This document shows, one piece after another, positions 1 to 37,959 of a stretch of 37,959 nt of DNA. The DNA is from Chloroflexota bacterium (GTDB lineage: Bacteria > Chloroflexota > Anaerolineae > 4572-78 > NAK82). The stretch lies in assembly GCA_024276515.1 (NCBI GenBank), contig JAJRXB010000274.1, positions 1 to 37,959 on the forward strand, given 5' to 3'. The notes beneath the pieces were generated by a model. That model saw only the letters and a list, made by a program, of their open reading frames with translations, was not told where the DNA came from and ran no database searches. The position numbers were made by a program, and so were the translations under genes. The first letter of the stretch is position 1. Each line of letters starts with the position of its first letter.

Positions 1-2188
1 CCACGGCGTCGGCGTCGGCCCTTGTCCTCACCGAGATCCGCCCCAGGAACATATCCGGCAGGATGTCGTCGCCACTCACGCACACGAACCAATTGTCAGA
101 AGGGGTCTCCCCCAGTTCCAGCGTATCAATGAGATGGGTGGGCACGTAGTTGACGTTGCCTGTCCCCAGGTTGTCCTTGTAGTCCATGTTCGCATCACCC
201 ATCAAGAGAACGTACTGGGGGGCTGGCGCAGTCCAATTCTCGTAGGCATACGCCAAAAAGTCCCGGATCGCCTGGGGGTTAAAGATGCCATAGTTGAACT
301 CGTCGTAAACGTCGGTGATCTCGACCGTTGCCGTCCGCAACCCCTGGTTCTCCCGATGAGTGGCCAACGTCAGGGCACTGGTGTAGAAATCCTGGTGGGT
401 GATGATGACGTAGTCAGCGCCGTTGTCGGTAGACCTCAGGTCAGATGGCTCGTCGAGGACGATGCTGACCGGGCTCTTGCGCTGCGGCGGCGTCAGGGCC
501 AGATAGCGCGTGTCCGTCCCGCAGGTGTCTTCGAACCGGGCCAGGTAGGTGCTGCCTGCTGTCTCTACCTCGCCGTTGACGATACGGGTGACGCTGAGCG
601 GATGGGTAACGTCGAATATGTCAACGGTATCGGTGGTGAAATTGCTCACCTCGAACTTGTACGTGCCGGCTCCCGGACCACGGAACCCCAGCACGTCGCC
701 CTCCGCCACGTAGGTGTCCCAGTAGCCGATCTCAAACCAGTTATGGTAGACGATGTCCACCGACGCACCGGTATCGCCTGCCGACTCGACCCTGATCGTA
801 TTGACGCCTTCCAGCAATTGGGTCTGGGATATCGTCGCCTGGTGCTGATACTCGATCTGCCCATCCCACCAGGCGTCGGAGACCAGCGTTCCGTTCAGGT
901 AGATCCGGGTATGGTGATTCGGGTAGGTGGGCGGGTTCGTTTTCCCCCGCAGGGTCACTGTCACCTGGCCCGTATCGCTGATGCCGGCGATGTTGTTCAG
1001 GCCGACAGAGTAGTTTCCCGAGGTTGGGGCGCTGAGTTGTTCCCAAAAATAGTGGTCCTGCCCTTCCCCATTGGGCAGGCCTTGCCAGTATGTGTTGTCC
1101 TCCTCTGCGCGCACGACGTTGTAGAATTCGGTCGGCACCGCTGCTGACCCCGGGGTCCCGTCTCGCTCCGCCATACGCAGCCCGTTTTCTCCCCCATAGG
1201 TTAACCAATACACATTCTCAACGGTAAAGACGTCGGTGATGGCTGTGCCGTAGAACACCAGGTAGTCCCCCGGGTCGAAACTGCCGTCGTTCTCGCCCTG
1301 GAGGTAGATAGGAATTTCGATCCCGCGATTGGTCATCTTGATCGTGCGCGGGTCCAGTTCGGCCAGATCCAGACCTGCGCTTTGCAGGTCGGAGGGGGTG
1401 ACTTCGTAGATTCCATCTTCTGCCACGGATATTTTGAGCGCGGGAGACTGGTTGGCCGTGGCGGACACCTTTCGACCGGGCAGGTTACTGTCTGATTGGT
1501 CGCCGTCGTCTACCTGCCTGCCCAGGCTTGCGTAATTGAGAAGTACGTTTTGCAGGAGCCCTTCGTAGGCCCTGCCACCCGGCCGGCGTGTAGCGTCCGC
1601 TTGCGCCACCGTGCCAAAAGTCACCCTGAGCCGAATGCGGCGATAGAACCTCGCTTCCCCGGTGACCGGGTTGTACTGGAGAGGGTAGATGCGCAGTTGC
1701 ACCACCGCCTGATCGCGCACGTAGCCCGAGAAGCCGATCTCCGCCAGCCGGCCTGGATAGAAGGAGTTGGTGGCGTACACGGCCGCATCGAGGGCGAATT
1801 CAGGCTCAGCGTGCCGAACGCCACCGTTCTCTCTGATGACCAGGGCCGGGCTCGGATACAGGTTGTAGCCGGACAACGTCCGGTAGTCCGACTCCAGAAC
1901 CTCGACGCGGGCACTGCCGCCTGGCGCGCCCAACAGCACTCCCTGCACCGGCACCTGAGGGCTGCCCACCTCCGTCGTCCAGGCCAGACCGGGGAGGGTC
2001 ACCCTGTGATAGGTCACCCCTTCGTGCTCCACGGTTTCCGCGTGGAGGTCTGCCGCGGCGAACTCGAGGACGACGCTCTGGTCATCGGAGTGTAGGAGCC
2101 TGAGGCTCTGAGGCTCAGGGGGGGTGGCACCGAAATTGGTCACTCCACAGATGGCACACAGCGCTACCAGCAGCCCTTTTTTTCTCAT
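1..2188 (-). CDS. Secreted C25-family (gingipain-like) cysteine peptidase, 3' end truncated by window edge
   Basis: Minus-strand frame reads openly from ATG at 2188 (MRKKGLLVALCAICGVTNFGATPPEPQSLRLL...) in the stretches I translated, through ...YVLLMGDANMDYKDNLGTGNVNYVPTHLIDTLELGETPSDNWFVCVSGDDILPDMFLGRISVRTRADADAV at the edge. Signal peptide, C25 N-terminal prodomain style and the YVPT/SDNWFVCVSGDD/PDMFLGRISVRT block of Peptidase_C25. Absent from the ORF track because it has no stop inside the window. Confidence 0.86.
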   Translation of the reverse strand, partial: MRKKGLLVALCAICGVTNFGATPPEPQSLRLLHSDDQSVVLEFAAADLHAETVEHEGVTYHRVTLPGLAWTTEVGSPQVPVQGVLLGAPGGSARVEVLESDYRTLSGYNLYPSPALVIRENGGVRHAEPEFALDAAVYATNSFYPGRLAEIGFSGYVRDQAVVQLRIYPLQYNPVTGEARFYRRIRLRVTFGTVAQADATRRPGGRAYEGLLQNVLLNYASLGRQVDDGDQSDSNLPGRKVSATANQSPALKISVAEDGIYEVTPSDLQSAGLDLAELDPRTIKMTNRGIEIPIYLQGENDGSFDPGDYLVFYGTAITDVFTVENVYWLTYGGENGLRMAERDGTPGSAAVPTEFYNVVRAEEDNTYWQGLPNGEGQDHYFWEQLSAPTSGNYSVGLNNIAGISDTGQVTVTLRGKTNPPTYPNHHTRIYLNGTLVSDAWWDGQIEYQHQATISQTQLLEGVNTIRVESAGDTGASVDIVYHNWFEIGYWDTYVAEGDVLGFRGPGAGTYKFEVSNFTTDTVDIFDVTHPLSVTRIVNGEVETAGSTYLARFEDTCGTDTRYLALTPPQRKSPVSIVLDEPSDLRSTDNGADYVIITHQDFYTSALTLATHRENQGLRTATVEITDVYDEFNYGIFNPQAIRDFLAYAYENWTAPAPQYVLLMGDANMDYKDNLGTGNVNYVPTHLIDTLELGETPSDNWFVCVSGDDILPDMFLGRISVRTRADADAV

Positions 2189-2238
2189 CAAAGACTCCGC
2201 TGAAAAAAACCGGGTTTATCGAATGCCCTCCATTGTGT

Positions 2239-3414
2239 TCATCCGCCGCTCACCAAATCGCAGATCAGTTCTGCCATCTCGTCCAGCCTGCCCACGGAGA
2301 GGCGATAACACCGCATCTGGCTCACCATATCTGCCAGTTCCAGGAACAAGCGTGCGGCGCTACCCTGGTACTCTTGCTGTATGAGAACCGAGTTGCGCCC
2401 GGCCCGAAATCTTCTGACCAGTTCCATCGTCGCTTCTGCGCTGGAGATCGGCTCCAGCCTGGGTGATGCTTCGAAATCGGGCCGGCGCTCGCCACCTTTG
2501 ACCACGTCGAGGATGCGCACTCCCTGCCCCCGGCATATTTCCTCGATCCGAGAAGTGACGGACGTGCCTCTTTCAACGCGCAATCGAAGCGCCGGCAGCG
2601 TGCCCTCCGGCACGCGCTCTACGTCCTTCACCCCCCTGATGCCCCGCATCTCCTCCAACAGGGCGGCGGTGATCCGCTCCGGGAGGAGGTATAGCGTTCG
2701 ATCAGGCTCATCCAGCCCCCTCCCCTCGCTTGAGGGATTCGACAGGACGACGACGTACCCTCCCGGGCACGGCTCACCGAGGCTATCAGGCCGGATGCGT
2801 TCGATGTCGAGGATCAGTTTGTCCCGCCAACTTGTGGCCGGGGCAGAGTGGTGCGCTGTGCCCCTCGGCTCTATTCGGGACGTCGCTGTCGAAGGAGGGG
2901 GTGTGAATCCCCACAGAGCCAGGGTGCCGGGGCGCAGCCGCAGACTGCGGGGAAACGGAGTCAGCCGACGGTGCTGGCGGTCGAAGGCCGCGATCTCGTC
3001 GGAGAGGAACTTGAAGCCCCGTCTCACCAGTTCCAGGATCAGGGTGGTCTTGCCGTGGCCGGAGTAGGCGGGGAAAACGACGCCGTGACCGTTCCAGGAT
3101 ACCACCCCAGCGTGAATCAGAATGTGGCTTCTGACCCGGGCGACGATGGAGTCGAGGATGCGTTCATAAGCCAGATCGACCAGAGAGTCGGAGTCGTCGA
3201 GGGTCAGGACTTGATCGTCAACGACCAGCATCCTCTCTTGGGTCATCACGTAGCAGGTCGTCTGAGTCTCGTCGCAGCCGTCTGCACGGAAGCGCCGATA
3301 CATATCGGCAAACAGGTCCAGGAACTCCCGCGAGTCGGATTGAGCGGCGATCACTACGTCAAAGAAACGGTAGCTGTCGCGGTGGGGAGCGCGGCCCCCA
3401 AACGTCGGCCACAT
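2239..3414 (-). CDS. HPr kinase/phosphorylase-like (HprK-related) kinase of a PqqD/radical SAM module
   Basis: 391 aa ORF; Walker A-like AYSGHGKTTLILELVRRGFKFLSDEIAAFD followed by HprK-style DE(I/V)AA; N-terminal YRFFDV...SREFLDLFADMYRRF; located 15 nt after the radical SAM gene. Confidence 0.75.
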   Translation of the reverse strand: MWPTFGGRAPHRDSYRFFDVVIAAQSDSREFLDLFADMYRRFRADGCDETQTTCYVMTQERMLVVDDQVLTLDDSDSLVDLAYERILDSIVARVRSHILIHAGVVSWNGHGVVFPAYSGHGKTTLILELVRRGFKFLSDEIAAFDRQHRRLTPFPRSLRLRPGTLALWGFTPPPSTATSRIEPRGTAHHSAPATSWRDKLILDIERIRPDSLGEPCPGGYVVVLSNPSSEGRGLDEPDRTLYLLPERITAALLEEMRGIRGVKDVERVPEGTLPALRLRVERGTSVTSRIEEICRGQGVRILDVVKGGERRPDFEASPRLEPISSAEATMELVRRFRAGRNSVLIQQEYQGSAARLFLELADMVSQMRCYRLSVGRLDEMAELICDLVSGG

Positions 3415-3429
3415 CTTGCAGTCTGCAAT

Positions 3430-4809
3430 CTACTGACAGGCTGGCTCCATCGCCAGGTTCTCCCGGCTCAGTTTACGCCCTGCCAGGTTGAAAAAAGTTT
3501 CCCGGTAGAGGTGCTGGCGGAACTCGCAGAGGTCGTCGGTTGCCAGCATTGTACCCTTCTCCCAGAGAATGCTGGCCGGGCAACACGCCTGGCAAAAGTT
3601 TCTCCAATGGCAATGGCGACACTTTTCGATGAGTGTCTTTCTGGCTGCGCAGAAACTCTCCAGCTCCCCCAGATTGGGGGATGCCACAATCTGTCGCAGG
3701 GGCATGCGCTTGACGTTGCCCAGGCGAAAGTCGGGCGTCATCAACATGGAGCAGGGATACACGTCTCCCTGGGCGTCCACAGCGGCGTAGCGGCCAATGC
3801 CACACCACATTCCCTGCTCCGGGACATCGAGAACAAAGCCCTGGAACCCGCCATCAACGGCGATTTTACGAGGGTGGGCAAGGCGTTTATAGACGCAGGC
3901 GTACAGTTGTGCATAGCCCCCGGGCACGGGGCTTATCTCCGTCCAGACAGTCTTCGCTCGCCCCAGCCTTTGGAGAGGCATAAGGCGGAGCCTCACCCCC
4001 ATCCGTTCTGCCAGGTCAATCATATTGGGCACGTCAGCGACGTTGTGCCTCATCACGGTCATACAGAACGCCAGTTCACCGGCGAAGCCACGCCTGCGCA
4101 ACAATTCTACGGCGTGTATGGTCCTGTCGAAGGTTCCCGGGCCTCTGACTCGGTCGTGGACGGCCGGGCTGGCTCCGTCGAGGCTGATCTGGATGACGAG
4201 GTCCAGTTGGCTCAGGGCAGCAGCGGCCTCCTCGTCAATCAGGGTGGCGTTGGTGGTCAGAGAGGTTCGCACCCGCCGGGAGGCGTACCGCAGGACGTCC
4301 AAAACGTCCCCGCGCAACAGGGGCTCTCCGCCGCTCAGGGCCAGCGAGTCGTCGTTGGCCGGGGAGAGTTCGTCTACGAGGCGATATACCTCCACCGTGG
4401 TGAGGGCATCTGATGGCGCTGGCCTGCCCGTCACTGCGCAATGGATGCAACGCAGGTTGCACCTCTCGGTGACGCTGAGATGCAGGTGAAGCGGGCGAGG
4501 AGAAGAGGAGCCCGTTCCACTGGAAGGGGCGTGATCGAGCAAGAAGCCGGCCCGCTCAAGTTGCCGAAGGCAGGCGATGACATCGGCCTGCACCTGATTG
4601 GGTTCCTGGGCATAACGGGTGGCGATGATAGCGGCAATATTTTGTACTGTGTGCTCGCCATCGCACAGCCTTGCGATCTGGAGCCCCACGAGGTTGACCA
4701 CTATCCAAAGGGGCTTTTCGGGATGCAAGAGGAGATGAAGGCCCTCTTTCTCCTCGTGCATCAGTGGGGTCGGAACGTGAGGGGTGTATGAGGGCGTGAA
4801 TTCAGCCAC
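3430..4809 (-). CDS. Radical SAM/SPASM peptide maturase with N-terminal PqqD-like (RRE) domain
   Basis: 459 aa; PqqD-like N-terminus (LWIVVNLVGLQIARLCDGEHTVQNIAAIIATRY...), radical SAM CNLRCIHC (CX3CX2C), SGGEPLLR, C-terminal SPASM cysteines (WCGIGRY...YPCSM...KCRHCHWRNFCQACC...DDLCEF). GTG start with upstream AGAGGAG. Confidence 0.93.
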   Translation of the reverse strand: MAEFTPSYTPHVPTPLMHEEKEGLHLLLHPEKPLWIVVNLVGLQIARLCDGEHTVQNIAAIIATRYAQEPNQVQADVIACLRQLERAGFLLDHAPSSGTGSSSPRPLHLHLSVTERCNLRCIHCAVTGRPAPSDALTTVEVYRLVDELSPANDDSLALSGGEPLLRGDVLDVLRYASRRVRTSLTTNATLIDEEAAAALSQLDLVIQISLDGASPAVHDRVRGPGTFDRTIHAVELLRRRGFAGELAFCMTVMRHNVADVPNMIDLAERMGVRLRLMPLQRLGRAKTVWTEISPVPGGYAQLYACVYKRLAHPRKIAVDGGFQGFVLDVPEQGMWCGIGRYAAVDAQGDVYPCSMLMTPDFRLGNVKRMPLRQIVASPNLGELESFCAARKTLIEKCRHCHWRNFCQACCPASILWEKGTMLATDDLCEFRQHLYRETFFNLAGRKLSRENLAMEPACQ

Positions 4810-4835
4810 AGGCTCCTCTGGAGAATATTCAAAAG

Positions 4836-4997
4836 CTAGCAGCCCACGACTGACCCACTATGGTTGTAGCAGGCTCGGGCTGGTCCCAGTTCCTCCAGAA
4901 TCTCGTCCTTGTCGAGGGTGATGACCTTCGGCGGCTCGTATTTTGGAAGTTCCTCTTCCTTTTCTTTCAAGATTCGCTTTGGCTTCACGTTTTCCAC
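4836..4997 (-). CDS. Putative RiPP precursor peptide (53 aa) for the adjacent radical SAM enzyme
   Basis: GTG start at 4997 preceded by AAGGGAGCAAGCT (GGGAG ribosome-binding-like), TAG at 4836-4838. Translation: VENVKPKRILKEKEEELPKYEPPKVITLDKDEILEELGPARACYNHSGSVVGC*. Charged leader, EILEELGPA motif, short C-terminal core with two Cys; 23 nt after the preceding stop and 26 nt before the radical SAM start. Confidence 0.76.
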   Translation of the reverse strand: MENVKPKRILKEKEEELPKYEPPKVITLDKDEILEELGPARACYNHSGSVVGC

Positions 4998-5020
4998 AGC
5001 TTGCTCCCTTGTTCTCAGAT

Positions 5021-5980
5021 CTAATGCGGCGCAAAGGGCCTGTGTGGCGGGCGGCGAAATGGGCGTGTCACTGTGACTGCCACCGGGCCGTGGGGAGTGC
5101 TCACGCCGTAATAGTCCACGTCTTCCAACCGGTAGTAGAAGGTGCCGTAGCCCGGCGTGTCCAGGAAGCTGTAGCGGGCGCCGGACACCGGGTCGCCCTC
5201 GGCGGCGATGAGCGCGTCGTTGATCCGGGTGTAGGGTCCGTCTTCGGCCGTGGCGCGGTACAGGTTGAAGCCGGCGTTGTCGAGCTCTGTGCCCGTCTCC
5301 CAGGCCAGGGTGACACGGCCAGCACTTGCCTCGGCGGTGAAGGAGGTCAGCGTAATGGCAGTGGGTGGCCCGGTCACGGAGTTGGGGGCCTTGGGGGTGC
5401 CGTTGATAGGGTTGCCGTCGGCGTCCAGCCCGTTGCGCGTCACGCCATCGTTGGTGGCCCAGTTGCTATCGGCATCAGAGGCAGAGGGGGTAATGCGCTC
5501 CATGCTGCGGTAGTCTGGGCTGCCGGTACCGGCCGGCCAGCCGCCGCCGTCGCCGTTGGCGGTGTCAATCAGAGTCCCGGCGTCATCGCGCAGCTCCAAT
5601 TTCTCCCCGGAGTTGCCGAGGGCTCCGGTGTATATCTGGTCGGCGGCGACGTCGCTCACTGCGTTGTCGTCAGTGCGCTCCAACAGGAAATAGCCGTGGG
5701 CGGGAATCGTTTTGCCATTTTTAAGGGTGATGCCTGGTGTCCCATCGGCTGCGGTCAGCGTCCAGCCGCTCAAGTCAATAGCATTGCCGGTGTTGTTGTA
5801 CAGCTCGATCCATTCGTCGGCGGGGCTGGCCGCCGTACCGCCCCAGGCCACCTCGTTGATGACCACGTCCAGGGGTCCAGATCCGGCCTGCTGTGACGGC
5901 GCTGCGTTCACCCATCCCCTGGCGGAGACCAACCCTGCCACGATAACCAACCCCACAAGAACGGGTATGCCTTTTTTCAT
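5021..5980 (-). CDS. Secreted lamin-tail-domain (LTD) protein with C-terminal FN3-like domain
   Basis: Signal peptide MKKGIPVLVGLVIVAGLVSARGWVNA; LTD motifs VVINEVAWGGTAASPADEWIELYNNTGNAIDLSGWTLTAADG; C-terminal ITLTSFTAEASAGRVTLAWETGTELDNAGFNLYRA...YRLEDVDYYGVSTPHGPVAVTV. Confidence 0.85.
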   Translation of the reverse strand: MKKGIPVLVGLVIVAGLVSARGWVNAAPSQQAGSGPLDVVINEVAWGGTAASPADEWIELYNNTGNAIDLSGWTLTAADGTPGITLKNGKTIPAHGYFLLERTDDNAVSDVAADQIYTGALGNSGEKLELRDDAGTLIDTANGDGGGWPAGTGSPDYRSMERITPSASDADSNWATNDGVTRNGLDADGNPINGTPKAPNSVTGPPTAITLTSFTAEASAGRVTLAWETGTELDNAGFNLYRATAEDGPYTRINDALIAAEGDPVSGARYSFLDTPGYGTFYYRLEDVDYYGVSTPHGPVAVTVTRPFRRPPHRPFAPH

Positions 5981-6016
5981 ATCTCCCCCTTTTATTCTGG
6001 GACCTGATCTCTCCTC

Positions 6017-7132
6017 TCACGGCTCGACAGAGAGCCGCTGCTGATAGCCGTACACGGTCAGCGTATACGACCCCAACGCTCGCCGGGCGCCCACACCCCA
6101 CCAATACTCCCCTGGCTGAATGTGCGTGCCGCCGTCCAGCGTACCGTCGAAGGCGACCGACGTGTCCTGGATGAGAGTGGACTGCCAGACGACCTCCGAT
6201 TCTTCTCCGCGGGCCAGGTCTACCCAATACGCCACCGCCTGAGGATAGGCCGCCCATTCAAACACAACAGGGGTTTGGGACGAAAGTGCTGCTGTAGAAA
6301 AAGTGGCATCGGGCTCGGGATTGATCTGTCCGAACCCTGACAACGAGAGTTCAAAGTCGGGCAGTTCGACGACGGCCCCATCTTCTACAGTCACGGGACC
6401 CATCCAGCCCCAACTGACTACCTGATCGATCCCGTATTGGGTGTTCCACTCCTGGGCGAACAGCACGTTGTACCCCCCGCTTGAAGCCTCCAGGTCGGCG
6501 AAGGCGTAAACGCCGTCCGCCCCGACGGTCGTTTCTGCTATCACGTTATAGGTCTGATCCTCCAGCTTGAGCGTCACCCCCTCGCTCGCAGGGGTTCCGT
6601 CCAGGAGCACCCGGCCGGTGATGCGACCGGGCGGAAGAGGGGAGGGCGTCGGCGTGGGTGTATCGGTGGGGGATAGAGATGGCGTGCTCGTGGGTGTGTC
6701 GGTGGGCGTCGGTGGGCTCGTATGGGTATCAGCGGGAGTGGGCGTGTCGGTGAGAGAAGGCGTAGTCGTGTCGGTGGGGATAGGCGCATCCGCGGGTGCG
6801 CCGCCGGGAACCGACGCGGTAGCAGGCGATGGAGAAAGCATATTTGCCGGCGGGAGAGGGGTCTGAGGGGGCGCCGGCGTGGAGGTCGGAGACGAGGTCA
6901 AAGATGGAGTCGGCGTCGCCGGGGCGAGAGAGGCCATCGTCGGGGCAAGGGTGACGTAGGCGACAGGCGAAACGAGCGTCCACGCGGGCGAGCCTATGGG
7001 CAGGTGTTCCGGTCGGTCGGTTGCGCGGTCCAATGCCATCACGCCGATGACCAGTCCGGCCACGATGGCCAACCCGACCATCATTAAAAGAGAGGCACTC
7101 CTGGCCAGCAAGACACTCTTACGAAAGCTCAC
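6017..7132 (-). CDS. Membrane-anchored protein with Thr/Pro-rich linker and carboxypeptidase-regulatory-like domain
   Basis: N-terminal TM segment (SLLMMVGLAIVAGLVIGVMAL), long TPTPT linker, then GRITGRVLLDGTPASEGVTLKLEDQTYNVIAETTVGADGVYAFADLEASSGGYNVLF. Confidence 0.8.
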   Translation of the reverse strand: MSFRKSVLLARSASLLMMVGLAIVAGLVIGVMALDRATDRPEHLPIGSPAWTLVSPVAYVTLAPTMASLAPATPTPSLTSSPTSTPAPPQTPLPPANMLSPSPATASVPGGAPADAPIPTDTTTPSLTDTPTPADTHTSPPTPTDTPTSTPSLSPTDTPTPTPSPLPPGRITGRVLLDGTPASEGVTLKLEDQTYNVIAETTVGADGVYAFADLEASSGGYNVLFAQEWNTQYGIDQVVSWGWMGPVTVEDGAVVELPDFELSLSGFGQINPEPDATFSTAALSSQTPVVFEWAAYPQAVAYWVDLARGEESEVVWQSTLIQDTSVAFDGTLDGGTHIQPGEYWWGVGARRALGSYTLTVYGYQQRLSVEP

Positions 7133-7200
7133 AGGGAACTGCCTTCAGATGACAAACGACAAATTGCAAAATGGCAAGGGGCAAATTGCAGCGCCGGCCA

Positions 7201-7482
7201 TCAGGCCATCTTCTTCAACAGCCCTTTGCCGGCAAAGACCGCCAGCGCCCGCCGGACATCTCCGGCCACGTCGTGTTCATCGGCCCCGGAGAAGCTGGCC
7301 CTGACCGCTCGCTCTATGTCTTCTGCGGTGTGCTCCCCATTGCAAAGTTCCCAGATGAGCTGTGCGGTGGGGTTGAGAATATGAATTGCCTCGTCGTCGG
7401 CGCTATAGAGCAGTGTTTCACCTCCAATATCCTTGACAGTGATGTCCGGCTTGCAGACGGGTTTCGTTATGTTCATTATCAC
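7201..7482 (-). CDS. Stand-alone PqqD-family (RRE) protein
   Basis: 93 aa; KDIGGETLLYSADDEAIHILNPTAQLIWELCNGEHTAEDIERAVRASF, typical PqqD fold sequence; shares the LC(N/D)GEHT block with the N-terminus of the radical SAM protein. Confidence 0.87.
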   Translation of the reverse strand: MIMNITKPVCKPDITVKDIGGETLLYSADDEAIHILNPTAQLIWELCNGEHTAEDIERAVRASFSGADEHDVAGDVRRALAVFAGKGLLKKMA

Positions 7483-7489
7483 TCCTTTT

Positions 7490-7790
7490 ATGCTCCTTGA
7501 GCCACCCCTTCAGGATGGCCGCCGGGTAGGCGAAGGACCGCTCCAACACCGGCCGGCCGCCGACCTTGAAGACCATCAGCAGTTGGCACAGGCCGTAGTC
7601 GAAGGAGAAGGGGAGCACGTTGATGACGGCGAACACACCGCCCGCTTTGAGGGTGGCGAAGATGCCCACCACCGCTTCGACGGAGTTGTTGAGGTAAACC
7701 GCCACCCGGTCGCCGCGCCGAACGCCACCCTCGATCAGGGCGGTTGGCCAGGCGGTCGGCGCTGTGGTGTAGAATGTCCTGGACGAGCAT
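7490..7790 (-). pseudogene. Relic of an AMP-forming acyl-CoA ligase/synthetase
   Basis: MLVQDILHHSADRLANR is followed in another frame by ALIEGGVRRGDRVAVYLNNSVEAVVGIFATLKAGGVFAVIN, joined directly to VLPFSFDYGLCQLLMVFKVGGRPVLERSFAYPAAIL. These are parts of one ligase family with the intervening residues missing, a frame break, and no C-terminal half. Confidence 0.72.
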
Positions 7791-7837
7791 TGGAACCTCC
7801 CTTCGCTGGGGGCTGATGGCTGGTCGCTCCCCAGCCC

Positions 7838-8095
7838 CTAGCCCCCGGCCCCCAGTGTCTTGCTGCGGACGTAGCGCGCCAGTTTGCTGACGGAGTCGAA
7901 GTTGTCGGGGGTGATCTCCTGGTCGTCCACCGTCACGCCAAAGGTCTCTTCGACGAAGAGCACCAGCTCCAGCACGCCGACGGAGTCGACGATGCCTTCT
8001 TGCAGAAAGGAGTCGTCGTCATCGTACTCAAAGCCATCGTCGCTGAAGAGCAGGTTCTGGGCCACGTATTTTCGAATTTGGGCTTCGATTTCCAT
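7838..8095 (-). CDS. Acyl carrier protein
   Basis: MEIEAQIRKYVAQNLLFSDDGFEYDDDDSFLQEGIVDSVGVLELVLFVEETFGVTVDDQEITPDNFDSVSKLARYVRSK; phosphopantetheine site DSV. Start chosen at the Met 19 codons inside the listed ORF. Confidence 0.88.
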   Translation of the reverse strand: MEIEAQIRKYVAQNLLFSDDGFEYDDDDSFLQEGIVDSVGVLELVLFVEETFGVTVDDQEITPDNFDSVSKLARYVRSKTLGAGG

Positions 8096-8103
8096 TTGAA
8101 CCT

Positions 8104-10533
8104 TCACTCGAGCTGGGTCGGATCGCGGGGCGGGTCGGTGTATTTGATCCACACCGGGTTCCAGTCGTTGAACCCGGCACGACTGAGGCTGTACAAATTG
8201 CTCCCGTCGGCGTCCATCACCCAGATTTGCCGGTTCCCGGTGCGATTGGACCAGAAGACAATCTTCGATCCATCAGGTGACCAGGATGGATGTTTGTCCC
8301 ACCAGCTATATCTGTCTCTGGTCAGTTGACGGGCACCGCTGCCATCACGATTGATGACCCAAATCTCGTCATTGCCGCTGTCGTCCGAGACAAAGGCGAT
8401 CTGATCGGCGGTGGGAGACCAGGCCGGCTCATAAGCGATGCCGGCGCCAAAATGGGTGATTTGCCCCTCTACTTTGTAATAGGAATCGTAGAAGAAAAGA
8501 GCAGGAACTCTCAGTTGAACGGGAACGACGTTACCGAAGCTGTCCTCCACGCCCGTATCTATGATTGCATCCTTCACAAATACCCGGAGCCGTTGGTCCG
8601 GAGAATAAGCGTCGCGGGCCAGGGCCAGGTCGTAAGGCCAGCGATCGGTCAGCAGGGCCAGGTTACTCCCATCCGGATCCACCAGGAAGACCAATGGGTC
8701 TTCCCCGCCAGCTCGATCTGAGACAAAGGCGATCTTGCCCACCAGTTCCGACGGGATGGACCGGGGCGTGGCCGTGGGGGTGGGAGTGGGACTCGGGGTC
8801 AGAATCCCGCCCTCGAGCAGCACGAAAATCGGCGTCGGTGTGACCGTCCACACGTTCATCGGCGTGGGGGTGGGTGTGCCGTAGGCCATTGCTTCGGCGG
8901 TGGCGAGTGTGTTCTGGTACACAGCCGTGGCCGTGTTGGCCGGCGTCGGGCTGGGTGCGACGATGATGGGCGTCACCCAGTTCTCTGGGGCTGGCGTGTA
9001 GGTGCCTGTCGTGGCAGCCACGCGGGTGGCGGTAGCCGCCAATGCCACCACGGTGAAAACGTTCTCCGGCGTCGGTGTGCTGGTGACTATCACGTAGGTC
9101 GGGCTGGGTGTGGCCGTCCAGACATCGGTCGGCAGCGGCGTGGGAGTTCCATACAGGAAAGCTTCGGCCGTCGCCACAGCAGCCACCCACTCCGCCGTGG
9201 CAGTGTTGCCGGGGACGGGGGTATTGGTGACGATAACGGGCGGTGTGGCCGTGACCATGTTTGCAGGCCATGGGGTGGGCGTGCCGATGGCGGTGGCCTG
9301 GTAAGTGGCGGTGGCGGCCAGGGCGACCGCAGTCACCACGTTGGCGGGCGTGGGTGTGGCCGGGATGGCCGGGACCACGACGGGCGTGGGTGTGGGCGGA
9401 GGCTGGTAAACGAGGCGCAGGGCCGGGCGGTTGCCGAACCCGCCACCGTAACCCGTATCCCAGGTGAAGAGATTATCCGCTCCCTGGGTAGGGCCGTCGA
9501 GGCGAAAAGATACCAGCCCGGTCTCCAGCCGTCGTTCCAGTTCTTCGAGGTGGACCGCTGTGAAGGTGAAAACGTTTACCTGGCGCACTGCCAGGTCCTC
9601 GGGCTTCAATTCGGGGGGGATGGTGTCGAGTACCGGTGCGTCGCGTATCTGATCGTAGGTGGCAGCCACCCAATTCCCATCCACTTCTGGGCCCAGGAGA
9701 CGGAGGGTCCAGGTTCCTCCAGTTCCCAGGTGCTCCCCGCTCAACCCTGCCAACTCCAGGGTCGCCGCCTCGATCCTGGACCCCAACGGGACGGACGCCA
9801 GGTTGAACTGCATCGCGCCGTAGTAGGTGTGGCCCTCGAAGGCACCCACGTGCAGATTGCGGTCGCCGAAGTGGTTGAGCGGATCGCTGCTCGACACCCA
9901 GCCCACGGCATTCCCAACCGGATAGAGAACGACTTGCAACCTGCCGGGAGGCAGGGTAGGATTTGGCAGGCGTGGCACAGGCGTCGACGCCACCACCGGG
10001 ACGGCCCCTGCTGGCGTCGGCGTCTCCGCCGGAGGCATCGTCGGTGGCGGCGTGGGTGCGACGAGGGGGGCTGAGGGGGGGGCGACAAGGGGATCAGCTC
10101 CGGCCAGCGACCGCCTCATATTCAGGTAACTGTAGACGGCCGCCAGGACGAGAAACGCTATGGCGATCCACGCCACCCACTGTAGCAGGGAAATCTCTTC
10201 CAGGAACGCCACAAGCCAGAACGGGGGTCGCGACGGTGGGGCAGGTGCTGCATCCTCCGGCAGGGAGGAGACATCGCCACCGGCCAGAGGGACGGAGGGC
10301 GGACGCTCGACAGCCGGGGAAGGCATCGGCTCTGGCGGTGCCACGAATCGGGGACAGGCGTCAAAAGTGGAGGTCAGACAGAAAGCTGCCTGGTGATCCA
10401 GATCAATCCGCTGGCACCTGGTCGCCACGTAGCAGCGGTGCTCCTCCGCCGGTTCGGTGAAGATGGAAGCCCGGTCGGCCTGCAATCCAAAATGGGGACA
10501 ATAGCGTTGGTGGTTGGGCGATATGGGGGGCAT
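8104..10533 (-). CDS. Membrane protein with Cys-rich N-terminus, DNRLRE-like domain, Thr/Pro/Ala repeat region and C-terminal TolB/PD40 beta-propeller repeats
   Basis: N-terminal CPHFGL...HRCY...HQAAFCL...CPRF; TM LLQWVAWIAIAFLVLAAVY; SSSDPLNHFGDRNLHVGAFEGHTYYGAMQFNLASVPLGSRIEAATLEL; repeated NxxTxxxxxAATAT...GTPTP; KIAFVSDRAGGEDPLVFLVDPDGSNL, QIAFVSDDSGNDEIWVINRDGSGARQLT, KIVFWSNRTGNRQIWVMDADGSNL. Confidence 0.88.
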   Translation of the reverse strand: MPPISPNHQRYCPHFGLQADRASIFTEPAEEHRCYVATRCQRIDLDHQAAFCLTSTFDACPRFVAPPEPMPSPAVERPPSVPLAGGDVSSLPEDAAPAPPSRPPFWLVAFLEEISLLQWVAWIAIAFLVLAAVYSYLNMRRSLAGADPLVAPPSAPLVAPTPPPTMPPAETPTPAGAVPVVASTPVPRLPNPTLPPGRLQVVLYPVGNAVGWVSSSDPLNHFGDRNLHVGAFEGHTYYGAMQFNLASVPLGSRIEAATLELAGLSGEHLGTGGTWTLRLLGPEVDGNWVAATYDQIRDAPVLDTIPPELKPEDLAVRQVNVFTFTAVHLEELERRLETGLVSFRLDGPTQGADNLFTWDTGYGGGFGNRPALRLVYQPPPTPTPVVVPAIPATPTPANVVTAVALAATATYQATAIGTPTPWPANMVTATPPVIVTNTPVPGNTATAEWVAAVATAEAFLYGTPTPLPTDVWTATPSPTYVIVTSTPTPENVFTVVALAATATRVAATTGTYTPAPENWVTPIIVAPSPTPANTATAVYQNTLATAEAMAYGTPTPTPMNVWTVTPTPIFVLLEGGILTPSPTPTPTATPRSIPSELVGKIAFVSDRAGGEDPLVFLVDPDGSNLALLTDRWPYDLALARDAYSPDQRLRVFVKDAIIDTGVEDSFGNVVPVQLRVPALFFYDSYYKVEGQITHFGAGIAYEPAWSPTADQIAFVSDDSGNDEIWVINRDGSGARQLTRDRYSWWDKHPSWSPDGSKIVFWSNRTGNRQIWVMDADGSNLYSLSRAGFNDWNPVWIKYTDPPRDPTQLE

Positions 10534-10549
10534 AGGTTATGGCCTATCG

Positions 10550-12259
10550 TCAAACCTTTTCTTCGGCCTCTGCAGCGGGTGAACGGCCGTTTGCCGAGAG
10601 TCTGTTTCTTATAGGTTGCGTGAGACGCGCCAACAGCCCCACTTGGGGGGCAGCGGAGGTGTTGGACTGTCTGGGATTCCTGCGTTGGCGTCCGCTTCTG
10701 GCATGAGAATAGTAATTATAATAGTAGCCGCCGGCACGGCGGGCCGAAAGCTTGTTGAGAACGACCCCCAGCACTTTCAAGTTGACCTGGCTTAAGGTTT
10801 CTCTGGCCCGCCGGACCACGTCGCTGCGAGCGCGCCCGGCATCCACAACCAGGATCACGCCGCTGCAGATGGCTCCCAGGATGGTGGCGTCGGCCACGGC
10901 CAGGATGGGCGGGCTGTCGAAGATGATCACATCCGCCAATTCCTTCATCTGGTCAAGCCGTCGTTTCATAGGCTCCGAACCCAGCAACTCTGCCGGGTTC
11001 GGTGGGAGCGGCCCACTGGGCATCAGCTTCAGGCCTTCCACCGACGTTTCCACCAGGGCAGCCTCCACCGGGAGGGCATCGTCCAGCAACAGGCTGGTAA
11101 GGCCGACCTGATTGGACACCCCGAAGAACCGGTGGACGGAGGGTCGCCGCAAGTCGGTGTCGACCAGGATCACCCGTTTGCCCGCATAGGCTATGGTGAT
11201 CGCCAGATTACAGGCGGTGGTGGTTTTGCCTTCCCGCGGGCTGGCGCTGGTCACCAACAACTGGGGCGATGGATTGTTGAGGCTGGAGAACTGGATATTG
11301 GTGCGCAAGACCCGGTACACCTCGGTGGTCGGGGAATAAGGGTACTGCAACGTCACCAGGTGATCCGACGGCTCCCGGACACGGCGGATGCGGGTGATGG
11401 CCCCCAGCGTGGGCAGATTGAGCACCCGATCCACGTCGTCGTCCGTCTTGATCGTGTCGTCCAGGTAATCCAGCAAAAAGGCTGCGCCCGCCGCCAGCGT
11501 AAAACCGATGGCGGCCGCCAGAAGGACGTTGAGTTTGGTGTTAGGGCTGACTGGCGTGGTGGGGACCATAGCCGGCTCCACCACACTCAGGTAGTTGGTG
11601 CGACTCCCCTGGTAGAAATCGAGCAGCCCGGTGTAGTTACCCCGCCAGGTAGTGATCTTCCCTTGCAGGACCTCGATCTGGTTTTGGATGTCCTGGATGC
11701 CCCGGGCACTGTTCTCCAGGGCCAGTCGCCCCTGCAGCTCCTCGATCTGTTTCTCAGCGTCTTCGATCTGGACCTGCAGGGTCTCAAGCTGCTGGCTGAC
11801 AAACTGGCGGTGCTGGCCTTGCTCTTGTTCCACCGGGGTGGGGCTTTGCAGGATAAGTTGGCGAGCGATCTCATCGGCGAGGATTTTTGCTCGCTGTGGG
11901 TCGGTGTCCTGGACGCTGATTTGGATCAACTGGGTGCCGGCCACGAGATGGACGTTCACCTGTCCCGCCAAAGCCTGCCACGGCACGTTCAGGCCCAGGG
12001 TTTCAATGGCGCCCTGCAGGATGGGCTGCCGGCGCACCAGTTGGACATAGCTCTGGGCCAGTAGCTGACTGATTTGGAAGTCCTGGCCTGTGGGGTCGGC
12101 CGTTTGAATGAAACGGCCGACCATCAAAGTGGTGGTCGTCATGTACACGCGGGGCATCCGGGACGTGGCCCAGAAGCTGAAGACAGACGCCACCACCGTT
12201 GACAGGACGATGAGCCAATTCCACTTCCACAAGGTAGATACGTATTGTTTGAGTTCCAA
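10550..12259 (-). CDS. Wzz-domain/BY-kinase fusion (polysaccharide chain-length determinant and tyrosine kinase, Wzc/CpsCD-like)
   Basis: N-terminal Wzz region MELKQYVSTLWKWNWLIVLSTVVASVFSFW; Walker A ASPREGKTTTACNLAITIAYAGKRVILVDTDLRRPSVHRFFG; Walker B VIIFDSPPILAVADA; C-terminal Tyr cluster GGYYYNYYSHA. Confidence 0.93.
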   Translation of the reverse strand: MELKQYVSTLWKWNWLIVLSTVVASVFSFWATSRMPRVYMTTTTLMVGRFIQTADPTGQDFQISQLLAQSYVQLVRRQPILQGAIETLGLNVPWQALAGQVNVHLVAGTQLIQISVQDTDPQRAKILADEIARQLILQSPTPVEQEQGQHRQFVSQQLETLQVQIEDAEKQIEELQGRLALENSARGIQDIQNQIEVLQGKITTWRGNYTGLLDFYQGSRTNYLSVVEPAMVPTTPVSPNTKLNVLLAAAIGFTLAAGAAFLLDYLDDTIKTDDDVDRVLNLPTLGAITRIRRVREPSDHLVTLQYPYSPTTEVYRVLRTNIQFSSLNNPSPQLLVTSASPREGKTTTACNLAITIAYAGKRVILVDTDLRRPSVHRFFGVSNQVGLTSLLLDDALPVEAALVETSVEGLKLMPSGPLPPNPAELLGSEPMKRRLDQMKELADVIIFDSPPILAVADATILGAICSGVILVVDAGRARSDVVRRARETLSQVNLKVLGVVLNKLSARRAGGYYYNYYSHARSGRQRRNPRQSNTSAAPQVGLLARLTQPIRNRLSANGRSPAAEAEEKV

Positions 12260-12339
12260 GATCGTTCCTCCAGCATAGCCTCGAGGTATCTATTCACGCG
12301 CCCGGCGCTTCGGTCTTTCACCACACGCTCAGAGGCTAA

Positions 12340-12493
12340 TACTACAACCGTAGATGCCCCAGGTGACTGTCACCTGTAGGGCCGTAGGTAAAGAGTCGCC
12401 TACATCGTGCCAGACGATGGTCGCGAATTCCGGCTATCTTTGCAGGTGACAGTCACCTTCTGCCCTCTCAAAAGGGGAAGTGCGGTTGTAGTA
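12340..12493. repeat. MITE-like element with nested inverted repeats in intergenic DNA
   Basis: TACTACAACCG (12340-12350) is inverted as CGGTTGTAGTA (12483-12493); inside, AGGTGACTGTCACCT (12361-12375) is the exact reverse complement of AGGTGACAGTCACCT (12444-12458). No ORF fits. Confidence 0.65.
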
Positions 12494-12519
12494 CTAAAGA
12501 GAGCCATAAGCGGGCGATT

Positions 12520-13872
12520 TTAAGTGCCAGGCAGTCTCACTTCAGCGTCCCGTACGCGGGCCGACGACCAGCGTCGCGCCCGCGTGTAAAGGTCCAGCAG
12601 AGCCAGGGCAGCGAAAGGGGTCAACACCGCGTCCACCGGCAGCCGATAACGCACCATCGCCCAGGTGAGGATATGGAGCAAGGTGTAGAAGGCAGCAAAG
12701 AGAAGGAGAAGGGAGTTGCGAGTTGTGAGTTGCGAGTTTCGGGTGGCGAGGACCAGGCCGTAAAGCATAAAGGGCAGGAAGAGCCCAAAAGAACCGACCC
12801 GGCCGACGTTGTGCAGCAGGGTGGTATCGGGCGTGGGCCAGAATTCAAAGAAGGCGCGGGCCCGGCTCAGGGTAAGCAACAGGTAGCGACCGGGGTCGTC
12901 CAGGACGAACTGAATCCCCAGCCGCATCAGATCCCGGTCCAGTTCCGGCTCCGATCGTCCCCACCATTCCCGCGGCAACGGCGCCGCGTCGAACTCGCGG
13001 AAGTTGACTCCGTGCATTGGGTGCTGGGCTGAGTACATGGCATAGCCAGCGTTGGAGTTTAACAAGAGGAATTGGTCATAGACCTGGTAATTGCGGTAGG
13101 TCCAGGGCAGGATGCAGGCAACCAGAATCAGGCTTGCAACGGCCAGCGTCCGCACAGCGGGCACCAACCGTTTTCTCCGCCAGGCCCCCCAGAGCAGCCA
13201 CAGAAAGAAGACCGGCACCCAGGGTAAAATGGACTGGCGCAGCAACGCCGCCAGGCCCAGACTCAGGCCCAAACCCAGGGTCAGGGTAACAGGGATGTCC
13301 TTCCCATCTCGCAAATAGCCTCCTGCCTTAAGCCCCACCTCCAGCGACCAAAGCAAGGCCACGATGTAGAAGGTCTCGGTCATCAGGGTGGTCGCGTTGA
13401 GGATGAAATAGCCATAAAGGGCAGCTACGAGCGCCGCCAGCAGAGCGAGAATCTCGTCCCTTTCCCCTCTCCCTGGCAGAGGAGATTGGGCGGCCAATGG
13501 ACTGAGGGCGGACTTGGCCAGCCGGTAGACCATCCACGGCAGCAACACGCCTCCCAGCACCCCCTGCACCAACCGGGCCGCCAGCGGGTGGACGCCGAAC
13601 AGGGCGTAGACGGCGGCGATGAAGAGAGGGTACAGGAAAGACCAGTGAGCCGTAGGAGTGTCCGCAGGGGTGAAGGGATACCAGGGCCGGTCGAAACTGT
13701 AACCGTGCCCCTCCAGCAGGCGCACCGCCAGAGCGTGATAAGAGCGCTGGTCGGTCATCAGTGGTGGCGCATCCACCACGTCTCCCAGGTAGAAGGCTAC
13801 GACGATTCGAATGAGGACCGAGATCGCCAGAATAAGCCACAACCAGCGAGAGCTTTTATCCCTCATTCCCAT
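12520..13872 (-). CDS. GT39/ArnT-like polytopic membrane glycosyltransferase
   Basis: Multiple hydrophobic segments, LGDVVDAPPLMTDQRSYHALAVRLLEGHGYSFDRPWYPFTPADTPTAHWSFLYPLFIAAVYALFGVHPLAARLVQGVLGGVLL. Start placed at MGMRDKSSRWLW; the listed ORF extends further. Confidence 0.82.
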   Translation of the reverse strand: MGMRDKSSRWLWLILAISVLIRIVVAFYLGDVVDAPPLMTDQRSYHALAVRLLEGHGYSFDRPWYPFTPADTPTAHWSFLYPLFIAAVYALFGVHPLAARLVQGVLGGVLLPWMVYRLAKSALSPLAAQSPLPGRGERDEILALLAALVAALYGYFILNATTLMTETFYIVALLWSLEVGLKAGGYLRDGKDIPVTLTLGLGLSLGLAALLRQSILPWVPVFFLWLLWGAWRRKRLVPAVRTLAVASLILVACILPWTYRNYQVYDQFLLLNSNAGYAMYSAQHPMHGVNFREFDAAPLPREWWGRSEPELDRDLMRLGIQFVLDDPGRYLLLTLSRARAFFEFWPTPDTTLLHNVGRVGSFGLFLPFMLYGLVLATRNSQLTTRNSLLLLFAAFYTLLHILTWAMVRYRLPVDAVLTPFAALALLDLYTRARRWSSARVRDAEVRLPGT

Positions 13873-14037
13873 CCCACTCCAATAACGTTTCCACGGTCCA
13901 CTCTGCCGCGTGGCCGTCGCTGCATAGGCTTCTGGATCGTTCAGCAGACGGAAGGTCTTCGCCACGGTGGGCTCTGCGCTCCATCAGATGCATCGGTGTC
14001 AGGTAATCCACCGACGACAACAGCGTGATACGGGTCA
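13860..14037 (-). pseudogene. Probable collapsed glycosyltransferase relic between two intact genes
   Basis: MTRITLLSSVDYLTPMHLMERRAHRG starts at 14037 in one frame; a second frame carries AKTFRLLNDPEAYAATATRQSGPWKRYWSGM, resembling a GT4 C-terminus (RLLNDPEAYA...WERYWSGM). Confidence 0.4.
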
Positions 14038-15270
14038 TTGAGCTATGAGTCTCCCATACACTCCGCCCCACCTGGCATAGACCTGCCGCCAGTTGTACTG
14101 TCCCTCCACCCAGCGCCGCCCGTTTTCGCGGAGCCGTTCCCCCAGCGCCGGGTCCTGCAAGACGCGCACGGCCGCTTCGGCCAACGCCTCAGGTGTATCC
14201 GCAATCAGCGCGTGGCTCCCATCCTGCAAATCAATACCCTCCGCCCCGACGGAGGTCGAGATGACAGGGACTCCCCAGCACCAGGCATCCAGGATCTTGA
14301 CTCGCATGCCCCCAGCCGCGCGCAACGGGACGATGAAAACCGCCGTTTCGGCCAGATATGGTGTCGGATCTGGCACATATCCCGTTACCTGGATGTTGCG
14401 GTTTTGCAGGGGGAGGGCACGGACTTCTTGAGGCGGATTCTTGCCCACGATCACGAACTGCGCCTCGGGCACTTGAGCCAGCACACGAGGGAAGACCTCG
14501 TTGGCAAACCACAACACCCCCTCAACGTTGGGCGGCCAGAACATCGTGCCCAGGTGCGTGATAGTGCGCGGGCGCGGCACACGCCGAATCAGCGGTTGCT
14601 CCTCAGGATCTACACAGATGGGGATGGTGGTAAATAGGGATTCGAGATTTGAGATTTGCCCTCGAAGTGCGTAACGGTCCAGGTCGGTGACGAAGACCAC
14701 CTGATCAAAGCGACCCCAGAGTTCTGCCTCATAGCGTGCTAACGCACGGGCTTCACGCCACAGCACCAGCCGCCTAAAAGGATTGCGCTCGCGGGAAGCC
14801 AGCCGCTTCGGGATACGATACAGCGCGTTGTGGGCGTCCAGCAACAGGCTGGCCTTCTCCCGAGATCCGGAATTTATCATCTGGGACCTGGCGTAGAGGG
14901 CATACTGAGCCATCGAGGTCTGGTCGGCGTGCACGACGTCGAAGGTATCCTCTTTCACCAGTCGTCCTAGCGTAGTGTGCATCTCACCGATCTCGTCCCG
15001 CACGATGACCGCAGGCCGGCCGGTAAATCCCGCCACCAGAAGCGCGCGAGCATCCCGCAGCCAGGAGCGTCGCATCGGGACCGTATGCACGGCCCGGCAA
15101 AAACGCTCCAGGTGAGCGGTGTACTCAGGACGATCGTCCGTCCGAACGAAGGAGACCAAAGTTACCTCGTGCTGCTGCGCCAGGTGTCGCAGGACGTAAT
15201 AGGCCCGGATCTTCGCGCCGGAATCCAGCGGATAGGGCAGCACCTGGGTCAAAAAGAGGATGCGGCCCAC
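14035..15270 (-). CDS. GT4 glycosyltransferase (Stp1-like sugar transferase)
   Basis: MGRILFLTQVLPYPLDSGAKIRAYYVLRHLAQQHEVTLVSFVR...; C-terminal VPLRAAGGMRVKILDAWCWGVPVISTSVGAEGIDL. Confidence 0.88.
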   Translation of the reverse strand: MGRILFLTQVLPYPLDSGAKIRAYYVLRHLAQQHEVTLVSFVRTDDRPEYTAHLERFCRAVHTVPMRRSWLRDARALLVAGFTGRPAVIVRDEIGEMHTTLGRLVKEDTFDVVHADQTSMAQYALYARSQMINSGSREKASLLLDAHNALYRIPKRLASRERNPFRRLVLWREARALARYEAELWGRFDQVVFVTDLDRYALRGQISNLESLFTTIPICVDPEEQPLIRRVPRPRTITHLGTMFWPPNVEGVLWFANEVFPRVLAQVPEAQFVIVGKNPPQEVRALPLQNRNIQVTGYVPDPTPYLAETAVFIVPLRAAGGMRVKILDAWCWGVPVISTSVGAEGIDLQDGSHALIADTPEALAEAAVRVLQDPALGERLRENGRRWVEGQYNWRQVYARWGGVYGRLIAQ

Positions 15271-15273
15271 GGC

Positions 15274-16782
15274 TCAACAGCCTTTGAACTGCAACATCAC
15301 CGGGATGGTTTGCAGGAGAATGAGCAAGTCCTGGAAGAAGCCAGCGTGCTTGACGTAGTACAGATCGTACTCCAGTTTGATCCTGGCGTCCTCCATTGAA
15401 TTGCCGTAGCGATAGCGCACCTGCGCCCAGCCGGTGATCCCTGGCCGCACGGCGTGGCGGGCTCGATAGAGAGGCAGGGAGCGGATCAGTTCCCCCACAA
15501 ACTGGGGGCGCTCGGGGCGTGGGCCCACCACACTCATCTCCCCTCGCAGCACATTGATGAATTGCGGGAACTCGTCCAGGCGCATCCGTCGCAGCCAGCG
15601 CCCAACCGGTGTCACCCGTGGGTCATCGTCCGCCGCCCAAACAGCCCCATCCTCTCCCTCGGCCTGAGGGATCATGGTGCGGAATTTGATCAGCACGAAG
15701 GGTCGCCCTCCCCGCCCCACCCGGTGCTGACGGTAGAAGAGGGGCCCGGGCGAGGTGAGCGCGTTGCCCAGTGCAACCCAGGGGGATAAGGCTCCCACCA
15801 GCAAGACTCCCACCAGGGCTATCAACATGTCCATCACCCGCTTGCCAGCCTGGTACAGTCGCTCGGTTGGGCTCTCAGCCAGGCCCTCGGCTGCCCCGGT
15901 GACGAGGCTCAGGTCCTGCGCGGCGTACTCCACTGGCAGCCGTGCCGTCAGCCGCTCGTAAGCGGCCGAGAGCGGGGTCACTCGCAATCCCAGTTCCCAG
16001 CAGTCCAGGATGGCCTCGCGGAGCACAGGGGAGGGGGAACTCTCGTCGGCCACGATGATCTCGTCCACGTCCAGGCGCCGGGCCTCATGGACGAGATTCT
16101 GTTCCCCCGTCAGGACCGGCACCCCCTTGACCGGCTCACCTCCCGGGTTTCCCCCATCCTCCACAAAGCCGACCACGAGATAGCCGGTGCCCCGGAAGGG
16201 ATTGGCACGCTCTGCCGAGGCAGCGGCCTGCAGTTCGCGGACCAGCGCGCGGCTGACAGCTCCACCGCCCACCACCAGGACACGGTGCTGAAAGCCAGGT
16301 TGAAAGAAAAACTGGGCATACAGAGTCCGCCAACCGGCGATCCCCGCCACGGTCAAGCTGACGAAGCCGAAAGCCTGCAAGCGCCGTCCCAAAGGCGGAG
16401 TCAGCCAGGGGATGGACAGGTAGAGGACTCCGGTCAACAGCGCCGCCAGACCAACGTAGAGAAGGCTTTGGGTGGTACTGGCGGCCCGGGCCGGGTTGTA
16501 CACGTCGAGGGCGGCCCCCATGATCAGCCAGACGGCAGAAAGGGTAACGAACCACTTGAAGTTGGTTCCCAGCGCCGTCGCGGAGCGAGGGAAATCGCCC
16601 CAGACGATCAGGGCGATCACCAGAGCACCGTTGACCAGAAGCAGATCGGCCATTCCGAGCAGAAAACGGCGCTCGGCCAGCGTCAGGCGCACGCCGAGTT
16701 GACGTGGCCGATCCTGGACCCTGCGGGCCTGCGTCGTTGACCACTCATGTTGTAGCAGCAGTTCAGCGATTTCAATGCCCAT
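15274..16782 (-). CDS. Exopolysaccharide polyprenyl glycosylphosphotransferase (initiating sugar-phosphate transferase)
   Basis: TM-rich N-terminus, VLVVGGGAVSRALVREL, C-terminal KRVMDMLIALVGVLLVG...SPGPLFYRQHRVGRGGRPFVLIKFRTMIPQAEG...RVTPVGRWLRRMRLDEFPQFINVLRGEMSVVGPRPERPQFV. Confidence 0.95.
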   Translation of the reverse strand: MGIEIAELLLQHEWSTTQARRVQDRPRQLGVRLTLAERRFLLGMADLLLVNGALVIALIVWGDFPRSATALGTNFKWFVTLSAVWLIMGAALDVYNPARAASTTQSLLYVGLAALLTGVLYLSIPWLTPPLGRRLQAFGFVSLTVAGIAGWRTLYAQFFFQPGFQHRVLVVGGGAVSRALVRELQAAASAERANPFRGTGYLVVGFVEDGGNPGGEPVKGVPVLTGEQNLVHEARRLDVDEIIVADESSPSPVLREAILDCWELGLRVTPLSAAYERLTARLPVEYAAQDLSLVTGAAEGLAESPTERLYQAGKRVMDMLIALVGVLLVGALSPWVALGNALTSPGPLFYRQHRVGRGGRPFVLIKFRTMIPQAEGEDGAVWAADDDPRVTPVGRWLRRMRLDEFPQFINVLRGEMSVVGPRPERPQFVGELIRSLPLYRARHAVRPGITGWAQVRYRYGNSMEDARIKLEYDLYYVKHAGFFQDLLILLQTIPVMLQFKGC

Positions 16783-17890
16783 CTTTCCCCTCCTCAACCA
16801 AACGCTCATACATCTGTTCCAAGACATATTGCTCGGCGGTGCGCCGTGCGTCGTACCAGGCGCGACCGGCGGCGCCCATCTCCGCCAAGCGGGCCGGATC
16901 TGCCAGGGCTGCTCCCAAGCAGCGGGCCAGCGAGGGCGGGTGATCCGGCTCCACCAACCAGCCGGTTTTCCCTTCCTGCACGTATTCGGGCAGGGCGCCG
17001 GTCCACGTTACCACCACCGGCTTGCGGAAGAAGTAGGCGGCGGGGATGAGGGCCGACTGGGTAGCGTCCAGGTAGGGCAGTACCAGCAGTCCACAGCGGC
17101 GGAAGAGATCCAACGCCTCTTCGTCACCAATGAGCTGGCTACGCACCTCAATGGACGGCGGCAGCGCTCCCGCCCACAGCGATTCCAGCGATCCCGGCCC
17201 GGCCAGCACCAGTCGTGAGCCATTCCCTGTGGGGGTATCAAGCATAGCACAGGCGGTGATCAGATGGTCCACCCCTTTGTAGTGTTCCAGCCGTCCGAAG
17301 AAGAGCGCCCAGGGCTCGTAGCGCACCTGGGAGGTCAGATGTCTGATTCCCTCCAGCCAGGCCTGGCCCAGGAAGAGGTGGAGGAGGGGCGTATACGTCA
17401 CCCGCTCGGGCGGCACGCCCATGGCCAGCAGCCGTTCCCGGTAGCAGGCCCCGTGGACCAGGATGTGGTCGGCCAGGCGGATGATCTTCCGGTTCCAGAG
17501 GTGGAGCAGACGGCCATAGGAAGTGCCGCTGTGGGGGTCCAGATCATGCAGGGTGTGGACCACCGGGATATTCGCCTGGCGCAGCAACCAGATCAGAGGG
17601 ATATTCCACAGGTGAGGACCTGTGACGTGGACCAAATCTGGGAACAAAGCACAGATCTCAGCTTGCGCCTCCCGGCTTCCCGAAAGGCGTAATCCGGCGG
17701 GTGAGAAGCCGGTGTTACGGGTATCCACCGGAGTATGGACGCTGATGGCCGGGAGATACCGGTCGCGCGGGTAGCGGGTCGTGGTGACCAGGTACACGTC
17801 GTGGCCAGCCTGGACCATTCGGTTGGCCAGGTCGGCGGTGTATTGGTGCATGCCAAAGGTGGGGGAAAGCAGGACGTAGCAAAGGCGCAT
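16772..17890 (-). CDS. GT4 glycosyltransferase
   Basis: Start at MRLCYVLLSPTFGMHQYTADLANRMVQAGHDVYLVTT; EPWALFFGRLEHYKGVDHLITA; LLVLPYLDATQSALIPAAYFFRKPVVVTWTGALPEYV. Confidence 0.88.
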   Translation of the reverse strand: MRLCYVLLSPTFGMHQYTADLANRMVQAGHDVYLVTTTRYPRDRYLPAISVHTPVDTRNTGFSPAGLRLSGSREAQAEICALFPDLVHVTGPHLWNIPLIWLLRQANIPVVHTLHDLDPHSGTSYGRLLHLWNRKIIRLADHILVHGACYRERLLAMGVPPERVTYTPLLHLFLGQAWLEGIRHLTSQVRYEPWALFFGRLEHYKGVDHLITACAMLDTPTGNGSRLVLAGPGSLESLWAGALPPSIEVRSQLIGDEEALDLFRRCGLLVLPYLDATQSALIPAAYFFRKPVVVTWTGALPEYVQEGKTGWLVEPDHPPSLARCLGAALADPARLAEMGAAGRAWYDARRTAEQYVLEQMYERLVEEGKDGH

Positions 17891-17910
17891 AAGGGTTTGA
17901 TCTCTTCTCC

Positions 17911-18846
17911 TCACATCATTGGCAACTCGGCCAGCAAGCGGCGATAGGTGCGGGCACGGACGGCCATCGCCGGAGCGAAAGGGGCGCCGGTCACAGTCAC
18001 AAGAAAGCGAGGCAGGTAGGCTAAGACCAGGAGAGCTTTGAAAAGACGCGCCCAAGCCTCGCCACCGGTCTTACGGTAGAATTGCATCTTGCTGCGGTAG
18101 AGTTGGACATACATCGTCTCTGCGACCTGCCGGGTGCTGCCCTCTCCATAGTGGACTACTTGTGCTTCTGGCACCCAATATAATCCCCACCCTGCCCGCC
18201 GGAGCCGATAACAAAGGTCCATCTCCTCGGTATACATGAAATAACGTGTATCCATCAGGCCCACCCGATCCAGGACCTCCCACCGCAACATCAGACAGGC
18301 TCCCTTGATGACCTCCACCTCCCGTGGTGTATGCAGATCCCACCTGGATATGTCGTAGGTTGCTCGGCGACTGACCCGTTCCAGGAACAGCAGCCGCCAG
18401 AACTCCCGCCAGGGGGTGAGCATAGGATGGCACGAGACCTGCAAGCTGCCGTCGGCGTTGAGCAACAGCGGCCCGCACCCCCCAGCCCGGGGGTGCCTTT
18501 CCATAAACTGGACCATCGTCCCCAGCGCCCCAGGGTACACTTTGGTATCACTGTTGAGCAGCAGGACGTAGCGGCCCTGACTCAGCCGGATGGCCTGGTT
18601 GTTGGCTCGCGCGAAACCCACGTTCTCAGAATTCTCGATTAGATGCACCTGCGGGAACCGCTCGCGCACCATCTGGACGCTGCCATCGGTTGAGGCGTTG
18701 TCTACCGCGAAGACCTCAAACTCCAGGCCACCCGCCGTCCCATACACTGACGCCAGGCAGTGGGCCAGCATCTCCCTCGTATTCCAGTTGACGATGATGA
18801 TTGAGAGATCCACTTCCCGCCGCGCCAGGTGCTGCGGTTCAATCAT
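17911..18846 (-). CDS. GT2 glycosyltransferase (rhamnosyltransferase-like)
   Basis: VDLSIIIVNWNTREMLAHCLASVYGTAGGLEFEVFAVDNASTDGSVQMVRERFPQVHLIENSENVGFARANNQAIRLSQGRYVLLLNSDT. Confidence 0.93.
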   Translation of the reverse strand: MIEPQHLARREVDLSIIIVNWNTREMLAHCLASVYGTAGGLEFEVFAVDNASTDGSVQMVRERFPQVHLIENSENVGFARANNQAIRLSQGRYVLLLNSDTKVYPGALGTMVQFMERHPRAGGCGPLLLNADGSLQVSCHPMLTPWREFWRLLFLERVSRRATYDISRWDLHTPREVEVIKGACLMLRWEVLDRVGLMDTRYFMYTEEMDLCYRLRRAGWGLYWVPEAQVVHYGEGSTRQVAETMYVQLYRSKMQFYRKTGGEAWARLFKALLVLAYLPRFLVTVTGAPFAPAMAVRARTYRRLLAELPMM

Positions 18847-18852
18847 ATACCC

Positions 18853-20286
18853 TCACTTTGATCCTTCCCCCACTCCCCCCTGCTCCCTTGCACCTCTGCT
18901 CATTTGCTCTAGTGCCACCAGCCCCCCCAGAAACAGCCACACCAGCACGCTGGCCTGAAAGCCGGGGAAGCCAATATTGTAGACGAAGGGCAGGATCCAG
19001 TCTGCGAACAGCATCAATATCAGCGCTCCGACCCAGGCGGCCAGCATAGCGTTGACGTAGCCAGCCGCAAAGCCCCGGGTGAAATGAGCCCGCAAGCGCC
19101 AGCCCAGCCTGGTTAGCTCGGCCGCGAACCAGAAGAAAAGCCCCAGTCCCAGCAAGCCAACGTGCGCAAACAGATCCACATAGTTGTTGTGGGACGAGAC
19201 GTTGGGTTCAATCCAAAACGCTCTCCCGTAAGGCAGCGGTTTCATCCGGGCATAGGGGCGATAGGCGGCCGGCCCTAGCCCCGTGATAGGGTTGCGCATC
19301 GTCACCTCGACGACGCGGCCGATGAGCGCCATGCGCGAGCCGCCGCTCTCCTCCCACTCGGTATCGCCGCCGGCAAAACTGTAGACGGCTGTGGAGAGGA
19401 TGCCGGTGCCAGCCAGCACCAGGAGAAGAACCACCACCAGCCAGCGCAGGCGGGGAAAGCGCAGCCAGGCCAGCACGCCCGCGGCAGCAGCCACGCCCAC
19501 CCAGTTGGACGCCGCTTCTCGCATTATGAAAAAGGCATAGACCAACACCGCTCCCAGGGTAGCCAGCAAGAATAAACGCCAGCCGGTGGAAAGCCCTGGG
19601 TTGAAGAGCAATTGACCACCACCCAAGGCGGCCAGCAACAGCCAAAAGGGGGCACGGGTGAGCGCTGCCGTGGCATAGCCCATTATGCCTTCAGCGCCAG
19701 GCACAACACGGAGCAGGGCAAGGCCACCACCGACGAGCAGAAACAAGAAGGTCAGACGGTGTAACCAAACCTCATCGCGCACCAGGTTCCCCGTCAGCCA
19801 AAAGGCGCCAGCCGAGAAGGCAAAGACGGCCCACTGCGCCAGTTGCACCAGGGTAAAATTGCCCGAGCGGGACACGGCCGGGTCCCAGAATGTGATACCT
19901 ACCAGGAGTGAGAACAGGCCAGCAAGCAGAAAGAGGAACAGAGGCCGGTTGGTGCGGGACGGGACCAGGCGCAACTCTCGCCGGCGCACCATGTCCAACA
20001 ACCATAGGGCGAGCAGGGCCGGTACCAGCAACGTGACCGGGTTCACGGCGACGGCTGTGCCGGTGCCGAACTCCATAGGGGCGACCAGGGCGGCAGGCAC
20101 CAGAGCCAGGAGTCCCAGGATTGGCTGTTTTAGCAGAACGCCAGCGCCTATGCCCACCACGAGCAAAGCTAGCCAGCGCATAGAAGCGTGAGACCCAAGG
20201 TAGGCCGCCCCGACCAGCACCAGCGCAGCCACTGCCCAGGTCCACAGTCTGCCAGCAGGGAGTCTGTGTCGAACACCCCCGATCAT
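18853..20286 (-). CDS. O-antigen ligase/Wzy-like polymerase, polytopic membrane protein
   Basis: About ten hydrophobic segments; conserved-style RVVEVTMRNPITGLGPAAYRPYARMKPLPYG...NVSSHNNYVDLFAHVGLLGLGLFFWF (HNxY loop of Wzy_C/O-antigen ligase). Confidence 0.85.
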   Translation of the reverse strand: MIGGVRHRLPAGRLWTWAVAALVLVGAAYLGSHASMRWLALLVVGIGAGVLLKQPILGLLALVPAALVAPMEFGTGTAVAVNPVTLLVPALLALWLLDMVRRRELRLVPSRTNRPLFLFLLAGLFSLLVGITFWDPAVSRSGNFTLVQLAQWAVFAFSAGAFWLTGNLVRDEVWLHRLTFLFLLVGGGLALLRVVPGAEGIMGYATAALTRAPFWLLLAALGGGQLLFNPGLSTGWRLFLLATLGAVLVYAFFIMREAASNWVGVAAAAGVLAWLRFPRLRWLVVVLLLVLAGTGILSTAVYSFAGGDTEWEESGGSRMALIGRVVEVTMRNPITGLGPAAYRPYARMKPLPYGRAFWIEPNVSSHNNYVDLFAHVGLLGLGLFFWFAAELTRLGWRLRAHFTRGFAAGYVNAMLAAWVGALILMLFADWILPFVYNIGFPGFQASVLVWLFLGGLVALEQMSRGAREQGGVGEGSK

Positions 20287-21500
20287 GAGGGGATTCCTCC
20301 AGACACACACTTGCTGGCAACGTCCTCGACCAGGTCCACAAAACGTTGACCGATCGGGGTCCAGTCGTAGTGTTGCTCGACCAAGCGGCGGGCACTGGTT
20401 ACCAGCCGCTGGCGCAGACCTGGATCGCGCAGCAAGCGGACCACTTGAGCAGCGAATTCCGCTGGTTCGTCGGCGATCAAGATGTCCTGATTGGGCGTCA
20501 CGCTCAAGCCCTCGGCCCCTTTGGACGTAGCCACCACCGGCGTCCCCAGAGCCATAGCCTCCAGGATCTTGAGGCGGGTGCCACCTCCCTGCCGGATGGG
20601 CACAACGCAGGCCCAGGCGCCGGCTACCAGAGGACGAACATCGTCCACGTAACCACTGAGATGGACGCTTTTGCTCAGCCGCAAGCCGGAGAGGTCTACG
20701 CCTGAAGTAGCCCCGGTGATGGTCAATGACGCATCAGGAACTTGCTCCTGGATCAGCGGGTAGATCTCGGCCAAGAAGTATTGCATAGCGTCATAGTTGG
20801 CACTGTAAGTAAGAGCACCGTTGAAGACCAGTGTCTTAGGAGCGGGATGGGCCAAGCCAGGGCGGTTGTGCTGGCAGTCCACACCATTGGGCACAACTTC
20901 AGCGCGACCGTTTGAGGCGCTCACCATGGTTGTGACGTAGTCTAACTCGGCTGGCGAGACCACCGTACAGGCCTGGAATTTGCGAAACAAGTGGGCTTCA
21001 TATCGATGCGTTTTCTGCCAACTCACCCAGGTTCGCAGTCGGGCGATGGGATAGGCCTGATTGGTGTACCGTTCGTGCAGTTGGTAGCTGTGCGCCGTAT
21101 CAACGTCCAGGATACGGGGTACGTCTGATAGTTGCAGCGCATAGCGAGCCACCGGTGACTGAAAAGCCACAACTGCGTCCCATTGGCTTGAGTTGGCCAC
21201 GTCTCCTACCATCTGTCGCATAAGCCTGCTGGGCCAGCAAGCGAGGGGGATTGGCGAGGCGAATTTGAGCACCTGAGGAACGTTGACGTAACGGAACGGG
21301 TCAGCAGCCACGGAGTAGACACTTGTGACGTCGAGCCTAGAGATGAGAAACTGCCCGTTGGTACCGCCATTGGCGGGACGAAAGGTTACCAATGTCACCT
21401 GGTGAGAACGTCCCAGGGCGCGCAGCAAGTGGTAGGCCCGGATTCTGGATCCATTATCGGGTGGGTAGGGGAACCAGGTGGATAGAAAAAGTACACGCAT
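20283..21500 (-). CDS. GT4 glycosyltransferase, apparent paralogue of the 14035-15270 gene
   Basis: MRVLFLSTWFPYPPDNGSRIRAYHLLRALGRSHQVTLVTFRP; VPIRQGGGTRLKILEAMALGTPVVATSKGAEGLSV. Confidence 0.88.
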   Translation of the reverse strand: MRVLFLSTWFPYPPDNGSRIRAYHLLRALGRSHQVTLVTFRPANGGTNGQFLISRLDVTSVYSVAADPFRYVNVPQVLKFASPIPLACWPSRLMRQMVGDVANSSQWDAVVAFQSPVARYALQLSDVPRILDVDTAHSYQLHERYTNQAYPIARLRTWVSWQKTHRYEAHLFRKFQACTVVSPAELDYVTTMVSASNGRAEVVPNGVDCQHNRPGLAHPAPKTLVFNGALTYSANYDAMQYFLAEIYPLIQEQVPDASLTITGATSGVDLSGLRLSKSVHLSGYVDDVRPLVAGAWACVVPIRQGGGTRLKILEAMALGTPVVATSKGAEGLSVTPNQDILIADEPAEFAAQVVRLLRDPGLRQRLVTSARRLVEQHYDWTPIGQRFVDLVEDVASKCVSGGIPS

Positions 21501-21584
21501 GGTTAGTATGGATTCTGTGAATCAAACGGTGGGGTAGTAGGCACTGCGCCTTCCTGAATAGCAACAACCCGACGTATAATAGAG

Positions 21585-21840
21585 TTGTTGCACAATAATC
21601 GATCAAGGTGTACCCTGGGCTACCACTGAGTGAAATGAGGTAGCCGATGATCACCTACGACAAGCTAAAGCAGAAACCACGCGCCTTTCGCAGCCTTACC
21701 GGTATGAGTATCACCGAGTTTGACGAGCTATTCCAGAAACTCATCCCGGTTTGGGCCGGGTCCGAACGTGAAAGGCTCAGCCGGCCTGATCGCAAACGAG
21801 CCGTCGGGGGCGGACACCCCTACCGGCTTAGACTGAAAGA
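21585..21840 (+). mobile_element. 5' fragment of an IS (IS5/IS4-like transposase N-terminus), truncated
   Basis: Plus-strand ATG at 21647: MITYDKLKQKPRAFRSLTGMSITEFDELFQKLIPVWAGSERERLSRPDRKRAVGGGHPYRLRLKER, typical HTH-type transposase N-terminus; coding similarity ends abruptly near 21840. The left limit is a guess. Confidence 0.62.
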
Positions 21841-22135
21841 ACGTCAGTGCCATCCATAGGGGATGGAAACCATTGGTCGGTGCTAGCCCATCAGAGGTGA
21901 CTCCATGACCGGCAGCAATGTTGCAAGCGATCGTAAAGCAGTAGTAGGCATCGTCTGGTATAGAGAGAGCAATGCTGACATTTACGGGAGTCCACGCTAC
22001 AGCCAGACGGGCAATGAGTGCCAGAATCGTGGCGATCCATAGCCAAACAGGCATCGCGGACAACAGATCTCCAATTCGACGTTGGACTGTTCCTGTGTCT
22101 GTCTTTGATATGACAAAAGGCGCCTCCCTTAACAT
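21840..22135 (-). pseudogene. Truncated N-terminus of a membrane glycosyltransferase (GT39-like), interrupted by the IS fragment
   Basis: MLREAPFVISKTDTGTVQRRIGDLLSAMPVWLWIATILALIARLAVAWTPVNVSIALSIPDDAYYCFTIACNIAAGHGVTSDGLAPTNGFHPLWMALTFF, then the frame runs antisense through the transposase fragment. Confidence 0.7.
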
Positions 22136-22149
22136 AATTTCATTACTCC

Positions 22150-23562
22150 CTATCTTCGTAACAGGTAGACGCCAAGCCTACCATCATTTGAAGTGCCCCA
22201 ATGCACGGGTGCGATACGGTGCGGTCGGCCGAGGCCAGCAATTGAGCCCTGTGATAGGGCTGGCGGTGAGTTAGAAACCAAATGGAGACAAAGAGAAGCT
22301 GAATGTTTCAGGGTCTTGCTCTCCCCATCAAGACCCCAGAGATAGGCCTCTATCTCATCGGTCATACGTTTGAACGCGAATCTCTCTTCCACACATCGCC
22401 GGCCTGTTTTGGCTAACCGCCATCGCAACGCCGGTTCGTCGAGCAAACGCCGAATCTGGCCTGCCAAGACATCCGCACCTCCCGGAGGAAAAGTCAGACC
22501 AGTCTCGCCTTCGACGAGCGCCTCTCCGGTACCCCCAGTGATTGTGCCGACGACTACCAGACCTGCCGCCATCCCTTCCAGCACCATACGTGGAAACACG
22601 TCCCACTTGGACGGGAAAACGAGCACATCATGTTGGGCCAAGACGGCAGGCATATCAGATCGCGGCACCCGTCCTCGGAAAGACACGCGCTCACTCAAGG
22701 CATACCGTTTCACCAAGGCTCTTAGCTCTCTTTCGTAGGCCGGATCACCTGCACCTATTATGTCGAGCGTTACGGGCTGATCCTGCTGGTCAGCGATCAG
22801 AGTCATAGCACGAATGGCCGTGTCGACGCCTTTGTCGGGGACCAGGCGACCAGCATAAAGCAGCCTCAGGTTGCTGCCGTCGCTTTCATAACCCCTGTTA
22901 GCAGCAGCCATTGTAAACTGATCAACTTGAGTACCACCATAGATGACGTGAGCGTGGTCAACAGAAATGCCAACCTGCACCAACCGCTCCCGAATGGCCC
23001 GACTGACGCAAATAGGGTGCTCCAGATGTAGCTCAATGGAAGGCTCTTTCGCCAGTTGGGCCAAGGCCACTCTGCCAATCAGTCGCTTGGGCAGCCGGGT
23101 GATCGCTCGCCCTGATGGCGTCTGCCAGTATTGAGTGTAAGCGCTTGGTAAGGAAGGCCACCAATCACACAAGTAGTAGGCTACGCGGCCAGGGAGCAAC
23201 TGCTCGACCAATGCCGGCACCGACCGGGGCACGTTCCACATCCCCCAAATGAGCGCTACATCAGGTTGAAAGCCAGCGACCAGCCTCTGTATATGATCTA
23301 GATTTTCTCGTCCGAACCGTTTGCGCTGTATAAAGAAACGGAGAGCCGTCCGCCAGAACCTCCGATCGGCCTCTAGATGGAGCAGACGATGCACTTGAAC
23401 ACCATTGTCCTCAGAAGCCCCAGTTTTGTCAGGTGAGTGAGAAGTAAGAACACAAACGCTGTGTCCCCGATGACTCAGCTCCACGGCAACTTCGTAGCAC
23501 CATTGCTCGTACCCGCCGCGCTCAAAGGGGGGGTAGTCGTTTGAGAGAAACAGGATGCGCAT
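22150..23562 (-). CDS. GT4 glycosyltransferase
   Basis: MRILFLSNDYPPFERGGYEQWCYEVAVELSHRGHSVCVLTSH; LLYAGRLVPDKGVDTAIRAM; DVLVFPSKWDVFPRMVLEGMAAGLVVVGTITGGTGEALVEGETGLTF. Confidence 0.9.
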   Translation of the reverse strand: MRILFLSNDYPPFERGGYEQWCYEVAVELSHRGHSVCVLTSHSPDKTGASEDNGVQVHRLLHLEADRRFWRTALRFFIQRKRFGRENLDHIQRLVAGFQPDVALIWGMWNVPRSVPALVEQLLPGRVAYYLCDWWPSLPSAYTQYWQTPSGRAITRLPKRLIGRVALAQLAKEPSIELHLEHPICVSRAIRERLVQVGISVDHAHVIYGGTQVDQFTMAAANRGYESDGSNLRLLYAGRLVPDKGVDTAIRAMTLIADQQDQPVTLDIIGAGDPAYERELRALVKRYALSERVSFRGRVPRSDMPAVLAQHDVLVFPSKWDVFPRMVLEGMAAGLVVVGTITGGTGEALVEGETGLTFPPGGADVLAGQIRRLLDEPALRWRLAKTGRRCVEERFAFKRMTDEIEAYLWGLDGESKTLKHSASLCLHLVSNSPPALSQGSIAGLGRPHRIAPVHWGTSNDGRLGVYLLRR

Positions 23563-23563
23563 T

Positions 23564-24658
23564 CTAGGAGACCATCCGTTGGTAGACATCCCACATCCTC
23601 CATGCCGTCTGACCCCAGGTGAAGTTGTTAAGCACCCTCGCTTGCAAGCCCGGTGGGGTAGGCGCAGCCAATGCTTGTTCTACAGCCGTGCGGATACTCT
23701 TGACATCATCAGGTCTGCAGTACCAGACATCATCGCCCAAGTATTCACGAATGGAGCTGAAACCGGTGGAGACGGCTTTGCAGCTACAAGCGGCTGCTTC
23801 CAACGTGACCAGACCGGGTCGCTCGGACCAACTCGGTAGAACATGGACAGCCGCACGAGCATACAAAGCAGGCAGCGCTTTCTCAGGCAACTGCTTGATA
23901 AACAAGACGTTGCCGCGACATGCCGCCATCTCCTCACATTCCCGCACATAGGACACTTCATGTTCGTGGTGACTGAACCGGCCCAGCAAGACAATGGATA
24001 TTGGAACATTTCGCAAGGCTTGCAGCAGCCCCAACTGGTTTTTGCGCGTTTCGATGCGACCTACTTCCAACACATATCCGGTTAGATTGCCCAGTCCTGG
24101 TATCTCGCGTTCGAACGGTGACTGACCAAAAACCTCCGGATCTATGCCAAGAGGGACCACCGTTGCATCAAGGTCGGGCAGATTAAACCACTTTTGCAGA
24201 TGATTCAACTCATACCGTGAATTAGGGGTGATATGCATAGCCTGTAGCAATTCACGTTGCCGGTGCCATTGCGCTCCACGCTTGATGCGGGCTGCTTGCC
24301 AGGTGATGTATATTCTTCGAGCAAGACGCCGGCCCAATACCCTGCCGACGGAACGCCACTTTCCTGGACAACGCATCGCCCACTCGAACCACGTGTGCAG
24401 CGGTTCCTCAAAAAGAGGACTGATGACAGTAGGTATTCGGAAGCGTTGTGCCCACTCAAGTACACGCTGAGTGGGTTCGACCAAGAAGCAAGTGAGATGA
24501 ACGACATCCACGTGGGGTGATGCCGGAAGTCGCTGCGCTGTGGCAAACTCAAACTGAACGCCATGCGGCTGCAAGTACTTCTGAATCTTGCGTCTCAAAA
24601 TGTTATCGCCGCCAAAGACTTGTTCATAGTCGTCCCGAGCCACGAAGAGCACACGCAT
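23564..24658 (-). CDS. GT4 glycosyltransferase
   Basis: Start at MRVLFVARDDYEQVFGGDNILRRKIQKYL; GYVLEVGRIETRKNQLGLLQAL; HVLPSWSERPGLVTLEAAACSCKAVSTGFSSIREYLGD. Confidence 0.87.
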   Translation of the reverse strand: MRVLFVARDDYEQVFGGDNILRRKIQKYLQPHGVQFEFATAQRLPASPHVDVVHLTCFLVEPTQRVLEWAQRFRIPTVISPLFEEPLHTWFEWAMRCPGKWRSVGRVLGRRLARRIYITWQAARIKRGAQWHRQRELLQAMHITPNSRYELNHLQKWFNLPDLDATVVPLGIDPEVFGQSPFEREIPGLGNLTGYVLEVGRIETRKNQLGLLQALRNVPISIVLLGRFSHHEHEVSYVRECEEMAACRGNVLFIKQLPEKALPALYARAAVHVLPSWSERPGLVTLEAAACSCKAVSTGFSSIREYLGDDVWYCRPDDVKSIRTAVEQALAAPTPPGLQARVLNNFTWGQTAWRMWDVYQRMVS

Positions 24659-24811
24659 TTGGAACAACCCTCTCAAATGCACCTACGCCGCCATCCACTG
24701 ATTGTCTAAACCGACAACCTATTTCCATCAGGAGCAGCCAAGCTATCTCAAACAGAGACGTCTCTTCGCCCCCAAAGGACAGGTTGTGGTAACTGGCAAT
24801 TCTCGAGAGCA

Positions 24812-25948
24812 TTAGTGAGCAGAAAGCACAGCATCATAAAGAGCTTGTATATGCTCGACGTGGTCCGTAATTGTGAACCACTGCGCGGTGCGGCGCCCTG
24901 CTTGCGCCAACCGTTGACGTAGCTCCGAATCGACCGCGAGCCGATACAGCGCAGCAGATAGGGCATCCACGCTCCTAGACGGCACTAACAGACCATCAAC
25001 CCCATCCGTGACTATCTCGGGCAAACCGCCAGCCTCGGTACCAACGATGGCACAGCCAGATGCCATGCCTTCCACTGTCACACGGCCAAAGGGCTCTGCC
25101 CATGAAGGAACGGCCAAAATATCAATGGCCTTCATAACGGCTGGAATGTCGCTACGAAATCCGGTAAAGTGAAAGCGGTCGGCATACTCTGATGCCAGGA
25201 CTCGGGCTTGCAGACGTTCTAGGAACAACTCGTTTGATTCGCCAGTGGCGGGGGCACCTACTATCAGAAAATGCATATCTGAGACTCTGTCAGCAAGTTG
25301 GATTGCAGCTTGGATGAACTCCATATGTCCCTTGATAGGCTGAATATGAGCGACGATGCCGACCACTAAGGTCTCTGCCGGGATGCCCACCTCGGCTCTC
25401 AGTTGAGTTCCCGCGGTAGCGGGGACCGCCCGGAATGTTTCCACATCCACCGGATTATAGATCGTTGTTACTCGACTTGGCGCCACCCCTGCTTGCACGC
25501 AAGCGTGGGCTACTGCGTTCGAGTTTGCAATCACGCGCATTGCCTGGTTTAACGCAACCACCTTACCAGGCTGAAACCACGTGCGTACAAAATCGCGCAC
25601 GTGAGCCACATACGGCACCCTGGCCAATCTGCTAGCGTGCATCACATATCGCAGACTATGGTCACAGTTTGCATGCACAAGATCAATGCGACTATCCTGA
25701 ATTATCCGTACCAGTTGATAAATGCTGAGCGCATAGCGCCAGGGACGCCGTCGGCTAAACCAGGGAAACTCTTGTGTTGACACAGGGATGTCTGCCTTGC
25801 GTGCCTGTCCGGGAAAAGGCCCGTCAGTGCTGGTCAGCAGGTGTGGCACGTAGCGACCAGCCTTCAAATGCTTCATCAGAGCCAAGAGGCTGATCTCGGC
25901 CCCTCCCAAGCAGGTGAAAGTATCAACGAACAAGATGCGTCGACTCAT
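24812..25948 (-). CDS. GT4 glycosyltransferase
   Basis: MSRRILFVDTFTCLGGAEISLLALMKHLKAGRYVPHLLT; VGIVAHIQPIKGHMEFIQAA; LAVPSWAEPFGRVTVEGMASGCAIVGTEAGGLPEIVTDGVDGLLV. Confidence 0.92.
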   Translation of the reverse strand: MSRRILFVDTFTCLGGAEISLLALMKHLKAGRYVPHLLTSTDGPFPGQARKADIPVSTQEFPWFSRRRPWRYALSIYQLVRIIQDSRIDLVHANCDHSLRYVMHASRLARVPYVAHVRDFVRTWFQPGKVVALNQAMRVIANSNAVAHACVQAGVAPSRVTTIYNPVDVETFRAVPATAGTQLRAEVGIPAETLVVGIVAHIQPIKGHMEFIQAAIQLADRVSDMHFLIVGAPATGESNELFLERLQARVLASEYADRFHFTGFRSDIPAVMKAIDILAVPSWAEPFGRVTVEGMASGCAIVGTEAGGLPEIVTDGVDGLLVPSRSVDALSAALYRLAVDSELRQRLAQAGRRTAQWFTITDHVEHIQALYDAVLSAH

Positions 25949-26886
25949 TGCACCTCATGGTCAGGGTCGCACGCATAGATCAATTCATTATGCGTTAACC
26001 CGTAGCGACGTATCACATCATCCGGCAAGGTGGCGGCAAAGTCGTCTATCTGAACTACAAAGCCTGCTTCCACCAGACGATCCACAAAATCTTTGCCATA
26101 CGCACGTACGTGATCCTCCTGACCAAATAGCCGTTTGCGGTCCTCGGGATCTGTCACGGAAGGATCCTCAAGTGTCACATCGCGATCGATGGGCACCTGG
26201 ACGAGCAGTAGGCCGTCGTTACTTAAGATGCGATGGAGTTCCTTTATGGCACCACGGTCATTTACAACGTGCTCCAGCACATGGTAACATATCACGAGAT
26301 CAAATGACGCGTCTGGTAAAGGTAGACTAGTGATATCACCCCGGCACATAGTGAGAGTTGATTCATAATCCAGTGAGATGTATTTTGCATGTGGCAGGGT
26401 TTGGAATAGCCTGTAGGAGTAGGGCCCAGGCGCAATCTCTAACACTCGCAATTTTTCGGAGAAGAGATTGGTCTGCTGTTTCAAGTAGAGATAAAGCAAG
26501 CGATGTCGCTTTTTGGAATAACATCCCGGGCAAATGGCATTAGGGCGATTCGGCGTAGACGCTGAATAGACTGAAGTTGCATAAAATGAGCTACCTCTCC
26601 ATCCACAGAAGGGACACTGTACGGTCCAACCCAGATGCCGGATTGCAACCCCAATTTGCCGTAGTCCAGATGAAGTTGTGTACCAACGCAACTTGCCCCA
26701 TATGAGGCTCAATATCCGGGAGCGTCGTCCAGCGCGTTTTATTGCTTGTAGCACACCTTTTTCACCTGGTATGCAGCCAACGTCCCTGTTGCCATCTCCT
26801 TCAAAGCGAATCTCTAACCCTTTGTCATAATAGACCAGTATGCGCGCGCAATTTAACAATCTCAATGAGACAACGCTTGCTTCCAT
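25945..26886 (-). CDS. SAM-dependent methyltransferase with zinc-ribbon-like N-terminal segment
   Basis: CPFCGWRGSSF...NAICPGCYSKKRHRLLYLYL, then VLEIAPGPYSYRLFQTLP...GDITSLPLPDASFDLVICYHVLEHVVNDRGAIKELHRILSNDGLLLVQVP. Confidence 0.85.
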   Translation of the reverse strand: MEASVVSLRLLNCARILVYYDKGLEIRFEGDGNRDVGCIPGEKGVLQAIKRAGRRSRILSLIWGKLRWYTTSSGLRQIGVAIRHLGWTVQCPFCGWRGSSFYATSVYSASTPNRPNAICPGCYSKKRHRLLYLYLKQQTNLFSEKLRVLEIAPGPYSYRLFQTLPHAKYISLDYESTLTMCRGDITSLPLPDASFDLVICYHVLEHVVNDRGAIKELHRILSNDGLLLVQVPIDRDVTLEDPSVTDPEDRKRLFGQEDHVRAYGKDFVDRLVEAGFVVQIDDFAATLPDDVIRRYGLTHNELIYACDPDHEVQ

Positions 26887-28058
26887 ACCCCCAGGTTTCG
26901 CCAGTGACTTGTGCCAGTCAGTAACGCTTTGCGGGCATAACGACAAGCCAGATGGGCCTGCCCCTTGGTGCTATACATAAACGCTATTGCGGCAAAGAGT
27001 TCGGTGTAGGCAGCCCTGCGCAAGATTCGCTGCGTTCGCGCTGAAACTGGAACCTTGATTAGTAGGTCAGTGAGAATACTCTCAGCGTGTGCCGGGCCAT
27101 CCGGGTGATAACGTGCACCAGACAAAGCAAAGTAAGCGAGTTGAGTAGCCAAGTTCTTCTGAAACGAATCACTATCTGCTAATCGAAGTGCTTCTTGCCA
27201 GTACTCTATAGCGGCATCACAGTTTCCCGCACTGAGTTCGATGAGGGCACTGTTGAGATAGCCGCGGCGCAATGCCCGCTGCGCCAAAGATGATGTTGCA
27301 GGATCGAGCCCAAGCTTCTTAAGACTCCTCCTGATTGCCTGTAGACCGTAATAAGCACCCTGGTAGGCTATCACGCGCTCTCGAAATGTCGTACTGGTAT
27401 CGATCCTGCGCGTACCTAATGCTTCGGGAACGAACAGCACTGGGCTGACGTGCGCCAGGCGCAACCACATATCAGTGTCCTCGCTGGTCGCAAGCGTTTC
27501 GTCAAACCATCCTATGGCGACCAGCGTTTCGCGTTCCACCAGAACAGTCGAGGTAGATATTTCCAGTCCAGCCGTTAGCAAAGTTTCAAAGACCTGGTGT
27601 GATCCCGATGCACCCGAGCCGAAATGATCTGACCAGAAGTCAGATTGCATCGGTACATTAGTCTCATCGACTAAACGCGTCTTGCAATAGGCCCAGCGCG
27701 TTCCCAGATTATGGCGCAGCCCTGAAAGTTGCTGTTCCAACTTGGTAGGATACCAGGTATCGTCGGCATCTAGAAAAGCAACGTAATCGCCAGTTGTCAT
27801 TGCAATGCCCCGGTTCCGCGCTGCTGAGCGCCCCTTGTTGGGCTGATACACATAGCAAATATGGTCCAGGTATGGCTTGAGCAAATCCCTGGTATCGTCG
27901 ATAGAACCATCGTCTACCACTATGAGTTCGATATGCGGCCAGGTCTGCGCCAGCACACTGGTGACAGCTTCTACGACAGCTTGGCCCGAGTTATACGTAG
28001 GGATTATGACGCTTACACTTGGTGTCTGGTCTGTCGGTGTCATGCCATCTCCTGTCAT
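26862..28058 (-). CDS. GT2 glycosyltransferase with C-terminal helical (TPR-like) extension
   Basis: VSVIIPTYNSGQAVVEAVTSVLAQTWPHIELIVVDDGSIDDTRD...GDYVAFLDADDTWYPTKLEQQ; C-terminus ALIELSAGNCDAAIEYWQEALRLAD...HWRNLGVW. Confidence 0.92.
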   Translation of the reverse strand: MTGDGMTPTDQTPSVSVIIPTYNSGQAVVEAVTSVLAQTWPHIELIVVDDGSIDDTRDLLKPYLDHICYVYQPNKGRSAARNRGIAMTTGDYVAFLDADDTWYPTKLEQQLSGLRHNLGTRWAYCKTRLVDETNVPMQSDFWSDHFGSGASGSHQVFETLLTAGLEISTSTVLVERETLVAIGWFDETLATSEDTDMWLRLAHVSPVLFVPEALGTRRIDTSTTFRERVIAYQGAYYGLQAIRRSLKKLGLDPATSSLAQRALRRGYLNSALIELSAGNCDAAIEYWQEALRLADSDSFQKNLATQLAYFALSGARYHPDGPAHAESILTDLLIKVPVSARTQRILRRAAYTELFAAIAFMYSTKGQAHLACRYARKALLTGTSHWRNLGVWKQALSH

Positions 28059-28140
28059 TTGCCCATCGCGCGACGCAAGACCACGTCTGCGTTTTTATCG
28101 CTATGAACGCCCACCAGCATACCTTTGCTATCCCCCAGAA

Positions 28141-29352
28141 TCATTCACGGCTGCTATCCCTCAACATTCGAACAACGCGGTAACAGGTACGCAGCCAATC
28201 CATAAGGGTAGGGCCAACTACCGTGTCTCCCAATCTGGACCACACCCCAAGATTGCGCAGCCAGCGTGGATCGTACTGAATAATCTTGACAAAGGCACGT
28301 CGCACCCTAGGCCAGTCCTCTCGCTCAGCCGCAGAGAAAAACATGTCGGCTGCAACCTGCCCCAACAACTTGCGCCGCCGAGTCGCGACAGCAAAAGGCT
28401 GTTCCGGCAGATGCGCCAACACAGTTCTTGCATAGGCCAAGGGGGCACCGACTAGTGGGCTACTGGCGTAGCCCAACAGCATGTCCAGCGCTCGTTGCCC
28501 ATTATCGGCCGCCAGAGTAGAATCTAGCTCTAGCGCACGTCTAACGTCTTGGACCGCTGCATCAACGTCGCCGTCACGAAAACTGGCTGTTGCGCGTTTC
28601 AGCAGGGTGTGGGCATAAGCCGCATCATGTAGCTGGCGCAGATCAGATGCCAGGCCTTTTTGCGCAAAGAACTTGTCTAGCACTCGCAGAATGCCTGTCT
28701 TGGCTCGAACAGCCTTACTGTTTCGCACCATATTAGCACTATGCAAACGATACACACAGACAATCTCCGGCACCCATACCATCTGGCAACCGGCATAAGC
28801 AAGCCGCAACCATAGTTCCCAGTCCTCCTGAAGGCCTTGCTGTGAATCAAACCCACCGCCCCGGTCCAGCCATTCTCGTCTGACCATGACCGCTGTTGGA
28901 CAGGTCGGACACCAGAACAGCCAGATGCGTAATTCTAGCTTCGGATAATGCAGCCAGGGTCGTTGCTCCCCCAGAAACTTGCCCTGCATATCGGTTATCC
29001 GATATCCACCCGACGTCCAGCCGATCTCTGGATATTGATCCATAAATGCCACCTGGACCGCTAGCTTGTTGGGCAGATAGAGATCGTCGTCGTCCAAGAA
29101 GGCAATGTAGTCCCCACACGCATACTCGATTCCAGTGTTACGGCCGGCTGCCAGCCCGGCATTTTTCTTGTAGACGTAGCGAATGCGAGGATCAGCGAAA
29201 CCAGCCACCACATCTCGTGTGTCATCCTTGGAACCATCGTCAACGACGATCAGTTCAAAGTCGGTGTAGGTTTGCGCCAAGGCGCTGCGGATCGCCTCAC
29301 CCACCAGATGGGCGCGGTTGTAGGTGGACATGACAATGCTTACCTTGGACAC
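28141..29352 (-). CDS. GT2 glycosyltransferase with C-terminal helical (TPR-like) extension
   Basis: VSIVMSTYNRAHLVGEAIRSALAQTYTDFELIVVDDGSKDDTRD...GDYIAFLDDDDLYLPNKL; EDWELWLRLAYAGCQMVWVPEIVCVYRLH; C-terminus AVQDVRRALELDSTLAADNGQ...WLRNLGVW. Confidence 0.93.
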   Translation of the reverse strand: MSKVSIVMSTYNRAHLVGEAIRSALAQTYTDFELIVVDDGSKDDTRDVVAGFADPRIRYVYKKNAGLAAGRNTGIEYACGDYIAFLDDDDLYLPNKLAVQVAFMDQYPEIGWTSGGYRITDMQGKFLGEQRPWLHYPKLELRIWLFWCPTCPTAVMVRREWLDRGGGFDSQQGLQEDWELWLRLAYAGCQMVWVPEIVCVYRLHSANMVRNSKAVRAKTGILRVLDKFFAQKGLASDLRQLHDAAYAHTLLKRATASFRDGDVDAAVQDVRRALELDSTLAADNGQRALDMLLGYASSPLVGAPLAYARTVLAHLPEQPFAVATRRRKLLGQVAADMFFSAAEREDWPRVRRAFVKIIQYDPRWLRNLGVWSRLGDTVVGPTLMDWLRTCYRVVRMLRDSSRE

Positions 29353-29380
29353 AGAGAGCTATACCTCCTCGCTTGTTTAG

Positions 29381-29412
29381 AAGCTGATTGTTGCATCTGC
29401 AACAATCAGCTT
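29381..29412 (+). repeat. Perfect 15-bp inverted repeat (hairpin), terminator-like in + orientation
   Basis: AAGCTGATTGTTGCA-TC-TGCAACAATCAGCTT followed by TTT. Confidence 0.6.
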
Positions 29413-29975
29413 TTTAGCGCACTGCCGCCCGCTCGGCCCACTTGCAGTGCGCGAAGGTTGCCGACCTCTGCAGGTTGCCCACAGCCCTGCGCATCTGCTG
29501 TCTCTACCTCTGCACACGCCCCACGGTCCTGGGCTATGCGCCGTGCCAACTGCCCACCTCTGCGGCTTCGCTCCATCCTGACCGATGGCGAGATCAGATG
29601 CCCGTGCTTGTGCTAAGAAACCCGCCGCGCCTTCCAAGTCACCGGCAGCGTAGCACAACGCAGCAGATGAGAGTATCCTACACGCCAATCCTGCCCCCTC
29701 GGCTTGGGCCACGCGACCACGAGATCTCTATCTCGGCCCCTCGCATCCGGCCGAGCGGATCCTGCCCCATTCGGTGGCGCGCCAATGCCAATAGCTATGA
29801 CAGTCGAAAGCGCACTGGCGCTCTGTCTGCTGTACGCTGATGCTTGCTGGTCCGAAGCGCAATTTGTAAAGTGTCTTGGCCAGACTCGCTACTCTCTACT
29901 GCTCCGCGACCCGCAGCCACGGGTCGTAGTCTTGCGTCATCTCCAAAACAGGCTGATACGGCTCCACCGTTTCGA
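29390..29975 (-). pseudogene. Decayed gene relic(s), probably a third GT2 with helical C-terminus
   Basis: Fragments in broken frames: CRILSSAALCYAAGDLEGAAGFLAQARASDLAIGQDG (resembles the helical C-termini next door), and IETVEPYQPVLEMTQDYDPWLRVAEQ* (resembles the GT2 ED(Y/W)(D/E)LWLR block). No intact ORF. Confidence 0.42.
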
Positions 29976-30192
29976 TACACATATTCGGAAGACCACTGCC
30001 CTGTAACGAAAGCAATTCCCTTCCGGGAAATTGCTTGATCTCTTAGGGCCGTCTGTTGGCAGTTTAGACAGAGTTCAGAGCCCTATCAGGCCAACATCAA
30101 CCTTATATCACCCCAGAACGGCCCGCGGGTCATCATTTGTGGCGATTTTGACACTGACCCTCGGCATAGCTTGTGGAGGAAATACCACGAAG

Positions 30193-31893
30193 TCATTCCA
30201 AGTATCCCAAGGCATGCAACCGTTCTACGACTTCTGGCGCAATCTCCGTTTCAAGGCGAACAGAGGATACGGCTTCCCCAGGGTGAGACACAGGGTCAGC
30301 ACTCTGCTGATACCTCACTGGCCATTGTTCTACAAAAGGTTCCTCGAACAGATCCAGCAACGGATGTCCATCATAATCTTCTGGAATCGGCACCCCAGTG
30401 GCATACAACAATGTGGCAGGGATGTCCATCAAGTCCGCAACTCGAAATTCATCTTCAATGACCTTGCGGAATGATGGGCCACAGACAACGAAAAGGCCGT
30501 TCATAGAATGATCACCAAAGCGTGTTTGCGAATCGACGACATACTTCGTGTCATGTCGGCTTGTCGGACGGATGTGACGCGCATCTTGCAATAGCGTATA
30601 GGGTGAATCAGACAAGTCAAGATATAGCTCTGGTGCGTCTTTGACGTATGGCTCGGTATAGGCAGTATTAGTTTGCACTACACCCTCAAAGATTCGTTGT
30701 CCCGTGTCAGGATCTGTTTCATTCTGCACTTCGGAAGCAAACTTATGAATGAGATTCCTTATTTGACTTGGCCCTGAAACGCCACCAGTTGAAAAGCGAT
30801 CTTGCGAATTAATCCACACCATTCCCGTGGGGCAAGGAGCAAAAAGCCGAGTCCTTGTCCAATCGATCTCACAGCCCCTGCGATAATGGCTGGCTGCCCC
30901 AGGTGCCACCCTATACAACACAGATTCGAAGATCCGCCGCACCACCGCCGGAGACCAGAAAAGGAGCAATGCCGTGCACTTTCGTAAGACCCTCTCTCCA
31001 AACCCATTCATACCCCACCACTCTTGAAAAAGTTCGGCCAGAGCCCAGTTTATTCCTTCAAAGCTTGTTCTGTCCTTTTCCTTGGTAACGAGGTAGTCTC
31101 TGTCGTAGAGCCAACGTTTGAGCTCAAACGTCTTGGGGGTACGGCGGCTACCATGGTCGGACAAGATCACGAAATCGGTATTTGGGAAGGCACACAGCAA
31201 CCTACCGATGTTCTCGTCAACGCAGCGGATCGCAGCTTCGCAAAGTTGATAATCTCGAGCTACGTGATTGACCCTATCCAGAATTACGTAGTTGAGGACA
31301 AGCACATCAATGTCGAAATCACTTGCTGCATCGATGGCGATTTGTGTTCGTCTATCTTCTTCTTCAGCCCAGGCTTTGCAATAGGCAGTCTCCCCTTGTT
31401 CATACAAGATACTAAACGGCACCTCAACTTCATACTGTCCATATCTCTGATTTATGGTCTGCAGAAGAGAATCCGGATATGTGAGTCGGCGACTACTCTC
31501 CTGAGCGTCCAGACCGCAGATTACAAACCCATCTAGAGGTTGAGGAGGATAAGTAGTAGGGATATCAATAAGGCCAACTCTGAGGCCCGCTCGATTCATA
31601 TAGAAGGTGAATGGAGTCCCACATCGGTCAGCGCCAGAGAATAAGCGGAAATCATGGTCCTTACCAGTGTACACCAACCAATCAAACAAGCTATGCTTGC
31701 CGGGGTTCTTCCCGGTCATGAATGACGCCCACGCAACTGACGAGACCGGGGGGATGACCGATCGCAGAATACCTGCAGTCCCATTATCCCGTAGGCGAGC
31801 AATATTCGTGATTTCACCACGCCTGATTAAAGGATCAAGGTACTCCCAGCACCCACTATCAATTCCTACCACTATCAATCGAGGTTTACGCAT
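30193..31893 (-). CDS. Type I phosphodiesterase/nucleotide pyrophosphatase (alkaline phosphatase superfamily)
   Basis: MRKPRLIVVGIDSGCWEYLDPLIRRGEITNIARLRDNGTAGILRSVIPPVSSVAWASFMTGKNPGKHSLFDWL; VILSDHGSRRTPKTFELKRWL; ends ...RLHALGYLE. Confidence 0.9.
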   Translation of the reverse strand: MRKPRLIVVGIDSGCWEYLDPLIRRGEITNIARLRDNGTAGILRSVIPPVSSVAWASFMTGKNPGKHSLFDWLVYTGKDHDFRLFSGADRCGTPFTFYMNRAGLRVGLIDIPTTYPPQPLDGFVICGLDAQESSRRLTYPDSLLQTINQRYGQYEVEVPFSILYEQGETAYCKAWAEEEDRRTQIAIDAASDFDIDVLVLNYVILDRVNHVARDYQLCEAAIRCVDENIGRLLCAFPNTDFVILSDHGSRRTPKTFELKRWLYDRDYLVTKEKDRTSFEGINWALAELFQEWWGMNGFGERVLRKCTALLLFWSPAVVRRIFESVLYRVAPGAASHYRRGCEIDWTRTRLFAPCPTGMVWINSQDRFSTGGVSGPSQIRNLIHKFASEVQNETDPDTGQRIFEGVVQTNTAYTEPYVKDAPELYLDLSDSPYTLLQDARHIRPTSRHDTKYVVDSQTRFGDHSMNGLFVVCGPSFRKVIEDEFRVADLMDIPATLLYATGVPIPEDYDGHPLLDLFEEPFVEQWPVRYQQSADPVSHPGEAVSSVRLETEIAPEVVERLHALGYLE

Positions 31894-33167
31894 CGCGTGT
31901 ATTCCTCCGTTACAGACTTTCGAGTGACCGCCACTGGCTCATAACACCACTCAGCTGCAGGAATGAAAATCCCCCCCCATGTGGGGTCCACATTCTCTTT
32001 TGGGGGATCGAGGATGAGAAACGAACTTACACGCTCGTAGAGAAAAGGGGCGGCGGTTTCGTCTGCAATCGCAAATTCCAGAAAGTAAGTTCCCGCGTTC
32101 AACTGCATATCTCTGATTGTCACCCGTAGCAAACAGACGTCTACCAGATAAGCAACATTCAGACTACTAGATCTGACAACGCAGCATCTAAGGCCATCCG
32201 ATCGAACGACAATGATGCTGAAAAGCGGTCTCTCAACTCGCTCATTTGCTCTTAGTTCAATCTCGACTGTTAGATCTTCTCCAAACGAAAACCGACTTGT
32301 CGGACGGCCATCCTGCGCAACAAGGCGAACACTGCACAATTCAACGACTCTGTCTGCAGCGCTTGTAGATTCCTCGACAGCAGCTAAATGCCCGGCCTTG
32401 CTGAACTCGGCTTCGTGTATCCAGTTCTCGTAACTCTGGACCACACTCGTTGCCGGGCCTTTGTACTTGACAGTTCCATCTAACAGGAAGATCGCCTCTT
32501 CACAGATTCCCTGGACAGCATACATATTGTGAGAGACAAAGACGATGGTTGTCCCTCTCTCTCTCAGAGCTCTCATCTTCTTTTGGCATTTGCATCGGAA
32601 AGAAAGGTCACCAACTGAGAGCACCTCGTCTACCAAAAGGATGTCCGGATCGATATGGACTGCCACAGCGAATCCCAATCGCGCATACATCCCACTGGAA
32701 TACCGCTTAACCGGCGTATCAATGAACTTCTCCAGTTCGGCAAAGGCCACGATGCCATCGTAGATGCGATCCACTTCGGCTTCCTTCAATCCCAGAATCG
32801 AGGCGTTCAAATACACATTTTCCCGGCCAGTCAGTTCGGGATGAAAGCCAGCACCGAGCTGGATGAGTGCTCCCACTCGTCCACGCACCCCAATATGCCC
32901 TGAAGTGGGTGTGGTGATGCCGGCCACAAGGGACAGGATCGTCGTCTTGCCGGCGCCATTGGGGCCAATGATACCCAGTGTCTCTCCGGGTCGCACCTCG
33001 AAGCTTACATCACGCAACGCCCATATCTCCTTAGCCGGACTCCCACCCCCCCCGTCGCGCCGAAGCCAGCGCTGGGCGAATCCAGGGAGCAGATAGTTCG
33101 CGTAGGCACGCTGGCTGCCCAAGTAGTAGCGTTTGGATACGTTTTCGAAACGAATGACCGGTTCCAT
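31875..33167 (-). CDS. wzt: ABC transporter ATP-binding protein with C-terminal carbohydrate-binding-type domain (Wzt-like)
   Basis: MEPVIRFENVSKRYYLG; GIIGPNGAGKTTILSLVAGITTPTSGHI; YSSGMYARLGFAVAVHIDPDILLVDEVLSVGD; C-terminal SRFSFGEDLTVEIELRANERVERPLFSIIVVRSDG. Start taken at MEPVIRF. Confidence 0.93.
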   Translation of the reverse strand: MEPVIRFENVSKRYYLGSQRAYANYLLPGFAQRWLRRDGGGGSPAKEIWALRDVSFEVRPGETLGIIGPNGAGKTTILSLVAGITTPTSGHIGVRGRVGALIQLGAGFHPELTGRENVYLNASILGLKEAEVDRIYDGIVAFAELEKFIDTPVKRYSSGMYARLGFAVAVHIDPDILLVDEVLSVGDLSFRCKCQKKMRALRERGTTIVFVSHNMYAVQGICEEAIFLLDGTVKYKGPATSVVQSYENWIHEAEFSKAGHLAAVEESTSAADRVVELCSVRLVAQDGRPTSRFSFGEDLTVEIELRANERVERPLFSIIVVRSDGLRCCVVRSSSLNVAYLVDVCLLRVTIRDMQLNAGTYFLEFAIADETAAPFLYERVSSFLILDPPKENVDPTWGGIFIPAAEWCYEPVAVTRKSVTEEYTRCVNLD

Positions 33168-33171
33168 AGAC

Positions 33172-33990
33172 TCAGATAATGTCAGCCATTGCCATCTCCA
33201 GTTGCTTAAAGTAGGCGTAGGCAATGGCACAGAGTAATAGTGAGATAAACGTGGCCACGCCGAGATAGCCAAAGTCTGGCAACTGGCCTTGGAGTACGAC
33301 CCATCGGTAGGAGTGGATGATGCCGGCCATAGGATTGAGCAAATAGAAGGCTCGCCAGCGTTCCGGAACCATACTCAGCGGGTAGATGACCGGCGTGGCG
33401 TACATCCAGAGTTGCATACCCAACGGGATGGCGAAGGAAATGTCTCGCAGAAACACACTGATGGCCGCTCCCAGCAGGCTGACTCCCAGCGCCAAGACCA
33501 TCTGGATTGCCAGTAACAGAGGTACAAACAGCAGGGTGGCGTGTATCGGGATGTGATACCAGAGTATCAGTCCCACAAAGACCAGCGAGGCAATGGCAAA
33601 GTCGACCAGCCGAGCCAGGATGGCCGACAGCGGGAGGATCTCTCGAGGGAAATAGACCTTGGTCACCAACTGCATATTCTGGATCACACTTGGCACTGCT
33701 CCGGAGATCGAGCTGGCAAACAAGGTCCAGGGCAAAAGTGCCGCGTAAGCAAAGATCGGGTAAGGAATCCCCTCGCTGGGCACGCGCACGAAACTACCAA
33801 AGACGATACTGATGACAATCATCTGGAACGCCGGCTGCACCAGCGCCCAGCCGAAGCCCAGCACTGATTGGCGATAGCGAGCCCGAATCTCGCGACTTGT
33901 CCATCTGAGCAATAGCTCCCGGTAGTGAGCTAACAAACGCAGGTTCTGCCAGAAGGATCGTCGTTGTAGCGTCACCGGTTGGGTTGTCAT
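33172..33990 (-). CDS. wzm: ABC-2 type polysaccharide export permease (Wzm-like)
   Basis: HYRELLLRWTSREIRARYRQSVLGFGWALVQPAFQMIVISIVFGSFVRVPSEGIPYPIFAYAALLPWTLFASSISGAVPSVIQNMQLVTKVYFPREILPLSAIL. Confidence 0.95.
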   Translation of the reverse strand: MTTQPVTLQRRSFWQNLRLLAHYRELLLRWTSREIRARYRQSVLGFGWALVQPAFQMIVISIVFGSFVRVPSEGIPYPIFAYAALLPWTLFASSISGAVPSVIQNMQLVTKVYFPREILPLSAILARLVDFAIASLVFVGLILWYHIPIHATLLFVPLLLAIQMVLALGVSLLGAAISVFLRDISFAIPLGMQLWMYATPVIYPLSMVPERWRAFYLLNPMAGIIHSYRWVVLQGQLPDFGYLGVATFISLLLCAIAYAYFKQLEMAMADII

Positions 33991-34048
33991 TTCACGCCAT
34001 CCTGATCCTGATCGCGCCAGGCAAGGCAGATCGAAACAAATGCCTTCA

Positions 34049-35533
34049 TTACTTTCTTCTCAGCGCTCCAACCAGCACAACGATCACCACGAGTAGGGCT
34101 GAGGGTGCAATGCCCAACATAATGGTCATGCCTGCCGATATTGCTCTCCCTTCGCTATCGCCAGGCGGGGCAACAACGGTTAGTTGTGGTCGGCCTACAG
34201 TACTTTCAGATTGCATAACTGTTGTGGCAGTTGGCCGTTTGGTTATGGGCGATGGCATAACCTCTGGCTTAGGCATCGGAGTCGGCAAGGGCGGAACGTT
34301 GAGTTGTTTTGACGTATGCCATACGCTTTTGAAGTCAACTTCAAAGATTACATGAAGCCTGTTACCTGATGTCACAGCGATAACCGCCCGTTCAACTGAC
34401 ATTGTTTCAGTTTCCAGATTGCGTATTTCTTCAGTCGCCACGTCCTGATACTCGCTCAAGCGATTGCCATCCCACATAGCATAGAAGACCGGTCCAATCA
34501 CGTAATGTAGTCGCCCAACGGCGTCAACGGCGAAGGAAGGCAGTCCCGAGAAACCGCCGCGGTCGTCAAACCGGTCTGGTGATGACCAGGTTTCGCCCCC
34601 ATCGCTGGACCATTGGTGAAACGTGCCGTCACCCCCGATAGTACTACGCCAGACCAGATGTACTTCATCATCGCCAAGGGCCGCCACACCAATCTGTCCA
34701 TGGCCTGCATCGGCCACCTGCAGCGGCGCTTCCCAGGTTCCCCCTCCATCAAGGGATCGAGCGTAGAAAGCGCCAGTTGGCGGCCAGGCATCCGGCAACT
34801 TGTACTCTGTCCAGACCACATGCAGGCGTCCAGTCCCATCTGTAGCGAGACGCACCCCATTTGGTGCAGTTCCCGGCTCGCTCAATGCCACCCAAATAGG
34901 TTGCGACCAACTTTCGCCGCCATCGGTTGAACGGATTAGTGATACTGTGCCCAGCGAAGACCGATCGGCGTAGGCTACGTAAAGTGTCCCATCAAGTCCT
35001 GCAATGAGGTCTGCTTCCCCCAGAGCAATGGCAAGGATCTGTGGTGTAGACCAGGCCCGGGCCGAGCCCGCCTGATCCAATGGAGCGGATGCATGCCTGA
35101 GGCTATTGTTTCCCCCATGCCACACCAGATGTATGACCTGCTGAGGATCAAGGGTTGCCCGCACAAAAGACGGTGAATAGCCCTGAGGGTCCACCATAAT
35201 GTCAACAGGCTGCGACCACTCAGAGCCATCCCAATAAATATAGTCAATTGAACCAGGAACAGACTCGTCTGGCCGGTGGGGATAGAACAGGTGCAACTGG
35301 CCAGCGGGGTCAGCTACCAGAGCCATAGCGCTGGTAGCTAGTTCGCCCTCAGTCCGAACAATGACCTCAGGTGGCAACCAGGCGGACTCTTCCCCTTGAG
35401 CAACAACCGGGAACATGATCACTATGGATAGAATAGCAACACAGGCCAAGCTGCAGAGAGCGCGCTTTCGAGACATCCAACTACCATCCGATTCGATATG
35501 CTCTAAAACGCCCATTCGCTCGTTTGTACCCAA
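34049..35533 (-). CDS. Secreted, C-terminally membrane-anchored Asp-box/BNR-repeat (sialidase-fold) protein
   Basis: N-terminal hydrophobic signal; Asp-box motifs STDGGESWSQP, SLDGGGTWEAP, SSDGGETWSSP; C-terminal TIMLGIAPSALLVVIVVLVGALRRK. Confidence 0.82.
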   Translation of the reverse strand: MGTNERMGVLEHIESDGSWMSRKRALCSLACVAILSIVIMFPVVAQGEESAWLPPEVIVRTEGELATSAMALVADPAGQLHLFYPHRPDESVPGSIDYIYWDGSEWSQPVDIMVDPQGYSPSFVRATLDPQQVIHLVWHGGNNSLRHASAPLDQAGSARAWSTPQILAIALGEADLIAGLDGTLYVAYADRSSLGTVSLIRSTDGGESWSQPIWVALSEPGTAPNGVRLATDGTGRLHVVWTEYKLPDAWPPTGAFYARSLDGGGTWEAPLQVADAGHGQIGVAALGDDEVHLVWRSTIGGDGTFHQWSSDGGETWSSPDRFDDRGGFSGLPSFAVDAVGRLHYVIGPVFYAMWDGNRLSEYQDVATEEIRNLETETMSVERAVIAVTSGNRLHVIFEVDFKSVWHTSKQLNVPPLPTPMPKPEVMPSPITKRPTATTVMQSESTVGRPQLTVVAPPGDSEGRAISAGMTIMLGIAPSALLVVIVVLVGALRRK

Positions 35534-35566
35534 GTTGAAAGGCTATGGTTTGCAAGATCTCTCGTA

Positions 35567-36880
35567 TCACAATTCAACCTTCAGGTAGTCTATCTGGCTG
35601 TAACCACTCCCCCAGGGATCACCGCGTTCATAGGTACCGAGTCCGCAGGCAGCGGCGTAAACAAGATAGTCATCAGCCATAGCCGGAATTCCTCTCTCTG
35701 CATTCAGGAGATCACACATCACACAGTCTATGGCTACAGGGTCGGTAGAGAACAAAAGGCTGTTGGAGGCACTATTGCCAAAGGTCCTCCAGGGAGAGGG
35801 CTTGCCAATGTTATCCTCCCAGTCGCCAAAGAGGGCGTCACCGACGGTCAGGACGGTTTTGCCGAGAATGTGGGGGTTGCAATAGATGTCCACCATAGGA
35901 TTGTAGCGGGTGCTGCCGTAGTAGGAACCGGAGGACGACCACCAATCGTGGAGGAGGTTAGGGTAGGCGATGGAGCCAAAGTGGTTCTTGAAGGATAGGG
36001 TGACACCGCCCAAATGTCGCTTCATAATGGGCATGTTGATCAGGTAAGCGGCGCCCACCAGAACATCGGTGACCTGGGTAGACATAGGGGCAGGGATGTC
36101 TGGGGGGGTGTGCCAGGTGATGGCGGCGGTCGGATCGGCGCTGGTGTAGCCTGCCATTTCGTTGCAGCCCCGGTGAAAGAAGTAGAGGAAAGGATAGAGT
36201 TTTGACTGATCGAAGAAGCGGACGCCGGGGTAGCGGCAGCCATCCTTGAACCGCTGGGGGATGGCTCGCGCGCTCCAGGGAGGGTCCTTGCCGATGGTGG
36301 CATCGTAGACCCAGATGTCACTGGCATCAAAGTCAGGATAGGCATCGAGCAAGCCGCGGACGACCGCGTTGATGGGGTGGATGAGGGCATCAATAGCCAG
36401 TTCCCAATCGTCCGGGCAATTGGTGCGGGACTTATCACAAGTCCCGTAGGAATTGTTAAAGTTGACCTTGACCGCGATGGCCTTGCCCGGGGCATAGTCA
36501 GGGACAAGGGTCTGCCAGGCATTGGCGAGAGAGGGAGCACCGGTGAGCTCCATCACACCCCGATCCACTATAGCGTCCACTACCTCCTGATTTACAAAGT
36601 CGCCGTAGTAGTCATCTCCGTAATCCCAAAACGTGGCATCGTTGCTGTGCACGTGGACGACTCTGGAACCGGCAGACATAGAGGACGGGATGGCAACAGG
36701 CTCAGGAACAGACGTGGGTCTGGCCCTCTCGCTGGTCCTCCGCCCCCACAACGGCGTGCCCAGCACCTTGCCCAGCCCAATGATGCCCACCGTTGCCGCC
36801 AGCGCTTTCAACAATCCTCGTCGTGAGATTTTCCCGTTCACCCTCGATCTCAATGAGTTTATCTGCCGATCAGGCAACAA
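35567..36880 (-). CDS. DUF362 domain protein with Tat signal
   Basis: SRRGLLKALAATVGIIGLGKVLG Tat-type leader; KAIAVKVNFNNSYG...HLGGVTLSFKNHFGSIAYP...LTVGDALFGDWEDN...DPVAIDCVMCDLLNAERG. Confidence 0.82.
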   Translation of the reverse strand: MLPDRQINSLRSRVNGKISRRGLLKALAATVGIIGLGKVLGTPLWGRRTSERARPTSVPEPVAIPSSMSAGSRVVHVHSNDATFWDYGDDYYGDFVNQEVVDAIVDRGVMELTGAPSLANAWQTLVPDYAPGKAIAVKVNFNNSYGTCDKSRTNCPDDWELAIDALIHPINAVVRGLLDAYPDFDASDIWVYDATIGKDPPWSARAIPQRFKDGCRYPGVRFFDQSKLYPFLYFFHRGCNEMAGYTSADPTAAITWHTPPDIPAPMSTQVTDVLVGAAYLINMPIMKRHLGGVTLSFKNHFGSIAYPNLLHDWWSSSGSYYGSTRYNPMVDIYCNPHILGKTVLTVGDALFGDWEDNIGKPSPWRTFGNSASNSLLFSTDPVAIDCVMCDLLNAERGIPAMADDYLVYAAACGLGTYERGDPWGSGYSQIDYLKVEL

Positions 36881-37823
36881 AGAACGACTCCAGACGCCAT
36901 TTGAACATCTCTATATCCCAATCCCGTACCGCGCAGCGCCGCAGCCGAAACAGGTCATTCCCTGGCTCAACACCGCCACGAACAGTCGTGCAGGCCGCAC
37001 GGAATCCTGCAGCCTCGACGATTTCCACCGTCTCATCAGTAAAGTCTCCGGCCTCGCCCCAAGGGTATGAAAAAGTGAGCACCGGACTCCCGATGATCCC
37101 TTCCAGCCTTTGGCGACTCCAAACGATCTCGGCATATTGGGCCTCGGGCGACAAAACGGACAGGACTGGGTGGGTTATGGTATGAGCCCCCAATTCGACC
37201 AGTCTGTCCCCTGTCAGTTGGATCAATTCGGCGACCGACATAGGGCGGTAATCAGGCCGCCCATTTCTTCTCAGGCCAGCCCAACTGGCGAGCTCCGCCA
37301 AGACTTGGTCACGGCCGTCTGCCGCGAGCGGCCGCAGGAGACGGTCAATAGCATAATAGGCAATTTGCCGTTCCTCTGTAGATGTGGTGGGCCATTCATA
37401 CTCTTGACCCTGTACGCACATTTGCAGGCGCTCCGGCAGATGCACGGGCAGCAAGAACACCCGTTCCAATTCGTGCCAAAAGAACTCACATGAGCTATCA
37501 ATGCCCCCACTGGTGACAAACACCGTTGCCGGGACCTGCGCGGACTTGAGCAGGGGATAAGCTTGCGTCAAGTTGTCAATATACCCATCGTCGAAGGTAA
37601 TAGCCACAGCTCGACGCGGGAGAGAGTGCTCCTTTAGAGCATCAACCAGATCGAGAAGGCGCATCGGATGACAAGTCCCCCGAATATATTCCAGGTGTTG
37701 AGCAAAATGATCGGGTGACACGGCCAACCCGTGAGGATCAACGGCCAGGTCTGCAACCCGATGATACATCAGGATGATCCCTCCTGGCTTGAATGCTCTT
37801 CTGATACACCCGAGTCCTCTCAT
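36870..37823 (-). CDS. Polysaccharide deacetylase (NodB/CE4 family)
   Basis: GIILMYHRVAD; AVAITFDDGYIDNLTQAYPLLKSAQVPATVFVTSGGID; ELGAHTITHPVLSVLSPEAQYAEIVWSRQRLEGIIGSPVLTFSYPWG. Confidence 0.93.
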   Translation of the reverse strand: MRGLGCIRRAFKPGGIILMYHRVADLAVDPHGLAVSPDHFAQHLEYIRGTCHPMRLLDLVDALKEHSLPRRAVAITFDDGYIDNLTQAYPLLKSAQVPATVFVTSGGIDSSCEFFWHELERVFLLPVHLPERLQMCVQGQEYEWPTTSTEERQIAYYAIDRLLRPLAADGRDQVLAELASWAGLRRNGRPDYRPMSVAELIQLTGDRLVELGAHTITHPVLSVLSPEAQYAEIVWSRQRLEGIIGSPVLTFSYPWGEAGDFTDETVEIVEAAGFRAACTTVRGGVEPGNDLFRLRRCAVRDWDIEMFKWRLESFFVA

Positions 37824-37841
37824 CCACTCCCCTTGCCGCCC

Positions 37842-37959
37842 TCAGAGGCCGTCTGAGTAAATGCCGCGCAAATCCCAATTGGCCAAATCCAGCAGTTGAA
37901 GGTCTGCCAGCACCCAATCGGCCTCCAACATTTCTTGATGAATGGGCCTTACTAAAACA
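37842..37959 (-). CDS. C-terminal end of an unidentified protein, truncated by window edge
   Basis: Open minus frame to TGA at 37842-37844: VLVRPIHQEMLEADWVLADLQLLDLANWDLRGIYSDGL*. Too short to assign. Confidence 0.4.
   Translation of the reverse strand, partial: VLVRPIHQEMLEADWVLADLQLLDLANWDLRGIYSDGL

Follow-up and report, generated by a model that had tools for sequence, protein, structure and literature searches.

A putative LPP-like peptide-modification operon with a radical SAM extension in Chloroflexota

Does a short run of genes that places a radical SAM enzyme, a kinase and a secreted peptidase beside one small peptide form a dedicated peptide-modification system, and which known family would it resemble? 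The run lies near the start of a contig of 37,959 nucleotides from a Chloroflexota bacterium (the window, which is one whole contig), where the genes for a precursor peptide, a PqqD-radical SAM-SPASM protein, an HprK-like kinase and a C25 peptidase are arranged co-directionally on the minus strand (Table 1). The original prediction had described four consecutive, co-directional genes spaced by 15-50 nt, and all coordinates and the strand were verified, with gaps of 26 nt between the precursor and radical SAM genes, 15 nt between the radical SAM and kinase genes, and 47-50 nt between the kinase and C25 genes. While this order stood, the four genes proved not to be the whole set. The run extends upstream of the precursor to the gene of an fn3-domain protein, a free PqqD protein being encoded further up, and the C25 gene is incomplete on the window, its portion stopping ahead of the catalytic residues. 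The rest of the gene (L125:1-1052) lies on contig C573 from this genome (G000), which shares an overlap of 330 bp (99%) with the window end and supplies the catalytic His and Cys, found also in L120 and L121, and the tail IYLPVTLRNYHP. An EPS cluster is also present on the window, and the intact counterpart of the acyl ligase remnant in L158 matches the exosortase A-associated ligase family. No promoter was found in a scan of the locus, and terminator-like sites were no more frequent than chance; the stem listed in Table 1 counts against the reading that we prefer below only as a site of this kind.

Table 1. Features of the cassette and its upstream neighbors in the window
Feature	Position	Strand	Basis or remark
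Secreted C25 (gingipain/PorU-like) peptidase, partial	1..2191 (ORF 2-2191)	-	Pfam; cut by contig end
HprK-like kinase	2239..3414	-	NCBIfam, conserved motifs, model
Radical SAM/SPASM maturase with N-terminal PqqD (RRE) domain	3430..4809	-	Pfam, NCBIfam, alignment
Precursor peptide, 53 aa	4836..4997	-	GTG start behind GGGAG; homologues adjoin the radical SAM gene at four further loci
Predicted core CYNHSGSVVGC	4839..4871	-	Boundary predicted from position -1 residue
Terminator-like stem	4852-4840		Given as between precursor and radical SAM gene; such sites at chance level
Secreted protein, lamin-tail domain and C-terminal fn3-like domain	5021..5980	-	Pfam; ends 23 nt before precursor
Free PqqD-family protein (discrete RRE candidate)	7201..7482	-	Pfam/NCBIfam and homologous loci
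AMP-forming acyl ligase remnant (deleted)	7418..7790	-	Intact counterpart in locus L158
Acyl carrier protein	7838..8152	-	Pfam/NCBIfam and homologous loci

Radical SAM proteins 43-50% identical to that of the window occur in distant genomes that keep the same gene order, precursor-rSAM-HprK-C25 being intact in G427 and interrupted by one insertion in G508. The homologous loci read fn3-PqqD-precursor-rSAM-HprK-C25-S26 (L120), PqqD-precursor-rSAM-fn3-HprK-C25-NTP transferase (L121), PqqD-precursor-fn3-rSAM-HprK (L040), fn3-PqqD-precursor-rSAM up to the contig end (L122) and rSAM-HprK-S26-NTP transferase (L045), and a discrete PqqD gene directly precedes the precursor in L120, L121, L122, L040 and others. 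In this survey of close radical SAM homologues, which the original prediction had proposed, the kinase was present in 4/4 neighborhoods extending far enough and the peptidase in 2/3; neighborhoods lacking both, named there as contrary evidence, did not appear. The set is conserved across families, in keeping with a peptide-modification operon, and the recurrence of its order in distant genomes shows that the arrangement is more than chance. Furthermore, a leader profile seeded with the precursors of the five radical SAM loci (E<=1e-3) retrieved 11 further genomes in the class, with the HprK-like kinase adjacent in 10/11, C25 in 8/11 and this radical SAM enzyme in 0/11. Found by the leader profile alone, the 10/11 is the non-circular precursor-kinase count, whereas the co-occurrence of the two in 13/396 genomes (p=7e-20) is partly circular, since the kinase profile was seeded from precursor-kinase loci. 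Unrelated genes could have been assembled by chance within an EPS cluster, given that the assembly is fragmented and that functional linkage is by position only, but the order kept in different families and these counts argue against it, making such an origin extremely improbable for the cassette; for the precursor and kinase, chance grouping is refuted.

The precursor has no match in NCBIfam or Pfam. Its leader carries YEPP, of the RRE-binding YxxP type, and EILEELG, and is followed by PARA and then by the predicted core. A or T occupies position -1 of the predicted core in 21 of 23 precursors, and the leader/core boundary after PARA is a prediction. Among the five radical SAM loci, the leader is conserved and the core variable, and all five precursors, vs 1 of the 18 others, have Cys as the first core residue (p=1.8e-4). 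The radical SAM enzyme is an optional part of the system, accompanying precursors whose core starts with Cys. It matches Radical_SAM (1.7e-26), PqqD (4.9e-12) and SPASM (5.7e-11) in Pfam, and its CNLRCIHC motif (CxxxCxxC) and SPASM cysteines are invariant across six homologues. A phylum survey of 400 genomes with a single radical SAM query retrieved only paralogues 30-38% identical and without precursor, which made up nearly all of the 80 contig loci listed from the radical SAM search.

As in sactipeptide, ranthipeptide and mycofactocin systems, a PqqD-linked SPASM maturase here stands beside a Cys-bearing small precursor; however, those systems have no kinase, signal peptidase or C25, and the scores here are far under their cut-offs. 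The best NCBIfam match of the enzyme is the mycofactocin maturase (168 bits, cut-off 265), with the StsB maturase also among the best matches and likewise far under its family cut-off. That mycofactocin match, and predicted cores of only two residues (VS in G475), might suggest a small cofactor-like product in the style of PQQ or mycofactocin rather than a phosphopeptide. Yet those pathways include no kinase, signal peptidase or NTP transferase, the core sequence is highly variable and the context is one of EPS and secreted proteins, all of which leaves a cofactor product very doubtful; assignment to the mycofactocin/PQQ type was dropped because the matches lie far under the cut-offs.

The kinase matches HprK_rel_A at 2.7e-19 and Hpr_kinase_C at only 1.3e-5, under the Pfam cut-off. 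Its predicted model retrieves PEP carboxykinase and HprK with Foldseek, and the His, the P-loop GKTT and the SD(D/E) region are conserved in 13 homologues. Just downstream, C573 carries the gene of an archaeal-type signal peptidase (L125:1231-1839; TIGR02228, 53.2 bits, over the cut-off), whose Ser-His-Asp triad is invariant in 10/10 sequences. An NTP transferase is present in L121, L045, L154, L158, L160, L163, L188 and L189; neither the window nor C573 carries one, and the closest in this genome belongs to the adjacent lasso cluster (C287).

These components recall the linear polyphosphorylated peptides (LPP), phosphorylated peptides reported only from Bacillota (Popov et al. 2026, PMC13381572), in which an RRE binds the leader YxxP, an HprK polyphosphorylates core Ser, and an archaeal-type signal peptidase cuts the leader, and whose loci occur within capsule clusters, frequently next to lasso clusters. 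Shared with LPP are a small precursor with a YxxP leader and a variable C-terminal part, a discrete PqqD-type RRE, an HprK-like kinase, an archaeal-type signal peptidase I, an NTP transferase in many loci, a patchy distribution, and a polysaccharide-locus location with a lasso cluster alongside. We thus consider it fairly probable, judging from sequence, that this Chloroflexota locus encodes a leader-guided RiPP system that resembles LPP and is extended by a radical SAM enzyme. Several observations count against this explanation: the Chloroflexota host, when LPP are described as restricted to Bacillota; the leader, which matches the LPP motif YxxPxVLxHQxIxFETxxS at YxxP only (EEILEELGPAQA here vs VLxHQxIxFETxxS in LPP for the remainder); the lack of an MsbA-like exporter among the ORFs of the neighborhoods examined by eye and with our own profiles; the lack of an NTP transferase on the window and C573; and two wider-family precursors (L152b and L154) with no Ser/Thr in their predicted cores. 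Beyond the LPP set, the locus has a radical SAM/SPASM enzyme carrying a PqqD domain of its own, a C25 peptidase and a secreted fn3 protein. The original prediction had taken the combination for a non-standard RiPP cassette; it is less unusual than that, given the agreement of its PqqD, HprK, signal-peptidase and NTP-transferase portion with LPP.

From the observed gene content, conserved order, specific co-occurrence and intact catalytic motifs, we infer the following chemistry. The PqqD domains would bind the leader at YEPP, by analogy with RRE studies on LPP and lasso peptides. The radical SAM/SPASM enzyme would then link or otherwise alter the core, with one or both cysteines as the likeliest sites, since its presence tracks Cys at core position 1. 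The kinase would phosphorylate a serine of the core, perhaps the one in the conserved Ser-Val pair, and the signal peptidase would cut after PARA. If so, a RiPP type so far described from Bacillota alone would extend to another phylum, and the LPP-type kinase module could combine with a radical SAM enzyme and be tied to a secreted peptidase and partner protein, offering a lead on the function of capsule-associated phosphopeptides, a possible part in surface-protein processing.

Two further families deserve comparison. HprK-related and PqqD proteins also occur together in the HPr-rel-A and SynChlorMet cassettes, the latter with a radical SAM protein as well, both defined bioinformatically only. 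The present loci share these proteins with them, as well as an acyl ligase matching the exosortase A-associated family, and no C25 is known from such cassettes; all cassette matches to TIGR04352, TIGR04353 and TIGR04248-04251 were under curated cut-offs. Our search of the available literature found nothing on SynChlorMet, on C25 combined with radical SAM precursor systems, on Chloroflexi C25 sorting, or on exosortase with PqqD. The second family is that of phosphorylated or phosphoglycosylated lasso peptides such as paeninodin and pseudomycoidin (PMC8498205), which have in common with our loci a PqqD-type RRE, an HprK-like kinase and an NTP transferase. A lasso cluster of this kind lies immediately downstream of the cassette on C573/C287, with its B2 protease and cyclase about 2.5 kb beyond the C25 gene and its own WxxP precursor, whereas the cassette leader has YxxP. 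B2 and cyclase were not seen in homologous loci, and the predicted core has no acidic residue at positions 7-9 for a lasso macrolactam. Identity as a lasso precursor was dropped because the predicted core is without Asp/Glu for a ring and the neighboring cluster has its own precursor.

The C25 product matches Peptidase_C25 (4.4e-43) and Propeptide_C25 (2.5e-28), among solved structures PorU, the type IX sortase (6za2), comes closest to its profile, and its best NCBIfam match is T9SS_sortase (NF033707; 183-243 bits vs a cut-off of 420). Like PorU and gingipains, it combines a C25 domain with a propeptide and a His-Cys pair, and its partners are secreted proteins with an fn3 domain and a C-terminal tail. 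In contrast, the tail of the Chloroflexota partners is LP-hydrophobic-basic, Por_Secre_tail being seen only in L040. As the original prediction held, C25 is a close neighbor of the precursor, and it might be the peptide's own maturation protease, removing the leader or trimming the core extracellularly once the modified precursor is exported. Besides this proximity in most newly found genomes, cassette C25s outscore others of the same genome on the cassette profile (e.g., 1398 vs 661 bits in G427), a profile seeded with cassette members. We nevertheless find this role unlikely: C25 occurs in 222/396 class genomes, most without a precursor or kinase of this type, L157, L158 and L163 have the kinase and an S26 peptidase with no C25, and the C573 signal peptidase is the better candidate for leader removal. 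Moreover, C25 is paired class-wide with secreted fn3-domain proteins (20/31 vs 0.29 expected), including loci that yielded no precursor (L194, L206-L209); serving as protease of the peptide is therefore probably not its whole role. We would instead regard it as a PorU-like secreted enzyme that probably acts mainly on the fn3 protein encoded alongside it, the only protein with this fn3-like domain found in the genome.

A more elaborate role, as a PorU-like sortase, would have C25 cleave the LP tail from the fn3 protein and join the protein to the modified phosphopeptide or a peptide-exopolysaccharide conjugate as a surface anchor, which we hold to be quite unlikely. The modified phosphopeptide would then be a protein-sorting partner rather than a free natural product, with C25 joining the tail-stripped protein to a phospho- or phosphoglyco-peptide, an equally doubtful proposal that, if true, would mean that secreted proteins are tied to the cell's exopolysaccharide. 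The PorU models were matched well under their cut-offs, no precursor accompanies several of the fn3/C25 pairs, and the fn3 protein of the window ends in RPFAPH, without LP. On the other side stand the PorU matches themselves, the EPS context of the locus, and the fact that 18 of 24 loci have an fn3-domain gene close to the precursor gene, with each of the four dispersed precursors of G475 lying beside one. LP-hydrophobic-basic tails are common on both fn3 proteins and C25s, and in G475 they are followed by a membrane span and RRxA.

In agreement with the original prediction of a peptide-modification system, the genes for the precursor, the PqqD-radical SAM-SPASM maturase (rSAM), the HprK-like kinase and the gingipain/PorU-like C25 peptidase form a closely spaced minus-strand run, with intergenic gaps of 26, 15 and 47-50 nt and matching domains. 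While all four are present, the window, which is the entire contig C195 of the fragmented source genome G000, breaks off within the C25 gene, ahead of its catalytic residues, and the run reaches further upstream to a secreted protein. The remainder of the C25 gene (YAGHGNVDNWG...TTANCLNGFF, tail IYLPVTLRNYHP) is supplied by contig C573, which overlaps the C25 end by 330 bp at 99% identity. On C573, C25 is followed by an archaeal-type signal peptidase (S26; TIGR02228 above cut-off), a secreted protein with the C-terminal end IFLPIIFKNG, and the start of a lasso cluster, namely, B1 (NF033536), B2 (NF033537, PF13471) and cyclase (NF033535). Contig C287, joined through a 141-bp overlap (100% identity), carries the rest of this cluster: the cyclase and the lasso precursor (WTTPKLIVYGDVEVITRGNSDGAYLDQGFPVG...), then another kinase-like gene, a pair of ABC transporter genes and one for an NTP transferase. 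The lasso precursor contains WxxP, whereas the operon's own precursor contains YxxP.

Features of the operon and its surroundings, and gene order at loci of rSAM relatives
Feature	Location	Strand	Remark or gene order
C25 peptidase gene	2-2191	minus	fourth in transcription order; firm domain assignment; incomplete at contig end
HprK-like kinase gene	2239-3414	minus	third; domain assignment less firm than the others
PqqD-radical SAM-SPASM gene	3430-4809	minus	second; firm domain assignment
Precursor, 53-aa peptide	4836-4997	minus	first of the four
Secreted protein	5021-5980		upstream of precursor; extends run, its end 23 nt ahead of precursor
Acyl carrier protein and deleted AMP-ligase remnant	7418-8152		precede free PqqD
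Large exopolysaccharide cluster	10550-37823		upstream of operon; BY-kinase-like, Wzy, sugar transferase, numerous glycosyltransferases, Wzm/Wzt
Lasso cluster	L125:3309-4437 (C573) and L212:2999-9300 (C287)		directly downstream of operon; B1-B2-C-A-kinase-ABC-ABC-NTP transferase, complete
Intact AMP-ligase homologue	L158:1655-3843
rSAM relative	L120		fn3 protein - PqqD - precursor - rSAM - HprK - C25 - S26
rSAM relative	L121		PqqD - precursor - rSAM - fn3 protein - HprK - C25 - NTP transferase
rSAM relative	L122		fn3 protein - PqqD - precursor - rSAM, then contig end
rSAM relative	L040		PqqD - precursor - fn3 protein - rSAM - HprK, then contig end
rSAM relative	L045		rSAM - HprK - S26 - NTP transferase; precursor not recognised

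The kinase scores under the Pfam cut-off, and its assignment is supported by a match to HprK_rel_A (2.7e-19), by a His, GKTT and SD(D/E) region kept across 13 homologues, and by a confidently predicted structure (pLDDT 85) with PEP carboxykinase and HprK/P as top structural matches. A second, distant radical SAM protein lies elsewhere in G000 (L128, on C169), with a weak kinase match in a stretch close to the contig end.

Five full-length rSAM relatives were found (43-50% identity), and among loci extending far enough their neighborhoods keep the kinase (4/4) and C25 (2/3), as the predicted linkage implied; a set of roughly 100 less closely related radical SAM loci contained no such precursor. 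All rSAM-adjacent precursors carry a Cys immediately past the predicted leader cut and a second one 4-10 residues later (C...SV..C in four), compared to a Cys directly after the cut in only 1 of 18 precursors not beside rSAM (p=1.8e-4). The radical SAM enzyme is therefore tied to the cysteine core.

A profile built from the five rSAM-adjacent precursors was searched against 396 genomes of the same class and revealed precursors in 11 further genomes (E<=1e-3), with similar leaders (Y.xPxV.TYt.EEIL.ELGPAQA) and variable ends. Within about 9 kb of these precursors, HprK adjoins in 10 of the 11 genomes and C25 occurs in 8; free PqqD, S26 and NTP transferase are each found in about half, and a full-length relative of the window rSAM in none. 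Of the 16 genomes matched by a kinase profile, 13 also carry a precursor (Fisher p=7e-20, a partly circular association, as most seeds came from precursor loci). In the other three, a weaker precursor adjoins the kinase (G684), the order is fn3-HprK-C25-S26-NTP transferase (G524), or the contig is too short (G477). Genome G475 has four dispersed precursors (L159, L160, L161, L162), each directly after a secreted fn3-domain protein, and only one kinase/C25 locus; three share the identical two-residue predicted core VS.

Of greatest interest is what C25 may do in this system. Present in 222 of the 396 genomes, C25 is common in the class and not specific to the precursor/kinase system. Its profile has PorU as closest solved structure. 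Its partner, a secreted protein with a C-terminal domain of predicted fn3 fold (pLDDT 90), is close to the precursor in 18 of 24 loci, and the only match of the domain profile in G000 is the precursor-adjacent protein. In the genomes checked, an fn3-domain protein lies <=5 kb from a C25 gene in 20 of 31 cases versus 0.29 expected. These pairs include loci without precursor; at five of them (L194, L206, L207, L208, L209) neither a precursor nor a kinase was recognised. Taken together, C25/fn3 is a class-wide two-gene unit of its own, coupled to the peptide module at the window. C25 peptidases and many secreted proteins have in common an LP-hydrophobic-basic C-terminal tail (YLPVVIK, YLPLVGR) (L120:4510-7365, L125, L152, L160, L166, L121:11181-13838 and others); in G475 a membrane span and RRxA come after the tail, an arrangement that resembles a sorting signal.

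Leaders carry A or T at -1 in 21 of 23 cases and mostly A, V or I at -3, residues that signal peptidases favour at these positions. Because of this fit, and because Ser, His and Asp are retained in 10 of 10 S26 proteins, S26 is the favoured candidate for leader peptidase, by analogy with LppS of the linear polyphosphorylated peptides (LPPs).

The LPP leader peptidase is likewise an archaeal-type signal peptidase, encoded with a YxxP precursor, discrete RRE, HprK kinase, NTP transferase and MsbA-like exporter (PMC13381572). LPP loci lie within capsule loci, often adjoining paeninodin-type lasso clusters with WxxP leaders, and phosphorylation of a core Ser was demonstrated by mass spectrometry (PMC13381572). 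Lasso tailoring kinases and NTP transferases phosphorylate and phosphoglycosylate a C-terminal Ser (PMC8498205). LPPs are stated as restricted to Bacillota, with Chloroflexota, radical SAM and gingipain going unmentioned (PMC13381572). Apart from the exporter and the leader motif beyond YxxP, the LPP modules have counterparts in the Chloroflexota system, the NTP transferase in the window's genome only within the neighbouring lasso cluster; even the YxxP/WxxP difference between operon and lasso precursors recurs. Because these two features fail, membership in LPP is not claimed. The system nevertheless likely works much as LPPs do, with phosphorylation and a leader cut as proposed steps and a radical SAM step as a further proposed one. 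Finally, because the intact homologue of the AMP-ligase remnant matches an exosortase A-associated acyl ligase, sequence comparison suggests that an acylation branch was lost at the window operon.

Follow-up and report, generated by a model that had tools for sequence, protein, structure and literature searches.

A RiPP precursor gene paired with a radical SAM/SPASM enzyme in a Chloroflexota cassette that resembles linear polyphosphorylated peptide pathways

In the genome of a Chloroflexota bacterium, a frame of 53 codons fills the space between a gene for a secreted protein and a gene for a radical SAM enzyme. Is this short frame a gene, what kind of peptide would it encode, and which enzymes would act on it? 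We addressed these questions in the window, meaning the whole stretch of 37,959 nucleotides analyzed here, and in 397 genomes of the same class. The features needed to begin with are the following.

4836..4997, minus strand: RiPP precursor peptide gene, 53 aa, GTG start, TAG stop (ORF, 21 class relatives, conserved leader)
5021..5980, minus strand: secreted lamin-tail-domain (LTD) protein (PF00932)
3430..4809, minus strand: radical SAM/SPASM peptide maturase with N-terminal RRE (Pfam, alignments, AlphaFold model; motif CNLRCIHC)

The peptide reads exactly as in the initial annotation, with a GGGAG ribosome site in the bases 5' of the GTG start (agaacaaGGGAGcaagct), 23 nt to the stop of the LTD gene (5021) and 26 nt to the start of the radical SAM gene (4809). 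A frame of 53 codons may well arise by chance, and its status as a gene therefore comes from conservation in relatives. These were collected by tblastn of the peptide in the 397 class genomes, after which the loci were scanned by motif and by HMM; matches at four loci (L016, L017, L018 and L022) were left out as lying inside longer frames. The search yielded 21 relatives, which with the window peptide make 22 peptides in 16 genomes. A leader block of 26 residues is conserved in all 22 and aligns without gaps, which rules out a chance ORF. Over this block, pairwise codon differences per site amount to 0.37, 0.34 and 0.64 at positions 1, 2 and 3 in the 22 sequences, a third-position bias that indicates purifying selection on the protein. 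Two checks set beforehand, conservation at homologous loci and a coding-type substitution pattern, were thus both passed, and we conclude that 4836-4997 almost certainly encodes a RiPP precursor.

Beyond the class, a sample of 399 genomes of the phylum gave no credible match to the precursor profile, the precursor peptides gave no credible match to an NCBIfam or Pfam family, and a text search for the leader motif returned nothing relevant. Belonging to no curated family, such a precursor would be missed by annotation pipelines that depend on these models. Rfam detected no RNA element around the peptide. A weak terminator-like hairpin lies at the end of the precursor gene (window 4840-4852, minus strand) and could set the ratio of precursor to enzyme, such matches being near chance level.

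Within the peptide, three parts can be delimited.

4923..4940, minus strand: YEPPKV (Y20-V25), the YxxPxV motif of the leader, with a role in RRE binding predicted by analogy; Y in 21/22, P in 22/22, V/I/L in 22/22 peptides
4878..4904, minus strand: EILEELGPA block, leader end and predicted leader/core junction between P39 and A40; G in 22/22, A in 19/22, [I/L]-L-x-x-L conserved
4839..4880, minus strand: predicted core ARACYNHSGSVVGC, with C43 at core position 4, Y44 at position 5, and SVxxC

Across the family the leader consensus LPxYExPxVxTYxxEEILEELGPAQA is kept and the C-termini vary: in the gap-free block, P, G and [S/T] are each found in 22/22 peptides and Y in 21/22, while the predicted cores that follow the conserved GP are 5 to 34 residues long and variable in content. 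This bears out the RiPP layout of leader plus core that had been proposed from the single sequence. YxxP is a known RRE-binding motif in the leaders of lasso peptides and of linear polyphosphorylated peptides (LPP) (PMC12710340, PMC13381572). The latter, described in 2026 by Popov et al. and stated to be restricted to Bacillota, have their leader cut between T and AQS and are polyphosphorylated on Ser3 (PMC13381572). It is from this site that we predict the junction between P39 and A40; the short two-Cys core of the initial annotation is retained, with a start more likely at A40, giving ARACYNHSGSVVGC, than at R41.

The beginning of the cores has a further regularity. Of 20 distinct cores, 18 have a hydroxyl residue (Ser, Thr or Tyr) at position 5 or 6, compared with 7.7 expected in shuffles (0/20,000 shuffles as high), these two positions having been picked after the cores were inspected. 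Three relatives end in GTAQAVS or GAAQAVS. Both observations make a kinase site near the core start likely, the hydroxyl at position 5/6 being the likely target. The three minimal precursors (L038, L153 and L164, all in genome G094) are 28-31 aa long, end in GxAQAVS and are nearly all leader; two of them, L038 and L153, lie directly 3' of genes with a C-terminal domain like that of the LTD protein.

Which enzyme, then, acts on the peptide? The radical SAM/SPASM enzyme with a PqqD/RRE domain reported next to it was confirmed, Pfam finding all three domains (PqqD/RRE at residues 25-90, Radical_SAM at 112-267, SPASM at 339-401). The SPASM cysteines are C336, C353, C397, C400, C406, C410 and C428, of which the first six are invariant in 15 aligned relatives. 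In a profile search of the 397 class genomes, the subfamily of this enzyme was found in only four at E<1e-230, the next best match being at 4.5e-61. These four genomes (the window's own, G000, and G018, G039 and G131) belong to four families, and their cores, in the same order ARACYNHSGSVVGC, AQACSFYGSVMDC, AQACSFGHSVVVC and AQACSFGHSVIEC, are all of the form A-[QR]-A-C-...-SVxxC. A core with C4 and SVxxC thus occurs at all loci that have the enzyme (4/4) and at none of the others (0/18), for which Fisher's test gives p 1.4e-4, a value that overstates independence if the four Cys cores share one ancestor. The contrast holds within one genus, where G039 has both the enzyme and the Cys core, and G137 has neither. 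Two-Cys cores with other spacing occur at four loci without the radical SAM enzyme.

Peptide and enzyme also recur together in another phylum. A scan of GTDB with the radical SAM alignment gave, among the matches listed, a relative at 35% identity on a Sumerlaeota contig (L040). The gene order there is C25 peptidase, SpI-PqqD fusion, small peptide, P-loop HprK-like kinase, NTP_transf_5 and radical SAM-SPASM-RRE; the small peptide contains YEAPRILTHS and NACTSAFG, and the kinase matches its profile weakly (TIGR04352, E 5.6e-5). With this six-gene cassette, the slot of the peptide and the enzyme are found side by side a second time. The link between peptide and enzyme, originally drawn from adjacency, is strengthened by both lines of evidence, and the peptide is very probably a substrate of the 3430-4809 enzyme.

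The chemistry of this enzyme is less sharply indicated. Its AlphaFold model (pLDDT 80.9, pTM 0.78) matches the sactisynthase CteB best (PDB 5wgg), then SkfB and SuiB, with PqqE as another structural neighbor; the sequence neighbors are anSME, CteB, PqqE and SkfB. A full SPASM domain together with an RRE, as in sactipeptide enzymes, is present, yet the sactipeptide model NF045574 (StsB) scores 145.9 of 625 bits and the ranthipeptide model NF047865 (PapB) 86.1 of 340 bits, both far under the cut-off. The CteB-like fold and the Cys core lead us to favor a thioether, and the enzyme probably joins a core Cys in such a bond. Sequence and modeled fold do not tell apart an alpha-carbon linkage, another linkage, or a different radical chemistry. 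The last could be a C-C or C-O crosslink, an epimerization, a decarboxylation or a Cys excision, as in the mycofactocin, PqqE and streptide systems. MftC gives the best NCBIfam score of the enzyme (168 bits, cut-off 265), PqqE and SuiB are among its structural neighbors, and only one Cys is present in the core of the Sumerlaeota peptide. It is nonetheless a Cys, at core position 4, that tracks the enzyme. To our knowledge, core motifs specific to PqqE or MftC are not apparent in the peptide, which also speaks against such chemistry, and we regard it as rather unlikely.

The cassette turned out to be wider than first noted, with the following members.

2239..3414, minus strand: HprK-like kinase (TIGR04352 E 2.7e-19, below cut-off; Hpr_kinase_C)
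7201..7482, minus strand: discrete RRE of the PqqD family, 93 aa (PF05402 E 3.2e-11)
2..2191, minus strand: secreted C25 (gingipain-family) peptidase with C25 propeptide (PF01364 E 4.4e-43, PF08126), truncated by the contig end

Kinase residues H101, K122 and D139 are invariant in all relatives aligned, and an HprK profile search retrieves solved HprK structures. At E<1e-50, HprK is found in 14/16 precursor genomes versus 3/381 others (17/397 in all); of the only two precursor genomes without it, one is represented by a 4-kb contig and the other is 74% complete. All twelve cassette RREs aligned have an Asp that appears equivalent to D70 of LppB, the residue that holds the leader Tyr in LPP (PMC13381572); a PDB search with the RRE alone brought up unrelated repeat proteins only. 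Synteny of precursor, HprK and C25, with the RRE nearby, extends across the class relatives, in which the C25 peptidase adjoins HprK. An NTP_transf_5 protein occurs at L026, L030, L031, L037, L040 and L153-L155, and a signal-peptidase-like S24/S26 (SpI-like) protease at L028, L030, L031, L037, L040 and L153-L155; both are out of view in the window, where the contig breaks off within the C25 gene. Taken together, precursor, RRE, kinase, NTP transferase and SpI protease amount to most of the LPP core. No MsbA-like exporter was found near the peptide in the ORF lists of the window, and the ABC pair at 31875-33990 resembles an exporter of polysaccharide.

The recurrent neighbors also include a secreted protein whose C-terminal domain is conserved. 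In the window this is the LTD protein, whose C-terminal domain (~115 to ~155 residues; window 5021-5500, minus strand) recurs beside the peptide in relatives; together with C25 it could possibly form a C-terminal sorting system. Secreted proteins with nothing else in common carry domains of this type at the C-terminus, as many as 19 in one genome (G094), and often end in YLPLxxR or in a membrane anchor with RR. Between the RRE gene and an intact acyl carrier protein gene (7838-8152) lies the remnant of an AMP-binding ligase (window 7508-7744, minus strand), in two pieces that match residues 58-99 and 221-260 of its intact counterpart at L030, where intact ACP and ligase genes directly precede the RRE and the precursor. 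At the same locus (L030:7105-9051, genome G137), an asparagine-synthase/glutaminase protein directly follows NTP_transf_5 and could be either a lasso cyclase or an enzyme of a sugar locus.

These neighbors bear on a first alternative, a standard sactipeptide- or ranthipeptide-type operon. Here the class-defining modification would come from the radical SAM enzyme alone, and the HprK-like kinase and the C25 peptidase would lie nearby without being related to it. The radical SAM gene does directly follow the peptide, the sactisynthases CteB and SkfB come closest among solved structures, and StsB is among the best named models. Most peptides of the family, however, have HprK and RRE and lack a radical SAM gene next to them, the precursor is followed far more closely by HprK than by the radical SAM enzyme, and the scores stay far under the family cut-offs, as given above. 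The radical SAM neighbor of the initial annotation is thus kept and the plain operon, judged unlikely, is replaced by a cassette with an LPP-type shared core.

A second alternative, a lasso peptide of the paeninodin kind with a remote cyclase, is also raised by the shared genes, since a YxxP leader, PqqD, HprK and NTP transferase are lasso tailoring genes too (PMC9266682, PMC10368454), and a B2-type peptidase domain (PF13471) is encoded elsewhere in the window's genome (contig C573:3751-4074). Near the peptide, inspection of the window ORF lists by eye showed no apparent Asn-synthase-like cyclase or B2; several of the precursor genomes lack B2, and two of these belong to the four that have the radical SAM enzyme; and some cores, with 5 residues (AQAVS), fall short of the length that a lasso needs. 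A cassette lacking cyclase and B2, with 5-residue cores in relatives, led us to reject a lasso peptide, which we consider very improbable. The PF13471 domain on C573 suggests a separate lasso cluster.

We therefore favor, with a probability of about 0.6, an LPP-like phospho-RiPP precursor whose cassette has gained a radical SAM enzyme, so that the Cys core is also radical-SAM modified. By analogy, YxxPxV of the leader would dock on the discrete RRE (7201-7482), on the RRE domain of the radical SAM enzyme itself, or on both. The HprK-like kinase (2239-3414) would then phosphorylate a hydroxyl near the core start, here Y44 or S47/S49 and in relatives usually Ser/Thr/Tyr at position 5/6, and an NTP transferase, presumably past the contig end, may decorate the phosphate. 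In the window genome and the three others, the SPASM radical SAM enzyme would modify the C4...SVxxC core, most likely through a thioether of the sactionine or ranthipeptide type between nearby residues and one or both of the Cys sulfurs. Cleavage of the leader near GP/A might fall to the C25 peptidase or to the SpI-like protease that relatives encode, and the mature peptide might leave with a surface-polysaccharide system. LPP and BsfK biochemistry counts for the phospho-RiPP part (PMC13381572, PMC10368454), and LppK, which accepts only Ser in its own substrate (PMC13381572), counts against it, position 5 of the window core being Tyr; on balance, phosphorylation of the core is somewhat favored by analogy. 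If the proposal holds, a kinase and radical chemistry are combined on one short core, and the co-variation of enzyme and Cys core defines a directly testable enzyme-substrate pair. More tentatively, the product may be a new RiPP type, in which a core hydroxyl bears (poly)phosphate or phosphosugar and the neighboring Cys forms a radical SAM thioether, and which is matured by a secreted C25 peptidase in a surface-polysaccharide context outside Bacillota.

How does the cassette compare with known systems? With the sactipeptide maturases CteB, SkfB and StsB it shares RRE, radical SAM and full SPASM domains, a Cys-bearing core and the best PDB fold match; it differs by ~21% identity to CteB over the model, scores below every family cut-off and a kinase-type cassette. 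As the model cut-offs are not reached and the linkage is one that we infer, we did not class it among the sactipeptides. The SynChlorMet and HPr-rel-A cassettes (NCBIfam TIGR04248-04251, TIGR04352/04353) likewise contain HprK-like and PqqD-like proteins, and SynChlorMet also SPASM enzymes, but the window proteins fall below all cut-offs and the precursor has no NCBIfam or Pfam family; membership was rejected on the scores (ScmC/D/E/F: 13.9/125, 30.8/100, 130.8/400 and 77.1/400 bits). The phosphorylated lasso peptides paeninodin and Bsf have a YxxPxL leader, an NTP transferase and an HprK-like kinase for which stimulation by the RRE was shown (PMC10368454, PMC9266682); the cassette here differs in its leader end and has neither lasso cyclase nor B2.

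The closest comparison is with LPP, whose set comprises a YxxPxV leader, RRE, HprK-like kinase, NTP transferase, SpI-like protease, MsbA-like exporter and a polysaccharide neighborhood (PMC13381572). Common to both are the YxxPxV leader (YEPPKV here, the motif in 21-22 of 22 relatives), the variable C-terminus, a discrete PqqD-type RRE with the Tyr-binding Asp (7201-7482) and the HprK-like kinase (2239-3414); relatives here add the NTP transferase and the SpI-like protease. Polysaccharide loci and a short AQ(x)S-like core start are shared as well. The full leader consensus YxxPxVLxHQxIxFETxxS is not found in the window, which has YEPPKVITLDKDEILEELGPA: the leader here is [ST]-aromatic-x4-[IL]L-x2-LG[PT]A where LPP has HQxIxFET, and is ~4 residues longer. 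Since both this consensus and the MsbA exporter are missing, the cassette was not filed as LPP. Other differences are the C25 peptidase and the C-terminal-domain proteins, and, in four genomes, the radical SAM/SPASM enzyme with its Cys core. The main text of the LPP paper makes no mention of radical SAM (PMC13381572), and the pairing of a radical SAM/SPASM-RRE enzyme with LPP-type phosphate machinery appears not to have been described before. The cassette thus functions in the manner of an LPP pathway to which a radical SAM step acting on the peptide has been added, and the LPP-type core in Chloroflexota and Sumerlaeota, as against Bacillota, widens the range of this kind of pathway.
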